From: Pelosinus fermentans JBW45
GTDB taxonomy: Bacteria; Bacillota; Negativicutes; DSM-13327
Assembly (NCBI RefSeq): GCF_000271665.2
Contig: NZ_CP010978.1
Coordinates: forward strand, 652,501-716,500
Direction of reading: 5' to 3'
DNA: 64,000 nucleotides
The notes beneath the pieces are model-generated. The model did no database searches. It was not told the origin of the DNA and worked only from the letters and a program-made list of their open reading frames with translations. The position numbers and the translations under genes are program-made. Each line of letters starts with the position of its first letter. Positions within the stretch are counted from its first letter, which is position 1. Below are positions 1 through 64,000 of the stretch, one piece after another.

Positions 1-98
1 TTCTCTTATTAGCAAAAGACCGAGGTGTGGCAGTGGAAGAATTTACTGGAATGTCTTATTCTTGCTGCGGCTTGATTAAAACGATGGGAGGAGACTGA
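1..98 (+). CDS. 3' end of an unidentified gene (partial)
   Basis: An open frame enters from the left edge (frame of base 3) and stops with TGA at 96-98. It encodes about 31 C-terminal residues containing VEEFTGMSYSCCGLIK. The next gene starts 3 bases after this stop and its ribosome binding site (GGGAGGAG) lies inside this frame, so the two are probably co-transcribed. I do not recognise the family from so short a tail. The other two forward frames are interrupted (TAG at 10-12, TAA at 77-79), which favours this frame. Confidence 0.5.
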   Translation, partial: LLLAKDRGVAVEEFTGMSYSCCGLIKTMGGD

Positions 99-101
99 CT
101 A

Positions 102-929
102 ATGTTATTTGCCAGTGATCTTGATCAAACACTCATCTACTCTACCCGGTCCTTTCGCTTATTGCCTGATCATCAATCACCGGCAATGAGTGTAGTTGAA
201 ACGTATAATGGTCGGGATATCTCCTATATGACTGATGATGCAATCAAACATCTTTTGCAGCTGGCTTCTCAAGCCTCCTTTGTTCCCGTGACCACACGTA
301 CGATAGAACAATTCCGGCGCATTTCTTTATTTCGCGATGCAATTCTTCCTGTCTATGGAGTGGTAAGTAATGGGGGAAATGTACTTGTAAATGGTGTAAT
401 AGACCAAGAGTGGAATCATAAAGTAAAAAGCAATGTGTCGCAAATGTGTTTGTGTACCCAAGACATACTGTCGCAGTTTGGTGAGATTAGCCATGCTTCA
501 TGGGCCGGATCTTTAAAATTGGCAGATGATTGTTTTCATTATTGTATCGTTGAGCGAGAGAACATACCAACGGAGGAGCTTGCCAGTTTTTCTTTATGGG
601 CAAAATCTCAAAATTGGAAAATATCATTACAGGGCAGAAAATTATATCTGGTACCGGCGGTAGTAAACAAGTGGGATGCTGTATTATATATACAAGATTT
701 ATTAGAAGAAAAGACGGTTATTGCTGCGGGCGATTCTCTATTAGATCTGTGTATGCTAGAGCAGGCTGACTACGCAATCGCGCCGAGACATGGGGAAGTC
801 TGGGAAAGCTATTCTAGGGGAACGCTGCCCATTTCATCCGTTCAGTTTACAAATCAGGCTGGTATTTTGGCGGCAGGGGAAATTTTAGATTATGTTAGTC
901 AGTTTACTGCTTATAAAATGCAGGCCTAA
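102..929 (+). CDS. HAD-superfamily hydrolase (Cof/sucrose-phosphatase-like)
   Basis: Predicted cytoplasmic phosphatase of 275 residues. Motif I is at the very N-terminus (FASDLDQTL, nucleophile Asp in DLDQT), motif II is the threonine segment VTTRT near residue 62, the motif III lysine is in VVNKWDAV near residue 190, and motif IV is AAGDSLLDL near residue 210, so all four catalytic motifs are present. ATG follows GGGAGGAG at a good distance. The substrate cannot be told from sequence. Short HAD proteins of this type occur in some tellurite-resistance (Ter) type clusters, but no TerD gene is visible here, so that link is only a possibility. Confidence 0.8.
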   Translation: MLFASDLDQTLIYSTRSFRLLPDHQSPAMSVVETYNGRDISYMTDDAIKHLLQLASQASFVPVTTRTIEQFRRISLFRDAILPVYGVVSNGGNVLVNGVIDQEWNHKVKSNVSQMCLCTQDILSQFGEISHASWAGSLKLADDCFHYCIVERENIPTEELASFSLWAKSQNWKISLQGRKLYLVPAVVNKWDAVLYIQDLLEEKTVIAAGDSLLDLCMLEQADYAIAPRHGEVWESYSRGTLPISSVQFTNQAGILAAGEILDYVSQFTAYKMQA

Positions 930-1031
930 AGATAGAAGCATAACCATGTCTGCGCTAGGGATAGTACCTTCTATGCCATATGACTCATGAAATTATAGTG
1001 ATGCTTCATCATATATAAAAGGGGTGAGGTA

Positions 1032-1265
1032 GTGGGAGGGAAAGAAATTCGTTTATGGCGATATTGGCCTTTCTGGGGATTGCATTTCGGTGCTCACCTG
1101 GTAATCGGCATAGTGGCAATGGTAGCTGGTCTGGTTGTAGTGGCTAAAGGCCAAATTTTAAATGGTCTAGCACTATGTGGGGCAGCATTGTTTGCAGTAC
1201 TAAATGGATGGGCAGGATGCAAGCAGCTGTGGAAAAGCAAAAAGCGTAGAATCAATGCTACCTAA
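1032..1265 (+). CDS. Small membrane protein, function unknown
   Basis: A 77-residue protein starting with GTG after GGGGTGAGG. An aromatic N-terminus (LWRYWPFWGLHF) is followed by two hydrophobic segments, about residues 18-38 and 44-62, and a basic tail (KSKKRR), so it is probably a two-pass membrane protein with its C-terminus inside. I do not recognise a family. A strong intrinsic terminator follows 3 bases after the stop, so it is a separate unit or the last gene of the HAD unit; the 102-base gap upstream could hold a promoter. Confidence 0.6.
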   Translation: MGGKEIRLWRYWPFWGLHFGAHLVIGIVAMVAGLVVVAKGQILNGLALCGAALFAVLNGWAGCKQLWKSKKRRINAT

Positions 1266-1268
1266 GAT

Positions 1269-1304
1269 AAAACAAGCGGCAGATGTCGCTTGTTTTATTT
1301 TTTG
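1269..1304 (+). terminator. Intrinsic terminator
   Basis: A perfect 10-bp stem, AAAACAAGCG (1269-1278) pairing with CGCTTGTTTT (1287-1296), with an 8-base loop and then an ATTTTTTT tract. It closes the small membrane protein gene. Confidence 0.9.
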
Positions 1305-1330
1305 TACCCATAAAAGATATAAGAATTTAT

Positions 1331-1448
1331 GAACCACAAAGGCACAATGCCGCTGATACGGCACACAAAGGAAACACAAAAGTATAAACCCTTTGTGTCC
1401 TTTGCGTCTTTGTGGTTACGTCATAATCTTCGTATCTTCGCGGTTCAA
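1331..1448. repeat. Dispersed palindromic repeat, type A copy 1
   Basis: GAACCACAAAGGC at the left pairs with GTCTTTGTGGTT at the right (to 1418). An inner palindrome, AATGCCGCTGATACGGC, sits in the left half. A tail to 1448 ends in CTTCGCGGTTCAAAA, which resembles the right arm of type C. The same arrangement recurs at 9605, 20985, 29332 and 53507. An apparent ATG at 1329 lies at the edge of this repeat and is not a gene start. Confidence 0.85.
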
Positions 1449-1592
1449 AATCTTTTATGTTTAAACAATGTTTATAGTTATGTAAACATTACCAAGGATG
1501 GAAAACAGGAATTATCAATAAAAGAGCGAATATATATAACCGTATCCAAAAAGAAAAATATATTATGTAAACTAGAAAGAGAGGTAATTGTA

Positions 1593-2276
1593 TTGAGAAA
1601 CCATAAATTATGCAGCATGGCAACCCTGGGATTCATGACAGTTTCCTTGATTACGACATCCTTTGGCAGCATTTTTGCTACCCCTGCTTTTGCAGCTGAA
1701 CCGGAAACTGCTGCTGTGATTAAGGAAGAGAAGAGTAAGAATAATAAAGACTTGTTGGGAGGGCTTTTAGCCGTTGGCGTAATTGCATTAATTGCGGGAA
1801 ATCATGGCGGAAGTCATGATAGTGACTCAGCCAGCAAGAATAGCAATACGACGTCTGGAAATACTTCCACTACTACTTCTTCCAGTCAGAATGTGACAGC
1901 AGATCAAAAGCTGGCTGTTGAGTTACTAAATGCTGACCGAGCTAAGAATGGCTTGAGTGCTTTAAAAACGAATTCGCAGCTAACAAGTCTTGCTGGAGAT
2001 TATGCCCAAGATATGATTGATCGTAATTTCTTCGCCCATAATAATCCTGAAGGTCAGACCCCTTTTGATAGAATGAAGAATGCTGGTATCAGCTACACCT
2101 ATGCAGGCGAAAACCTAGCCATCAATAATAATGTGACTGCTGCGGAAACTGCCTTTATGAACAGCTCTGGACACAGGGCAAATATTCTTAATAAGAATTA
2201 CACAGATGTTGGCGTTGGTGTTCGTTATAATAGCAACGGATCAGCTTATGTGGTACAAGAGTTTATTGGTAAATAA
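1593..2276 (+). CDS. Secreted CAP-domain (SCP/PR-1, YkwD-like) protein
   Basis: Exported protein of about 227 residues. I start it at TTG 1593 because GAGAGG lies 7 bases upstream and the following residues form a signal peptide (basic LRNHK, hydrophobic core, cleavage after TPAFA). The in-frame ATG at 1329 is inside a dispersed repeat. After a second hydrophobic stretch (LLGGLLAVGVIALIAG) and a Ser/Thr/Asn-rich linker comes a CAP domain from about residue 107, with the family marks FFAHNNPEG, AGENLA and SGHRANIL carrying the conserved His/Glu residues. CAP proteins of this type are found on bacterial surfaces and spores; the exact role is unknown. A terminator follows. Confidence 0.85.
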   Translation: MRNHKLCSMATLGFMTVSLITTSFGSIFATPAFAAEPETAAVIKEEKSKNNKDLLGGLLAVGVIALIAGNHGGSHDSDSASKNSNTTSGNTSTTTSSSQNVTADQKLAVELLNADRAKNGLSALKTNSQLTSLAGDYAQDMIDRNFFAHNNPEGQTPFDRMKNAGISYTYAGENLAINNNVTAAETAFMNSSGHRANILNKNYTDVGVGVRYNSNGSAYVVQEFIGK

Positions 2277-2281
2277 ATAAA

Positions 2282-2322
2282 AAAAGGGTCCTACGGCTTA
2301 GTTGCTGTAGGGTCCCTTTTTT
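2282..2322 (+). terminator. Intrinsic terminator after the CAP gene
   Basis: AAAGGGTCCTAC pairs with GTAGGGTCCCTTT, with one bulged base, around a loop of about 12 bases, and is followed by TTTTTT. It starts 6 bases after the CAP stop codon. Confidence 0.85.
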
Positions 2323-2366
2323 AATTGGTACATATACTAGGATGTATAAGTTTTAGAAGGCATATT

Positions 2367-2418
2367 GAACACAGAGGATAGCTATTTTTTCTCTGTGTTC
2401 TCTGCGCCTCTGTGGTTC
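2367..2418. repeat. Dispersed palindromic repeat, type B copy 1 (short)
   Basis: GAACACAGAGGATAGC, then CTCTGTGTTCTCTGCGCCTCTGTGGTTC. It is shorter than the other type B copies because most of the left arm is missing. It lies between the CAP gene and the convergent zinc-ribbon gene. Confidence 0.75.
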
Positions 2419-2462
2419 GATAAGTGTTTTGTCTTTTTAAAAAATTTCCTGGGATTGAAAAC

Positions 2463-2777
2463 TTAGATCGAAACGCCGCATTTTGGGCACATGCCGCGAT
2501 GCCTATGATAATCAAATTCATGACCACAGCAAGGACATAACTTATAAAGTCGATATTGGCATACTCGATACAGTTTGTAATATGTTTTATAGGTTTTAAC
2601 ACATTCTTTTTCCATTTTACATTTCATTTTGTCCATATCAGAGCACATCGTAGAATAGCAATCATGGTCAGGCTTTTCTTTCATACAAGGCATTTCACAG
2701 TCATCATAATCGTCATTGTCATCCATTTTGCAATGATTTGGTTTGGGTTTATGACAATCATATTTAGGATAATTCAT
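2463..2777 (-). CDS. Cys/Asp/Met-rich protein with C-terminal zinc ribbon
   Basis: A 104-residue cytoplasmic-type protein with no signal peptide. The N-terminal half is unusually rich in Cys, Asp, Met, Lys and Tyr (CKMDDNDDYDDCEMPCM, then CSDMDKMKCKMEKEC). The C-terminus is a clear zinc ribbon with two CxxC-type knuckles (CPCCGHEF and CPKCG). AGGAGG sits 9 bases before its ATG. It is transcribed away from the two SPOCS genes, and like the first of them it is Asp/Cys-rich, so a metal-binding role in the spore is possible but not shown. I know no named family for the whole protein. Confidence 0.75.
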   Translation of the reverse strand: MNYPKYDCHKPKPNHCKMDDNDDYDDCEMPCMKEKPDHDCYSTMCSDMDKMKCKMEKECVKTYKTYYKLYRVCQYRLYKLCPCCGHEFDYHRHRGMCPKCGVSI

Positions 2778-2949
2778 TGAACTAGATCCTCCTTTTGTTT
2801 AAAAATCTGATATTGGGTTGCTATATTCTATGCGCATCAAGGTAAAAGTGTTATGTTGCAATTTCAAAATAGTTTTAAAAACTCTTTTTTGCACATAAAA
2901 TATCTTACTGGCATATATATAAATAGAACATAAAAGGGGGGGGATATGT

Positions 2950-3657
2950 GTGGATGAAAAAGATACACGTCTAGGTTATAATCAATGTACATTAGGTACC
3001 GAAACGGGACCGCAAACTATCATCGTTCGCCAGGTAATCGGCGCGGCTGAAGAGCAAAAGGTATTGGATATTCATGTAGTTGTACCAGATAGAAAACCAG
3101 CTATTGAGCAAATTGTAGATGTTTTTGTCAAAGATGTATGTATCGATTGTGTTGATGTTATTCATAATAAAGTAATTGTACGCGGGGAATTTGAAATTAA
3201 AGCGATCTATGTTGCATATTTGCCTGACCAACCAGTGCATGCTGTTGAAATTAGGCATTTTAAATGGACTCAGGATATTGAAATCCCTGGCGCACGTAGG
3301 GGTATGGATGCAGATGCAAATGTTATTGTAGAATTTGTCGATTATGATGTAGATTGTCACAGTCGTGCCTACAAGTACAAATATGGTGATTATGATAATT
3401 GCAATGATGGTAATTGCAACGATCACCACCATCACCATGACGATTGTGATGATGATTGTGACGATGATTGTGATGATCATTGTGATGATCATCATGATGA
3501 TGATTGTGATGACCACCACCATCACCATCATCACAGATGGACTCGAGATTTTGATGTATCTGTAGTGCTTAAAATTGTTGCCAAAGTTATGGCTGATCGC
3601 CAAGTGCAAATCGGCGGCAATGCAACGATGCCTATGCCTACTCAACCTAAAGGATGA
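2950..3657 (+). CDS. SPOCS/DUF3794 domain protein with Asp/His/Cys-rich insert
   Basis: A 235-residue protein starting with GTG after an eight-G tract. Residues 20-135 are a SPOCS (DUF3794) domain, as in SipL and other spore-coat morphogenesis proteins, recognisable by VxVPDxKPxIEQIxDVxVKDV and the later VRGEFEIKAIYVA. From about residue 138 to 197 there is a low-complexity run of Asp, His, Cys, Asn and Lys/Tyr ending in seven consecutive His, after which SPOCS-like sequence resumes (WTRDFDVSVVLKIVAKV). The insert therefore splits the end of the domain. It looks like a metal-binding segment. The next gene is a paralogue, so this pair arose by tandem duplication. Confidence 0.8.
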   Translation: MDEKDTRLGYNQCTLGTETGPQTIIVRQVIGAAEEQKVLDIHVVVPDRKPAIEQIVDVFVKDVCIDCVDVIHNKVIVRGEFEIKAIYVAYLPDQPVHAVEIRHFKWTQDIEIPGARRGMDADANVIVEFVDYDVDCHSRAYKYKYGDYDNCNDGNCNDHHHHHDDCDDDCDDDCDDHCDDHHDDDCDDHHHHHHHRWTRDFDVSVVLKIVAKVMADRQVQIGGNATMPMPTQPKG

Positions 3658-3696
3658 TTCCTACGCTACTAATTTGCTAAAAAGGGGGGGAGTTTA

Positions 3697-4680
3697 ATGA
3701 GTGATGAAGTAAAGCATGATTCTGATGTAGATGGCAAAAGAGCAATTGATGATATGATGTGCGGATGCCCAGAGCCAGGACCGGAAACTATTTCAGTGGA
3801 ACAGGTTCTAGGTGCAGAGATGAAACAAAAGGTTGTAGAATTTGATATGACAGTCCCTGACCCAAAACCGGATATAGAACAAATCATAGATGTGTATGTC
3901 AAGGATGTAGATATAGATAGTGTAGACGTTATTCGAAACAAAGTTATTATACGTGGTGACCTGGAAGTTAAAGTTATGTATGTAGCGGATTTACCAAATC
4001 AGCCAGTTCACGCGTTTGAAAGAAGGCATGTACGCTTTACCCGGGATATTGAAATTGAGGGTGCAGAACCTGGTATGGATGCTACTGCAGATGTTGTTGT
4101 TGAGTATGTGGATTATGATTTTCATCGACATCATAATAGACGCCAAGTGCATATCACCATTGTTCTAAAATTTTGGGCACGGGTTATAGCCATGACCGAA
4201 ATGGACGTATATGGGTTAACACCAATCACTGAATATGGTCAAATCGAATACAATAGCGCTAATTCTCAAAGCGGCAGTTATGCTTCTGGTAATATGGGTG
4301 ATGACGATTATACTGTTTCTGCATCTCAGACTGGTGGTGGGGACATTGACGCTGTTGGCTATGATAACGCCTTTATAGGATCAGGAAATGGTGAATATGA
4401 AAATACGTATGTAACAGGTCCCGGAATCCCTCAGACTGCTGGAACTAAGATGGGGATTAGTGGTACAGCTACGATCACGGGTAGTTCTGTTAATATCCGG
4501 ACAGGTCCAGGGACCAATTTCCCTGTAGTAACGAAGGTCAATAAGGGTGAACGAGTTACGATTAAAGAACAGGCCTTTGGCTGGTACAAAGTAGTTCTTT
4601 CTGGCGGTACTACTGGATGGGTTGCTAGCTGGCTAGCGGATACTGGAAATGGTACTGTACCGACAGCCCCCAAAGGGTAA
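3697..4680 (+). CDS. SPOCS/DUF3794 protein with C-terminal SH3b domain
   Basis: A 327-residue paralogue of the upstream gene. SPOCS domain at about residues 28-165 (TVPDPKPDIEQIIDVYVKDV, IRGDLEVKVMYVADLPNQP), without the Asp/His insert; where that insert would be there is only FHRHHNRRQ. A Gly/Ser/Asn-rich linker (about 175-255) leads to a bacterial SH3 domain at about 258-316 (VNIRTGPGTNFPVV, GWYKV, GTTGWVASWLA), a module that usually binds cell wall or protein. ATG with GGGGGGAG upstream. A role in the spore envelope is inferred from the family. A terminator follows. Confidence 0.85.
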   Translation: MSDEVKHDSDVDGKRAIDDMMCGCPEPGPETISVEQVLGAEMKQKVVEFDMTVPDPKPDIEQIIDVYVKDVDIDSVDVIRNKVIIRGDLEVKVMYVADLPNQPVHAFERRHVRFTRDIEIEGAEPGMDATADVVVEYVDYDFHRHHNRRQVHITIVLKFWARVIAMTEMDVYGLTPITEYGQIEYNSANSQSGSYASGNMGDDDYTVSASQTGGGDIDAVGYDNAFIGSGNGEYENTYVTGPGIPQTAGTKMGISGTATITGSSVNIRTGPGTNFPVVTKVNKGERVTIKEQAFGWYKVVLSGGTTGWVASWLADTGNGTVPTAPKG

Positions 4681-4695
4681 TGAGTGTATTAAAAT

Positions 4696-4742
4696 ACCGC
4701 ACAATCTGCTTGCGATCAAGTAGATTGTGCGGTGTTTGTTTC
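4696..4742 (+). terminator. Intrinsic terminator after the SPOCS pair
   Basis: ACCGCACAATCT (4696-4707) pairs perfectly with AGATTGTGCGGT (4722-4733), followed by GTTTGTTTC. Confidence 0.85.
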
Positions 4743-4778
4743 TAAATAGAGAAAACTATAATTTTTCAAGGAGAACGT

Positions 4779-4869
4779 TAACCGCAGAGGGCACAGAGTT
4801 CGCAGAGAGCACAGAGATTTTTAACCTTATCTATCTTTTTCTCAGCGTTCTCTGCGCCTCTGCGGTTCG
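4779..4869. repeat. Dispersed palindromic repeat, type B copy 2
   Basis: Left arm AACCGCAGAGGGCACAGAG, right arm CTCTGCGCCTCTGCGGTTCG, with the internal sequence TTTTTAACCTTATCTATC shared with the copy at 14789. Together with the terminator at 4696 it fills most of the 325-base gap 4681-5005; the rest (4870-5005) is AT-rich with no other structure that I see apart from the next gene's binding site. Confidence 0.85.
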
Positions 4870-5005
4870 GTTTACTTTCTATGTTTTAAAGGATGCGGAG
4901 CGTTTTTTCTTATGAAATAATTTTTAGGGTAGGAGCATATAGTGTATCATGTGCTTTTTAAAACGGATTGATTTGTCATATTTTAAAAAATGAGGGGGGA
5001 AAAGA

Positions 5006-5797
5006 GTGCTTACTGCTGTTGAATATCTTGGCTCAGTGGGAGTGGGAGTAACCGTACCCCGCGTGTTTCGTGCTGATGATGGCAATATTTATGTCGTTAA
5101 ATTACAAAATAATCCCATGGGTACGAAAGTGTTGGTCAATGAATATATAGCCTGCTGGTTTGGGGAACGTATGGAGCTGTGTTTCCCTCCAAGTGATTTG
5201 ATTCAGATTGAGGAACAGGTTTTACAAAGACATAAATCACTGAGAGGCGCTGGCATACGTGCTAAAACTCATTTTGCAAGTCGATACATACCGAGTAATA
5301 AATATGTTGTTAGAACGAATTTATCTAAGGCAAGCAATAAGAGCGCGATGGCAGGAGTGATGTTGTTTGATCATATGTTTCATAATATTGATCGAACAAA
5401 GAACCGTAAAAACCTGTTGGTACGTTTACAAGATTCTGCTTATGTGCTATATGCTATCGACAATTCCCATTTGTTTGTACGTGGACGATGGAATAACAAA
5501 ACGTTAGAAAAGTTGGCAGAAAAAATTGTTGTAAATCGGCGTAGAGCATATGGCTGGCTGTTGACTTATTTCTTTACTTCTGGGGATTTTAGCCCTTATG
5601 CAGCTAGAGTTAGGGAGATTAAAAAAGAAGATTTAGTCCAGCTAGTAGACTCGATCCCCCAGGAATGGCTGCCTAAAATTGAGGAACGAGATGCACTCCT
5701 CAATTATATGCTCCGGAGATGTCAGATGGTGGATCAGATTGTTTTACGCTTATGCCAGTCAATTCCGGATGTAAACAGGCGTACCCACTTTTACTAA
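5006..5797 (+). CDS. HipA-like kinase family protein
   Basis: A 263-residue protein that I place with the HipA-like kinases found in spore-forming Firmicutes. Visible kinase-like features are a nucleotide/lysine segment near the N-terminus (YVVKLQNNPMG), a catalytic-loop-like stretch HNIDRTKNRKNLLV (Asp and Asn as in HipA) near residue 130, and YAIDNSHLF near residue 150 in the place of a metal-binding Asp. It lacks the N-terminal HipA subdomain and has no HipB-like partner beside it, so it need not be a toxin. GTG start with GAGGGGGG upstream. Its last 39 bases overlap the convergent L,D-transpeptidase gene. Confidence 0.7.
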   Translation: MLTAVEYLGSVGVGVTVPRVFRADDGNIYVVKLQNNPMGTKVLVNEYIACWFGERMELCFPPSDLIQIEEQVLQRHKSLRGAGIRAKTHFASRYIPSNKYVVRTNLSKASNKSAMAGVMLFDHMFHNIDRTKNRKNLLVRLQDSAYVLYAIDNSHLFVRGRWNNKTLEKLAEKIVVNRRRAYGWLLTYFFTSGDFSPYAARVREIKKEDLVQLVDSIPQEWLPKIEERDALLNYMLRRCQMVDQIVLRLCQSIPDVNRRTHFY

Positions 5798-6394
5798 AGG
5801 ATAGATTTGTTCTACGTTTTGATTATGCATGCGAATACAGCCATTTGAAACCATGGTGCCAATCAGCCAGGGGCGATTTGTGCCATGAATTCCATAAGAA
5901 TCATAATTGAGACCTAACCAGCGAGTTCCTAAGACACCTCCAGGATTCATGACTTTGAGTGCAATTGCATAATTTCCCAGTGGCGTGGGAGTTGTTAGTT
6001 TACCAATACCTACCGGATATTGATGCATTGGTGTATTGCCATTAAATAGTGTTAGTTGACGTGATGAGGTTGTAATTAGAATATTAGCTCTTGGCAAAGA
6101 GAAATCCGCTCGTTTAGCGGCTGGTGATAAGGTGGTAATGGTAGTGGTAGTTGCCTGATGCAAACGGCAATAGGTAAGAGGATCTACGATGCCAGTTGCG
6201 GGTAAGTTTTCTTTTTCTTGAAATAAGGTGATTCCACGAATGGTCTGGGTATCATATTTCTGGTGAATCGGTCCCTGGTATAGATTCTTATGGAGCAACA
6301 ATTGTTGTATTTCCCCAATGAGGGGATGTTCACTTTCTTCTTCAAAGGCAATGGATGCTAACCTGTGAGATAAATAGAGTGTACGAACATTCAT
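5759..6394 (-). CDS. L,D-transpeptidase with N-terminal peptidoglycan-binding-like domain
   Basis: About 211 residues. The C-terminal YkuD domain carries the catalytic signature HGTNRPWLIGTMVSNGCIRM (His, Ser and Cys), the cysteine attacking the peptidoglycan tetrapeptide to form 3-3 cross-links. The N-terminal part (about 15-75) with LFQEKENLPATGIVDPLT resembles a PG_binding_1 repeat. I start at ATG 6394 because AGGAGGTG lies 6 bases before it; the longer TTG frame to 6412 contains that binding site. No signal peptide is evident, as in some spore or cortex L,D-transpeptidases. Tail-to-tail overlap with the HipA-like gene. Confidence 0.85.
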   Translation of the reverse strand: MNVRTLYLSHRLASIAFEEESEHPLIGEIQQLLLHKNLYQGPIHQKYDTQTIRGITLFQEKENLPATGIVDPLTYCRLHQATTTTITTLSPAAKRADFSLPRANILITTSSRQLTLFNGNTPMHQYPVGIGKLTTPTPLGNYAIALKVMNPGGVLGTRWLGLNYDSYGIHGTNRPWLIGTMVSNGCIRMHNQNVEQIYPLVKVGTPVYIRN

Positions 6395-6624
6395 AACATA
6401 CACCTCCTGCAAGATCTTTAGTTATTATATGTAAGTAGAGTTTGGCTGGTGCCATGCATCTTAAAGCAAGAACTTGCAGGAGTAATGAGGAGTACATGCA
6501 AAATAGAGAAATTGGGTAAAATAATTGTATAAAATATTACTGGTATTTGCAGGCAAACACCGCTATAATATCGAATATAATAATAAATTTGATCTTTTGA
6601 TGAATTATGGAGGTGTATTGCCAT

Positions 6625-7095
6625 ATGGAAGATATAAAGGTAGAAGATGAATTGCAGTTGGTCACATTTAAGCTGGCCAGTGAGGAATACGGGCTTCCGA
6701 TTACGAAAGTTCAGGAAATTAACCGTTTATTGCCAATCACCAAATTGCCTCAGACGCCTTCGTTTATGGAGGGAATTATTAATCTTAGAGGTCGTATTAT
6801 CCCTGTTATCGATTTAAGAAAAAGGTTTCAATTGCCAATTACAGAGCATAATGATGATACACGTATTATCGTTGTAGAAATTAATGGACAAACAGTAGGT
6901 GTGACCGTTGATGCAGTGACAGAAGTCGTGCGGCTAAGTGCTGCAGATGTAGAGGATCCTCCTGCTTCCATCGCTGTAGATTCTCGTTATATTAATGGCG
7001 TAGGTAAGATTGACGATCGCTTAATTATTTTATTGGATAGTAATCAAGTTTTAACAGCGCAAGAAGAAATTGCTGTAAAGCAATTAAATGATTAG
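6625..7095 (+). CDS. cheW: CheW-like chemotaxis coupling protein
   Basis: A 156-residue single CheW domain with FKLASEEYGLPITKVQEI, MEGIINLRGRIIPVIDLRKRF and VTEVVRLSAADVEDPP. CheW couples methyl-accepting receptors to the CheA kinase. The start is ATG 6625 because GGAGGTG lies 10 bases upstream; the in-frame ATG at 6607 precedes that binding site. No other chemotaxis gene is nearby; it abuts ispE with no gap, so it probably shares a transcript with housekeeping genes. A stand-alone role (for instance in another CheA pathway) cannot be excluded. Confidence 0.9.
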   Translation: MEDIKVEDELQLVTFKLASEEYGLPITKVQEINRLLPITKLPQTPSFMEGIINLRGRIIPVIDLRKRFQLPITEHNDDTRIIVVEINGQTVGVTVDAVTEVVRLSAADVEDPPASIAVDSRYINGVGKIDDRLIILLDSNQVLTAQEEIAVKQLND

Positions 7096-7971
7096 ATGAG
7101 TATGTTAACGGTAAAGGGAAATGCAAAAATTAATTTAACGTTAGATGTTCTTTATAAGAGAGAAGATGGATTTCACCAAGTAGAAATGATTATGCAAGCC
7201 ATCGATCTTGCCGATGTGCTGCGTTTAGAAGAAAGAACAACGGGTAATATTAGTATTGCAGCTACAATTGCTCGTTTGCCCTGTGATCAGAGAAATCTGG
7301 CATATCGTGCAGCTGCTCTTATAAAAGAGACTTGCCAAGTGAAAAGCGGTGTACATATTTTTATTGATAAAAAAATTCCAGTGGCTGCTGGCTTGGCGGG
7401 CGGTAGTACGGATGCTGCTAGTGTCTTATTAGGACTGAATCGTTTATGGAAGCTGGGCCTAACCACCCATGAACTGGAACGATTAGGAAGTAAGTTAGGT
7501 TCTGATGTGCCTTTTTGTATAAAAGGAGGAACCATGTTAGCTACAGGGAGGGGCGAAATTCTCCAGCCTCTTACTGATATTAAGCCTTGTTTTGTAGTAT
7601 TGGCAAAACCTTCTGTAAGTGTTTCTACTGCCTGGGTATATCGTCAGTACCAAGGTCAGAATGTGAAGGTTCATCCGGATACGGCTGAAGTAAAATCCAG
7701 TCTGGATCAAGGGGATTTAGTGGGAGTAGCCAAGGGATTGTGTAATGTCTTAGAATCTGTAACCATTCCAGTCCATCCTGAAATAAAAAAACTGAAACAA
7801 GCTATGATGCAACATGGGGCAATGGCTAGCTTAATGTCAGGCAGCGGTCCTACTGTTTTTGGTCTGGCAGAAGATCAGGCAAAGGCAGAATATATTGCAC
7901 AGAAGCTTAGAAGTCAATGTGCTGCTGACATATTTGTTACTAAAACAGTAGGAAGAAGTGAGGGAGTATAA
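7096..7971 (+). CDS. ispE: 4-diphosphocytidyl-2-C-methyl-D-erythritol kinase
   Basis: GHMP kinase of the non-mevalonate isoprenoid pathway, phosphorylating CDP-methylerythritol at the 2-hydroxyl. Motifs: KINLTLDVLYKREDGFHQVEM at the N-terminus, the ATP loop PVAAGLAGGSTDAAS near residue 95, and the C-terminal SGSGPTVFGL. Its length of 291 fits the family. The ATG directly follows the cheW stop, and the gene ends in TAATG shared with the next start, so cheW, ispE and the GntR gene are likely translated as a unit. Confidence 0.95.
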   Translation: MSMLTVKGNAKINLTLDVLYKREDGFHQVEMIMQAIDLADVLRLEERTTGNISIAATIARLPCDQRNLAYRAAALIKETCQVKSGVHIFIDKKIPVAAGLAGGSTDAASVLLGLNRLWKLGLTTHELERLGSKLGSDVPFCIKGGTMLATGRGEILQPLTDIKPCFVVLAKPSVSVSTAWVYRQYQGQNVKVHPDTAEVKSSLDQGDLVGVAKGLCNVLESVTIPVHPEIKKLKQAMMQHGAMASLMSGSGPTVFGLAEDQAKAEYIAQKLRSQCAADIFVTKTVGRSEGV

Positions 7972-8666
7972 TGGAACGCCGATTATTGCCAATAAAATTA
8001 GACAGTTATCAGCCCCTCAGGGAAGTGGTGTGTGAAACCTTGCGTAATGCAATCGTTTCAGGTGTTTTGCAGCCTGGTGAGCGCTTGATGGAGATTCAAG
8101 TAGCTGAAGAACTAGGGGTAAGTCGCACTCCTGTACGGGAAGCCATTCGTAAATTGGAACTGGAAGGATTTGTGGTCATGATACCCCGTCGTGGTACGTA
8201 CGTATCTGATCTTTCCATTAAAGATATTACGGAAGTATTTGAAGTGCGTACTTCTTTGGATATTCTAGCCGCAGGACTGGCTGCAGAGCGTATTACAGAA
8301 GAAGAGCTTGAGCAGATGGAGCGTTTGCTGGTGGAAATTGGCGGCTATATTGAACACAATGACATGGAAAAGATTGTAGAAGCCGATAGCCAGTTTCATG
8401 ATATTTTGTATCGGGCCAGCCGCAATGAACGCCTTGTGGGTATTATCAACAATTTGCGGGAGCAATTGACCCGTTTTCGCTCATTGTCTATGTCATATCC
8501 AGGACGACTCAAAGCGATGTTTGCAGAACATACTCGCATGGTAGAATCATTAGGGCAGCGCAATGTGGCTTTAGCTCAGCAGTTTGCCGGAGAACATATG
8601 GCGAATGCGGAACAAGTTTTGTTAAAAAATATGCTGGAACGCGGAGCGGATTCGAGTGAAGAATAG
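7971..8666 (+). CDS. GntR-family regulator, FadR/FCD subfamily
   Basis: 231 residues. An N-terminal winged helix (about 10-80; VAEELGVSRTPVREAIRKLELEGFV) is followed by an all-helical FCD ligand domain with DSQFHDILYRAS, EHTRMVESL and GEHMANAEQ, whose Asp and His residues usually hold a metal and a carboxylate effector. The target genes are unknown. Its start overlaps the ispE stop by one base (TAATG). Confidence 0.88.
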   Translation: MERRLLPIKLDSYQPLREVVCETLRNAIVSGVLQPGERLMEIQVAEELGVSRTPVREAIRKLELEGFVVMIPRRGTYVSDLSIKDITEVFEVRTSLDILAAGLAAERITEEELEQMERLLVEIGGYIEHNDMEKIVEADSQFHDILYRASRNERLVGIINNLREQLTRFRSLSMSYPGRLKAMFAEHTRMVESLGQRNVALAQQFAGEHMANAEQVLLKNMLERGADSSEE

Positions 8667-8766
8667 TTTTTAGGTTTTTAGGATAGTATATAGAAGACTT
8701 GTGCTTTACCTGATAATCAAGTCTTCTGTATTTATATGTAGATTCGCATGGGGAGGTTTGGGTTAT

Positions 8767-9525
8767 ATGTATGATGCCATTATACTGGCTGGCGGTGAAA
8801 ATAATGAACATTTGAGTAAGTTTTCATCTCAGTCGTATGAGGCGATGATTGAAATAGCTGGTAAGCCTATGGTGACCTTTGTGGCAGATGCATTGGCTGC
8901 TTCCCTCCAGGTGAAACGGATTTTTATCATGGGACCAATTCCACAATTAAAAAATTGTACCTTTCCTGAAGATACCATATTACTTGAGGGAGGCCATACC
9001 CTTATTGAAACGATTCAACTGGGGATCAAGGCTCTTGGGCACGAGAATAAGGTATTAATCGTTACGGCTGATATTCCTCTTTTAACACCAGATGCCATTA
9101 CTGATTTTCTTCGTCAATGTGACGAGGTAGAGGCGGATTTGTATTATCCGATTGTGAGTAAAGAGATCAATAATAAATGTTATCCGGGAAGCAAACGTAC
9201 GTATGTGAGATTTAAAGACGGAACCTATACTGGCGGTAATATTTTTTTGGTGAATCCGGCAATTGTACCTCAATGCCTGACTGTAGCTGAAGGACTGATT
9301 AATAATCGCAAGAATCCATTTAAACTTTGCTGCTTATTAGGATGGGGATTTATTTTGCAATTTTTACTGGGTACATTAAGCTTGACTAAAGTAAAAGAAA
9401 GAGTAGAGACCTTACTAGGTATTACTGGCTCTGTGGTTCAGTCCAGCTATCCTGAGTTGGGGATCGATGTAGACAAACCTAGTGACTTAGAGTTGGTACG
9501 AACTACCTTTTCTTTCCGTATATAA
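8767..9525 (+). CDS. MobA-like nucleotidyltransferase family protein
   Basis: About 252 residues. The N-terminus MYDAIILAGGENN has the glycine-rich nucleotide loop of the NTP-transferase superfamily, IAGKPMV follows, and LIVTADIPLLTPDAI holds the metal-binding Asp. The C-terminal third (LCCLLGWGFILQFLLG, then GSVVQSSYPELGIDVDKPSDLEL) is typical of MobA-like proteins of unknown substrate. I start at ATG 8767, preceded by GGGGAGG, rather than at 8701. The gene sits between a GntR regulator and purR with its own terminator. Function is not assigned beyond the fold. Confidence 0.8.
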   Translation: MYDAIILAGGENNEHLSKFSSQSYEAMIEIAGKPMVTFVADALAASLQVKRIFIMGPIPQLKNCTFPEDTILLEGGHTLIETIQLGIKALGHENKVLIVTADIPLLTPDAITDFLRQCDEVEADLYYPIVSKEINNKCYPGSKRTYVRFKDGTYTGGNIFLVNPAIVPQCLTVAEGLINNRKNPFKLCCLLGWGFILQFLLGTLSLTKVKERVETLLGITGSVVQSSYPELGIDVDKPSDLELVRTTFSFRI

Positions 9526-9537
9526 TATAGACCAGCA

Positions 9538-9566
9538 AGACTTGGCATACGCCAAGTCTTTTCTTA
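9538..9566 (+). terminator. Intrinsic terminator
   Basis: AAGACTTGGC (9538-9547) and GCCAAGTCTT (9551-9560) form a 10-bp stem with a 3-base loop, followed by TTCTT. Confidence 0.85.
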
Positions 9567-9604
9567 TAAATAGTAAGTTTTATAATGGAAAAAGATGAGA
9601 TTTG

Positions 9605-9747
9605 ATGAACCACAAAGGCACAATGCCGCTGCTGCGGCACACAAAGGAGTGCGCAAAAAAAGCCCTTTGTGTCCTTTGCGTCTTTGTGGTTCAATCATGT
9701 CTACTTCGTATTTTTCGTTATCTTCGCATCTTAGCGGTTCAAAATGT
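9605..9747. repeat. Dispersed palindromic repeat, type A copy 2
   Basis: GAACCACAAAGGC left arm, inner GCCGCTGCTGCGGC palindrome, right arm CTTTGCGTCTTTGTGGTTCA to 9693. A tail ending TCTTAGCGGTTCAAAATG to about 9747 matches the tail of copy 1. Together with the terminator at 9538 it occupies most of the 371-base gap 9526-9896; the remainder is AT-rich sequence in front of purR. Confidence 0.85.
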
Positions 9748-9896
9748 TTTATTTTTTATAGTTTTTTCAAAAATAGTGATATAATATAAAAAAAGTACAT
9801 ATCTTGCAGGTATTTCACTTTTTACGGAGAAAGTGAATGAAAATATTAAAAAATACAATAATATTCGGTGTTTTTCATGATGGAGGATAAAAAGTA

Positions 9897-10706
9897 ATGA
9901 CTAAGGTACGGAGAGTAGAAAGAATCGTAGCCCTGACCAAAATGCTAATGGATATGCCGGGGCATTTATTTTCATTAGGACACTTTAGTAACTTGTTTAG
10001 TACAGCAAAGTCAACTTTAAGTGAAGATATGGTAACAATAAAACAATCAATGCAGGAATTCGGATTAGGAACAGTGCAAACCGTGTCGGGTGCATCTGGT
10101 GGCGTAAAATATGTCCCATATCCTTCGGAGGAACGCATCAATCATATGTTGACGCAGATGGCAAAGCAGCTTTCTGATCCGGACAGGATTATACCTGGAG
10201 GATTCTTGTACATGTCGGATGTTTTATTCACGCCAGAATTAATGATGCAGGCTGGCGAAATTTTCAGGGCAAGATTTTCGAGTGTAACCCCTGATTATGT
10301 TATGACCGTGGAAACGAAAGGAATTCCCCTGGCGTTTTCTACTGCTCGGGCTTTTGGTCTGCCTTTGGTCATTGTGCGGCAAGGGAGTAAAGTTACAGAG
10401 GGACCTTCAGTAAGTATTAACTATGTAACGGGTTCTACGAAACGGATTCAAACCATGTCTCTGCCCAGACGGGCATTGCCGTCCGGTTCTAAAGTACTGG
10501 TGATTGATGATTTTATGAAAGCTGGAGGCACAGCTCAGGGAATGATTGATCTAGCAAATGAGGTGGGGGCCCAAGTGGTAGGTACAGGTGTACTCATCGC
10601 AACCATTGAACCAGAAAAGAAATTAATAGAAGATTATTTAGCATTATTGATGCTCCACGATGTTGGGCAACATACTAAGATGATTGATATTCGACCCGTA
10701 TTGTAG
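9897..10706 (+). CDS. purR: Purine operon repressor PurR
   Basis: 269 residues, matching the Gram-positive PurR: an N-terminal winged helix (about 1-75; ALTKMLMDMPGHLFSLGHF) and a C-terminal phosphoribosyltransferase-like domain with the PRPP loop VLVIDDFMKAGGTAQGM near residue 200. In Bacillus it represses purine synthesis genes and is relieved by PRPP. ATG with GGAGGATAAAAAG upstream. A sequence resembling half a PurBox (TTCGG at 9865) precedes it but lacks its partner, so autoregulation is not shown. Confidence 0.95.
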   Translation: MTKVRRVERIVALTKMLMDMPGHLFSLGHFSNLFSTAKSTLSEDMVTIKQSMQEFGLGTVQTVSGASGGVKYVPYPSEERINHMLTQMAKQLSDPDRIIPGGFLYMSDVLFTPELMMQAGEIFRARFSSVTPDYVMTVETKGIPLAFSTARAFGLPLVIVRQGSKVTEGPSVSINYVTGSTKRIQTMSLPRRALPSGSKVLVIDDFMKAGGTAQGMIDLANEVGAQVVGTGVLIATIEPEKKLIEDYLALLMLHDVGQHTKMIDIRPVL

Positions 10707-10786
10707 GAAAGAATTGTATATCCATTCATAAATTGGGGAAAACGAGTTAAAAATAAGGATGCTCTTACATATGGAGGAAAAGTGAT

Positions 10787-11998
10787 ATGCAAAAAAGTAT
10801 TAGTTTGGCAGATGTTCAACAAGCTCATCAAGCAATGTACAATGTGATTCATCATACGCCTCTGGATAAAAGTGTTACATTTAGCGGCATGGCTGGTTAT
10901 GATGTATATTTAAAACTAGAAAATTTGCAAAAAACAGGGTCTTTTAAATTACGCGGTGCTTATAATAAGATCCATTCTCTAACGCCGGAGGAAAAAGCAA
11001 AGGGTGTTATTGCAGCTTCTGCAGGTAATCATGCACAAGGGGTAGCTTATGCTGCCAGAATGATGAAAACAAAGGCAACGATTGTAATGCCTGAGATCGC
11101 ACCTTTAGCTAAGGTGATGGCGACTCGGGGGTATGGCGCTGAAGTAGTTCTGAGTGGAACGGTGTATGATGATGCTTTTCATAAAGCCCAGGAATTAGAA
11201 GTAAAGACGAAACAGACTTTTATTCATGCCTTTAATGATGAAGCGGTCATTGCCGGGCAAGGGACCATCGGGCTTGAAATACTGCAGGAGCTTGAAGATG
11301 TTTCTGCCATAGTAGTTCCCATAGGTGGTGGCGGATTGATTGCGGGGATTGCGTTAGCCGTAAAAGAGTTGGCGCCCCATGTGAAAATTTATGGTGTGCA
11401 AGCCCAAGGTGCTCCGGCGATGTATATGTCGAAACATGCTCATGTGCTTAAAAGTACGCCAGATGCTACGACAATTGCCGATGGTATTGCTGTTAAGATA
11501 CCCGGGGACATTACTTTCCCTATTGTAGAGCAGTATGTGGATGATATTGTTGTAGTGGATGATGAGGCGATTGCCAGTACCATTTTAATGATGTTGGAAA
11601 GAGCAAAGTTAATGGTAGAGGGTGCGGGAGCCATTGCTCTGGCTGCTATACTGAATCATAAAATTCCAGCCCATGGCAAAGTAGTTAGTGTGGTGTCTGG
11701 AGGAAATGTTGATGTCAATTTCATTTCTCGTATTATTGAACGGGGACTGGTTAAGGCTGGCCGCCGTATTAAAATTTCGACGCAGATTACAGACCGGCCA
11801 GGTTTATTACAGCAATTATTAACAGTAATTGCAAATTCAAGGGCGAATGTAATTGGTGTTTTTCATGATAGGGTAGAACAGAATGTGCCAATCGGACAGG
11901 CGATTATCGAGATTAGCTTAGAGACACGGGATGCACTGCATACGGAGCAGATTTTAACCAATTTACGTCAGCATGGGTATAGCGCTAAGATTATCTAG
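10787..11998 (+). CDS. ilvA: Threonine ammonia-lyase (threonine dehydratase)
   Basis: 403 residues. PLP-dependent deamination of threonine to 2-oxobutyrate, the first step towards isoleucine. Lys in TGSFKLRGAYNKI binds PLP, AASAGNHAQG and IPIGGGGLIAG-type loops hold the phosphate and substrate, and a C-terminal ACT-type domain runs from about residue 325 (STQITDRPGLLQQLLTVI). The length and single ACT domain fit the TdcB/short IlvA type. It is separate from the ilv-leu operon at 40 kb. A perfect 13-bp inverted repeat begins at its stop codon. Confidence 0.92.
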   Translation: MQKSISLADVQQAHQAMYNVIHHTPLDKSVTFSGMAGYDVYLKLENLQKTGSFKLRGAYNKIHSLTPEEKAKGVIAASAGNHAQGVAYAARMMKTKATIVMPEIAPLAKVMATRGYGAEVVLSGTVYDDAFHKAQELEVKTKQTFIHAFNDEAVIAGQGTIGLEILQELEDVSAIVVPIGGGGLIAGIALAVKELAPHVKIYGVQAQGAPAMYMSKHAHVLKSTPDATTIADGIAVKIPGDITFPIVEQYVDDIVVVDDEAIASTILMMLERAKLMVEGAGAIALAAILNHKIPAHGKVVSVVSGGNVDVNFISRIIERGLVKAGRRIKISTQITDRPGLLQQLLTVIANSRANVIGVFHDRVEQNVPIGQAIIEISLETRDALHTEQILTNLRQHGYSAKII

Positions 11999-12068
11999 TA
12001 CCTTGACCGAGTTAAATTTGAGGTTAGGTTGGGGAGATCGGACAATTATAACTTTGTCAAGGTACTAG
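11995..12068. repeat. 13-bp perfect inverted repeat with 48-base spacer after ilvA
   Basis: CTAGTACCTTGAC (11995-12007), which includes the ilvA stop codon, is exactly complementary to GTCAAGGTACTAG (12056-12068). No T-tract follows, so it is not a classical terminator. It may protect the mRNA end or be the trace of a small element. Confidence 0.7.
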
Positions 12069-12178
12069 AATATTCATTATAATTAAACTTTATTATTTTA
12101 GCAGGAATGTTGAAATTGATGTCGAAAATTAAAGAAGTTTGGGGGAGTGGATACAAAATTCATTACCAATGATTAAGT

Positions 12179-12263
12179 GAAGTTCCGATAAGTGCGGCTT
12201 CGACTGGCGGTGGGTTAAAACTCCATCGCCAATCAAGTCTTCTTTAAGAAGGATCGAGTTTGG
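12179..12263 (+). promoter_or_regulatory. Candidate structured 5' leader of glmU
   Basis: Three hairpins follow one another just upstream of the glmU binding site: GAAGTTCCG/CGGCTTC (12179-12201), ACTGGCGGTGGG/TCCATCGCCAAT (12203-12233, with G-U pairs) and CTTC/GAAG (12239-12251). CCAA at 12229-12232 can instead pair with TTGG at 12260-12263, so alternative folds are possible. The compact arrangement suggests a cis-regulatory RNA; I cannot match it to a named class. Confidence 0.45.
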
Positions 12264-12280
12264 ATGGAGGAGGAAGGTTA

Positions 12281-13642
12281 ATGTCTGATTTACTAGCGGT
12301 GATTTTAGCGGCAGGCAAGGGTACACGAATGAAGTCAACCTTGCCCAAGGTGTTACATCAGATTGGTGGTAAGCCAATGGTGCAGCATGTGCTGGATGCA
12401 GCTCATATGGCTGGAGCTAAAGAAAAAGTTGTGATCGTTGGCTTTGGAGCAGAATGTGTTGAAGCAACGTTAGGAAAGCAAGCTGAGTTTGTTGTACAAA
12501 AGGAACAACTAGGAACAGGCCATGCTGTTATGCAGGCCAGGGATTTTTTGCAAGAATTTGATGGGACGGTTATGGTGTTATGTGGTGATACACCCTTGCT
12601 GAAAGGAGAAACGCTAAAAAGACTCTTTGCTGAGCATAAAGCCGCCAAAGCATCGGCTACGGTGTTAACAGCTCACATGATTAATCCAACGGGCTATGGA
12701 CGTGTGGTTCGTGATGCCAGCGGACAAGTCTTAAAGATTGTAGAACAAAAAGATGCCAATAGCAGGGAACTTGCTGTTAATGAAATTAATACAGGGATTT
12801 ACTGTTTTGAGCGTGCTGCCTTGTTTGAAGCATTGCAGAATACCAATTGTGATAATATGCAGGGCGAGTATTACTTAACCGATGTAATTGGTATATTAGC
12901 AACATCTCATGCTAAGGTGTGGGCTGTGGGCGTAGATGATTTTCAGGAAACACTTGGCATTAATTCTCGCATGCAATTAGCAGAAGCAGAAAAAATCTTC
13001 AGAAAACGGAAGCTAAAAGAATTAATGGATCATGGTGTTACCATCATGGATATTGACAGTACCTTTATTGACCAGGAAGTTTCTATCGGTGCTGATACTG
13101 TGATTTACCCTTTTACATGGATTGAAGGAACTACGGTCATTGGAGACAATTGTCAGATCGGACCGAATAGTCGTATTCAAAATAGCAAGATTGGCGATCG
13201 CGCTACCTTGCATTTTATCTATGCCCATGATTGCGAAGTAGGTGATGATGTGGTAGTGGGTCCTTATGTTCACTTGCGGCCCAATACGGTTTTAGCAAAG
13301 GGTGTTAAAATTGGTAATTTCGTAGAGGTGAAGAATTCTCAAGTTGGAGTAGGGAGTAAGATTCCTCATTTAAGCTATATTGGTGACACGGATATGGGAG
13401 ACAAGGTTAATATTGGCTCAGGCACCATAACAGTAAATTATGATGGTAAGAACAAGAATCGCACTAAAATTGAGGATGGAGCCTTTATTGGTTGTAATAC
13501 CAATTTGGTAGCGCCTGTGACGGTGGGGAAAGGTGCTTATGTAGCTGCGGGTTCAACAATTACGAAGAATGTGCCAGCAGATGCTTTGGGTGTAGCCAGA
13601 GCTCGCCAAAGCAATATTGAGGGCTGGGTAACCAAGAAATAG
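12281..13642 (+). CDS. glmU: Bifunctional UDP-GlcNAc pyrophosphorylase / glucosamine-1-phosphate acetyltransferase
   Basis: 453 residues. Makes UDP-GlcNAc from glucosamine-1-phosphate in two steps, for peptidoglycan and outer envelope glycans. N-terminal uridylyltransferase (LAAGKGTRMKSTLPKVLHQIGGKPM, CGDTPLL, NEINTGIYCF) to about residue 230; C-terminal left-handed beta-helix of hexapeptide repeats with the acetyltransferase active-site region (RPNTVLAKGVKIGNFVEVKN, NYDGKNKNRTKI). ATG 12281 follows GGAGGAGG; the in-frame ATG at 12260 lies before that site. prs follows after 114 bases, the usual glmU-prs pairing. Confidence 0.96.
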   Translation: MSDLLAVILAAGKGTRMKSTLPKVLHQIGGKPMVQHVLDAAHMAGAKEKVVIVGFGAECVEATLGKQAEFVVQKEQLGTGHAVMQARDFLQEFDGTVMVLCGDTPLLKGETLKRLFAEHKAAKASATVLTAHMINPTGYGRVVRDASGQVLKIVEQKDANSRELAVNEINTGIYCFERAALFEALQNTNCDNMQGEYYLTDVIGILATSHAKVWAVGVDDFQETLGINSRMQLAEAEKIFRKRKLKELMDHGVTIMDIDSTFIDQEVSIGADTVIYPFTWIEGTTVIGDNCQIGPNSRIQNSKIGDRATLHFIYAHDCEVGDDVVVGPYVHLRPNTVLAKGVKIGNFVEVKNSQVGVGSKIPHLSYIGDTDMGDKVNIGSGTITVNYDGKNKNRTKIEDGAFIGCNTNLVAPVTVGKGAYVAAGSTITKNVPADALGVARARQSNIEGWVTKK

Positions 13643-13756
13643 TGTTGTTATTTATAAGAAAATAGGTAGCATTAGAGAATCGATAGTAGCCCTTTAATGC
13701 GTTTATGATAGATGTATTCTGTGACAAAAAGCATAATCAGGAGGTAACGTTTTACA

Positions 13757-14704
13757 ATGGAAGATATGAAGAGATTGCGGATTTTTTCCGGTAATGCCAA
13801 TCCAGGGTTGGCCAAGGAAATTGCTGACCATTTGGGTCTTACTATGGGGAATGCTTTTGTGGGGCATTTTAACAACGGAGAGACGCAAGTCATCATTGAT
13901 GAGAGTGTGCGCGGTAAAGATGTATTTATCGTGCAACCTACTTGTAATCCTGTGAATGACAGCATGATGGAACTTTTAATTATGGTAGATGCTGCTAAAC
14001 GGGCTTCCGCGCGTACAGTTACGGCGGTAATTCCTTATTATGCTTATGCGAGGCAAGATCGCAAAACTCGGGGACGTGAACCCATTTCTGCGAAACTCAT
14101 TGCGGATTTATTGACGACCGCTGGAGTGAATCGTGTCTTGACAGTGGATTTGCATGCGGGGCAGATTCAGGGGTTCTTTGATATTCCTGTAGATCATATG
14201 CCTGGTGTGCCTTTATTAGCTGATTATGTTCGTTCTAAGAATTTAGATGATCTGATTGTTGTATCGCCGGATCTAGGTGGCGTTACACGTGCGAGACAAT
14301 TAGCAGATCGACTGCATGCACCGATTGCAATTATTGAAAAGCGCCGCCCCATGCCTGGTGTAGCAGAAGTCATGAATTTGATTGGTAATGTAGAAGGAAG
14401 AACTGCTGTTATGATTGATGATATTGTAGATACGGCTGGATCCTTGACAGAGGGTGCTAATGCATTAGTCAAATTTGGTGCAAAGGAAGTCTATGCCTGT
14501 TGTACACATGGGGTTTTAAGTGATCCTGCTGTAGCTCGCATTGAAGCATCCACGATTAAAGAACTTGTAATTACCAATACGATTCCTTTACCTCCAGAAA
14601 AAGAAAATGCAAAAATAAGGGTATTATCGATTGCGCCTCTTTTGGGTGAGGCCATTCTTAGGATTTTTGGTGAACTTCCAGTAAGTAGAATGTTTGACGA
14701 ATAA
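13757..14704 (+). CDS. prs: Ribose-phosphate pyrophosphokinase (PRPP synthetase)
   Basis: 315 residues, the standard class I length. Makes PRPP from ribose-5-phosphate and ATP for nucleotide, His and Trp synthesis. Motifs: YYAYARQDRKTRGREPISAK, DLHAGQIQGFFD, and the PRPP loop VMIDDIVDTAGSLTEGA near residue 218. CAGGAGG lies upstream of the ATG. It supplies the ligand of PurR, encoded 4 kb upstream. A terminator follows. Confidence 0.96.
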   Translation: MEDMKRLRIFSGNANPGLAKEIADHLGLTMGNAFVGHFNNGETQVIIDESVRGKDVFIVQPTCNPVNDSMMELLIMVDAAKRASARTVTAVIPYYAYARQDRKTRGREPISAKLIADLLTTAGVNRVLTVDLHAGQIQGFFDIPVDHMPGVPLLADYVRSKNLDDLIVVSPDLGGVTRARQLADRLHAPIAIIEKRRPMPGVAEVMNLIGNVEGRTAVMIDDIVDTAGSLTEGANALVKFGAKEVYACCTHGVLSDPAVARIEASTIKELVITNTIPLPPEKENAKIRVLSIAPLLGEAILRIFGELPVSRMFDE

Positions 14705-14721
14705 TCCATATCGTAAAGAAA

Positions 14722-14750
14722 CAGGGCGCATCATGCGTCCTGCTTTTTTA
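14722..14750 (+). terminator. Intrinsic terminator after prs
   Basis: CAGGGCGCA/TGCGTCCTG stem (one G-U-type position) with a TCA loop, then CTTTTTTA. Confidence 0.85.
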
Positions 14751-14788
14751 ATCGATTGAAAAGTGGAAGTTTCTATAAGGAGCACGTT

Positions 14789-14867
14789 AACCGCAGAGAG
14801 CGCAGAGGACACAGAGGTTTTTAACCTTATCTATCTTTTCTCAGTGTTCTCTGCGCCTCTGCGGTTC
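14789..14867. repeat. Dispersed palindromic repeat, type B copy 3
   Basis: AACCGCAGAGAGCGCAGAG left arm, CTCTGCGCCTCTGCGGTTCG right arm, with the shared core TTTTTAACCTTATCTATC. It is followed (14885-14930) by a degraded stretch with CACAAAGG and GTGTCCTTGTGGTTTAAG that looks like a worn type A copy. Confidence 0.85.
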
Positions 14868-15002
14868 GATTTTGGTTTTAAAAAGGGCACAAAGGCTTTT
14901 TTTATCTCTCAGTGTCCTTGTGGTTTAAGTAAGATATTCCAACCCGCGTTTCTTATGTTTTTTCTCTGTCTATCATATGATATAATTCCAGTAAGGTTGG
15001 TG

Positions 15003-15671
15003 ATGATAATGGAAGAGTGGGGAGCAAATGGAGAAATAAGCATAGAGCAGGCTGGGGTCGCTGATATATCAGCTATTGCAGCCTTATTTACCGCAAGTTT
15101 TGATGAGAGTGTACGGCATCATTGCGGAGGAAAGTTGCCAAAACCACAGGCCATGCAGGATGTATTTACATTAGTATACCAGGCAGAACCCCAGGCTGCA
15201 TTAGTGGCTCGCACTTTATCAGGAAAAGTGGTTGGTTACTGCTTCGCCCCCACACAATTATCGAATTTATGGTTCAGGGCATTATCAAGAGGGCATTTAA
15301 TACTATGGGCGTGGCGCTGGCTAACGGGACAGTACGGTTTCGGCTTGCACCCTGTGAAGGTGATTGTCATGAATAAAATAGCCTTTCTCTCTTCTGCTGT
15401 AACTCCTATAAAAAGGGCCAATGCTCGGATTTTATCCATTGCTGTAGCACAGGAGGTTCGGGGGCAAGGGGTGGCTGGTAAGCTTTTAGACAAAGCAATT
15501 AAATATTTCTACCAAAAGAAGGCAACCCTCGTGCGTTTGGAAGTACGGCCTAATAATGTTGCTGCTCTTTCATTATATAAAAAATGGGGTTTTATCCCTG
15601 CTGGTTATACAGAAGATTCTCAGGGCAAGTGGTTGATTATGTTTAAAGAAATGGAGCGTCATCATGTTTGA
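15003..15671 (+). CDS. GNAT-family N-acetyltransferase
   Basis: About 222 residues. Motif A (ILSIAVAQEVRGQGVAGKLLD, with the acetyl-CoA loop RGQGVAG) near residue 150 and motif B (VRLEVRPNNVAALSLYKKWGF) near 185 mark a GNAT fold; the substrate is unknown. The longest frame begins at 14763 but runs through a type B repeat, so I take ATG 15003, 6 bases after AAGG; ATG 15009 is an alternative. TATAAT at 14981 could be a promoter box. It overlaps the next gene by 8 bases. Confidence 0.82.
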   Translation: MIMEEWGANGEISIEQAGVADISAIAALFTASFDESVRHHCGGKLPKPQAMQDVFTLVYQAEPQAALVARTLSGKVVGYCFAPTQLSNLWFRALSRGHLILWAWRWLTGQYGFGLHPVKVIVMNKIAFLSSAVTPIKRANARILSIAVAQEVRGQGVAGKLLDKAIKYFYQKKATLVRLEVRPNNVAALSLYKKWGFIPAGYTEDSQGKWLIMFKEMERHHV

Positions 15672-16491
15672 TCTAAATATACGATTGATTAATATGCTGG
15701 GACTACTAACCATAATCGTAATAGCTGGTTTAGTGCTAGATTATCGTAATGTTTTAAAGAAGCCTATGCGTATAGGAATGAGCTTAGCCATACTGGGGAT
15801 TACGACGGGTATTTTTTTAACGTTGAGTGCTGTACTGCCAGAAAATCATGTGTTTGGCAGAGTGTTTTCTAATACTAAAACTACGCAGAAGGTGGTAGCC
15901 CTTACTTTTGATGATGGTCCGTACCCGCCATATACAGAGCAAGTACTAGATGTGCTAAAAGAATATCATGTACCTGCTACTTTCTTCGTTGTTGGGCAAA
16001 ATGTTGATAAATATCCTGAACTGGTGAAGCGTATTGCTGATGAGGGACACCAGATTGGAAATCACACCTATCATCATATTGACTTATTAAAAGCCAATCG
16101 CAAGGTTATTGCAGAAGAAATCGATAATACAAATAAGGCGATTCTAGCAGCTGCAGGTATAAAACCGCACCTTATGAGACCGCCTCATGGCTTTCGTGAT
16201 CCTGTAGTTATGGAGATGATGGCAGAACGTAACTTGAAGGTTGTGGAGTGGTCTGTTATGAGTCGTGATTGGACCAATCCGGGAGTGGATGTTATTGTGG
16301 AACGTACTGTAAAGAAAGTAAAAAATGGTTCCATTATTCTTCTGCATGACGGAGATGGTATAACGTCTCAGGCTTCTCGTATACAAAGTGTAGAAGCGGC
16401 GCGACGTATTATTCAAATTCTGTCGGAACAAGGGTATACCTTTGTAACTGTAGATGAAATCCTGGAAAAAACGGAGGACGGGAAAGGGTGA
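15664..16491 (+). CDS. Membrane-anchored polysaccharide deacetylase
   Basis: 275 residues. Two hydrophobic segments at about 9-27 and 37-58 anchor the protein. A NodB domain follows: motif 1 TFDDGPY (catalytic base and metal Asp), motif 2 HQIGNHTYHH (metal His residues), motif 3 RPPHGFRD, and a late HDGDG. It probably removes acetyl groups from peptidoglycan or another cell-wall glycan outside the membrane, as the PdaA/PdaC family does. It overlaps both neighbours (8 bases with the acetyltransferase, 4 with pth), so the three genes form one operon. Confidence 0.88.
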   Translation: MFDLNIRLINMLGLLTIIVIAGLVLDYRNVLKKPMRIGMSLAILGITTGIFLTLSAVLPENHVFGRVFSNTKTTQKVVALTFDDGPYPPYTEQVLDVLKEYHVPATFFVVGQNVDKYPELVKRIADEGHQIGNHTYHHIDLLKANRKVIAEEIDNTNKAILAAAGIKPHLMRPPHGFRDPVVMEMMAERNLKVVEWSVMSRDWTNPGVDVIVERTVKKVKNGSIILLHDGDGITSQASRIQSVEAARRIIQILSEQGYTFVTVDEILEKTEDGKG

Positions 16492-17045
16492 AAATCGTAG
16501 TAGGCCTTGGTAATCCAGGGCAACAATATAGCGCAACTCGCCATAATATAGGTTTTATGGTTGTTGATGAATTGGCTCAGCGCTTAGGTATTGATAGATG
16601 GAGAAATCAAAAAGAGGCATTGGTTGCTGAATATAAAGGAAATGACACCATATTACTGGTTAAGCCTCAGACATATATGAATTTAAGCGGCGTGGCCGTG
16701 GGAGAACTGGCTCGTTGGTATAAGGTTCCGGTAGAAGACATTATTATTATTTTTGATGATATGGATTTGCCTACAGGTCGCTTGCGTTTGCGAATGAAAG
16801 GGGGTTCAGGAGGGCATCGGGGCATTGAGTCTTTATTAACACATTTAAGTAAGGATTCTTTTCCCCGCGTTCGTGTAGGTATCGGTCGTCCTCCTGCAGG
16901 ATGGCAGGTAGTGGACTATGTTCTGAGTTCATTTACTGCTGAAGAAAAGTCCTTATTAAAAGCAGCCATTGAAAAGGCTGCTGATGCAACGGAGAGTATC
17001 CTTGAACAAGGCATGAATAAGGCTATGAATTTGCATAATAAATGA
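16488..17045 (+). CDS. pth: Peptidyl-tRNA hydrolase
   Basis: 185 residues. Releases tRNA from peptidyl-tRNA that drops off the ribosome. VGLGNPGQQYSATRHNIGF holds the catalytic His, PQTYMNLSG and FDDMDLPTGRLRLR the Asn and Asp, and GGSGGHRGIESL is the family signature. GTG start overlapping the deacetylase stop (GTGA). Convergent with the fructose operon; a perfect hairpin lies between them. Confidence 0.95.
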   Translation: MKIVVGLGNPGQQYSATRHNIGFMVVDELAQRLGIDRWRNQKEALVAEYKGNDTILLVKPQTYMNLSGVAVGELARWYKVPVEDIIIIFDDMDLPTGRLRLRMKGGSGGHRGIESLLTHLSKDSFPRVRVGIGRPPAGWQVVDYVLSSFTAEEKSLLKAAIEKAADATESILEQGMNKAMNLHNK

Positions 17046-17105
17046 TCAGTAAACAAGGCTGCATCGTTACCTATAAGCTGATAAGTGAACAATATAAGTA
17101 ATTAT

Positions 17106-17153
17106 GAACCACAAAGACACAATGCCGCTACTGCGGCATTGTGTCTTTGTGTC
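17106..17153. repeat. Type A palindrome copy 3, compact perfect hairpin
   Basis: CACAAAGACACAATGCCGC (17110-17128) and its exact complement (17133-17151) enclose a 4-base loop TACT. It begins with GAAC like other type A copies but lacks the long spacer. It sits between convergent pth and fruA and is followed by AAAAAA on the plus strand, so it may end transcription from the right as well. Confidence 0.85.
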
Positions 17154-17182
17154 CAAAAAAACTTGAATATAAATTATTAGTT

Positions 17183-18547
17183 TTATTTAGCAGGACTCTT
17201 TTTTAAGAGGATAATCAGAAGAGCCGTGATAATCGTTCCAATGGCAATGGCAGCAACATACATACCAAGATTACTTACGGCGTTTGGAATTAAGAGGACA
17301 AAAATGCCACCGTGAGGTGCGCGTAAAGCACAATTAAACAGCATGGATAATGCTCCTGTAATTGCAGAACCAGCTACAATTGCGGGAATAACCCGGAAGG
17401 GATCTGCTGCAGCAAAGGGAATCGCACCTTCTGTGATAAATGATATGCCCATAACAGAGGCTGCTTTGCCAGCTTCTTGTTCTTCTAGCGTAAACTTGTT
17501 TTTAGCCAGAACGGTAGCTAAAGCCAAACCTAAAGGAGGTGTCATGCCAGCAGCCATAATGGCAGCCATTGGTTCAAAGACGCTGCTGCTTAATAAAGCC
17601 ACGCCAAAGGCATAAGCAGCTTTATTGATAGGACCACCCATATCAAAGGCCATCATTCCACCGAGGATAAGCCCCAGGAATCCTGCATTGGCAGAAGTCA
17701 TGCCTTTTAATGTTTGTGTCATGAGATCCATAATGGCTTTGACAGGTGTGCCGATTACATAAACCATTAAAAGTCCGACCAGTAGAGTAGAGAAGAAAGG
17801 AATAATAAGCACGGGTTTTAAACCTTCTAAGCTTTTGGGAAGTTTTACATAATTTCGAATCCATAAAGCAATATAACCAGCGCAAAAACCGGCGATAATG
17901 CCACCAAGGAATCCAGAGCCGATTTGGGTCGCCAGCATGCCCCCGACAAGACCGGGAACCAGGCCAGGACGGTCGGCGATGGAGTGGGCAATGAAACCTG
18001 CTAATAATGGCACCATGAGGGCAAAGGCAGCACCACCGCCAATATCCATTAACGCTGCAGCTAGTGTCCCTTTTTCTTTAAAAGCCTCAATACCGAAGAT
18101 GAAAGATAAAGCAATAATTAAACCGCCAGCGGATACGAGGGGAATCATATAAGAAACGCCAGTCATAAGATGCTTGTATAGACCATTTTGCTTAGCCTTC
18201 GCGGGTGCTTTTGGTTCTGTAATTTTCTCATCTGGGTTGCTTAGTTTTTTTGCGTTAATTGCGTTTTCAATGAGCCCTTTCGGATTTTTAATGGCTTCTT
18301 GTACAGGAGCGTTGATAATAGGTAATCCTGCGAATTGTTCTTTGTCAACTTGGGTATCTGCTGCAATAATAAGCGCATGAGCTTCTTTGACGTCTTGTGG
18401 GGTAATTTCATTTTCTACACCCACAGAGCCTCTTGTTTCTACCTTAATTTCGATTCCCATGGCTTTTGCAGCCATCTGCAGGGATTCCGCCGCCATATAG
18501 GTATGGGCAATACCTGTTGGGCATGATGTAATGGCTAATAATTTCAT
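17183..18547 (-). CDS. fruA: PTS fructose transporter, EIIBC component
   Basis: 454 residues. The N-terminal IIB domain (about 1-98) has the phosphorylated Cys in AITSCPTGIAHT; the C-terminal IIC domain (about 122-450) has many membrane spans (MIPLVSAGGLIIALSFIFGI, GFLGGIIAGFCAGYIALWI) and the conserved MAFDMGGPINKAAYAF. It carries fructose in while phosphorylating it to fructose-1-phosphate. The IIA domain is encoded separately upstream. GAGGAGGA lies before the ATG. Last gene of the fruR-fruK-IIA-fruA operon. Confidence 0.93.
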   Translation of the reverse strand: MKLLAITSCPTGIAHTYMAAESLQMAAKAMGIEIKVETRGSVGVENEITPQDVKEAHALIIAADTQVDKEQFAGLPIINAPVQEAIKNPKGLIENAINAKKLSNPDEKITEPKAPAKAKQNGLYKHLMTGVSYMIPLVSAGGLIIALSFIFGIEAFKEKGTLAAALMDIGGGAAFALMVPLLAGFIAHSIADRPGLVPGLVGGMLATQIGSGFLGGIIAGFCAGYIALWIRNYVKLPKSLEGLKPVLIIPFFSTLLVGLLMVYVIGTPVKAIMDLMTQTLKGMTSANAGFLGLILGGMMAFDMGGPINKAAYAFGVALLSSSVFEPMAAIMAAGMTPPLGLALATVLAKNKFTLEEQEAGKAASVMGISFITEGAIPFAAADPFRVIPAIVAGSAITGALSMLFNCALRAPHGGIFVLLIPNAVSNLGMYVAAIAIGTIITALLIILLKKSPAK

Positions 18548-18589
18548 GATACAATCCTCCTCTGTTCATAATATTAGGGAAAATAAGGA

Positions 18590-18634
18590 GTTTATAACGG
18601 AGCTATGTCCTGGTGGAAAAACTCCGCTATAAAC
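18590..18634 (-). promoter_or_regulatory. Intercistronic hairpin between the IIA and fruA genes
   Basis: On the minus strand GTTTATAGCGGAG pairs with CTCCGTTATAAAC (one G-U pair) around a 19-base loop. No T-run follows. Such hairpins between PTS genes can adjust relative expression by mRNA processing or stability; the effect here is an inference. Confidence 0.55.
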
Positions 18635-18650
18635 CAGATTCTTGTTTGGT

Positions 18651-19097
18651 CTAGTCTTTGAAGGCCGCTAATATTTCTTCGTAAGTGGTGGCGGATAATA
18701 AACGGTCTCTGATTTCCTGATGCATGAGTTTTCTAGAGATATACGATAATACTTTCAGGTGGACATCATTGGATTCAGCAGGGACGGCAATTAGGAAAAA
18801 GATGTGGGCTAGGCTGCCATCGAGTGCTTCATAATCAATTCCCGCTTTTGAGATGCCTAGTGTTAAAGCAGCCTCTTTAACACTGCTGTCTTTAGCATGA
18901 GGAATTGCAATTCCCATACCGATTCCAGTAGAAAATTCCTTCTCGCGACGGAGCACAGCTTCTGTATATTTGTCTTTATCTGAAAGCTTGCCATCTTGAT
19001 TCAGAACGTCAATAAGTTCATTGATGACGTCCAATTTGTTATTGGATGTTAAATGGAATTTAACTCTTGAGGCTGATAATAATTCTTGTATATTCAT
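18651..19097 (-). CDS. PTS fructose EIIA component
   Basis: 148 residues, a single PTS EIIA type-2 domain. The phosphorylated His is in GMGIAIPHAKDSSV near residue 65, and the C-terminus has the typical LKVLSYISRKLMHQEIRDRLL. It passes phosphate from HPr to the Cys of the IIB domain. It starts 6 bases after the fruK stop, so translation is probably coupled. Confidence 0.92.
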   Translation of the reverse strand: MNIQELLSASRVKFHLTSNNKLDVINELIDVLNQDGKLSDKDKYTEAVLRREKEFSTGIGMGIAIPHAKDSSVKEAALTLGISKAGIDYEALDGSLAHIFFLIAVPAESNDVHLKVLSYISRKLMHQEIRDRLLSATTYEEILAAFKD

Positions 19098-19103
19098 AAT
19101 TGA

Positions 19104-20051
19104 TTACCTCCACTCTTCTATTTCTATTTTATTGATCAATTTATTTACGTCTGATAAAGAGGCTGCTTGCGTGCCGGGAAGTATCACGGATGCACTGGCA
19201 GCAGCGGATGCTAAACGAATGCTGTCGGCTAGAGATAAGCTGCGTGCTTGCCCTACGCTAAAGCCTGCAACAAAAGCATCACCAGCTCCTACAGTACTGC
19301 TGACAGGGACCGCAGGGGCTTTAGCTCTTAGGATCTGCTGACAATCACCAACTAAAGAACCTTTTTCTCCTAGGGAAATTGCTACTTGAGAGATTCCCTG
19401 ACGGAGTAGTTGTTTTACGGCTCCTAATATATCTTTATCAGATTCCATAGGTGCCTGCATGAGTTGGCTTAATTCCGGCAGATTAGGTTTGACTGCGAAA
19501 GGTTTGGCAGCAATACCTGCAGATAAGGCAGGGCCGCTGGTATCTAATATAACGTTACAATCATATTGATGCAGCATTTCGATGAAGGTTGCATAGATAT
19601 CTGTGGGGACTGTTAGTGGCAGGCTGCCGGAAAGCACAAACCATTTATGGTTGACAGCCAGCTTGCGCAGAATGTCTTGGAGGTTTTTCAAGTCGGCTGC
19701 TGTTGGGATCATGCCGGGGAAATTTAGTTCACTTACCACATCCGTTGTAGTATCAACGATTTTAATGTTTTCGCGATTTTCACCGGATGTTTCCACGAAG
19801 CGGTCAACAATGCCTTTTTGTTTAAAATAGTCTTGGAAAGTATAAGCATTTTTCTTTCCAAGAAATCCTGTTACAACTACAGGATGTCCAAGGGCAGTTA
19901 TAACCTTTGCTACATTAATGCCTTTGCCCCCAGGATCCGTACGCTCCGTATCCACTCGGTTTACTTTTCCTAATGTAAAGCTAGGCAGATGCAAGGTGCG
20001 GTCAAGTGCTGGGTTTAAGGTAACAGTCACAATGGGGAGCGTATTATTCAA
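19104..20051 (-). CDS. fruK: 1-phosphofructokinase
   Basis: 315 residues of the PfkB family, converting fructose-1-phosphate to fructose-1,6-bisphosphate. TLNPALDRTLHLP and GGKGINVAKVI at the N-terminus and the ATP/catalytic signature VGAGDAFVAGF near residue 255. It begins with TTG 20051, with GGAGGTGAATCCCA upstream; this start overlaps the 3' end of the regulator gene by 8 bases. Confidence 0.93.
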   Translation of the reverse strand: MNNTLPIVTVTLNPALDRTLHLPSFTLGKVNRVDTERTDPGGKGINVAKVITALGHPVVVTGFLGKKNAYTFQDYFKQKGIVDRFVETSGENRENIKIVDTTTDVVSELNFPGMIPTAADLKNLQDILRKLAVNHKWFVLSGSLPLTVPTDIYATFIEMLHQYDCNVILDTSGPALSAGIAAKPFAVKPNLPELSQLMQAPMESDKDILGAVKQLLRQGISQVAISLGEKGSLVGDCQQILRAKAPAVPVSSTVGAGDAFVAGFSVGQARSLSLADSIRLASAAASASVILPGTQAASLSDVNKLINKIEIEEWR

Positions 20052-20835
20052 TGGGATTCACCTCCTTTATTAAATTGGTGCTTTCAGGGATGATAACCTG
20101 AGTATAATTTCGCAGACTTTCTAAGGTATCTTTATTAATGTTGTTATCGGTGATGATTGCAGATAATTCATCTAAATTGCAAATTTTAGAAAATGTTCTT
20201 TTTTCAAATTTAGAATGATCTGCTACTAATATAATAGATTGACTGGCCGCTATCATCGCTCTTTTGGTTTCTGCTTCCGCAAGATGTTTGGTTGTGACTC
20301 CTAAAGTACAGTCGATCCCATTGGCGGCAAGAAACACTTTGTCAAAGGAAAAGAGCTTGAGCATGGAATTGGTGAGCGGACCAATGAGAGAATTAATGGA
20401 CTTTCGCCAAGTACCGCCTAATAACAGTACCTCGATATCCGGTTCCTCAGCAAAAACAGAAGCCACATCCATACTATTTGTTGCAACCGTTAATTTTTTT
20501 CCGCATAATGCTCGGGCAATTTCTCGAGTGGTTGTACCAGCATCTAATAAAATTGTTTCACCATCATGTACCATGTTAGCGGCTAAAGCAGCGATAGCTC
20601 TCTTTTCCTCTAAGAAATATACTTCCCGGTCATGAAAACTAAGCTCTGATCCTAACTGGGAAGAAACAGCACCTCCATGGGTTCGTTGGACAAAACCTGA
20701 GTTTTCAAGTTCTTGTAAGTCGCGGCGTATGGTAGCTTCCGATACAGCGAATAATGAGCTAAGGTTAATTACTTTAACAGGTTGCCCGTATTTGATCATT
20801 TGTATAATTTTATTGCGTCTTTCTTCGGCAAACAT
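20044..20835 (-). CDS. fruR: DeoR-family transcriptional regulator of the fructose operon
   Basis: 263 residues. N-terminal DeoR helix-turn-helix (INLSSLFAVSEATIRRDLQELENSGFVQRTHGGA) and C-terminal sugar-phosphate sensing domain (ILLDAGTTTREIARAL, LLGGTWRK, VADHSKFEKRTF). First gene of the operon, so it probably represses its own transcription until fructose-1-phosphate accumulates, as known for FruR relatives. A textbook promoter and repeated CAATCA motifs lie upstream. Confidence 0.9.
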   Translation of the reverse strand: MFAEERRNKIIQMIKYGQPVKVINLSSLFAVSEATIRRDLQELENSGFVQRTHGGAVSSQLGSELSFHDREVYFLEEKRAIAALAANMVHDGETILLDAGTTTREIARALCGKKLTVATNSMDVASVFAEEPDIEVLLLGGTWRKSINSLIGPLTNSMLKLFSFDKVFLAANGIDCTLGVTTKHLAEAETKRAMIAASQSIILVADHSKFEKRTFSKICNLDELSAIITDNNINKDTLESLRNYTQVIIPESTNLIKEVNPIE

Positions 20836-20886
20836 ATACGCACCTCTCTAAATAAACTGTATTTTCAGTAATGTTCGATTGATTTC

Positions 20887-20915
20887 ATTATAAAAGTAAC
20901 ATTGCAAAAAGTCAA
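20887..20915 (-). promoter_or_regulatory. Sigma-A-type promoter of the fructose operon
   Basis: On the minus strand TTGACT, a 17-base spacer and TATAAT, about 50 bases before the regulator start codon. Confidence 0.85.
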
Positions 20916-20938
20916 TCATAAATAAACTAAAACAATCA
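20913..20938 (-). promoter_or_regulatory. Candidate DeoR/FruR operator repeats
   Basis: TGATTG occurs twice on the minus strand (20933-20938 and 20913-20918), exactly 20 bases apart, the downstream copy overlapping the -35 box. Direct repeats of TGATTG-like sequence are typical for DeoR-family regulators of fructose operons. Confidence 0.5.
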
Positions 20939-20984
20939 CAAACGAATATTATTTTATAATTTATAAACGAATATGAGATTTTAT

Positions 20985-21094
20985 GAACCACAAAGGCGCA
21001 GTGCCGCTGCCCGCGGCCTTTGTGTCCTTTGCGTCTTTGTAGTTCAAATTATATATTTCTTCGTATTCTTTCCAACTTTGCGGTTAAAATGTTT
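20985..21094. repeat. Dispersed palindromic repeat, type A copy 4
   Basis: GAACCACAAAGGCGCAGTGCCGC left arm; right arm CTTTGCGTCTTTGTAGTTCA to 21046; tail with CAACTTTGCGGTTAAAATG to 21094. The inner palindrome is GCCGCTGCCCGCGGC. It lies in the 423-base gap 20836-21258 between the divergent fru and rpmE promoters. Confidence 0.8.
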
Positions 21095-21185
21095 AATTTT
21101 TATTAGTCTCACAGCGTATTTTCTAAATGAACAGAAATTAGAAGTGGTTTGGAAAATATTTAAAGTGATTAACAGAAAAACAATA

Positions 21186-21214
21186 TTGCTTAGGAGAAAT
21201 TGGTGTGCTATAAT
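21186..21214 (+). promoter_or_regulatory. Sigma-A-type promoter of rpmE
   Basis: TTGCTT, 17-base spacer, TATAAT, about 45 bases before the rpmE start. Confidence 0.85.
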
Positions 21215-21258
21215 AATGTGGTAAAAGCTACAAGGTGCTTTAAAGTGAGGTGCAATAA

Positions 21259-21462
21259 ATGAAAGATAAAATTCATCCAAATTATGGTGAATCAAAAGTA
21301 ATGTGTGGTTGTGGCAACACTTTTGTAACTGGTTCTATCAAAAAAGAACTGCGTATCGATGTTTGCTCAAAATGCCATCCGTTCTTTACTGGTCAGCAAC
21401 GTAATATCACTGCTGGTGGACGTATTGAGAAATTCAATAAACGTTACGGTCAACAGGCCTAA
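21259..21462 (+). CDS. rpmE: 50S ribosomal protein L31 (zinc-binding form)
   Basis: 67 residues. Four Cys in VMCGCGNTF and DVCSKCHPF form the zinc site of the C+ type L31. Located on the large subunit near the inter-subunit bridge. GAGGTG before the ATG and its own promoter and terminator-like hairpin. Its position before yqhQ-prfA is common in Firmicutes. Confidence 0.96.
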
Positions 21463-21469
21463 AAACGGA

Positions 21470-21500
21470 GTAGCAGAGCAGAAATGCTCTGCTACATTTA
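21470..21500 (+). terminator. Hairpin after rpmE (probable attenuating terminator)
   Basis: GTAGCAGAGCA pairs perfectly with TGCTCTGCTAC around a GAAA tetraloop. Only a short T-rich tract (ATTTATAT) follows, so read-through into the next gene is likely. Confidence 0.65.
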
Positions 21501-21543
21501 TATCTGTCATCTGCATGTAAACAATAATACAAGGAGGGATACC

Positions 21544-22410
21544 ATGAAACCGAAAGTTAGTATTGGTGGGCAAGCTGTCATTGAAGGTGTAATGATGCGC
21601 GGACCTGGTATAATCGCTACTGCGGTCAGAGAACCATCAGGTGAAATTATTGTAAAACAGGAAGCTTTTACACCTGTTAGTGATCGGTATCCCATTTTTA
21701 AAAAACCGATGCTGCGGGGCGTTGTTGCATTGGTTGAATCATTGGTGCAGGGTCTTAAGGCTTTATCTTTTTCTGCTCAGGCAGCTGGGGATGAAGGGGA
21801 TGAATTATCAAATAAGGAAATTGCCGTTACTATGATGTTTTCTTTGGGATTGGCCATTGTTTTATTTGTAATTATTCCAACGTATGCAGCTAAATATATT
21901 CATAGTGCGATAACGGATCCTCGTTTATTAAATCTAATGGAAGGTGTGCTGCGCTTAGCCATCTTTTTAGTGTATATAATTGGGATATCCAGGATGAAGG
22001 ATATTCGCCGAGTGTTTGAATATCATGGTGCGGAACATAAAACGATCCATGCATACGAGGCAGGGGTACCATTGGATGTAGAGCATGTTAGAACCTATAC
22101 TACGTTACATCCTCGTTGCGGTACGAACTTTTTATTTATCGTAATGATCGTAAGTATTGTTATGTTCGCTTTTTTAGGTTGGCCTGATTTGTGGATTCGG
22201 ATTGTATCCCGTATTATATTGATGCCTCTTGTGGCAGGCCTTGCCTATGAGATTATTCGTTTTGCAGGAAAGAGTGAAGCCGCTTGGGTGGGGATTGCTA
22301 TTATGCCAGGTTTATTGCTGCAAAAGTTAACAACTAGAGAACCTAGCGATGATCAATTAGAAGTCGCGATAAAAGCATTGGAAGCAGCTCGTCCCATAGA
22401 AGAAATGTAA
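21544..22410 (+). CDS. DUF1385 membrane protein (YqhQ family)
   Basis: 288 residues. The family signature GGQAVIEGVMMRGP is at the N-terminus, followed by hydrophobic spans near 100-125 and 140-160, the conserved EYHGAEHKTIHAYE and LHPRCGTNFLF, and further spans. I take ATG 21544 with AAGGAGGG upstream rather than the longer frame to 21484, which overlaps the rpmE hairpin. The function is unknown; the gene neighbours rpmE and prfA in many Firmicutes. Histidines and a Cys in the signature could form a metal site. Confidence 0.9.
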   Translation: MKPKVSIGGQAVIEGVMMRGPGIIATAVREPSGEIIVKQEAFTPVSDRYPIFKKPMLRGVVALVESLVQGLKALSFSAQAAGDEGDELSNKEIAVTMMFSLGLAIVLFVIIPTYAAKYIHSAITDPRLLNLMEGVLRLAIFLVYIIGISRMKDIRRVFEYHGAEHKTIHAYEAGVPLDVEHVRTYTTLHPRCGTNFLFIVMIVSIVMFAFLGWPDLWIRIVSRIILMPLVAGLAYEIIRFAGKSEAAWVGIAIMPGLLLQKLTTREPSDDQLEVAIKALEAARPIEEM

Positions 22411-22481
22411 TGAATATTTTCTCTCTGCGCCTTCGTGGTTTTAATTTTATATAAAATAAAAGTTTTTAGAGGAGAATGACC

Positions 22482-23549
22482 ATGCTGGATAAATTGCAGG
22501 CCATTGAAGATAGACAGCTTGAATTGGAGAATTTAATTAGTGACCCTTCCGTTATTGCCAACATGGCAGAGTGGCAAAAACATACGAAAGCCCATTCTAA
22601 ATTGCTTCCTATCGTGGCGAAATTTCGGGAATACAAAGAGGTTCAGCAAGGTATTGCCGATACCCTTGAAATGCTGAATGATAAGCTGGACAGTGATTTT
22701 CGTCAAATGGTTACGGCAGAATTGTCAGACTTAAAAGCACAGAATGAAGTATTGAGTGAAGAATTACGTATTTTATTGTTGCCTAAAGATCCAAATGATG
22801 AAAAGAGTGTAATTGTGGAAATTCGTGGTGGCGCTGGCGGCGATGAGGCGGCTTTATTTGCTGGTGATTTATTTCGCATGTATACTCGGTACGCAGAAAC
22901 CCAAGGATGGCGCACGGAGTTATTAGATGCCAATGCTCCTGATTTAGGTGGTTTTAAAGAAGTTGTTTTTACCATTGATGGTGATGGTGCTTATAGTCGT
23001 TTGAAATTCGAAAGTGGCGTGCATCGTGTACAACGCGTTCCTACCACAGAATCAGGCGGGCGTATTCATACTTCTACGGTAACCGTGGCTGTATTGCCGG
23101 AAGCGGAAGAAGTAGATGTAGTAATTAATCAAAATGATTTACGAATTGATACCTACTGTGCCAGCGGCGCAGGTGGTCAGCATGTTAATAAAACGGAATC
23201 TGCAGTACGGATTGTGCATTTGCCTACAGGCATTGTTGTACAGTGTCAAGATGAGAAATCCCAGCTGAAAAATAAGGACAAGGCTATGCGGGTGCTGCGC
23301 GCTAAGGTATTAGAAAAAGCAGAAGAAGAACATCGGGCTGAACTGGCTGAAACGCGGAAAAGTCAGGTGGGAACAGGAGACCGTAGTGAACGCATTCGTA
23401 CCTATAATTTCCCCCAAGGCAGGGTAACGGATCATCGTATTGGATTAACTTTGCACAAACTGGATTTTGTCCTAAATGGTGATATTGATGAAATCATTAA
23501 TGCTTTGATAGCGACAGATCAAAGTCAGCGCATGCAGCAAGGTGAATAA
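22482..23549 (+). CDS. prfA: Peptide chain release factor 1
   Basis: 355 residues. Recognises UAA and UAG: the anticodon-like tripeptide is in [11 protein letters not shown] (PxT type, as in RF1), and GGQ sits in [16 protein letters not shown] near residue 232, where PrmC methylates the Gln. ATG 22482 is 7 bases after AGAGGAG; the ATG at 22476 is too close to it. It overlaps the region of the prmC start. Confidence 0.96.
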
Positions 23550-23550
23550 C

Positions 23551-24417
23551 ATGGCAAATAAGAAAGAAGTTTGGACCGTACAGGCAATTTTAAATTGGAC
23601 TCGGCAGTACTTTTTGGATAAAGGTGTGGAAAATCCGCGTCTTGATGCGGAAGTACTGCTTTCCCATATCCTAGAGAAAGAAAGATTGTATTTATATGTA
23701 CATTTTGATCAGCCTTTAGAGGATAAAGAGCTGGCTGCATTTCGCGCAGCTGTGAAACAAAGGGCTGCACGTTTGCCGGTCGCCTATATTATTGGAAGTA
23801 AGGAATTCATGGGGTTAGACTTTGAAGTTACGCCTGCAGTGTTGATTCCGAGGCCTGATACGGAAATTTTAGTGGAGGCTGCGATAAGCCGTCTTGCGCT
23901 AGTGGAAGAACCTTGTATTTTAGATCTTGGCACAGGAAGTGGTGCCATTTGTATTAGTATATTGAAGAACTTGCCAGCAGCGAGAGGGACAACTGTAGAT
24001 ATTTCTCCAGAGGCTTTGATTGTGGCTAAAAGAAATGCTGCAAAGCATCAAATAGAGCAACGGCTGACTTTTTATCAGGGAAATCTATTTATTCCGGTTA
24101 AGGATCAAAAATTTACAGCGATTTTATCAAATCCACCTTATATCCCCAAAGGAGATATCCCGGGACTTACTCCTGAGGTGCAGCAAGAACCTAATTTGGC
24201 CTTGGCAGGCGGTGAAGATGGTTTGGATTTTTATCGCCGCATTGTACAAGAAGGCAGGAACTACCTAGCGGACAATGGTTTCATTGCTATGGAGGTTGGC
24301 ATTGGTCAAGCTCGGCTAGTTGCTGACATGGCAGAAAAAACAGGCTATTATAAGGTCAGTGACATCATAAAAGACTACGGCGGAATCGAGCGTGTTGTGG
24401 TGCTGGAAGGACTGTGA
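23551..24417 (+). CDS. prmC: Release factor glutamine methyltransferase
   Basis: 288 residues. Methylates the GGQ glutamine of release factors. N-terminal helical domain, then SAM-binding LDLGTGSGAICISI near residue 130 and the catalytic NPPY in ILSNPPYIP near 195. ATG 23551 is 7 bases after AAGGTG; a GTG at 23542 overlapping prfA is an alternative. The start lies directly behind the prfA stop. Confidence 0.95.
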   Translation: MANKKEVWTVQAILNWTRQYFLDKGVENPRLDAEVLLSHILEKERLYLYVHFDQPLEDKELAAFRAAVKQRAARLPVAYIIGSKEFMGLDFEVTPAVLIPRPDTEILVEAAISRLALVEEPCILDLGTGSGAICISILKNLPAARGTTVDISPEALIVAKRNAAKHQIEQRLTFYQGNLFIPVKDQKFTAILSNPPYIPKGDIPGLTPEVQQEPNLALAGGEDGLDFYRRIVQEGRNYLADNGFIAMEVGIGQARLVADMAEKTGYYKVSDIIKDYGGIERVVVLEGL

Positions 24418-24483
24418 AGAGCAATGAACTGGGACAAGATTGGAGGGCGTATGCTCTTGGAGAAGAGCCAGGAAAGAATGATT

Positions 24484-24567
24484 GAACCGCAGAGACACAG
24501 AGCACGCAGAGGGGTATTTTTTACCCTATCTATCTTTTCTCTGTGTTCTCTGCGACTCTGTGGTTCA
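24484..24567. repeat. Dispersed palindromic repeat, type B copy 4
   Basis: GAACCGCAGAGACACAGAG left arm, CTCTGCGACTCTGTGGTTCA right arm, core TTTTTTACCCTATCTATC. Only 66 bases after the prmC stop. A short fragment of similar sequence (CTCTCTGCGCCTTCGTGGTTTT) also lies at 22420-22441 before prfA. Confidence 0.85.
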
Positions 24568-24626
24568 AAAAATACGCTAACGCTTTCTTAATTTAAATGT
24601 TTTATTTCATAAAGGTAGGGATTATT

Positions 24627-25676
24627 ATGCATACTGAATATTTTGTAGTGGATAAAGATCATCCGGATCAAGGAGTGCTAAGGCAGGCAGCGGAACTCTT
24701 AAAACAAGGCAAGTTGGTAGCTTTTCCGACAGAAACCGTTTATGGGTTAGGTGCAAATGGTCTGGATGAAAAGGCAGTAGCCAATATTTATGTAGCAAAG
24801 GGAAGACCTTCAGATAATCCTTTAATCTTACATATATCTCACATAGAAGAACTGAAACAGCTTGCTGCCCATATTCCTAATAATGCGAAAGTTTTGATGA
24901 ATGCGTATTGGCCAGGCCCTCTTACCATTGTATTTCGAAGAGCTGCAATTGTGCCGGATATTGTTACTGGAGGGTTAGAGACTGTAGGGATTCGTCTGCC
25001 TGATTCTATTGTTGCTCGTGAGCTGATCGCTTTGGCGGGTACGCCGGTTGCCGCGCCTAGTGCAAACACTTCAGGAAGGCCGAGTCCAACTAATGCTCAA
25101 GCTGTATTAGTTGATCTGGAGGGTAAAATTGATGCTGTAGTGGATGCTGGCAATTGTCAGATTGGAGTGGAGTCAACGGTTATCGATTGCACAACGCCAG
25201 TGCCCACCTTGCTAAGGCCGGGAGGAATCACTTTGGAAATGCTGATGGAGACATTAGGGGAAGTGGAAATGGACCCGATTCTTAGCGGGAGTTTTGAACT
25301 TGCCCCTCGCTCACCGGGGATGAAATATACTCATTACGCTCCTGATGCACCAATGGTGTTAGTGGAAGGTGAATACCCTCAAGTGCTAGAATTGCTTTTA
25401 AAGGAAGTTGCGGCAGCATTGGCAGAAGGGAAAAGGGTGGGCGCCTTAATTTCTGCACAGACAGCTGACAAATTGCCTATAGGCACCATACCTTTTGTAT
25501 ATGGCATGCGGGAGAATGTAGAAGAGATAGCTGCTAATTTGTATCTGGCTCTACGCAGTTATGATGATCATTCTGTGGATGTGATTTTTGCAGAGGGTAT
25601 TTCCGAAGAGGGATTAGGATTGGCAGTCATGAATCGCCTGCGAAAGGCTAGTGGCTATCGGATCATCAAAGGGTAA
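24627..25676 (+). CDS. ywlC: L-threonylcarbamoyladenylate synthase (Sua5/YwlC)
   Basis: 349 residues. Makes threonylcarbamoyl-AMP for the t6A37 modification of ANN-decoding tRNAs. N-terminal YrdC domain with GKLVAFPTETVYGLGANG, KGRPSDNPL and APSANTSGRPSPT; C-terminal Sua5 domain from about residue 225 (SPGMKYTHYAPDAP). ATG 24627 with AAGGTAGGG upstream; the longer frame begins just after the repeat. Same gene order as B. subtilis ywlC-ywlD-ywlE-rpiB-ywlG. Confidence 0.95.
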   Translation: MHTEYFVVDKDHPDQGVLRQAAELLKQGKLVAFPTETVYGLGANGLDEKAVANIYVAKGRPSDNPLILHISHIEELKQLAAHIPNNAKVLMNAYWPGPLTIVFRRAAIVPDIVTGGLETVGIRLPDSIVARELIALAGTPVAAPSANTSGRPSPTNAQAVLVDLEGKIDAVVDAGNCQIGVESTVIDCTTPVPTLLRPGGITLEMLMETLGEVEMDPILSGSFELAPRSPGMKYTHYAPDAPMVLVEGEYPQVLELLLKEVAAALAEGKRVGALISAQTADKLPIGTIPFVYGMRENVEEIAANLYLALRSYDDHSVDVIFAEGISEEGLGLAVMNRLRKASGYRIIKG

Positions 25677-25727
25677 CATATCCACTATATCCCCCACATA
25701 TATATTATAAAATGGAGGTGGGGGTTG

Positions 25728-26327
25728 ATGACGAGTTTAGAATTATTGATGTTAAGTGCAGCCCTGGGTACAGATTTATTCTCAGTGGCTGTTCCTATTG
25801 GCATGAATCCTATGAGGCGTAAGATTATCTTTCGTGCAGCAGTTGTCTTTGCTTTATTTCATATTGTTCTCATATTGACAGGTTATTATATTGGTAATTT
25901 TCTGGGGTCAGTGGTAGAACGATTCGGCAGCTACCATAGTGAATATCCTCTGTTGGTTATGGAAAATTGGGCCAGCATTTTAGGAGCATTGATTTTAATT
26001 GGTTTGGGTATATATATGATTAAAGAAAACCTATTTGCTGTTGAATCAAATCAGAATAAAGCTCATCCTTTGCAAGGCATTTCCTTGTTGGTGCTGGCAA
26101 CTAGCGTAAGCATTGATGCCTTAGCCGCAGGATTTAGTATGGGGATGATGGATGTTGATTTGGTCAGGTTAAGTTTTATTTTGGGAAGCGTTATCTTTTT
26201 AATTGCCTTGTTTGGGCTGAGTTTAGGACGTAAAGTAGGACGTTATATAGGTGGCAAGGCGGAGTGTATCGGAGGGTTTGTACTCGCTTTATTAGGGATG
26301 CACATTCTATGGACGATGCTGCATTGA
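25728..26327 (+). CDS. mntP: Manganese efflux pump MntP
   Basis: 199 residues with about six membrane helices arranged as two DUF204 repeats. Conserved charged motifs in the membrane, GTDLFSVAVPIGMN at the N-terminus and SVSIDALAAGFSMGMM near 130, mark the MntP family, which exports Mn2+. GGAGGTGGGG precedes the start; TTG 25725 is possible but ATG 25728 is better. Corresponds to B. subtilis ywlD by position. Confidence 0.9.
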   Translation: MTSLELLMLSAALGTDLFSVAVPIGMNPMRRKIIFRAAVVFALFHIVLILTGYYIGNFLGSVVERFGSYHSEYPLLVMENWASILGALILIGLGIYMIKENLFAVESNQNKAHPLQGISLLVLATSVSIDALAAGFSMGMMDVDLVRLSFILGSVIFLIALFGLSLGRKVGRYIGGKAECIGGFVLALLGMHILWTMLH

Positions 26328-26386
26328 TAATAAAATAGCTTGGGTAGGAGTGCGGTAATATAGCAGAAAGGCAGTTGGAAATTAAA

Positions 26387-26857
26387 ATGCTGCAGATATT
26401 AATTATTTGTACGGGTAATACTTGTCGAAGCCCTATGGCAGAGGTATTGCTAAAAGACAAAATAGAAAAATGCAATGTTGCGGAGCAGATTGCTGTGGCG
26501 TCTGCTGGTATCGCCGCATGGAATGAGGGACGGGCATCAAAGGGAGCGCAATGTGTCATGAAACAGCGGGGAATTGATATCTTAGGTCACCGCTCTCGTC
26601 GTCTGTCAAGAGAAGATATTGTAAGGGCAGATTTGTTGCTGACCATGACGACCAGTCATAAAGAAGCAGTGCTTTCCATCATGCCTGAGGCATGGAATAA
26701 GGTATTTACATTGGCTGAGTTTGCTGGTGAAAAGAAAGATATTTCTGATCCTTACGGTGGAGATACTGCTATTTATGAGGCCTGTGCCGTTGAAATAGAA
26801 AAGATTCTGGAAAAGTCCTGGGGAAGAATCCTGGAACTTGCAGGAAAAATGAGTTGA
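26387..26857 (+). CDS. ywlE: Low-molecular-weight phosphatase, YwlE-like protein arginine phosphatase
   Basis: 156 residues. The P-loop CTGNTCRSP holds the nucleophile Cys and Arg (CX5R) and DPYGGD the general acid Asp. The Thr in CTGNT replaces the Ile of classical tyrosine phosphatases and is the residue known to steer YwlE to phospho-arginine, so arginine phosphatase activity is likely; the ywl gene order supports this. Start uncertain: ATG 26387 fits the family, but TTG 26375 lies closer to AAAGG. Confidence 0.88.
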   Translation: MLQILIICTGNTCRSPMAEVLLKDKIEKCNVAEQIAVASAGIAAWNEGRASKGAQCVMKQRGIDILGHRSRRLSREDIVRADLLLTMTTSHKEAVLSIMPEAWNKVFTLAEFAGEKKDISDPYGGDTAIYEACAVEIEKILEKSWGRILELAGKMS

Positions 26858-26932
26858 GTATAGAAAAAATGACGAAGAGAGTGTTTGACAGAATCGATAC
26901 TCTGCATGCAAAAAAAATCTGGAGGTTTATAC

Positions 26933-27370
26933 ATGTTGGTAGCAATTGGTAGTGATCATGGTGGTTTTCTGCTGAAGGAAGAGATTAAAAAATTATTAGC
27001 AGAAGAAAACATTGCATTCGAAGATTTTGGAACTCATTCCATAGCGTCAGTTGATTATCCTGATATTGCAAAAAAAGTGGGAGAAGCTGTAGCTGCTGGT
27101 CAATATACTAGAGGTATTTTGATTTGTGGTACAGGCATTGGCATCAGCATTGCGGCAAATAAAATAAAAGGAATTCGGGCGGCTCTTTGTCATGATGTTT
27201 TTTCAGCTAAAATGACTAGAGAACACAATGATGCGAATGTATTAGCAATGGGAGAGAGAGTCATTGGACCAGGATTGGCACGTATGATTGTTTCAACTTG
27301 GCTTGCTACGGATTTTGTCGGTGGTCGTCATGGTGATCGAGTCGCAAAAATTTCTCAGTTAGAATCATAA
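26933..27370 (+). CDS. rpiB: Ribose-5-phosphate isomerase B
   Basis: 145 residues. Interconverts ribose-5-phosphate and ribulose-5-phosphate. SDHGGFLLKEEI at the N-terminus, the active-site Cys in LICGTGIGISIAANK near 65, and HNDANVLAMGERVIG. ATG 26933 follows TGGAGG; a longer frame to 26885 precedes this site. Its stop overlaps the next longest frame by one base. Confidence 0.95.
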   Translation: MLVAIGSDHGGFLLKEEIKKLLAEENIAFEDFGTHSIASVDYPDIAKKVGEAVAAGQYTRGILICGTGIGISIAANKIKGIRAALCHDVFSAKMTREHNDANVLAMGERVIGPGLARMIVSTWLATDFVGGRHGDRVAKISQLES

Positions 27371-27390
27371 TGATCCTTAGGGGGAAAGAC

Positions 27391-27939
27391 ATGAGCAGCG
27401 AAATAGAGGAAATACGAAGCCAGACTATGGAAGCCGCTGCAGAGTTGCTGCAAATAGCAGGAACTGCTTCAGGGCAGCTATTGATCGTTGGTTGTAGTAC
27501 GAGCGAGGTAATGGGCGCACGAATTGGTTCATCGGGGTCTTCCGATGTGGCCCAAGCTATTTTAAGCGGCCTAATGACTGTTTGTGAAAAATTTGATGTA
27601 CATTTAGCAGTGCAGTGCTGTGAACATTTAAATAGGGCATTGGTGGTGCAAAGGTGCGTTGCCGAAGCATATCGGTTAGAGCCTGTAATGGTCATGCCTG
27701 TTCCCAAAGCGGGAGGCGCATTAGCAGCTATGGCTATGAGTTCTTTTGACTGTCCGGTGGTAGTAGAGCATATTCAGGCCCATGTTGGTTTAGATATTGG
27801 CAATACTTTGATTGGTATGCACTTAAAAGCAGTAGCTGTACCAGTGCGTTTGCAGCGAAAGAATATTGGAAAAGCATTCTTGACCGCAGCTCTCACTCGT
27901 CCAAAACTGATTGGTGGTGCGCGGTCTGTTTACAAATAA
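27391..27939 (+). CDS. ywlG: TIGR01440/DUF436 family protein (YwlG)
   Basis: 182 residues. LLIVGCSTSEVMGARIGSSGSSDVA, FDVHLAVQCCEHLNRALVVQ and VPKAGGALAAMA are the recognisable stretches of the YwlG family, whose function is not established. GGGGG lies 7 bases before ATG 27391; the ATG at 27370 overlaps rpiB's stop and lies before this site. The gene stands between rpiB and glyA, as in Bacillus. Confidence 0.88.
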   Translation: MSSEIEEIRSQTMEAAAELLQIAGTASGQLLIVGCSTSEVMGARIGSSGSSDVAQAILSGLMTVCEKFDVHLAVQCCEHLNRALVVQRCVAEAYRLEPVMVMPVPKAGGALAAMAMSSFDCPVVVEHIQAHVGLDIGNTLIGMHLKAVAVPVRLQRKNIGKAFLTAALTRPKLIGGARSVYK

Positions 27940-27957
27940 AAATATGGGGGAAATAAA

Positions 27958-29193
27958 ATGAGTGTACTTGCTAATTTTGATCCAGAGATTGCTAAAGCTA
28001 TTCAATTGGAAGGACAGCGTCAGGAAAACAAGCTGGAATTGATTGCTTCTGAGAATTTTGTCAGTAAAGCAGTCATGGAAGCTCAAGGATCCGTCTTGAC
28101 GAATAAATATGCTGAAGGATATCCAGGAAAACGTTATTATGGTGGCTGTGAGCATGTAGATGTGGTAGAACAGCTGGCAATTGACAGAGTGAAAGAACTT
28201 TTTGGTGTAGAACATGCAAATGTACAGCCTCATTCCGGTGCTCAAGCCAATACCGCAGTATATTTTGCGTTTCTGCAGCCAGGTGACACCATTCTGGGCA
28301 TGAATCTAGCTCATGGCGGACATTTGACTCATGGCAGTCCTGTGAACATCTCAGGCAAATGGTTCAATATTGTACCTTATGGTGTAGATGCGCAAACTCA
28401 TTTAATTAATTATGATGAAGTGGCAGAACTTGCTGCAAAGCACCGTCCCAAAATGATTGTTGCAGGTGCCAGCGCTTATTCCCGGATTATTGATTTTGAA
28501 CGTATCGGCAAGATTGCTCGTGATGTAGGGGCCATGTTAATGGTGGACATGGCTCATATTGCTGGCTTGGTAGCGGCAGGGCTGCATCCGACTCCTGTAG
28601 GACATGCTGATATTATTACAACAACGACTCATAAAACCTTACGCGGGCCTCGCGGCGGCGTTATTATGTGCCGCAGTGAATTGGCTGCTAAAGTTGATAA
28701 AGCTATATTCCCGGGAATTCAGGGCGGACCTTTGATGCATGTCATTGCAGCAAAAGCTGTTGCTTTTAAAGAGGCTTTATCAGAAGAATTTAAAGTGTAT
28801 CAGCAGCAAATTGTTAAAAATGCAGCGACACTAGCAGAGGGGTTAAAAATGGCAGGGTTTACCTTAGTCTCAGGTGGTACCGATAATCATTTATTGCTAG
28901 TCGATTTACGTCCCCAGAGCATGACTGGCAAAGAGGCCGAGAAAATACTAGATGAAGTAGGCGTTACTGTAAATAAAAATGCGATTCCTTATGATCCAGC
29001 CAGTCCTTTTATTACAAGTGGCATTCGGATTGGTACAGCAGCACTTACGACTCGCGGTATGAAAGAAGCTGATATGGAGATCGTGGCTGATATTATTGCC
29101 ATGGTGCTGAATCATCCTACAGATGATGCTGTGAAAGCAAAAGCAGTGAAGCTAATCAGCGAACTGTGTAAGAAACATCCCCTGTACGCTTAA
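27958..29193 (+). CDS. glyA: Serine hydroxymethyltransferase
   Basis: 411 residues. PLP enzyme interconverting serine and glycine with tetrahydrofolate. PLP Lys in [14 protein letters not shown] near residue 225; [16 protein letters not shown] and [17 protein letters not shown] are family marks. GGGGGAAATAAA before the ATG, 18 bases after ywlG. A strong terminator follows. Confidence 0.97.
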
Positions 29194-29241
29194 GATGGAC
29201 AAGCAAAGGTAAGTTTTATAGAACAATTATATAATGTTATT

Positions 29242-29282
29242 AAAAACCGAGGTTATATGAAAATATAATCTCGGTTTTTTAA
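29242..29282 (+). terminator. Intrinsic terminator after glyA
   Basis: AAAAACCGAGGTTATAT pairs with ATATAATCTCGGTTTTT (one mismatch) around GAAA, with a run of T. Ends the rpmE-glyA block. Confidence 0.9.
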
Positions 29283-29331
29283 TAAGCATAGAAAGTATAA
29301 GCTTTTAGGTGCGGAAAAGATGAGATTTTAT

Positions 29332-29394
29332 GAACCACAAAGGCACAATGCCGCTAATAAAAACCCTTTGTGTCCTTTGCGCCTTTGTGGTTCA
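29332..29394. repeat. Dispersed palindromic repeat, type A copy 5
   Basis: GAACCACAAAGGCACAATGCCGC then CCCTTTGTGTCC and CTTTGCGCCTTTGTGGTTCA. The inner palindrome is truncated. It lies between convergent glyA and the RpiR gene, just after the glyA terminator. Confidence 0.85.
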
Positions 29395-29424
29395 AAACGG
29401 CTATGTTTTAAGTGGGCACTTTTC

Positions 29425-30291
29425 TTATAAACGAGTTTTAGCAATGGATTGACGAATCTTTTGCATATTGTGTGTAATTCGATCGGGTTGTCTTAACATG
29501 GCTCCAACATAAAGCACGTCAATGATTGCTAAATGAATTAAACGTGAGGACATTGCCTCGGATCGATAATTAATTTCTTTCGCCATACCGTTTAAAGTGA
29601 TATTTGATATCTGGCTAAGGGGAGATCGGATGTGACTTGTGATACCGATAATCGTTGCGCCATTTTCTTTTGCAATTTTTACAGACTCCAGAACGCTTTG
29701 ATTAGAGCCAGTATGAGATATGGCTATTACGACATCACCAGGATGCAAGAGTGAAGCAGAAATCGCTTGCATGTCCTGGTCAGCATAAGCTCTGACAGAA
29801 ATGCCAAAACGTGAAAAGCGATGTTCCACATCGGCAGCGATGGGTGCTGAACCTCCTGTGCCGTAGACCTCAATGCGACGAGCCGCCAAGATTGCAGTGA
29901 TTGCGTTTGATAAAGATTCTGCATGAATGATTTTTAGGGTGTCGTGCAACGCCTCGTTGATATTTTGAAAAACTTTGCTGGCGACTTCGTCAATAGGATC
30001 GTCTGCATTGACTTCGTTGTATATGGATTCAAAGGGTTCGTATAAGTCGCTTGCTAAGGCTATTTTAAGACTTTGAAAACCTGGAAATCCTAATTTATTT
30101 TTGCAGAATCGTGAAATGGTAGCCTCGGCGCTTCCTGTAATTTCAGCCAGTTCGGTGATTGTCATATGAATGACTTCGGATGGATTGGAAATGATGTATT
30201 CTGCTAATTTTCGCTCTGTTTTAGTTAAGGATTGAAACATATTATGTATGAGTGCTAAGCACACGTTAGGTTTAGGCTCTCGTGTAGTCAT
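29425..30291 (-). CDS. RpiR/MurR-family transcriptional regulator with SIS domain
   Basis: 288 residues. N-terminal helix-turn-helix (IHMTITELAEITGSAEATISRFCKNKLGFPGFQSLKIAL) and a C-terminal SIS sugar-phosphate-binding domain (RIEVYGTGGSAPIAADVEHRFSR-like, then VIAISHTGSNQSVLESVKIAKENGATIIGIT). It is divergent from the GntP-led catabolic cluster, so it probably controls it in response to a phosphorylated intermediate. AAGGAG precedes the ATG. Repeated TGAAAATAAT motifs in the shared intergenic region are candidate operators. Confidence 0.88.
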   Translation of the reverse strand: MTTREPKPNVCLALIHNMFQSLTKTERKLAEYIISNPSEVIHMTITELAEITGSAEATISRFCKNKLGFPGFQSLKIALASDLYEPFESIYNEVNADDPIDEVASKVFQNINEALHDTLKIIHAESLSNAITAILAARRIEVYGTGGSAPIAADVEHRFSRFGISVRAYADQDMQAISASLLHPGDVVIAISHTGSNQSVLESVKIAKENGATIIGITSHIRSPLSQISNITLNGMAKEINYRSEAMSSRLIHLAIIDVLYVGAMLRQPDRITHNMQKIRQSIAKTRL

Positions 30292-30492
30292 ATTTATCTC
30301 CTTATGAACCGTACTTTGTAAATGAAAATATTATATTGATCAAGGTATTTGCGAACTCAGAAGAACTCTTTGTGTAGCAAGGTTGTTTTACTATTGTGCA
30401 GATGAAAAAAATACATTAAATGTAAAGTCAACCGTTGACAATGTAAGTATAACAAATGACAGGGAAGTATAACAAGAATTCTTTATTGAAAA

Positions 30493-30870
30493 TGAAAATA
30501 ATATCAAAAAAAACATAGAGTTTTATCCTTTAAGGTCGTATTTATCGTGTTTTAAAAAGTGAAAATAATTTTACAAAATGCAAATAAAATCAAAAAAGAT
30601 ACATAAATATGAATAATAGAAGTTGAAAACAACAAGTGCTATTCAAAAAAAGTTTTTCTCTAATGCGGAAGATATTAAGAACAGCGACTTGTGTATTAAT
30701 AAATATAGTTAAGATCTTCACCATGATAACACTGAAGAACTAAAATGAAAATAATTACGAATTGTATAAAAATATTGAAAATTGCATTTAAAGTTATTGA
30801 TTTTATTCTTTGCAAATTGTATAATACAGATGAAAATAATTTTTAAAACATAATAATGATTGAAAATAAT
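30493..30870 (+). promoter_or_regulatory. Five TGAAAATAAT motifs, candidate RpiR operators
   Basis: Exact copies start at 30493, 30560, 30746, 30831 and 30861, with weaker ones near 30322 and 30775. Some extend to an imperfect palindrome (TGAAAATAATTTTACA at 30560). The copy at 30831 lies just downstream of the -10 box, where a repressor would block transcription. This is an inference from position and repetition. Confidence 0.5.
30797..30825 (+). promoter_or_regulatory. Promoter of the GntP cluster
   Basis: TTGATT, 17-base spacer, TATAAT. It would give a leader of about 240 bases before the permease start. Confidence 0.7.
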
Positions 30871-31075
30871 TTGCAAAAATGATTAAATAAGCCTGTTCAA
30901 TTATTTTTGCAGATATTCATAAGAATCGCTCCTCGTTTTTAAAACGGAGTTAAACAAAATAGAAAGGCGGTGGGAAGGGGTTAAATGACAGAATTTTCTT
31001 TGTTTAAGACAAGGAGGGATGAGGTTAGTCCCACGAAGGGAACAAAGCTAGTAGGATAAAAGAGGAGGAATATTA

Positions 31076-32410
31076 ATGTTAATCGGAGTTGCTATTGCGG
31101 CTGTTCTTTTGCTCTTGCTTATGATTACTTATTTTAAAATTAATCCTTTTGTAACCTTAATGATTGTGTCGGTATTCTTAGGAGTGGCAGCGGGGATGCC
31201 CTTTGACAAAGTCCTTGCCTCCATTCAAGCGGGGTTAGGTAATACCCTTGGTTTTATTGCAATTGTTTTAGGACTTGGCACCATGTTGGGAAAAATGTTA
31301 GAAGAGTCTGGTGGTGCAGAAAGAATTGCCAAAACCTTGATTAACTTGTTTGGATTAAAAAAAGTTCACTGGGCAATGATGATTGTTGCCTTTATTGTTG
31401 GGATTCCTGTTTTTTTTCAGGTCGGTGTTGTACTTTTAATTCCTCTTGTATTTACGATTGCAAAGGAAACTGGAATTTCTTTGCTGAAAGTTGGCCTTCC
31501 TTTGGTTGCGGGGTTATCCATTGTTCATGGTTTGGTTCCCCCTCACCCTGCAGCTATGGCAGCTGTAGATATATTTAAAGCAGATGTTGGCAAAACAATA
31601 CTATATAGTCTTATTGTTGGTTTGCCTGCAGCAGCTCTTGCCGGTCCCTTATTTGCCAGTTTTATTTCAAAACGCATGCGGGTGGTTGGGGTACCTGAAG
31701 GCTTTTCTGACCAGATTAAAGCAGGTCGGGAGGATCATGAAATGCCGGGATTCGGCATTACAGTTTTCACGATATTACTGCCCGTTATATTAATGCTATT
31801 TGCAACAATTGCTGATTTGACAATGGATCGTACGTCTCAGATGTTTGCGATTTTGAAATTCATCGGCAGCCCATTTATGGCCCTCTTAATTGCATTATTG
31901 TTTGCTTTTTATAGCTTTGGTTTTAGTCGTAATTTTAACTTGACGCAAATCGGTAAGTTCTGCGATCAATCGCTTCCAGCGATGGCCAGCATTTTAATGG
32001 TTATCGGCGGTGGCGGTGCATTTAATAAGGTATTATTAGATAGTGGTATTGGTAATGAAATCGCTAAGATGGCCTCCACGATGGGGTTAAGCCCGATTAT
32101 GTTAGCTTGGACGATTGCAGCTATGATTCGTGTTGCTACAGGTTCCTCTACGGTTTCGATGATGACTGCAGCTGGTATCGTAGCACCTCTTGTTGCAAAT
32201 TCGGCAGGCGTGTCCAAAGAAATTATCGTGCTGGCTGTGGGATCAGGAGCGCTGGTTCTTTCTCATGTGAATGATGCCGGGTTTTGGATTGTAAAGGAAT
32301 ACTTCGGTATGTCCGTTACTGAAACATTAAAAACATGGACAGTTCTGGAGACGATTCTTTCTGTATCTTCATTGATATTTATATTGCTTCTATCTAAGGT
32401 AGTTGCATAG
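31076..32410 (+). CDS. GntP-family gluconate/sugar-acid:H+ symporter
   Basis: 444 residues with about 12 membrane spans over its full length. Typical GntP stretches are LGLGTMLGKMLEESGGAERIA, FFQVGVVLLIPLVF, GLVPPHPAAMAA and RVATGSSTVSMMTAAGI. The family imports gluconate, idonate, glycerate-like and other sugar acids. GAGGAGG lies before the ATG. First gene of the plus-strand cluster; the exact substrate is not told by sequence, though the gluconokinase downstream points to a hexonate. Confidence 0.9.
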   Translation: MLIGVAIAAVLLLLLMITYFKINPFVTLMIVSVFLGVAAGMPFDKVLASIQAGLGNTLGFIAIVLGLGTMLGKMLEESGGAERIAKTLINLFGLKKVHWAMMIVAFIVGIPVFFQVGVVLLIPLVFTIAKETGISLLKVGLPLVAGLSIVHGLVPPHPAAMAAVDIFKADVGKTILYSLIVGLPAAALAGPLFASFISKRMRVVGVPEGFSDQIKAGREDHEMPGFGITVFTILLPVILMLFATIADLTMDRTSQMFAILKFIGSPFMALLIALLFAFYSFGFSRNFNLTQIGKFCDQSLPAMASILMVIGGGGAFNKVLLDSGIGNEIAKMASTMGLSPIMLAWTIAAMIRVATGSSTVSMMTAAGIVAPLVANSAGVSKEIIVLAVGSGALVLSHVNDAGFWIVKEYFGMSVTETLKTWTVLETILSVSSLIFILLLSKVVA

Positions 32411-32424
32411 AACATAAAGGTGTA

Positions 32425-32463
32425 TGGACGTCCAGGTGTACATTAACTACAGCTGGACGTCCA
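32425..32463. repeat. Double TGGACGTCCA palindrome
   Basis: TGGACGTCCAG (32425-32435) and CTGGACGTCCA (32453-32463) form an 11-bp stem with a 17-base loop, and each arm is itself a perfect 10-bp palindrome. No T-tract follows. It lies 15 bases after the permease stop, in a 179-base gap. Confidence 0.7.
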
Positions 32464-32589
32464 ACTATGGTGGAGAGATCGAATATAAGTTTTAAAATAG
32501 ATTCACTTATCATTAACGCTCATAAAGAGTAATTTCGGTTCGATTTTATCAACTGTTGATTATTCTTATAAGACAAAGGAGGAAGTAGT

Positions 32590-33684
32590 ATGAAAGCAGC
32601 GATATATCAAGGCATTGGAAAAATGACAGTTGAGGAGATTGAAACACCTCAGGTTCAGCCAGGAACTGTTTTGATTAAAGTAAAGGCTTGTGCAATTTGC
32701 GGCGGGGATTTAAGAACCTTTCGTCATGGCCATGCGGCGATTAAACCGCCGATTGTTTTAGGGCATGAAATAGCAGGAGAAATTGTAGAGGTAGCATCCG
32801 ATGTTACTGCATATTCGGTAGGTGATCGAGTCATCGTTGCACCAGGGATTGGGTGCGGAACGTGCTCCTATTGTTCATCTGGCTGGCAAAATATGTGTTA
32901 TACACGCAAAACCATAGCCCATCATTATAATGGTGGCTTTGCTGAATATGTGCTTGTTCCAGCAGGTGGTGTCCGGGTTGGTAATATCAATCGTATTCCC
33001 GATGAGGTTACCTATTTGGAAGCGTCTCTTGCTGAGCCGCTGGCTTGCGTATTGAATGCTCAAGAAGTAATGAATATTGGTTTGGGTGATTCAGTGGCGG
33101 TGATCGGAGCAGGACCAATCGGCATTATGCATGCTGAGGCGGCCAGGGCAAGAGGAGCAGGCAAGATCTTTTTAATTAACCGGAGTCCCAGACGTTTGGA
33201 AGAAGCAAAGTCATTTGGCTTTGATGGATATATTGACCTGAGTTCCCAAGATGGGGCGAAGGCTGTGATGGAGCTGACAGGTGGCTTGGGAGCGAATGTA
33301 GTGATCGTCACGGCAGGTACACCGGAAGCTCAAGTTTTAGGTATTAATATGGCTAGCAAAATGGGCAAAGTTTGTTTGTTTGCAGGATTGCCTAAAGATC
33401 AGCCTGCGATTACAATCGATGCTAATTATGTACATTATCGGCAAATTGCTATTTATGGTGCATTTTCATCAGCGCCTCGGCATAATGCACTAGCCTTAGA
33501 GTTGATTCGTAATGGTAAGGTATCAGCTAAGAAAATTTTGACTCATTTAGTGACATTGGATGAGATCTGCCAGGGGATGGATCTGGTTACTAATCGGGCA
33601 GGGCTGCGTGTGTCGGTAACTCCATTCCTAGATGAACTTAAGGATGAGATTGACCAGCATTCTGGGATCATCGTTATAAAATAA
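32590..33684 (+). CDS. Zinc-dependent medium-chain alcohol/polyol dehydrogenase
   Basis: 364 residues. Catalytic zinc ligands Cys37 (CAICGGD) and His59/Glu60 (LGHE); structural zinc Cys 89, 92, 95 and 103 (GCGTCSYC and NMC). NAD-binding loop VIGAGPIGIMHAEAARARG near 175. Resembles sorbitol, L-threonine and L-idonate 5-dehydrogenases. In this cluster it may oxidise a polyol or sugar acid at a secondary hydroxyl; the substrate is not known. GGAGGAAGTAGT before ATG. Confidence 0.88.
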   Translation: MKAAIYQGIGKMTVEEIETPQVQPGTVLIKVKACAICGGDLRTFRHGHAAIKPPIVLGHEIAGEIVEVASDVTAYSVGDRVIVAPGIGCGTCSYCSSGWQNMCYTRKTIAHHYNGGFAEYVLVPAGGVRVGNINRIPDEVTYLEASLAEPLACVLNAQEVMNIGLGDSVAVIGAGPIGIMHAEAARARGAGKIFLINRSPRRLEEAKSFGFDGYIDLSSQDGAKAVMELTGGLGANVVIVTAGTPEAQVLGINMASKMGKVCLFAGLPKDQPAITIDANYVHYRQIAIYGAFSSAPRHNALALELIRNGKVSAKKILTHLVTLDEICQGMDLVTNRAGLRVSVTPFLDELKDEIDQHSGIIVIK

Positions 33685-33783
33685 ATGTATAGCATCCAGT
33701 AAGACAAATGCATTATTAGTCTGCCATGTGTAACCTTTACTTCAACGGATGTACAAAGAGATAAGAAGCAGGAGGGGAAGGAA

Positions 33784-35301
33784 TTGGCTTGTTTAATCGG
33801 CATAGATATAGGAACTACGAATTGTAAAGCGGCAGCCTATACAGAAGATGGTATGTTTAAAGCAGTGGCTAGTCGTCCAACTGTGACTCACTATTTAGAA
33901 AATAATTGGGCTGAATTTGATCCTGGACAAATTTGGGATGCTGTGCAAGACCTATTACGCGATATCACCCGTCAATTGGGAGGGGAGAAAATTGATGGCA
34001 TTGCAGTAGCTAGTATGGGGGCTGCTGGTGTTCTGCTTAATGAGAATGATGAATGGATACATCGTTCAATTGCTTGGTTTGATACCCGGACGGAAGGAAT
34101 TGCTGCCGAGTGGCGCGAGGATTTTGGCAGTGAAGAAGTATTCAGCATTAGTGGTTTTGTACCGAATCCGATGGCAGGTATTACAAAAGTGCAATGGATT
34201 CGAAAGCAAAAGCCAGAATTGTTTAAAGGTGTGAAGCGATGGGTTTCCATGCAGGATTACATCGTGTACCGGCTTACTGGCGAGGCAGTAGTCGATTTAT
34301 CCGTAGCTTGCCGGACGATGGCAGTTGATCTAAAGGAGCGCTGCTGGTCTGATAAGATTCTGGATCATGCACAGATCCCACGAGAAATATGTTCGACCAT
34401 AAAACGTTCGGGAGAATTGGCCGGAACTGTAACAAGTCATTCAGCTGGTTTAACAGGCGTTGAGGCGGGAACTCCTGTTTTTGCTGGTGGGATGGACTAT
34501 GTATGTGGCGCTTTTGCTTGTGGCTTGACGCAAAGCGGTCAAGTGTTAAGTGCCATAGGGACCAGTGAGCAGGTTCTTATGGTTGTTGATGAACCAGCTA
34601 ATGATGTAAAGCATATTGATACCAACTTTACTTGTGTAAATTATGTTGTGGATGATAAGTATTATATCGCAGGTCAAGTCATTTCATCGGGTGTGATTTT
34701 AGATTGGTTTCGCACTGAAATGACCAAGGAGGATTTGACTACCTTGCTCGATGAGGCAGAAAAGTCGCCATTGGGAGCAAAGGGAGCAATATTATTGCCT
34801 CATTTCCGTGGGAAATATGCACCAGGAGCGGATCCCTTATCTAAGGGAGCACTCATTGGATTGACTACTTCTCATACAAGAGGCGATTTGGCAAGAGCGA
34901 TCATAGAAGGACTCTGCTATGAATCTACAATGATTATAGAAGGAATACAAAAGATAGTAGATTATGAGATTGAGACTGTGAATGTAGTAGGGGGAGCAAC
35001 AAAGTCACCTTTTTGGATGCAGATCAAAGCAGATATCTTAGGGAAACCTGTTGTTTGTTTAAATGTGCCTGAGGCTGTTACACTTGGTGCAGCAATGCTG
35101 GCTGGACTTGGTGCTGGGATATACAAAGATCCCGAAGATGCTGTACGACAAACAAGGCGTGATGATACGGTTTATCTTCCAGACCCAGTGAGGCATGAAG
35201 CATATCGTACCATGTTTGAAAATGTATATGAAAACGTTTATCCTGCGCTTCAAGGGATACATCACAAAATCGATGCTCTAATTAAGAAGGAGGAGAAATA
35301 A
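33784..35301 (+). CDS. FGGY-family carbohydrate kinase (xylulokinase-like)
   Basis: 505 residues. TTG start with AGGAGGGG upstream. N-terminal ATPase fold IGIDIGTTNCKAAAY (phosphate-1 motif), substrate segment WFDTRTEG, central GGMDYVCGAFACGL with the catalytic Asp, and C-terminal FGGY features VNVVGGATKSPFWMQIKADILGKPV. It phosphorylates a sugar or sugar acid; it is a different subgroup from the gluconokinase 2 kb downstream. It directly abuts the next gene (stop at 35301, ATG at 35302). Confidence 0.88.
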   Translation: MACLIGIDIGTTNCKAAAYTEDGMFKAVASRPTVTHYLENNWAEFDPGQIWDAVQDLLRDITRQLGGEKIDGIAVASMGAAGVLLNENDEWIHRSIAWFDTRTEGIAAEWREDFGSEEVFSISGFVPNPMAGITKVQWIRKQKPELFKGVKRWVSMQDYIVYRLTGEAVVDLSVACRTMAVDLKERCWSDKILDHAQIPREICSTIKRSGELAGTVTSHSAGLTGVEAGTPVFAGGMDYVCGAFACGLTQSGQVLSAIGTSEQVLMVVDEPANDVKHIDTNFTCVNYVVDDKYYIAGQVISSGVILDWFRTEMTKEDLTTLLDEAEKSPLGAKGAILLPHFRGKYAPGADPLSKGALIGLTTSHTRGDLARAIIEGLCYESTMIIEGIQKIVDYEIETVNVVGGATKSPFWMQIKADILGKPVVCLNVPEAVTLGAAMLAGLGAGIYKDPEDAVRQTRRDDTVYLPDPVRHEAYRTMFENVYENVYPALQGIHHKIDALIKKEEK

Positions 35302-36333
35302 ATGAAATTTTTAGTGGTAGGAGATCCAATGCTGACAGCAGATACGCTGGAAAAAGCAGTACGTGATGTCTTCGGCGAAGAAGTGGTTGTAAAAGGGGTA
35401 GATTGGAAACCAGAAAGTGAGGAAGAATTTTGGTTCTTACGCAGCCAGGTTGAAAAATTTGGTCCTAGTGCCGGAAAACCTCCAGTGGAATTAATCGAAG
35501 CAGGCAAAGATGCCGATGTGATTATTACTCATCATACCCCATTGAATAAAGAGCTGATTGAGCAAAGCAGTGCATCTTATGTTGGAGTATGTCGTGCTGG
35601 CACCGAAAATGCAGATGTTAATGCTGCAACAGCAAAAGGCACTAAAGTAATGAAAACCATGGGGCGGAATGCAGAGGCTGTATCCGATTTTACGATTGCA
35701 CTGTTGCTGTCGGAGCTGCGCAATTTGGCAAGGGGCCATGCTGCATTGATGCAGGGAGACTGGAAAAAGAAATATGCTAATTCTGGATTTATGGGTGATG
35801 TGCGTGAAAAAACGATCGGTTTAGTAGGCTTGGGTTATATTGGGCGTCTGGTTGCCCACAAATTGGCAAACTTTAATGTTCGCGTTCTGGCATATGATCC
35901 ATATATCAAGGCGGAAGCGGTGCAAGGATCGGGAGTGGAATTAGTTTCACTAGAAGAACTATGCAAGCAATCTGATTTCATTAGTATCCATGCCAGACTT
36001 AGTAAAGATACGGCAGGTCTGATTGGCAAAGAAGCGCTTTCATGGATGAAACCAACGGCGTATTTGATTAATACTGCACGAGCAGGTTTGATTAATGAGA
36101 AGGCATTAATAGAAGCGTTGCAGAATAGGCAAATTGGCGGAGCGGCCCTGGATGTTTTTTGGACAGAACCAATAGCAAAAGACCATCCCCTGTTAACTAT
36201 GGAGAATGTCACTTTGACCCCTCATTTGGCTGGTGCGACGAATGATACATTTGCTCAAACACCGTATTTATTATTGCGCGAATTGAAACGTGTTTTAGAT
36301 AACAAAGAAACTTCCAGTTGGATTGTAAATTAA
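35302..36333 (+). CDS. D-isomer-specific 2-hydroxyacid dehydrogenase
   Basis: 343 residues. NAD loop GLVGLGYIGRLVAHKL near 175, catalytic Arg in INTARAGLI, an acidic residue in DVFWTEP, and His in LTPHLAGATNDT. It interconverts a 2-hydroxyacid and its 2-keto acid; with a gluconokinase nearby a 2-ketogluconate-type reduction is conceivable. The family also includes 3-phosphoglycerate dehydrogenases. Translation is likely coupled to the preceding kinase. Confidence 0.88.
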   Translation: MKFLVVGDPMLTADTLEKAVRDVFGEEVVVKGVDWKPESEEEFWFLRSQVEKFGPSAGKPPVELIEAGKDADVIITHHTPLNKELIEQSSASYVGVCRAGTENADVNAATAKGTKVMKTMGRNAEAVSDFTIALLLSELRNLARGHAALMQGDWKKKYANSGFMGDVREKTIGLVGLGYIGRLVAHKLANFNVRVLAYDPYIKAEAVQGSGVELVSLEELCKQSDFISIHARLSKDTAGLIGKEALSWMKPTAYLINTARAGLINEKALIEALQNRQIGGAALDVFWTEPIAKDHPLLTMENVTLTPHLAGATNDTFAQTPYLLLRELKRVLDNKETSSWIVN

Positions 36334-36352
36334 TTTGTAGAGAGGTAGCTTT

Positions 36353-37171
36353 ATGATGTATCCTCCTGTTCGACTGATTGCTCTTGATTTGGATGGAACG
36401 TTATTAGATGAAGAGAAAAAGATTCCCGATCAGGCTGTACAAATGATTGCCAAGGCCAAAGAGAAAGGAATCATTGTTACGCTGGCATCGGCAAGACCTT
36501 TTTGTTCTATGCTGCCTTATGCCCGCCAATTGCAGTTAGATACACCGCTGATTTCTCTGAGTGGTTCCTATGTGACAGATGAAAGAGAAGAAAGAATATG
36601 GCTAAAAAGACCGATGAATTTGCTGAAGTTTAGAGAAATGGTTCGCATTTTTGAAGAAGAAAATTATTATGTCAAAGTATATTTAGAGAATCAGCTTATT
36701 GTTCAGCAAGCCACCAAAGAAACTGTCAATTATTCTCGAATCTTTGGGGTGCCTTATACGGTCCTAGGTCCAAAGAAATTAAGAACATTGGAGAAGGCAC
36801 CTTTGCGCATTGCATTATTTGATGATTCTATACGGATTCGAAATGCGCAGCAAATTTTAAAAACGTGGTCAGATGATTTTGCTGTGATTCGGGATACCGA
36901 TCATGGTTTAGAAATTGTAGAACCGACTGTCAGCAAAGGAGCGGCTTTGAAAATAATCTGCTGCGGTTTGGGGATTCCTATGGAAAATGTGATGGCAATT
37001 GGAAATGAAGGCAGTGATATTTCAATGATTCGAGAAGCGGGTATTGGAATCGCTATGGGCAATGCCTGTGAGGAATTAAAGCAGTGCGCTGATGATGTAA
37101 CAAAAACAAATGAAGAATGTGGTGTAGGATATGCAATACAAAAATTTGTTTTTAAAGAATCATTAAAATAG
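36353..37171 (+). CDS. Cof-type HAD-IIB phosphatase
   Basis: 272 residues. LIALDLDGTLLDEEKKIP (motif I), LASARPF (motif II), the motif III Lys in VEPTVSKGAALKII near 200 and motif IV in AIGNEGSDISMIREAGIGIAMGN. C2 cap between. Such enzymes dephosphorylate sugar phosphates or coenzymes. Within this cluster it may relieve accumulation of a phosphorylated intermediate. AGAGGTAGCTT before ATG 36353 (ATG 36356 is equally possible). Confidence 0.88.
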   Translation: MMYPPVRLIALDLDGTLLDEEKKIPDQAVQMIAKAKEKGIIVTLASARPFCSMLPYARQLQLDTPLISLSGSYVTDEREERIWLKRPMNLLKFREMVRIFEEENYYVKVYLENQLIVQQATKETVNYSRIFGVPYTVLGPKKLRTLEKAPLRIALFDDSIRIRNAQQILKTWSDDFAVIRDTDHGLEIVEPTVSKGAALKIICCGLGIPMENVMAIGNEGSDISMIREAGIGIAMGNACEELKQCADDVTKTNEECGVGYAIQKFVFKESLK

Positions 37172-37189
37172 TGAGTAAGGATGATGAAG

Positions 37190-38722
37190 ATGAAACCTTC
37201 TGTATGGATCGGTATCGATATAGGGACAACGGGAGTAAGAGCCGTGGCGTATCAAGCCGATGGGCAGTCTCTTTGTGCTGCTTCTCAGGACTATCCGCTG
37301 TATACTCCTCATCCCGGCTGGGCTGAGCAAGATCCTAATGAAATCATTGGTGCAATGGAAAGTGTCATCAGCGATGTAGTAACCTCGTTAACCCAATCTG
37401 GACGCAAGGCGGAAGGGGTTTCCATCAGTTCCGTATTTCACAGTTTTCTCGCCTATGATAAAGAGGGAGAGCCGACTACAACGCTAATGACTTGGGCAGA
37501 CAACCGCAGCCAGGAAATTGTGCGAGAGATGAAAAGGATAGATACCGATTTCCTGTCTATATACCGTCGTACAGGATGTCCGCTTCATCCCATGTACCCT
37601 ATGGCTAAGATTGCTTGGCTTCGCAAAGAACGTCCTGAGATATTCAATCGCTCATCGTATTTTGGCTCGATCAAAGATTATGCCTTTCGAATATTGACTG
37701 GGCAATGGGTGGTAGATCGTTCGATTGCCAGCGGTTCCGGTTTGTATAATCTATTCAGCCTAGAGTGGGATCGGGAGTTGCTAATATATCTGTCTATTTC
37801 GGAAGAGGCACTGCCGAATGTTGTATCGACAACATACAGCCAGCCCTTAAGAGGTGAGATGGCTCGCCGGACGGGTTTGCAGCCGGGAATTCCTGTAGTG
37901 ATTGGTGCTGGTGACGGCGTATTGGTAAATGTAGGCATCGGTGCGGTAAGACCTGGGGATATGAGTGCTACGATTGGCACAAGCGGTGCAGTCCGTATGC
38001 TGACAGATAAACCGTGTACAGACGAAAAAGGACGGACTTGGTGTTACAATCTTACGGATACCGTATGGGTTGCAGGCGGAGCCATTAATAATGGTGGAAT
38101 TGCACTGCGCTGGATGCGGGATCATTTTAGTGAGACAGAACAAAGAGTGGCAGAAAAACTTGGCATCGATTCCTATGAATTGATGTCTAGCTATGCAAAA
38201 AAAATAGCGCCGGGCTCAGAAGGGCTCATTATGCTTCCCTTTTTTACCGGTGAGCGAGCTCCAAACTGGAATGCGGACGCCAGAGGCGTACTGTTCGGTC
38301 TTACCCTGCAGCATGATAAACGACATATGATTCGCGCCACCATGGAAGGGGTATGTTATCGGATGAACAGTATTCTGCTTGCCCTGCAGGAAGTGACGGG
38401 ACCAGCTCGTGAAATTAGGGTAAGCGGCAGCTTTATCAGGTCAGAATTATGGCTGCAGATTTTAGCTGACACGTTGAATCAGGAAATAAATGTCCCAAAT
38501 GTAAACGAAGGGGCAGCTTTTGGTGCCGCGGTATTAGGCTTCGTTTCTGCGGGAATTTTGAAGGATATATCTTCTACGGCTGATTTTGTAACAATTGAAA
38601 AAACCTACAAGCCGGGAGCGCCAGCAATTAAGTGTTACCAAGAACTATATGATATTTATAACCGTATATACTGGAATCTGCAGCAGGAATTCACGGATAT
38701 TGCTGCGTTTGGTAAAAAATGA
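37190..38722 (+). CDS. gntK: Gluconokinase (FGGY family)
   Basis: About 510 residues. Phosphorylates gluconate to 6-phosphogluconate. IGIDIGTTGVRAVAY, HPGWAEQDPNEI, SSVFHSFLAYD, RRTGCPLHPMYPMAKI and GAGDGVLVNVGIG match the Bacillus-type GntK rather than xylulokinase; C-terminal VSGSFIRSELWLQILAD. Three ATGs compete (37181, 37184, 37190); 37190 has the best spacing to TAAGG. No 6-phosphogluconate dehydrogenase or KDPG aldolase is in the window. Confidence 0.88.
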   Translation: MKPSVWIGIDIGTTGVRAVAYQADGQSLCAASQDYPLYTPHPGWAEQDPNEIIGAMESVISDVVTSLTQSGRKAEGVSISSVFHSFLAYDKEGEPTTTLMTWADNRSQEIVREMKRIDTDFLSIYRRTGCPLHPMYPMAKIAWLRKERPEIFNRSSYFGSIKDYAFRILTGQWVVDRSIASGSGLYNLFSLEWDRELLIYLSISEEALPNVVSTTYSQPLRGEMARRTGLQPGIPVVIGAGDGVLVNVGIGAVRPGDMSATIGTSGAVRMLTDKPCTDEKGRTWCYNLTDTVWVAGGAINNGGIALRWMRDHFSETEQRVAEKLGIDSYELMSSYAKKIAPGSEGLIMLPFFTGERAPNWNADARGVLFGLTLQHDKRHMIRATMEGVCYRMNSILLALQEVTGPAREIRVSGSFIRSELWLQILADTLNQEINVPNVNEGAAFGAAVLGFVSAGILKDISSTADFVTIEKTYKPGAPAIKCYQELYDIYNRIYWNLQQEFTDIAAFGKK

Positions 38723-38762
38723 TACATCTAAGATAGCCAATAATTGCTAGGGGGCATAGAGT

Positions 38763-39725
38763 ATGGCAAAGGTATTAATTACGGCCCGTTCAGTTGCTGC
38801 TAATAAAGAAGGCAAGGCAATACTAGAAAATGCAGGGCATGAAATTATCACTCATGTTAGTGATGGTGTTAAGTCAGAGGCTGAGATGATTCGCATTATT
38901 TCCGGTATGGATGCGATTATTGCCGGTCTAGATGAAATTACTGACAAGGTTATTGAAGCAGGAGCGCCTGGATTAAAAATAATAGCCAGAAATGGTGTGG
39001 GATATAACAAAGTAGATGTAAAAGCTGCTGCAAAGCTAGGTATCCCTGTTACCCTTGCACCAGGAACTAATACCATATCGGTTTGCGAATTAGTATTCGG
39101 CTTGATGTTGTCTCTAGCAAGAGCAATACCAGGGCAGGATGCCCAAGTTCGTCAAGGCAGTTGGAAACGTAACTTAGGTTGTGAATTATATGGAAAAGTA
39201 TTAGGAGTGCTGGGTACAGGGAATATTGGCAGCGAAGTGATAAAAAGAGCACATGCTTTTGGCATGGAAATTATAGCTTTTGATGTTTGGCAGAAACCTG
39301 AGTTATGCCAGAATTATTATGTGAGATATCTTTCCTTAGAAGAAGTAGTAGAAAAAGCTGACTTTTTAACAATGCATTTACCCGTTACCCCTGATACAAA
39401 GTGCCTTATTAATGAGCGTACTTTGACAAGCATGAAAAAGTCTGCTTTTATCATCAATACGGCTAGGGGTGAACTGGTAGATGAGAAAGACCTTTATATC
39501 GCATTGAAAACAGGAATGATAGCTGGCTATGGTGCGGACACTTTGACTCATGAACCGCCGGCACCGGATCATCCGCTGCTTACACTGTCTAATGTAGTGT
39601 TAACTCCTCATTGTGGAGCATACACGGAAGATGCAGTTACGCGGTGCAGTGTTACCGCCGCCCAAGAAGTTGTGCGTGTTCTAAGTCATCAGCCTCCGAT
39701 GTATCCAGTCGCTGGAAAAGCATAA
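38763..39725 (+). CDS. Phosphoglycerate dehydrogenase-like 2-hydroxyacid dehydrogenase
   Basis: 320 residues. VLGTGNIGSEVIKRAHAFGMEIIAFD near 150, catalytic Arg in INTARGELVDE, Glu in THEPPAPDHPLL and His in LTPHCGAYTEDA. It is only distantly similar to the dehydrogenase at 35302, so the cluster holds two different members. It lacks the C-terminal ACT domain of serine-pathway SerA, which favours a catabolic role. GGGGG before the ATG; last gene of the cluster, no clear terminator. Confidence 0.87.
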   Translation: MAKVLITARSVAANKEGKAILENAGHEIITHVSDGVKSEAEMIRIISGMDAIIAGLDEITDKVIEAGAPGLKIIARNGVGYNKVDVKAAAKLGIPVTLAPGTNTISVCELVFGLMLSLARAIPGQDAQVRQGSWKRNLGCELYGKVLGVLGTGNIGSEVIKRAHAFGMEIIAFDVWQKPELCQNYYVRYLSLEEVVEKADFLTMHLPVTPDTKCLINERTLTSMKKSAFIINTARGELVDEKDLYIALKTGMIAGYGADTLTHEPPAPDHPLLTLSNVVLTPHCGAYTEDAVTRCSVTAAQEVVRVLSHQPPMYPVAGKA

Positions 39726-39818
39726 AGGGATTCCTGATTTCCTCTATGTTTTCTTATAAATAGGGGAGTATAGGTTTTATAAAAAAATAGAATGTATATA
39801 ACATTATGAAAAAACAAT

Positions 39819-39907
39819 GAACCGCGAAGGCGCGAAGAAATGCAAAGAACACGAAGAAAACATGTTGATTCTTCGTGTTCTTTATACTCTTCCCATCTTC
39901 GCGGTTC
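39819..39907. repeat. Dispersed palindromic repeat, type C
   Basis: GAACCGCGAAGGCGCGAAGAA left, an inner stem GAACACGAAGAA/TTCTTCGTGTTC, and a right end CATCTTCGCGGTTCA. The border sequence (GAACCGCG...CGCGGTTC) is the same design as types A and B. The 831-base gap 39726-40556 contains this repeat, the operon promoter and the riboswitch leader; 39908-40029 is AT-rich with nothing else recognised. Confidence 0.8.
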
Positions 39908-40029
39908 AAATGTTTTACCTTATCCTATCTTTTCTGGTGTGTCTGGTGTGATTTGATTGCTTTTACATATTTTAAAGAAATTGTCAGTAATTTTCTTGTT
40001 ATTTATTATGGTAAAATAGTAAAATAATC

Positions 40030-40059
40030 TTGCTTTTTCTCTGTAATGACTGGTATAAT
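40030..40059 (+). promoter_or_regulatory. Promoter of the ilv-leu operon
   Basis: TTGCTT, 18-base spacer, TATAAT. It predicts a leader of about 490 bases before ilvH. Confidence 0.65.
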
Positions 40060-40171
40060 GGCTTAAAATGTTACACATGGGTAGCTACGTGAAACAATTT
40101 TGTCTTTCTGTGAAGGTCATTTTCCTTATTTGTTCATGTTGCAGGTTCATATTTACTGAAGGAGGACTTGT

Positions 40172-40211
40172 ATGCATTGGAATGAGAATGCTTAAACTAA
40201 GTATAATCTGA
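40172..40211 (+). CDS. Possible leader micro-ORFs
   Basis: A strong binding site GGAGG (40161-40165) precedes ATG 40172, which opens a 7-codon frame MHWNENA (40172-40195). An overlapping frame at 40182 reads MRMLKLSII (to 40211), ending in Leu and Ile codons as in branched-chain leader peptides, but its own binding site is poor. The sequence shows the frames; translation is uncertain. Confidence 0.3.
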
Positions 40212-40328
40212 TGTGTAATCGCCAATAGAAAAGGTGACCGGTGGAAAGATTTGAGTATGTAGCCGATTGGTCTTGGCAATAGGGTAACGTTGTCGTTTGA
40301 AGTGTAAAAAAAGTTACAACGTCGTAAC

Positions 40329-40435
40329 GAGAAAGAGTATCTAGGGTTCCGCTGTAAAAAGGACTGGACCGAGCGATACAAATGCGCGTATGCGGATTAC
40401 ACCGTGAGTATAAAAGACTCTGCGGAAATTTTCTC
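40329..40435 (+). ncRNA. ykkC-family riboswitch aptamer, probable ppGpp class (2a)
   Basis: CTAGGGTTCCGC (40341-40352), GGACTGGACCGAGCG (40361-40375) and ACACCGTGAGTATAAAAGAC (from 40399) follow the core of ykkC RNAs in order and spacing. A closing helix GAGAAA (40329-40334)/TTTCTC (40430-40435) frames it. The family has guanidine, ppGpp, PRPP and other classes. The ppGpp class is known to sit before branched-chain amino acid genes, which is exactly this context; PRPP is less likely and guanidine unlikely. Ligand assignment is from context. Confidence 0.82.
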
Positions 40436-40472
40436 ACTGCTGAAGCCTGTCGTATACATGATTGTTTCAGCA

Positions 40473-40529
40473 AAGAATAGACAAATCTATTCTTATAGTG
40501 GGAACCTTTCGGTGGTTTTTTTGTTTTTA
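40473..40529 (+). terminator. Putative expression platform / attenuator of the riboswitch
   Basis: AAGAATAGA/TCTATTCTT is a perfect 9-bp hairpin (40473-40494). It is followed by GGAACC-TTTCGGT-GGTT and a long T-tract (40515-40529), 15 bases before the ilvH binding site. GGAACC (40501-40506) is complementary to GGTTCC inside the aptamer core (40345-40350), giving a possible switch. The final stem is weak on its own. Confidence 0.55.
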
Positions 40530-40556
40530 CTAAGCAATAAAATGGAGGTGGATGGA

Positions 40557-41102
40557 ATGGGTCATCATACAATCTCAATTTTAGTACTGAATCAATCGGG
40601 GGTATTGGTACGAGTAGCTGGAATGTTTTCTCGCCGAGGGTTTAATATTGAAAGTTTAGCTGTAGGTACTACTCATGTTCCAGAATACTCGCGTATTACA
40701 GCGGTCATGCAAGGGAGTGACGCGATTGTAGCGCAGGTAGTGAAGCAATTAGAAAAATTGGTAGAAGTAAGGGCCGTAGAGATCCTGCCTGTTAATACTG
40801 CAGTCGTAAGAGACATGGCGATGATAAAAGTCAAGGCGGAGCAAGAAAAGAAGTTAGAAGTTTTGCAGCTGGCAGAAACTTTTGGAGCCAAGGTCGTGGA
40901 TATTTCAAATGAGACTTTAATGGTAGAAATAACTAGTGGGAAAACCAATACGGATGCATTAATTAATGCTTTATCATCCTATGGAATTTTAGAAATGATT
41001 CGTACAGGTGTTGTTGGTCTGCAACGGGGTGACTGTAGTATCTATGAAAAAGAAAAATGTGAAATTAGTGATTTATTCGATGCAACTCTGGCCAAGGTAT
41101 AA
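40557..41102 (+). CDS. ilvH: Acetolactate synthase small (regulatory) subunit
   Basis: 181 residues. N-terminal ACT domain (HTISILVLNQSGVLVRVAGMFSRRGFNIESLAVG), which binds valine for feedback control, and the C-terminal ALS small-subunit domain (LLQLAETFGAKVVDIS-like region, YGILEMIRTGVVGLQRG). ATG 40557 with GGAGGTG 6 bases upstream. The open frame back to 40404 runs through the riboswitch and is not coding. The catalytic subunit is encoded last in the operon, four genes away. Confidence 0.95.
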   Translation: MGHHTISILVLNQSGVLVRVAGMFSRRGFNIESLAVGTTHVPEYSRITAVMQGSDAIVAQVVKQLEKLVEVRAVEILPVNTAVVRDMAMIKVKAEQEKKLEVLQLAETFGAKVVDISNETLMVEITSGKTNTDALINALSSYGILEMIRTGVVGLQRGDCSIYEKEKCEISDLFDATLAKV

Positions 41103-41181
41103 GGCAAAACCACCTCTCAAATTCTAAAGAGGTTATCTCTAGGAAAGAAAGAGGCTGTTTTATATAGCATAAGAATATTAA

Positions 41182-42198
<1,017 letters not shown>

Positions 42199-42216
42199 TA
42201 GGACAGAGGTGTTGGT

Positions 42217-43743
42217 ATGGAACGCAGAATTAAGATTTTTGATACCACACTACGTGATGGTGAGCAGACGCCTGGCGTATGTTTGGATATGCATGAAAAA
42301 CTGGAAATTGCCCGAAGTCTGGTTAAATTAAATGTGGATATTATTGAAGCGGGTTTTCCTATTGCTTCTCCAGGGGATTTTAAAGGTGTCAGTCAAATTG
42401 CAGAATGTATAAAAGGCCCTGTAATTGCAGGCTTATCAAGAGCCAATAAAAAAGATATTGATGCCGTGGTGGAAGCTTTGAAGAAGGCTGAGCGTCCTCG
42501 GGTTCATACGTTTATAGCAACGAGTGATATTCACATGGAATATAAATTGAAAATGTCCCGGGATCAGGTCTTGGCGGCTACAGAGGAATCGGTTCGCTAT
42601 GCGAAACAATTTATCGAGGATATTGAATTTTCCGCGGAAGATGCTTCTCGGTCAGACTGGGGTTTTCTCTGCCAAGTATATGGCAAAGCCATTGCAGCAG
42701 GTGCAACGGTTATTAATGTGCCAGATACAGTCGGGTATACAACACCTGATGAATACGGTGCCTTAATTCGTCATTTACGGGAACATGTGCCTGGTATTGA
42801 TAAGGTCGATATTAGTGTTCATTGTCACAATGATTTAGGATTGGCTGTGGCCAATTCTCTGGCTGCTGTGCAAGCTGGTGCTAACCAAGTGGAGTGCACG
42901 ATCAATGGATTGGGTGAACGAGCTGGAAATGCTGCATTGGAAGAGTTGATTATGGCCTTTTATACTCGCCGTGATTACTATAAAGTAACCACTGGCATTG
43001 ATACAAAACAAATTTATCGTGCCTCTACGCAAGTGAGTGCATTAACAGGTGTGGATGTGCAAATTAATAAGGCAATAGTTGGTGATAATGCTTTTGCTCA
43101 CGAGTCTGGCATACATCAACACGGTGTTATGAATAACTCGCTAACCTATGAAATTATTTCTCCTGAAGTGATTGGCATGAGTCGTAATTCCATTGTGTTG
43201 GGGAAACATTCCGGCAGACATGCTTTTGAAGATCGTCTAAAGCAGCTGGATTATAATTTGGACAGCGAAACAGTTAATATGCTGTTTGCCAAATTTAAAG
43301 ACTTGGCGGATCGCAAAAAAGTGGTGTTTGATCAGGATATTGTAGCCTTGATTATTGACAAACCTTCTGTTCATCCTGCCTGGTATCGTTTAGTTTCTTA
43401 TCAAGTCGTGAGCGGCGGCAGTGCAAATGCTGCAACAGCTTCTGTGCGATTAGAGACAAGTAATGGTATCACGGAAGAGGCAAGCTGCGGTGATGGTCCG
43501 GTAGATGCAGTATTTAAGGCGATTGAACAGGCGGTAGGTTTTGCTATTGGTTTAAAAGATTATCAATTAAAAGCCATTACTGCTGGCGAAGATGCTTTGG
43601 GGGAATCGACTGTATGGATCGAGTATAACGACGCTGTATATAATGGACGAGGTTTAAGTACAGATGTGATTGAAGCAAGCGCCAGAGCGTATATTAATGC
43701 GATTAATAAACGATTGACAGCATGTGGTTATCCCGAGGCTTAA
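42217..43743 (+). CDS. leuA: 2-Isopropylmalate synthase
   Basis: 508 residues. Condenses acetyl-CoA and 2-ketoisovalerate. N-terminal TIM barrel with [14 protein letters not shown] and metal residues in [22 protein letters not shown]; linker [14 protein letters not shown]-terminal regulatory LeuA domain (about 390-505) for leucine feedback. AGAGGTGTTGGT before the ATG, 18 bases after ilvC. Confidence 0.96.
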
Positions 43744-43833
43744 GCAAGTCGCCGCGGAGTGATGCTGGTGAAGTAAATAGTAGCTGCAGGATTATTTCAT
43801 GCTGCAGTTGATTTAGTAGGTCAAGGAGAAAAA

Positions 43834-44910
43834 ATGATGAGTGAGAAACGAATTGTTGTGATCCCTGGTGATGGTATTGGGGAAGAAATAACAACAGCTG
43901 CTGTCTGTATACTAAAAAAAGCAGCAGGTAAGAGTGGAATACAATTACATGTTGAGCGTCATTTGGCTGGCGGCGCGGCCATCGATGCTTATGGTCTTCC
44001 TCTGCCTGATAGTACCATCCAGGCAGCGAAGAAGGCAGATGCCATACTGCTTGGAGCTGTTGGCGGTCCTAAGTGGGATCAGGTTGCTCCGGAAATTCGA
44101 GCGGAAAAAGCGATTTTAGGATTGCGCAAAGAGTTGGGGCTATATGCGAACCTGCGGCCCATCCGTGTAGCAGAAGCATTAATTGAATTTTCCCCCTTAA
44201 AACCAGAGGCAATTTCTGGTGTGGATATTTTATTAGTACGAGAATTAAATGGCGGTATTTATTATGGCACGAAAAATGAAGCGGCAGTGGTAAACGGTGT
44301 GGAGCAAGCATCGGATCTAGAAATATATAGCACTCCTGAAGTGGAGCGGATTGTAAAGCTGGCCTGCCAGGCAGCTCAATTACGGCGCAAACAGGTAGTA
44401 TCTGTAGATAAAGCCAATGTCTTGGCTTCCTCACGTTTATGGCGTAAAACAGCGCAAAAGACTGCCGCACAGTATCCTGATGTCAATTTGAGTCACCTTT
44501 ATGTTGATAATTGTGCTATGCAGTTAATTTTGGCACCAAAGCAGTTTGACGTAATTGTAACTAACAACCTGTTTGGCGATATATTAAGTGATGAAGCGGC
44601 TGTTCTTACAGGATCTATTGGCATGCTGCCGTCGGCTAGTCTGGGCGATGGTACGGGCTTGTATGAACCGATCCATGGTTCGGCTCCTGACATCGCAGGT
44701 AAGGGCTTGGCCAATCCGGTGGGGACCATCTTATCCGCCGCCATGCTTCTTCGTTACTCATTAGGTGCCGAAGAAGCAGCGGCAGCAATTGAAAAAGCCG
44801 TGGATCAAGTCTTGGTTCAAGGATATCGTACAGCCGATTTGTATAAACCTGGTTCAACTAAAGTTTCAACGGAAGAAATAACGAGTTTGATTGAGAAACA
44901 ACTTGGTTAA
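43834..44910 (+). CDS. leuB: 3-Isopropylmalate dehydrogenase
   Basis: 358 residues. Oxidatively decarboxylates 3-isopropylmalate. VIPGDGIGEEI, LGAVGGPKWDQ, RELNGGIYYG, and the NAD/metal region NLFGDILSDEAAVLTGSIGMLPSASLG and EPIHGSAPDIAGKGLANP. AAGGAG precedes ATG 43834/43837. leuC and leuD, which normally stand between leuA and leuB, are absent; the 90-base gap has only a CTGCAG-based hairpin. Confidence 0.96.
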   Translation: MMSEKRIVVIPGDGIGEEITTAAVCILKKAAGKSGIQLHVERHLAGGAAIDAYGLPLPDSTIQAAKKADAILLGAVGGPKWDQVAPEIRAEKAILGLRKELGLYANLRPIRVAEALIEFSPLKPEAISGVDILLVRELNGGIYYGTKNEAAVVNGVEQASDLEIYSTPEVERIVKLACQAAQLRRKQVVSVDKANVLASSRLWRKTAQKTAAQYPDVNLSHLYVDNCAMQLILAPKQFDVIVTNNLFGDILSDEAAVLTGSIGMLPSASLGDGTGLYEPIHGSAPDIAGKGLANPVGTILSAAMLLRYSLGAEEAAAAIEKAVDQVLVQGYRTADLYKPGSTKVSTEEITSLIEKQLG

Positions 44911-44934
44911 CATCTTCGTTAGGAGGTGACTTGT

Positions 44935-46608
44935 ATGAAGATATCTGGTGCCCAGGGGATCATAGAATGTTTATTAGAGCAAGGAGTCGATACGGTTTTT
45001 GGTTATCCTGGAGGACGTATTCTGCCCCTGTATGATGCGATATATGAAGGAAAGATACGCCACATCCTTACGGTGCATGAACAAGGGGCTATCCATGCGG
45101 CAGATGGTTATGCCCGTGCTAGCGGCAAGGTAGGAGTTTGTATCGCCACCAGCGGTCCGGGAGCTACCAACTTAGTAACTGGTCTTGCGAATGCCTATTT
45201 GGATTCAGTACCCTTAGTTGTTATCACGGGTCAAGTTTCTACAGATCTAATTGGTGCTGATGCATTTCAAGAAGTGGACATCACTGGGATTACGATGCCG
45301 ATAACGAAACATAATTTTCTAGTTAAAGATGCTGCAACCTTACCGGAAATCATGCGTTTTGCTTTTCGGATTGCCTCTTCAGGACGTCCGGGGCCCGTAC
45401 TGATTGATATACCCAGTGATATTCAAACAAATCTGTTTACCTTCACCAAAGAAGAAGATCAGGAAAAAAACAAACCTAAATTGCAATGGGAATTATCAGA
45501 ACTGGGAAGTTCGCTGATCGATAAGGCGGTAGCAGTGCTGGAATCAGCAAAACAGCCTGTAATGATCGTTGGCGGCGGTGTAGTTTCATCTGGGGCTTAT
45601 GAACAGGTTGTTGCATTAGCTGAAAAGATGAATGCTCCTGTTGTGAGCACTCTGATGGGACTGGGATCATTTTCTTCAGAACATCCATTATTCTTAGGCT
45701 TGACAGGGATGCACGGACATAAAAGAGCCAATCTTGCCGTTCATGGTGCTGATGTGGTAATCGCCATCGGCAGCCGCTTCAATGATCGGGTAACAGGCAA
45801 TAAGTTCAAATATGCAGAAGGAAAATCGCTCATTCACATTGATGTAGATCCTGCCGAATTGGATAAGAATGTTTCCACCCATATTCCTCTGGCGGGAGAT
45901 GTGAAGCAATTGGTAACTACACTGCACGAGCGGATGAAGCCTCTTAATCCCTGTCCATGGTGGAAGGTGATCCAGGAATGGAAACAAGAATTTGCAGCAA
46001 AACCGGATGGAAATGATCTTTCAGCCACATGGATGCTAAGGCAAGTAGCTGAAAGAACAAAGGGAAAACCATTCATTTTTGCGACAGATGTAGGGCAGCA
46101 TCAAATGTGGGCGGCTCAGAATCTCCACATCGAGTCCCCTCGTTCTTGGATTACTTCTGGCGGCTTAGGTACGATGGGATTTGGTCTTCCTGCTGCTATT
46201 GGCGCTCAGGTAGCCATGCCGACGAAGCGGGTGATCGCCATTGTCGGTGATGGGGGCATAAAAATGACAGGCTGTGAACTCTTTACCGCAGCGAGTCAGG
46301 GATTGCCTTTGATTACGATTATTGTGGATAACAGTTCTTTGGGAATGGTGCGTCAATTACAACAGCTGTTTTATAAACAGCGGTATTCGGAGTCTTTATT
46401 GCCGGTGCCGATGGATTTTGTCTGCTTTGCAAAAGCCTTTGGCATTGAAGGTACATTGACTACGACGCAAGAAGAATTCTTAGCAGCATTTTCCGCTGCA
46501 GTGGAGAGCAACTGTCCTCGGGTGATTATCGTCAAAATCCCTACAGAACAGATCGTTACCCCCATGCTGAAACCAAATTCACCACTGGATACATTTATGG
46601 ATATATAG
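44935..46608 (+). CDS. ilvB: Acetolactate synthase large (catalytic) subunit
   Basis: 557 residues. ThDP enzyme making acetolactate. Catalytic Glu in TVHEQGAIHAADGYARA near residue 47, FAD/central domain, and the C-terminal ThDP motif GDGGIKMTGCELFTAA...N near 440. ATG 44935 has AGGAGGTG 6 bases upstream; the GTG at 44926 is inside that site. Last in the operon, so ilvB and ilvH flank it. ilvD is not present. Confidence 0.95.
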   Translation: MKISGAQGIIECLLEQGVDTVFGYPGGRILPLYDAIYEGKIRHILTVHEQGAIHAADGYARASGKVGVCIATSGPGATNLVTGLANAYLDSVPLVVITGQVSTDLIGADAFQEVDITGITMPITKHNFLVKDAATLPEIMRFAFRIASSGRPGPVLIDIPSDIQTNLFTFTKEEDQEKNKPKLQWELSELGSSLIDKAVAVLESAKQPVMIVGGGVVSSGAYEQVVALAEKMNAPVVSTLMGLGSFSSEHPLFLGLTGMHGHKRANLAVHGADVVIAIGSRFNDRVTGNKFKYAEGKSLIHIDVDPAELDKNVSTHIPLAGDVKQLVTTLHERMKPLNPCPWWKVIQEWKQEFAAKPDGNDLSATWMLRQVAERTKGKPFIFATDVGQHQMWAAQNLHIESPRSWITSGGLGTMGFGLPAAIGAQVAMPTKRVIAIVGDGGIKMTGCELFTAASQGLPLITIIVDNSSLGMVRQLQQLFYKQRYSESLLPVPMDFVCFAKAFGIEGTLTTTQEEFLAAFSAAVESNCPRVIIVKIPTEQIVTPMLKPNSPLDTFMDI

Positions 46609-46609
46609 T

Positions 46610-46652
46610 AAAACAAAGAGACCTAAGCGTTATGGCTTGGTCTCTTTGTTTT
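46610..46652 (+). terminator. Intrinsic terminator of the ilv-leu operon
   Basis: AAAACAAAGAGACC (46610-46623) pairs perfectly with GGTCTCTTTGTTTT (46639-46652), with further AAGC/GCTT pairing in the loop. Confidence 0.9.
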
Positions 46653-46684
46653 ATATGGTTTGTGGAAGTGAATAAAGAGTGATT

Positions 46685-46769
46685 TAACCGCAGAGGCGCA
46701 GAGAATACTGAGAAAAATATCAATAGGATAAAAAATACCCCTCTGTGTACTCTGCGCCTCTGCGGTTCG
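46685..46769. repeat. Dispersed palindromic repeat, type B copy 5
   Basis: TAACCGCAGAGGCGCAGAG left arm and CTCTGCGCCTCTGCGGTTCG right arm. It ends about 10 bases before the first recognisable codon of the broken transposase, at the place where the transposase N-terminus should be. Confidence 0.85.
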
Positions 46770-46775
46770 GTTCTT

Positions 46776-47253
46776 CGAAGAAGAAGAGGATTATAAACAA
46801 TTTATCGAAACAATACAAAAGTATAAATGGAAAAGTGGATATGAAATTTATGCTTATTGCCTGATGGGAAATCATGTACATCTTTTAATGAAGTAGGGAT
46901 AGAAAAATTGGAACAAGTGATGCGGCGGATATGTGGCAGATGTCAATTTTCTCTTGGAGATATTTAATGAAAACAAAGAAAAGGCAGTCCAGAGGTTTAT
47001 ACAATATACGAATGAACAGAGTGATTCCATATGTTTGGATATTGATAGAGAATCAAAGTGTCGGATAACCGATGAAGAAGCAAAAGGAATTATAAAAAAG
47101 GTTTGCGAAATAAAGAATGCAATTGATTTACAAACATTTGAGATCACAAGAAGAAATATGTACTTAGGGAAACTAAAAGAAGACTATAATCTGTCGATTC
47201 GTCAAATTGAAAGACTTACGGGTATTAATCGAGGTATTGTTTTAAAGGCATAA
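46776..47253 (+). pseudogene. Degraded REP-associated (RAYT/IS200-like) transposase
   Basis: Three pieces in three reading states. Piece 1 (to a TAG at 46894) reads FEEEEDYKQFIETIQKYKW and ends LMGNHVHLLMK, with the HxH motif of Y1 transposases. Piece 2, one frame shift on, reads IEKLEQVMRRICG. Piece 3 (46933-47253) is the C-terminal part ending LSIRQIERLTGINRGIVLKA, a helix-turn-helix common at the end of these proteins. The N-terminal 25 or so residues and the middle with the catalytic Tyr are missing. An inactive remnant. Confidence 0.8.
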
Positions 47254-47265
47254 TCATGTCAACAA

Positions 47266-47293
47266 CCCCGTCCCCGTGACACCCCGTGACACC
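47266..47293. repeat. Tandem CCCCGTGACA repeat
   Basis: Two exact 10-base copies in tandem (47272-47291) after a partial CCCCGT. It lies just after the transposase remnant and may be part of that element's original end. Confidence 0.5.
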
Positions 47294-47313
47294 TCAGACC
47301 TGTTGTTCTGTGA

Positions 47314-48363
47314 CTACCATTGTCCTTTTATTTGCTGTTTTAATAAGTTGTTAAAATAAGCCATTGGATCTTGTTGTATTAAGTTTGCTTGGTCTATATA
47401 TTGTTCACGGGTTCTAGTCTCAGGGTGACTTGCAATTAAATCCGGCTGTTCAATGCAGGAAAGTTTCCCGTTTTTGTAGCTCAATGTGAAGGACATTTGG
47501 GGCAAATCTTCAGCGCCATTAATGCTTATATACGTAATTGCGCCTATTATTCCATATTTCATTGTATCATTTTCTCGTTCATCGAATTTTAAACAGTCCT
47601 CTGGAGTGATATTTCTATTTAACAGACGATCTAGTTCAGGAGTTAGCCCAACAATTTTACCATCTTCCACTGTTAAGTCTGTAATGGCTATCTTTCCGTT
47701 CGTTTTCTCATTCAGATAGTTTGCAATTCTTCCTAAGGCTTGTGCGGTTCCGGCAAAATTCCCTGATACTTTCGTATATGTTTCAGAATTATGCTGAAAT
47801 AAACTAGCGAGCGTACTTGCTTCGCTGCTCAAATCATTTGCAATCTGTTGACACTTTTCAGGATCATCAATACCGCTTACGGTAATTTTATTTTGGCAGT
47901 CAACACTGATACGTAGCTCTTGGTCACTGCTGAGTTGAATATTGTTTTTAGTCAATACTGTAGAGATTTTTTTTTCTTCTAATACTGCATTTCTTTTGTG
48001 AAAAGCAGCATCAAATATGTTTCCATCGAGCTCTTTAAGCATAAAATAGTATTCTTCATCACTTAGCTCATCACCGTTAGCAAATTTTTCGCCAAGTTGA
48101 TTGGCCGTTGAAGAACCAGTATATTTCTTGGAAGGGTCTGTCAAGTCTTGTGCTTCGGAATTTGAATTGGATAGTTTTTGGTTGGTTGCCGTATTATAGA
48201 CCAAATCGTTACCATTTTGATCATAGCCCGTGTTTACTGTCTTACTTTTTAAAGAGATGTTTGTCGCTACTGTCGCCATTTTGTTTTGGTTGGTAGTGGT
48301 TTTAATCATTAAAGATTGTAATACATTCGAAAGTAGTGAGGTATTTGTTTTGGTAATTCTCAT
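47314..48363 (-). CDS. Hypothetical protein, no family recognised
   Basis: 349 residues, no signal peptide or membrane segment. Polar, rich in Asn, Thr, Lys and Asp; N-terminus MRITKTNTSLLSNVLQSL. A central charged region (LSDEEYYFMLKELDGNIFDAAFHKRNAVLEEKK) is probably helical, and the C-terminus YFNNLLKQQIKGQW is amphipathic. The opening resembles small flagellar or secreted motility-type proteins only in composition. GGAGGAATTGCA precedes the ATG. It is the last gene of a minus-strand series of four; 201 bases separate it from the next. Confidence 0.6.
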   Translation of the reverse strand: MRITKTNTSLLSNVLQSLMIKTTTNQNKMATVATNISLKSKTVNTGYDQNGNDLVYNTATNQKLSNSNSEAQDLTDPSKKYTGSSTANQLGEKFANGDELSDEEYYFMLKELDGNIFDAAFHKRNAVLEEKKISTVLTKNNIQLSSDQELRISVDCQNKITVSGIDDPEKCQQIANDLSSEASTLASLFQHNSETYTKVSGNFAGTAQALGRIANYLNEKTNGKIAITDLTVEDGKIVGLTPELDRLLNRNITPEDCLKFDERENDTMKYGIIGAITYISINGAEDLPQMSFTLSYKNGKLSCIEQPDLIASHPETRTREQYIDQANLIQQDPMAYFNNLLKQQIKGQW

Positions 48364-48505
48364 TGCAATTCCTCCGATGTCATTATAGATGGCTTATAGT
48401 TATTATCTATGATATCGTAAAAACCCAATAAATGGTTAAGTAGTAATATTAATCTTGCTTAGCATTGAAGTATTGTATCGTGCATGTTACATAGTGCAAA
48501 ATAGG

Positions 48506-48548
48506 TAAGAGTCAATACCCAAAGCCGGGCTTTGGATATTGACTCTTA
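48506..48548 (-). terminator. Strong hairpin between two minus-strand genes
   Basis: TAAGAGTCAATA and TATTGACTCTTA arms, with an inner CCAAAGC/GCTTTGG stem, directly after the stop of the exported protein at 48565. On the minus strand a short T-containing tract (CTATTTT) follows. Confidence 0.7.
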
Positions 48549-48564
48549 CTGTATTCGTATTAAG

Positions 48565-49512
48565 TTAGAAGGCGAACGTTGTATCATATTCATAGGTGAG
48601 CGTAAGTTTGGGGTTATCAACTTGAACGAGATTAATTCCAGCCTTTATACTGGTGCCGGAAAATGCAATATACCAATCATCTTTTAAAAGGAAACCAGCA
48701 GTTTTTATTTCAGGGACATCCCCAGTGTTCCAATTGGCATTATACCATTTTTGTTGATATTTTGCTCCTGGGGTAACACACATTTGCCAATTAATTCCTG
48801 TAGAGTAAGGACTTTTGGTCGCAATAAGGGAAGCCGATAGAACTTTCGCATTGGGATCGAGTGTCTCTCTTCTTGCATTAGCCACAGCAGGAGCCGATAG
48901 CTTGCCATCATAAGAGACCAGATGAATGACACCTGTTCCTGGAGTTATCGTATCGGTACTTATATTATCTATAAATTTAAGAGTGTAGTCTGTGCTGGTT
49001 GGGCTACCAATGGTTTTTGGTACGATTTTGACGTAATAGGTAGTATTATTAATTAGAGTATTGGCAGGGACTCTAATGATTTTATTTTGCTGAAAGGCTG
49101 CCTGCTTGTAACTTTGTGCAGTCAGTATAGTTCTATTGCTCGCGTCCACTAACGTAAGATCATAGTCGTTTGAGCGTTGGCTAACTTCTAGTGTAATGGC
49201 AAATCTACCATTTGATGCGGTTGATCCGGCAGATTTTTGATATACGAACTTATAAAAATCTATGTCGTTCCTATCTTTTATCGTACCATTCATATAGTAA
49301 ATAGCAGATGGAGTATTAAGATTGTAATCCTTTGATTGGGCAGTAGCTATCGTATCATTCTGATTTGATAGTGGGTTAGTCTTAGTATTATCCTCGTTTT
49401 CAGTCTGAAGGTAGAACGAAGTACCTGCCCAGGCAGGGGTCGATAATCCTATTAACAACGTTAGGCATACTAGGGGAATTGCAAATTTCTTTAGTATCGT
49501 ATTTTTGATCAT
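48565..49512 (-). CDS. Exported protein with pre-peptidase-like beta domain
   Basis: About 315 residues. Signal peptide (MIKNTILKKF, hydrophobic core, cleavage after STPAWA). Residues about 60-195 (YMNGTIKDRNDIDFYKF, GRFAITLEVSQRSNDYDLTLVDAS, TTYYVKIVP, STDYTLKF) look like a PPC-type (pre-peptidase C-terminal) beta-sandwich. The C-terminal part is unrecognised. The start is ATG 49512 since GAGGAG lies 8 bases upstream; the longer frame reaches 49533. No catalytic domain, so it is probably structural or binding. Part of the exported-protein cluster. Confidence 0.7.
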   Translation of the reverse strand: MIKNTILKKFAIPLVCLTLLIGLSTPAWAGTSFYLQTENEDNTKTNPLSNQNDTIATAQSKDYNLNTPSAIYYMNGTIKDRNDIDFYKFVYQKSAGSTASNGRFAITLEVSQRSNDYDLTLVDASNRTILTAQSYKQAAFQQNKIIRVPANTLINNTTYYVKIVPKTIGSPTSTDYTLKFIDNISTDTITPGTGVIHLVSYDGKLSAPAVANARRETLDPNAKVLSASLIATKSPYSTGINWQMCVTPGAKYQQKWYNANWNTGDVPEIKTAGFLLKDDWYIAFSGTSIKAGINLVQVDNPKLTLTYEYDTTFAF

Positions 49513-49586
49513 GATAAACACTCCTCGTAACATATTTTTTTACTAAGTCAGTAGTTACAGCAGGCACCTACTGTATGTACTAGCCC

Positions 49587-49627
49587 AGTGCCGATAGCAG
49601 GCATGCTTTAGGCCTGCTATCGGCACT
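49587..49627 (-). terminator. 16-bp perfect hairpin at the secretin-like gene's stop codon
   Basis: AGTGCCGATAGCAGGC (49587-49602) pairs perfectly with GCCTGCTATCGGCACT (49612-49627), 9-base loop, and includes two bases of the stop codon. No long T-tract follows, so it may attenuate rather than end transcription. Confidence 0.7.
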
Positions 49628-50687
49628 ATGTTAGTGCTAGGGCTCGGTTGATGGTAAGGGTAATAAGCCGTACGGCGAGGGTTAGAACGGCGGTATTACG
49701 CTGCTTTTCCGTGTGCTCCTGAGAGAATAGATATTTGAGCAGGGGGATCTTGCCTAAGATGGGAACGTCGGAAGTGCTTTTCGTATCATTGTCCGTAATA
49801 AAAGTGCCAATTACATAGATGTGGTTGTCGGCGGGAAGCATCCGCGTGGTTGTCATGGTTTTCACACTGGACTCTGGAGCGGATACACCTTTCAATACAG
49901 AACTGCCAGAAATGATGCTGACCTTGATATCCACATCGACACGTATGATGCTGTCTTCGGGCTTGTCCTCGTTATATTCCATAACGGTGGGAATGACAGA
50001 AATGCTGGTTTCGAGGTTTTGGAATTGCGTCTGGACATTGCCCTGGTTATCAGTGCTGAAAATAGGAACGCTTTTTATGTTTGAGATTTGTGATTTTATG
50101 CCATTGGGAGTGTAGACTTCACTGGATACTAAGACTTTACTGTTGTTCAGTGCTTCGTTTAGCGATGCAATATCTGAGGAACTGGCTTCTAAATGTTTGG
50201 TGTCGGTGCGAGTACTGGCAATATCCGTACTTTTGTTCCAGTCGATCGTCGCCCTGCCCGTGAAAGTAGGGATGGGATTGATACCGATATAGCGGGAATT
50301 GGACTGTGTTAGCTCTCTTAGGCTCGCTGCGATGATGATAAGATGGGTAGAATTGTGATCTGCAAAAAGCCGTTGTAATAGATTAAGTGCCTGCTGCAAA
50401 GACTCTGAGTTTCCAGACAAAACCATATAAGGAGGTAAACCGGGCGGGGCATATACCATACTGGAAACTGGAATGATATTAGTGGTCTGCATTTGTTGAA
50501 CCAAGTCCTTGGCTGCCGTTACCATATTGAGATTTAACGGTATGATTGCAACCGTTCCATCGGAGCTTAGATCATAATTTAGGCTGATTAATGGAGTTTC
50601 GGCATGAATCGCAGTAGTGAAGAAAGATAAAAACAGATAAAAGGCTAAAAGGAATCGGAAGATAAATGGAAGGGCTTTATTTTTCAC
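49626..50687 (-). CDS. Secretin-like exported protein (short GspD/PilQ-type)
   Basis: 353 residues. GTG start with AAGGAG upstream; signal peptide ending AIHA. Residues about 45-125 resemble a secretin N-domain ring (NLNMVTAAKDLVQQM, SESLQQALNLLQRL, THLIIIAASLREL). The C-terminal half has the secretin signature: SISVIPTVMEYN, then DVPILGKIPLLKYLF and an ending AVLTLAVRLI, like the VPxLGxIPxLxxLF plus E/N-rich end of type II/III and IV pilus secretins. It is shorter than GspD or PilQ. No ATPase, pilin or other secretion gene lies nearby. Confidence 0.7.
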   Translation of the reverse strand: MKNKALPFIFRFLLAFYLFLSFFTTAIHAETPLISLNYDLSSDGTVAIIPLNLNMVTAAKDLVQQMQTTNIIPVSSMVYAPPGLPPYMVLSGNSESLQQALNLLQRLFADHNSTHLIIIAASLRELTQSNSRYIGINPIPTFTGRATIDWNKSTDIASTRTDTKHLEASSSDIASLNEALNNSKVLVSSEVYTPNGIKSQISNIKSVPIFSTDNQGNVQTQFQNLETSISVIPTVMEYNEDKPEDSIIRVDVDIKVSIISGSSVLKGVSAPESSVKTMTTTRMLPADNHIYVIGTFITDNDTKSTSDVPILGKIPLLKYLFSQEHTEKQRNTAVLTLAVRLITLTINRALALT

Positions 50688-50744
50688 ATAACGAGCTCCT
50701 TGTGTTTGATTTTATTTGAAAATGGCCCTTGCTGCTGTGTAAGG

Positions 50745-51392
50745 CTATTTCAGCCCGGAAGAGAGGATAAATTGCAAACCGGGTGCTGCGTAAATCGGCC
50801 ATTGTAGGTGCAGGATTCCTTCCACTTGCTGAATTGTATACTGCATCCGTGTTGGGAGATAAAGGCGCAGCCAGTTGTGATTCCCAGCGATGCTAACATT
50901 TGTTTCAATTCCTAAGTTTCTCTGACTAAGATGTATTTGAAACCCCTTCACTCCTGATATGTCAGCGATATCAATATAGTTTGTATTATCAATGGTAAGA
51001 GTCGACATTTTAGTGTTTTCGCTAACGGTAAAAATTGTAGAAATAAAATATAATGTTGTTGTATGGTTGTTTTTCAATCCAGCAGCATAAGCGGTTTGGT
51101 TTTTTAACGTTGTAATATCGCCAGTAACGTAATATTGTCCTGGCGGCAGATGAAGTAAGGCCGTGCCGCTTGCTCCAGTGTGCCCTGAATCTTGGGAATG
51201 AGAGGTATTGATTCGCCAGGCCGTAAGCCGGACGTGGGATAGAGGATTTGCATTCAGGTCTAGCAATTGCAGTGGAATCATATTGTTGGCTGCTGCTTCA
51301 ATGATTGAGTTTGGCAAGGATGAAAGTCCAAACACGATAATGATGATGAGTATCTTGAAAATGGATTGCTGATAATGTAGGTTGGACTGCAT
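50745..51392 (-). CDS. Exported protein with carboxypeptidase-regulatory/SpaA-like fold
   Basis: 215 residues. N-terminal hydrophobic segment at about 12-35 (signal peptide or anchor). Residues 40-90 (IPLQLLDLNANPLSHVRLTAW, GASGTALLHLPPGQYYVTGD) resemble a prealbumin-like beta domain of the CarboxypepD_reg/SpaA group. The rest is predicted beta-rich, with no known domain. It starts the minus-strand series of exported proteins, 57 bases before the secretin-like gene. AAGGAGC before the ATG. Confidence 0.65.
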   Translation of the reverse strand: MQSNLHYQQSIFKILIIIIVFGLSSLPNSIIEAAANNMIPLQLLDLNANPLSHVRLTAWRINTSHSQDSGHTGASGTALLHLPPGQYYVTGDITTLKNQTAYAAGLKNNHTTTLYFISTIFTVSENTKMSTLTIDNTNYIDIADISGVKGFQIHLSQRNLGIETNVSIAGNHNWLRLYLPTRMQYTIQQVEGILHLQWPIYAAPGLQFILSSGLK

Positions 51393-51494
51393 CGTAAATG
51401 CTCCTTTTTTGTAATTTTTTAAAAATAATGTAATATATTTCCATCATACTCCCTTTTATTGGAAATAACATCTATCAAAAGGTATATTTTTCCA

Positions 51495-51513
51495 GAATTT
51501 TCAAAGAAAATTC
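51495..51513. promoter_or_regulatory. GAATTTTC-AAA-GAAAATTC palindrome
   Basis: Perfect 8-bp arms with a 3-base centre, about 100 bases before the first exported-protein gene. It could be an operator; nothing else supports this. Confidence 0.35.
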
Positions 51514-51585
51514 AAATTTTATCAATTTTTGTAAATTGCTGTCTTGCAGAAAAAACTTCTGTCTTGTGTGCTGATGACAAAATAA

Positions 51586-51617
51586 TAGGGACCCAGTTAC
51601 AATTCACTGGGTCCCTA
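51586..51617 (-). terminator. Intrinsic terminator of the aminotransferase operon
   Basis: TAGGGACCCAGT and ACTGGGTCCCTA arms; on the minus strand it is followed by TTATTTTG. It is 17 bases after the aminotransferase stop. Confidence 0.85.
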
Positions 51618-51633
51618 GTGGGTTCTTGTTCTC

Positions 51634-52803
51634 TTATTTTTTTATACTTTCAATAAAACGTCCGATGCGTTCCAGGGCTTCTGTAATATTTTTGGTAGAG
51701 GTAGCATAGGAACAGCGGACAAAGCCTTCGCCGCTTTCACCAAAGGCATCCCCTGGCACTAAGGCTACTTTTTCAGTCATGAGAAGTTGTTCGGCAAATT
51801 CTAAAGACGTTAGACCTGTCTTCTTAATAGAAGGGAAAATATAAAATGCTCCCTTGGGTTCAAAACAATCCAGGCCCATTTGGCGAAATCCATTGAAAAT
51901 TAAACGACGGCGATAATTGTATTCTGATACCATGTGTTCTACGTTCTTTTCGCCGCTCTTTAGGGCTTCAATCGCTGCAATTTGCGCTGTGATGGGAGTA
52001 CATAACATCGTATACTGATGGATTTTCGTCATGGCAGCAATGAAATCAACATTGGAAACTGCATAACCAATACGCCAGCCTGTCATGGCATAGGCTTTGG
52101 AAAAACCATTTAAGACGATGGTGCGATCTCGCATGCCGGGTAAACTGGAGAAACAAGTATGAGTGCCATCATAGGTTAATTTGGCGTAGATCTCATCAGA
52201 AATAACAATGAGATCATGTTTTAGTGCAAAAGCAGCAATGCCTTCTAAGTCCTCTCTGCTCATAATCGCACCGGTAGGATTATTGGGATAACCAATAAGT
52301 AATATTTTGGTACGAGGCGTCACATATTCTTCTAATTGCTCTGCCGTAATCCGAAATTCATTTTCTACATTGGTGGGTATAGTAATGGGAGTGCCGCCTG
52401 CCAATGTGACGCAGGATTTATAAGATACATAGCAGGGCTCGGGAACAAGGACTTCATCACCAGGACCTAGCAGGGCCCGCATGGCCAAATCAAGACCTTC
52501 GCTAACCCCGACGGTTACAAGGACTTCTTGGCGGGGATCATAGGTTACCTGATAATCCTTATGTAGGGATTTGGCAATTTCTTCACGAAGCTCGAGCAGT
52601 CCATAATTGGAAGTGTAGGAAGTATAGCCGCGGTGCAAGCCGTGAATACAGCTTTCCCGTATATGCCATGGCGTGATAAAATCCGGCTCACCAACACCCA
52701 AGGAGATTACGCCTTTCATTTCCGCAGCGATGTCAAAGAAGCGACGGATGCCTGAAGGCGGAATGGCTTTAACGGTTGGCGCTATGCGATCAGACCAATT
52801 CAT
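51634..52803 (-). CDS. Class I/II pyridoxal-phosphate aminotransferase (PatA/AspC-like)
   Basis: 389 residues. PLP Lys in NGFSKAYAMTGWRIGYA near residue 235; YPNNPTGAIM, DEIYAKLTYD and the C-terminal FVRCSYATS with the substrate-carboxylate Arg. Family I-gamma aspartate/aromatic or alanine-type aminotransferases; the donor cannot be told. The start ATG overlaps the Lrp gene stop by 4 bases (ATGA), so the regulator and enzyme are translationally coupled. Confidence 0.9.
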   Translation of the reverse strand: MNWSDRIAPTVKAIPPSGIRRFFDIAAEMKGVISLGVGEPDFITPWHIRESCIHGLHRGYTSYTSNYGLLELREEIAKSLHKDYQVTYDPRQEVLVTVGVSEGLDLAMRALLGPGDEVLVPEPCYVSYKSCVTLAGGTPITIPTNVENEFRITAEQLEEYVTPRTKILLIGYPNNPTGAIMSREDLEGIAAFALKHDLIVISDEIYAKLTYDGTHTCFSSLPGMRDRTIVLNGFSKAYAMTGWRIGYAVSNVDFIAAMTKIHQYTMLCTPITAQIAAIEALKSGEKNVEHMVSEYNYRRRLIFNGFRQMGLDCFEPKGAFYIFPSIKKTGLTSLEFAEQLLMTEKVALVPGDAFGESGEGFVRCSYATSTKNITEALERIGRFIESIKK

Positions 52804-53279
52804 GGTGATACCACCAGCCTATGCTCTTCTTCTTCATCATTAATAATAACCCCGGCAAATTTATATTTTTTTAGCATAAAATGAGTTGTAGTGCTGACAA
52901 CCCCATCGATTGTAGATAATTTGGTAGAAACAAAATCAGCTACTTCTTTTAGGCTGGTCCCTTCTACGGTAACCGATAAATCGTAACCTCCTGACATTAA
53001 ATACAAGCTGCGTACTTCCGAATAACGATAAATGCGTTCAGCGATGGCATCAAAGCCTACTTCACGCTGAGGGGTAATTCTTACTTCAATTACAGCGGTG
53101 ACATTATCCACGCCCGCCTTTTCCCAATCAATGATGGTTTGGTACTTTACAATGATTTTTTCATCTTGATATTTTTTTATCAGTGCGGCAATTTCCTCTG
53201 CAGGTTTATTTAGCATAATTGCCAATTGATCCGGGGTTTGGGTATGGTCTTTTTCTAGACATTCTAAAAGTTCTTTCAT
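52800..53279 (-). CDS. Lrp/AsnC-family transcriptional regulator
   Basis: 159 residues. N-terminal helix-turn-helix (TPDQLAIMLNKPAEEIAALIKKYQDEKII) and an AsnC ligand-binding domain (EVRITPQREVGFDAIAERI, MSGGYDLSVTVEG, VVSTTTHFML). Start ATG 53279 because AAGGAGG is 9 bases upstream; the longer frame reaches 53312. It probably senses an amino acid and controls the aminotransferase with which it is coupled. Confidence 0.9.
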   Translation of the reverse strand: MKELLECLEKDHTQTPDQLAIMLNKPAEEIAALIKKYQDEKIIVKYQTIIDWEKAGVDNVTAVIEVRITPQREVGFDAIAERIYRYSEVRSLYLMSGGYDLSVTVEGTSLKEVADFVSTKLSTIDGVVSTTTHFMLKKYKFAGVIINDEEEEHRLVVSP

Positions 53280-53506
53280 CGAATGTTTCCTCCTTGCTAT
53301 TTTAAAGAACACTGTATTTTTTAGAATACCACATATGCTGAAAAAAAGTACATGGATTTACAAAAATAATATGATGATTCTTGAAAACAATGCGCTTATT
53401 TAAGAAAAAACAATGAACCATTATATTTATTGTTAAAAGGAAGTGCCAGTATCCTTCTTGTTTTAAGTAAGAAAGATTTTATAGGTGGAAAAAGATGAGA
53501 TTTGAT

Positions 53507-53600
53507 GAACCACAAAAGGCGCAATGCCGCTGTCCGCGGCACACAAAGGATAACACAAAAATTAAAAAAAACTTTGTGTCCTTTGCGTCTTTGTGGTTCA
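53507..53600. repeat. Dispersed palindromic repeat, type A copy 6
   Basis: GAACCACAAAAGGCGCAATGCC left arm, inner GCCGCTGTCCGCGGC, right CTTTGCGTCTTTGTGGTTCA. It lies in the 452-base gap 53280-53731 between divergent genes; a possible -10 box TATAAT (53672) of the next gene follows it. The rest of that gap is AT-rich with no other feature recognised. Confidence 0.85.
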
Positions 53601-53731
53601 ATTCTTTTTAGGTTTTAAAGAATGCGTTAGCATTTTCGTATTCGCTAATTCTTTTTTTCCCTTTTTTATAGTATAATTGGAAAGAAGTATGTATAGCATT
53701 TATGATGAATAGTTAATTAGAGGGGACATGT

Positions 53732-54148
53732 ATGCGGAAGAACTGGGATTTATATTTTTTAGATATTGCATTTCAGGTAGCGGAGCGCAGTACTTGCTTA
53801 AGACGGCAGGTGGGCGCTGTGATCGTAAAAGATAAAAGAATCAAAGGGACTGGCTATAACGGCAGTCCGGCGGGGTTGCCTCATTGTATCGATGATGGTT
53901 GCGCTATGCTGGATGGACATTGTATACGCTGCATTCACGCGGAGCCCAATGCCCTGCTGGAATGCACTCCTGATGAAAGGCAAGGAGCTACTTTGTATTG
54001 TACCGATAGGCCCTGTCCTGAATGCCAGAAGCTCATCATTACTTCTGGTATTACAAAAGTAGTATATGGGAGAGATTATAATCCCCATACAGATTGGTTT
54101 GCGCTATCTTCTATTGAAGTAGTATACATGCCAAAAGAGGAAATGTAA
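53732..54148 (+). CDS. comEB: Deoxycytidylate (dCMP) deaminase family protein, ComEB-like
   Basis: 138 residues. Zinc-dependent deaminase converting dCMP to dUMP for thymidylate. Catalytic HAEPNALLE (His and Glu) near residue 70 and CPECQK (two Cys ligands) near 99. GAGGGGACATGT before the ATG. In Bacillus the homologue is comEB, next to competence genes; none is present here. The downstream neighbour also acts on nucleotides. Confidence 0.92.
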   Translation: MRKNWDLYFLDIAFQVAERSTCLRRQVGAVIVKDKRIKGTGYNGSPAGLPHCIDDGCAMLDGHCIRCIHAEPNALLECTPDERQGATLYCTDRPCPECQKLIITSGITKVVYGRDYNPHTDWFALSSIEVVYMPKEEM

Positions 54149-54169
54149 TTTTATCCTAGGAGGAGCATT

Positions 54170-54829
54170 GTGATTGAGTCGATTTATCTGCCAAAGCTGA
54201 ATAATCTAACTCCTACCTTAGATTCAACGCTACTTAAGATTATGGAAGAAGCCGGTGAATTAGCTCGAGCAGTGCTGCACTTCTTGCCATATGAGAATAT
54301 GCTGTCTGCTAAGGAAAATATTCCAGTAATCGCAGAAGAATTGTTAGAAGAAGTAGCAACCGAGTTATTAGACGTAGCGCAAACATGTGTTACCATGTTG
54401 TTTGTTATGGAAGAATCCTATGATGTAGAAGTGGATGCCTTAATTGATGAACATATTGGGAAATTGACACGTAAAGGATATTTGTTTGATCATACGCTTT
54501 TCTATAGTATTACAACGGTAGGTGCATTTAAGTATTTAAATTTACCTAGGCTCATTTTAGATGATGTGACTCTCTTAACGACGGTTTGCAAAATTCAAGA
54601 AGAAATAGGGGAATTTACGCAATTCTTGGGAAAACGATCAGGGGCATCAGGTGAAAAGCCAGAATTAGGAGTGCAGGCTGCCTTGTTAGGCTGTGCCTAT
54701 GAGCTATTAGACGTGGCTCAATGTTGTTTTACCATGATGTATATTCTGGCAAAAAAGTACCAGGTTAATATGGAAGAGCTATTAGCAGGACACATAGCCA
54801 AACTCAGACGAAAAGGCTATTGCATGTGA
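54170..54829 (+). CDS. Tandem MazG-like nucleotide pyrophosphohydrolase
   Basis: 219 residues built from two MazG-like halves: EEAGELARAVL...EEVATELLDVAQTCVTML (about 25-85) and EEIGEFTQFL...YELLDVAQCCFTMMYIL (about 145-200), each with the EExxE and ExxD metal motifs, and each closing with IGKLTRKGY or IAKLRRKGY. MazG-like enzymes hydrolyse NTPs to NMP and pyrophosphate and assemble as dimers; here one chain would make the pair. GTG start after GGAGGAGC. Next to dCMP deaminase, it may help control the nucleotide pool. Confidence 0.82.
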   Translation: MIESIYLPKLNNLTPTLDSTLLKIMEEAGELARAVLHFLPYENMLSAKENIPVIAEELLEEVATELLDVAQTCVTMLFVMEESYDVEVDALIDEHIGKLTRKGYLFDHTLFYSITTVGAFKYLNLPRLILDDVTLLTTVCKIQEEIGEFTQFLGKRSGASGEKPELGVQAALLGCAYELLDVAQCCFTMMYILAKKYQVNMEELLAGHIAKLRRKGYCM

Positions 54830-54923
54830 TCGAAGCAAATAATTTCACTAAAGTAGAATCCGTTTGACAAGGGTATTAGCGTGATGTAAAATGGGATTGT
54901 TGCGTAGAAATGAGGTGCTAATT

Positions 54924-55952
54924 ATGCAAACATATATTGTGGCGTTTACGATTGCTTTAGCGGTTGCTTACTTTGCAACACCGCGGGTAAAAGATTTTGC
55001 GATAAAAGTCGGAGCATTGGATGCTCCAGATGATCGAAAAGTGCATACTAAACCCATTCCCCGGATGGGTGGATTGGCTATTTATGCAGCCTTCGTGTTG
55101 GCTGTGTTAGCAAGTATGTACGTAAGTCGTGAGGTTATGGGGCTGCTAGTAGGCGGTACAGTCATTCTAATCGTAGGTATTATTGATGACTTAAAGCCAT
55201 TGCCAGCGAGGGTGAAGCTGTTAGGTCAAATCATAGCAGCGGCTGTTCTGGTCATGTTCGACATTAAGATTGAGTGGCTAACCAATCCTTTTGGCGAAAT
55301 GATTTATGTAGAGTACTTGGCAATACCACTGACGATTTTGTGGGTGGTTGGCTTAACTAATACAGTTAACTTGATTGATGGATTGGACGGATTGGCGGCA
55401 GGAGTATCTACCATTGCGTCAGTTACGATTCTGTTAGTGGCGTTGCAGCAAAATTTCTGGACTGTGGCTGTGTTAACAGCAGCGTTAGCTGGGAGTGCAT
55501 TGGGCTTTTTACAGCATAATTTCAATCCGGCGAAAATATTTATGGGTGATACAGGAAGTATGTTTTTAGGATATATGTTAGCTGCGATATCCATTCTCGG
55601 TACTGTGAAAAGTGCGGCTACCATTGCTTTGATTGTACCGATTGTAGCTTTAGGTTTGCCGATTTTGGATACGGCTTTTGCAATTATTCGCCGTTACATG
55701 AGTGGACGTCCTATTTTTAAACCCGATAAAGGGCATTTGCATCATCGATTATTAGAGATGGGGCTTACGCAAAAGCAAGCCGTATTATTAATGTATGTTA
55801 TGAGCGGCTGTTTAGGTTTGAGTGCCATTGCCTTAACCGAGGTGAATAAATCCTTTGGGGCGCTTATTATTGTTGTTTTGCTGGGTATTGCCTTTGTTGG
55901 TGCGAAAAAAATAGGTGTCCTAAAGGCAACGAAGTCAATTGAAAGTCACTGA
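54924..55952 (+). CDS. wecA: Undecaprenyl-phosphate N-acetylglucosaminyl 1-phosphate transferase (WecA/TagO/MraY family)
   Basis: 342 residues with about 10 membrane helices. Links a GlcNAc-1-phosphate to undecaprenyl phosphate to start a glycan. Conserved loops DDRKVHTKPIPRMGG, GIIDDLKPLPARVKL, NLIDGLDGLAAG, FMGDTGSMFLGY and HLHHRLLEMGL. ATG 54924 with GAGGTG upstream; the longer frame begins at 54891. Its partner wecB follows, so the two supply envelope polysaccharide. A terminator follows. Confidence 0.92.
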   Translation: MQTYIVAFTIALAVAYFATPRVKDFAIKVGALDAPDDRKVHTKPIPRMGGLAIYAAFVLAVLASMYVSREVMGLLVGGTVILIVGIIDDLKPLPARVKLLGQIIAAAVLVMFDIKIEWLTNPFGEMIYVEYLAIPLTILWVVGLTNTVNLIDGLDGLAAGVSTIASVTILLVALQQNFWTVAVLTAALAGSALGFLQHNFNPAKIFMGDTGSMFLGYMLAAISILGTVKSAATIALIVPIVALGLPILDTAFAIIRRYMSGRPIFKPDKGHLHHRLLEMGLTQKQAVLLMYVMSGCLGLSAIALTEVNKSFGALIIVVLLGIAFVGAKKIGVLKATKSIESH

Positions 55953-55962
55953 GGATACATTT

Positions 55963-55990
55963 TGGGCGGGCATTATGCCTGCCCATTTTT
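55963..55990 (+). terminator. Intrinsic terminator after wecA
   Basis: TGGGCGGGCA pairs with TGCCTGCCCA around a short loop, then TTTTTATT. Confidence 0.85.
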
Positions 55991-56021
55991 ATTCTGTTAT
56001 TAGAGTGCAGCTTATAATTTA

Positions 56022-56054
56022 GAACTCTTTGTGCCCTTTGCGTCTTTGTGGTTC
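56022..56054. repeat. Half of a type A palindromic repeat
   Basis: GAACTCTTTGTGCCCTTTGC then GTCTTTGTGGTTC. Only the right arm remains; the left arm is absent. Confidence 0.7.
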
Positions 56055-56149
56055 TATTGTTTTAAGTTTTATAAAAAAATTCTCTTGCTGAAAGATAGTA
56101 TAACCTTTTCAATAAAACAATAAAGTGGATTTAAAGGGGGAGTATGTAT

Positions 56150-57331
56150 ATGTCACGTATTAAAGTAATGACCGTATTTGGAACAAGGCCAGAAGCTATT
56201 AAAATGGCTCCGGTTATTTTAGAACTCAACAAGCATTCAGAACATATTATACCGATTGTAGCAGTTACTGCCCAACATAGAGAGATGTTAGACCAAGTAC
56301 TACAATTATTTCACATTGTGCCAGACTATGATCTGGATATTATGTCTCAAGGACAAACCTTATTTGATATCACTTCCAGGGCTATGTATGGGCTAAATGA
56401 AGTGCTAAGTAAGGAAAAGCCTGACATTGTTTTGGTGCATGGAGATACAACCACTACTTTTGCGGGAGCGTTGGCTGCATTTTACCACCAAACAGCTGTT
56501 GGTCATGTAGAGGCTGGTCTTAGGACTCATAATAAATATTCACCATTCCCTGAGGAAATGAATCGTAAATTAACAGGTTCCTTGACCGATATCCATTTTG
56601 CTCCAACAAAAACGGCAAAAGAAAATTTAATAAGAGAAGCAATAACAGCCGATGCTACTTTTGTTACGGGCAATACTGTAATTGATGCGCTGCTGACGAC
56701 TGTGGACAAAAACTATCGATTTGCCGAGGAAGTCTTGGCGAATATCGATTATACAAGAAAACGGGTTATTTTAGTAACGACTCATCGACGTGAAAATTTA
56801 GGGGAGCCCATGAGGCATGTATACCAAGCCTTACGAGATATTGTGACAGAGTTTGAAGATGTGGAAGTTGTTTTTCCAGTCCATAAAAATCCTCTTGTGC
56901 GGGATGTTGTCAATAGCGAATTAGGCGGTATTGGCAGGGTGAAATTAATTGATCCTCTAGAGTATCAGCCATTCGCCAACTTATTGGCTCGTTCATACCT
57001 TGTTCTCACTGATTCCGGCGGTGTGCAGGAAGAAGCTCCTGCCTTAGGAAAACCTGTGTTGGTATTGCGGGATAATACAGAACGCCCAGAAGCGATTGAA
57101 GCCGGAACTGTAAAGTTGATTGGTACGAATAAAGATAGAGTGTATCAAGAGACACGATTATTACTAGCTGATTCGGGGGAATATGATCGTATGGCAAATG
57201 CTTGCAATCCTTATGGCGATGGACAAGCTTCCAGACGAATTGTAGAAACGATTTTATGGAAATATGGCTTTTCCCAAGAAAAACCAAGTCAGTTTGGTGA
57301 TTCTTGCGATCTTAGGATAAAAAAAGATTGA
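56150..57331 (+). CDS. wecB: UDP-N-acetylglucosamine 2-epimerase (non-hydrolysing)
   Basis: 393 residues. Interconverts UDP-GlcNAc and UDP-ManNAc. MTVFGTRPEAIKMAPVI, HVEAGLRTHNKYSPFPEEMNRK, TTHRRENLGEPM and LTDSGGVQEEAPALGKPVLVLRDNTERPE are the family signatures. ATG 56150 is 7 bases after AAAGGGGGAG; ATG 56144 is too near. With wecA it supports envelope glycan synthesis using UDP-GlcNAc from GlmU. Confidence 0.94.
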   Translation: MSRIKVMTVFGTRPEAIKMAPVILELNKHSEHIIPIVAVTAQHREMLDQVLQLFHIVPDYDLDIMSQGQTLFDITSRAMYGLNEVLSKEKPDIVLVHGDTTTTFAGALAAFYHQTAVGHVEAGLRTHNKYSPFPEEMNRKLTGSLTDIHFAPTKTAKENLIREAITADATFVTGNTVIDALLTTVDKNYRFAEEVLANIDYTRKRVILVTTHRRENLGEPMRHVYQALRDIVTEFEDVEVVFPVHKNPLVRDVVNSELGGIGRVKLIDPLEYQPFANLLARSYLVLTDSGGVQEEAPALGKPVLVLRDNTERPEAIEAGTVKLIGTNKDRVYQETRLLLADSGEYDRMANACNPYGDGQASRRIVETILWKYGFSQEKPSQFGDSCDLRIKKD

Positions 57332-57387
57332 TACAGGTGAAGACTACTCTTTTTGAGTTCTAGGAACGCCTATTCGCCGGATTTGTG

Positions 57388-57440
57388 GCTCTGAGGCTCC
57401 CACTAGAAAGAAGGGAATCTTAGAGCTGTTTATTTATTAC
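57388..57440 (+). terminator. Possible terminator after wecB
   Basis: CTCTGAGGCTCCC and GGGAATCTTAGAG form an imperfect hairpin (57389-57427), followed by a T-rich stretch TGTTTATTTATT. The 268-base gap before the atp operon also holds a GCCATT/AATGGC hairpin at 57493-57516. Confidence 0.5.
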
Positions 57441-57599
57441 ATTAGATTGGAATATGCTTGTGTAAAAAAGACAAAAAAAGGGCAAGAAAATGCCATTGTA
57501 TACATAGATAATGGCAGGAGTTTCCTGGTGGCTGTCGAAAATTAAACTATTAGAAAAAATGACTCGAATCATTTTATAATTCTAATAGAGGTAGATGCC

Positions 57600-57812
57600 A
57601 TGCGAAAAGATAAGAACACATTGTTAAGTGCATTTAATACAGCGGCATCCATTGGTTTTTATTTGGTATCCTCTGTAGCGGCAGGCATATTGTTAGGCAG
57701 GTTTGTAGATGGGTATTTTTCTATTGCTCCTTGGGGAACTGTCTGGGGCATTGTGCTCGGTATGATAGCGGGAATGTGGTCCATATATAAGAAAGTGGTG
57801 GGAGGAAAATAG
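57600..57812 (+). CDS. atpZ: AtpZ/AtpI-type ATP synthase accessory protein
   Basis: 70 residues, two membrane helices (about 12-35 and 44-64) separated by FVDGYFSIAPWG. The short two-span protein before atpI is the AtpZ type, linked with Mg2+/Ca2+ handling or c-ring assembly. GAGG before the ATG. First gene of the atp operon; no convincing promoter was found near it. Confidence 0.8.
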   Translation: MRKDKNTLLSAFNTAASIGFYLVSSVAAGILLGRFVDGYFSIAPWGTVWGIVLGMIAGMWSIYKKVVGGK

Positions 57813-57840
57813 AGAGTAATTCATTACTTTCTGGATCGAT

Positions 57841-58224
57841 ATGCAGGAATATGTTGTAGAAATTAAAAAGACAATCATGCAAATGTTAGTATGGGGTAGT
57901 TTGATCTGTGCTGCGGCTTATTTTACAGGACATTCTGAAAAAATATCCGGACTCATTATTGGAATTTTCACGAGTGCGATTTATTTTTTATTAATGGGGT
58001 ATCGTATAAAGAAAAGTGCTGAAATGCCTGTAAATCAGGCATTACTATATACAAAAATAGGTTGGCTCATACGGTTGAGTTTTATTGTTGCGATGTTGTT
58101 ATTGTCAATAAAACTGCCAGGAATTGATTTTTGGTCAGCTGTATTTGGCTTATTTAGTCTGCAGATTGTTTTGTTCTTACAAGCTGTAGTGCTTGTAACA
58201 AAAAGTTTTTTCGTAAAATCATAG
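57841..58224 (+). CDS. atpI: ATP synthase subunit I (AtpI)
   Basis: 127 residues with four hydrophobic segments (about 15-30, 38-52, 72-90, 98-120). Typical short ATP-synt_I protein that helps assemble the c-ring. ATG 57841, 28 bases after atpZ; the binding site is weak. Confidence 0.8.
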   Translation: MQEYVVEIKKTIMQMLVWGSLICAAAYFTGHSEKISGLIIGIFTSAIYFLLMGYRIKKSAEMPVNQALLYTKIGWLIRLSFIVAMLLLSIKLPGIDFWSAVFGLFSLQIVLFLQAVVLVTKSFFVKS

Positions 58225-58282
58225 TTGCATAGACGCAATTTAGCGTTTTAGCATATTGTATTAACAAGAAAGGAGGGAGGAT

Positions 58283-58954
58283 ATGGAACACGGTCATGAA
58301 ATTGGAAGTCATCCCTTAGCCCATTTTGCAGGTTTGACCTTTAATATGGATACGCTAATCATGACTTGGATTACGATGGCAATTGTCATTGTACTGGCGA
58401 TAGCCGCAACCAGGAGAATTGAACTTCGGCCGCGAGGCTGGCAGAATTTCTTAGAAATGGCTGTCGTTTATTTACTGGAACAAGTGGAGACAAACATGGG
58501 ACCAAAAGGTCAAAAACTAGCTCCGCTCATTATCACACTATTTTTATTCTTAGTAGTAGGTAATGAACTCGGATTAGTACCGGGTTTTACATCGCCAACC
58601 AATGATATTAATACGACACTAGGATTAGCATTAATGATTGTTGCAATCGTTCATGTTCTAGGAATCAAAAACAAAGGGTTTACAAGGTATATCAAACATT
58701 TTTTTGAACCCTATATACCTTTTGTAGTGATTAATATTATTGAAGAGGTTGCCAAGCCAATTACATTATCATTTCGTTTATTCGGTAATATTTTGGCTGG
58801 AGAAATTCTATTACTGGTATTAGGCATGCTGGTACCTTATTTTGTACCTACGTTATGGCTGGCTTTTAGTGTGTTTGTTGGTATTGTACAAGCATTTATC
58901 TTTACCATGTTGTCAATATCCTATCTTTCAAACTCAATGCAAGACGGTCATTAG
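58283..58954 (+). CDS. atpB: ATP synthase F0 subunit a
   Basis: 223 residues. The conserved helix with the essential Arg is in ITLSFRLFGNILAGEILL near 160, plus a later acidic-free region VFVGIVQAFIFTMLSISYLS. It forms the half-channels beside the c-ring. AGGAGGGAGG lies upstream. Confidence 0.94.
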   Translation: MEHGHEIGSHPLAHFAGLTFNMDTLIMTWITMAIVIVLAIAATRRIELRPRGWQNFLEMAVVYLLEQVETNMGPKGQKLAPLIITLFLFLVVGNELGLVPGFTSPTNDINTTLGLALMIVAIVHVLGIKNKGFTRYIKHFFEPYIPFVVINIIEEVAKPITLSFRLFGNILAGEILLLVLGMLVPYFVPTLWLAFSVFVGIVQAFIFTMLSISYLSNSMQDGH

Positions 58955-58995
58955 GTAAGGCGTAAAGATTGTGAATACAGATGATAATCAAATAA

Positions 58996-59277
<282 letters not shown>

Positions 59278-59354
59278 GGTTTTAAATAAGGTTGCTGGCT
59301 TGAAAAGTTCTTGCCAGTGTCTCCTTTATACCGATCAAAGAGGAGGTGCTTTCA

Positions 59355-59851
59355 TTGGTTGAATTGAATGGGACGCTACTAGCGCAAATTGTGAATTTCC
59401 TGCTTTTAGTTGTCATCCTTGCTAAATTTGCCTATAAACCGTTAATGCAAGGCTTGGCAGATCGTCAACAAAAAATTGCGGATGCGATTGATACCGCAGA
59501 ACGTGACAGACGAGAAGCTGAACAACTAAAACTAGAATATAAGCAGCATTTGGTAGAAGCGCGAGCTAAAGCACAAGCAATTGTGGAAACCGCTGAGAAA
59601 TTGGCAGAAGAAAATAAAGAAGAAATTTTAAAATCTGCACGAGCAGAAAGTGCTCATATCTTGCAAAAAGCCCAAGAAGAAGTGATGCGAGAACGTGAGT
59701 TAGCTCTAGCACAGCTTCGCAGTGAAGTGGTAGCTATGTCTATGGCAGCTGCAACTAAAATTGTAAAAGAAAAAATGGATACCGAATTAAACGCTAGCAT
59801 TGTGTCTGATTTTATTGAAAAACTCGATGAACAGAAAATAGGTGGTATGCC

Positions 59852-59858
<7 letters not shown>
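59355..59858 (+). CDS. atpF: ATP synthase F0 subunit b
   Basis: 167 residues. One N-terminal membrane helix (NGTLLAQIVNFLLLVVILAKFAY) and a long charged coiled coil, the peripheral stalk. TTG 59355 is 6 bases after AGGAGGTG; the GTG at 59346 lies inside that site. Its 3' end overlaps atpH by 7 bases. Confidence 0.93.
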
Positions 59859-61947
<2,089 letters not shown>

Positions 61948-61952
61948 TGTAA

Positions 61953-64000
<2,048 letters not shown>

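Follow-up and report, generated by a model that had tools for sequence, protein, structure and literature searches.

Riboswitches of the ykkC family are told apart by a few diagnostic bases. Guanidine-I aptamers carry A46, PRPP aptamers have a pyrimidine together with G96, and ppGpp aptamers have a pyrimidine without G96 and use C75 to pair with the guanine of the ligand (PMC6031431, PMC5912903, PMC10687018). PRPP aptamers closely resemble ppGpp aptamers, and changing one base is enough to convert the specificity (PMC6031431). In the published crystal structure, G104 and G105 contact the 5'-phosphates of the ligand (the 5'-beta-phosphate). A ppGpp riboswitch placed in tandem with a T-box acts as an AND gate (PMC5912903).

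Here we describe a leader RNA from Pelosinus fermentans JBW45, located in a stretch of 64,000 nucleotides that was analysed as a whole (hereafter the window). An initial annotation had proposed a ykkC-family RNA, probably ppGpp-sensing, in front of ilvH-ilvC-leuA-leuB-ilvB. The three ykkC motifs on which this proposal was built are present in the claimed order, namely CTAGGGTTCCGC (40341-40352), GGACTGGACCGAGCG (40361-40375) and ACACCG...AAAAGAC (40399-40418), and the aptamer indeed lies between a conserved promoter and the operon, on the same strand (Table 1). The RNA begins a few bases before the originally given 40329, because the P0 flank is part of it. Diagnostic bases, covariation in P0, class-specific model scores and gene context all back the assignment to the ppGpp class (ykkC subtype 2a), which makes the leader of the ilv-leu operon a well-supported further member of a known riboswitch class. 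Both the identity of the ligand, ppGpp, and the sense in which the switch responds are inferred from the behaviour of that class. Altogether, the element is very probably a singlet ppGpp riboswitch that works as an ON switch by transcription antitermination.

Table 1. Features of the ilv-leu leader and operon (window coordinates).
Feature	Position	Strand	Evidence
Probable promoter, TTGCTT, 18-base spacer, TATAAT, with TGG in front (TTGCTT-18-TGGTATAAT)	40030-40059	+	Conservation
Long 5' leader upstream of aptamer	40060-40324	+	No known RNA family
Small hairpin GUUAC-AACGUC-GUAAC directly 5' of P0	40313-40328	+	6/6 aligned genomes including G007; forms in local fold
ppGpp-class (ykkC subtype 2a) aptamer	40325-40443	+	Weak RF00442 match, independent 2a model, fold, covariation, diagnostic bases
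Aptamer P0	40329-40334/40430-40435	+	Fold
Aptamer P1	40337-40341/40375-40379	+	Fold
Aptamer core CUAGGGUUCCG	40341-40351	+	
Aptamer J3-4, ACACC	40399-40403	+	
Aptamer P4	40403-40424	+	
Intrinsic terminator	40413-40522	+	Fold of 40403-40520, -39.5 kcal/mol; same layout in relatives
Terminator 5' arm (aptamer P4' and P0' strands)	40413-40438	+	
Two hairpins enclosed by terminator	about 40439-40470, 40473-40493	+	
Terminator 3' arm	40497-40515	+	
Terminator U-tract	40516-40522	+	
ilvH ribosome binding site, GGAGG	40544-40548	+	Sequence
ilvH, acetolactate synthase small subunit	40557-41102	+	NCBIfam TIGR00119, 170.6 bits, above cut-off
ilvC, ketol-acid reductoisomerase	41194-42198	+	NCBIfam TIGR00465 and NF004017, above cut-off
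leuA, 2-isopropylmalate synthase	42217-43743	+	NCBIfam TIGR00973, 729.8 bits, above cut-off
leuB, 3-isopropylmalate dehydrogenase	43834-44910	+	NCBIfam TIGR00169, 500.5 bits, above cut-off
ilvB, acetolactate synthase large subunit	44926-46608	+	NCBIfam TIGR00118, 699.4 bits, above cut-off

At curated cut-offs, Rfam returned no match anywhere in the window. A sensitive scan (451 bases, 4227 families) gave a single credible hit, a full-length match to the guanidine-I family RF00442 at 40330-40427, with 44.8 bits and an E-value of 6.6e-7 against a family cut-off of 63 bits. Other subtype-2 members are likewise weakly matched by this model, and no dedicated 2a family was among the Rfam matches to the window aptamer. 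A mir-2068 match at 40150 in the sensitive scan was dismissed as chance. The 5.38-Mb single-contig genome contains five ykkC RNAs, including the window copy (E 1.8e-6). Two of them are true guanidine-I RNAs, scoring 86-89 bits; L004 is a PRPP-type tandem of a guanine and a ykkC aptamer ahead of a purine-permease-like gene, and L003, the glt-type copy of the genome, precedes a glutamate-synthase-like operon (both genes named from sequence). The window copy, L003 and L004 all fall under the Rfam cut-off, as expected for non-guanidine members. Membership of the guanidine-I class was rejected for the window copy on account of this low score and the replacement of A46 by C.

The bases that discriminate between the classes were compared across subtype-2 loci, comprising 80 gathered by DNA pattern from named genomes plus copies from same-family genomes, a subset of which was labelled by downstream gene. 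In the window aptamer, position 49 (the A46 site of guanidine-I) is C40374, C75 (C40400) and C77 are kept, and an alignment anchored on the downstream GCGG leaves position 96 empty, as a gap between 40421 and 40422. All 13 parsed purine-context aptamers combine G96 with U at position 49. Aptamers of ilv, leu and glt context have C at position 49, with G96 in none of those placed in an alignment (A3), which excludes three ilv-labelled loci (L066, L075 and L086) with a different or unparsed 3' strand.

The bases expected at the ligand phosphates are less typical. The window aptamer has U at 104 (U40429) and at 105 and A at 7, with A5 and G6 kept, in a numbering obtained by counting positions relative to C75 and G96 rather than from the crystal sequence itself. 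G104 and G105 are common in the class, most relatives having at least one G, and are not a published discriminator. G104 is also absent in L255, and A7 occurs in several glt-type aptamers of other families, so that positions 104 and 7 evidently vary within the class. Twenty-four sequences hinted at covariation between U7 and G104, but this pair was dropped because A7 coexists with G104 in other genera. We read U104, U105 and A7 as tolerated variation that may lower affinity; an effect on which ligand is chosen is improbable. One could instead envisage that the 5'-phosphate pocket of a 2a aptamer has been remodelled, so that it recognizes a guanosine nucleotide other than ppGpp (for example pGpp) or binds ppGpp weakly, since both bases touch the 5'-beta-phosphate and five congeners, under strong conservation elsewhere, have U at 104 as well as at 105; the variation seen elsewhere in the class and the retention of C75, C77, A5 and G6 make such a derivative unlikely. 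There is only a slim chance that the ilv-type aptamer of the genus, having lost both phosphate-holding guanines, senses a different guanosine alarmone (e.g., pGpp), with the glt-type copy of the genome keeping the ppGpp pocket. The altered bases offer a natural test of the weight of the phosphate contact in ppGpp binding.

The ppGpp class is also favored by covariance models. A 2a model built from 21 amino-acid-context sequences, with the window and its orthologues left out, gave 40325-40443 a score of 91.2 bits (E about 5e-26) compared with 77.9 bits for a PRPP-type model of 18 sequences; the E-values of these custom models are rough and it is the order of the bit scores that counts. This order is reversed for the genome's own PRPP-type aptamer, which scores 65.5 bits on the 2a model and 95.1 on the PRPP model. 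Given that the two aptamers are closely similar and differ in specificity by a single-base switch (PMC6031431), and that the PRPP model still recognizes the window sequence, one might suspect a PRPP (subtype 2b) riboswitch placed ahead of amino-acid genes. This is very improbable, because G96 is missing, position 49 is C and not U, the 2a model is better by 13 bits, the operon is of branched-chain instead of purine context, and the genome has a separate PRPP-type tandem in L004. The NUDIX/HAD context of the nucleoside-diphosphate riboswitch (ykkC 2c) is not matched by ilvH-ilvC-leuA-leuB-ilvB either.

When folded alone, 40326-40440 is predicted to form P0, P1, P2, P3 and P4. Across 24 aligned sequences, pairing is found in 93% of cells, both-side changes occur in 67 cells compared with 24 in shuffles, and P0 shows both-side changes in 6 of its 7 pairs; when the partners are shifted by 1-3 columns, pairing falls to 30-53%. 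Comparison of the window with four congeners gave 98-99% identity for the aptamer, against 76-81% at ilvH third codon positions and 78-91% in the 5' leader, indicating that the aptamer is under constraint. In a further genome of the same genus, G007, the long leader is mostly absent and the aptamer core is damaged, scoring 47.5 bits on the 2a model: its ilvH leader (L210, 1340-1456) retains terminator and flanks, with an altered core (CTAAGGTCTG; C75 to U), reflecting either decay or changed specificity. In four other members of the family (G006, G008, G001 and G002), the sequence inspected ahead of ilvH contains no recognizable switch (L211 and L213 were also scanned with the models). That the window carries a decaying relic with a constitutive terminator, as the damaged core in G007 and the missing element in these four genomes might hint, is scarcely credible in view of the near-identity among congeners relative to ilvH third codon positions and of the intact state of every canonical helix.

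The aptamer is followed by an intrinsic terminator, which is predicted to exclude a closed aptamer P4/P0. The same plan is found in Sporomusa ovata, in a Selenomonadales genome, at two loci of a Negativicutes genome and in the glt copy of JBW45 itself, and relatives outside the genus build their terminators from aptamer 3' strands. The initial annotation had favored a direct switch in which GGAACC near the T-tract pairs with GGUUCC in the aptamer core. Both halves are present (40501-40506 and 40345-40350), but the pairing is unsupported: in G007 both halves are changed, and the pairing between the terminator and the 3' side of the aptamer is kept and even improved (U-G to U-A). In the minimum-energy structure of the full-length RNA, the terminator arm pairs with the 5' half of the aptamer, and since this structure uses the region in question, the GGAACC/GGUUCC alternative is weakened, no more.

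We propose that RNA polymerase, starting at the conserved promoter, would first transcribe the aptamer. With ppGpp bound, P4 and P0 would be held closed, their 3' strands would be unavailable to the terminator, and transcription would read through into ilvH-ilvC-leuA-leuB-ilvB. Without ligand, the 3' arm would capture the P4' and P0' strands, the terminator would form before the U-tract, and the operon would be off. A rise in the starvation alarmone would most likely induce the synthesis of valine, leucine and isoleucine through this switch. The genome encodes a RelA/SpoT-type enzyme, and also two CodY proteins. A CodY box was considered and set aside, as the single three-mismatch match nearby (39979-39993) is uninformative: the window holds 8 such matches where chance alone predicts 7.7.

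The promoter call rests on conservation, because a simple consensus scan did not list it; each of the six aligned genomes of the genus retains it, and it can be recognized in G001. Between promoter and aptamer, the long leader matched no Rfam family even at E-values as high as 10, and the small hairpin at its end could stack on P0. The leader also holds a seven-codon frame, MHWNENA (40172-40195), with a strong ribosome site, which keeps its length in several congeners and is absent in G007. Attenuation by a leader peptide was rejected, as this is the only short frame with a ribosome site noticed and it has no Leu, Ile or Val codons.

T-boxes (RF00230) were absent from the window at the family cut-off and from the leader at E up to 10, which disposes of a T-box hidden in the long leader. 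Elsewhere in Negativicutes, 7 of 9 comparable leaders have a T-box behind the ppGpp switch (L081, L090, L094, L120, L248, L255 and L258, those of L081 and L090 scoring slightly below the T-box cut-off), and two (L101 and L119) have none. In the JBW45 genome, T-boxes precede a second ilvBH, a second leuA and ilvD, as well as valS, leuS and ileS. Judged from these positions, the branched-chain pathway seems to be split between two sensors, with the ppGpp switch on ilvH-ilvC-leuA-leuB-ilvB and T-boxes on the second ilvBH, the second leuA and ilvD. The T-box at L018 (2-1462; G000:C1 near 2865649) lies ahead of an isoleucyl-tRNA synthetase whose next-best models are of the MupA/MupB type; as L014 appears to be another such case, T-boxes may control two ileS genes in this genome.

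Several further ykkC-type loci were noted in the collection. In G001 (C124), L058 (1650-1777) is a subtype-2-like RNA before an MFS-transporter-like gene that scores 77.6 bits on the 2a model and carries CCCCAGCGG as well as G at position 49 (CCGAGGG), both this base and the context being unusual. L059 (1515-1653; G006:C1 near 1401731) is a second, weak tandem of a guanine-aptamer-like and a ykkC RNA (34.4 bits in Rfam, 71.5 on the PRPP model), followed by a gene whose start resembles xanthine phosphoribosyltransferase. In Sporomusa ovata, L094 contains another 2a-type aptamer (3322-3441), which has a terminator to itself and precedes a gene resembling phenylacetate-CoA ligase; the ilvH leader that carries the ppGpp and T-box tandem follows about 2 kb downstream.

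Among described systems, the guanidine-I riboswitch (RF00442) shares the P1-P2-P3 scaffold with the window RNA and is the sole Rfam family matched, but its binding A is C in the window, and the score lies under the cut-off in contrast to the 86-89 bits of the genome's true copies. With the PRPP riboswitch 2b, the window RNA has in common the overall fold, P0 and a pyrimidine at position 49; it differs in lacking G96, in having C rather than U at position 49, in gene context and in its lower score. The closest counterpart is the ppGpp riboswitch 2a (Sherlock, Sudarsan and Breaker 2018; PMC5912903, PMC6031431, PMC10687018), with which it shares the scaffold, P0, pyrimidine 49, C75, the missing G96, the branched-chain gene context and a terminator that reuses aptamer 3' strands. 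It departs from this class by U at 104 and 105, by A at 7 and by the two extra hairpins enclosed in its terminator. The terminator layout is that published for ON switches of the ppGpp and PRPP classes. In one more lineage, the switch would directly couple the synthesis of branched-chain amino acids to the stringent response. Compared with the AND gate of ppGpp riboswitch and T-box (PMC5912903), which Sporomusa and other relatives carry with the same aptamer class on the same gene family, the window switch is a singlet and the T-boxes of the genome sit on other branched-chain genes. Many relatives stack the ppGpp switch and the T-box in one leader, whereas this genome appears to separate the two sensors.
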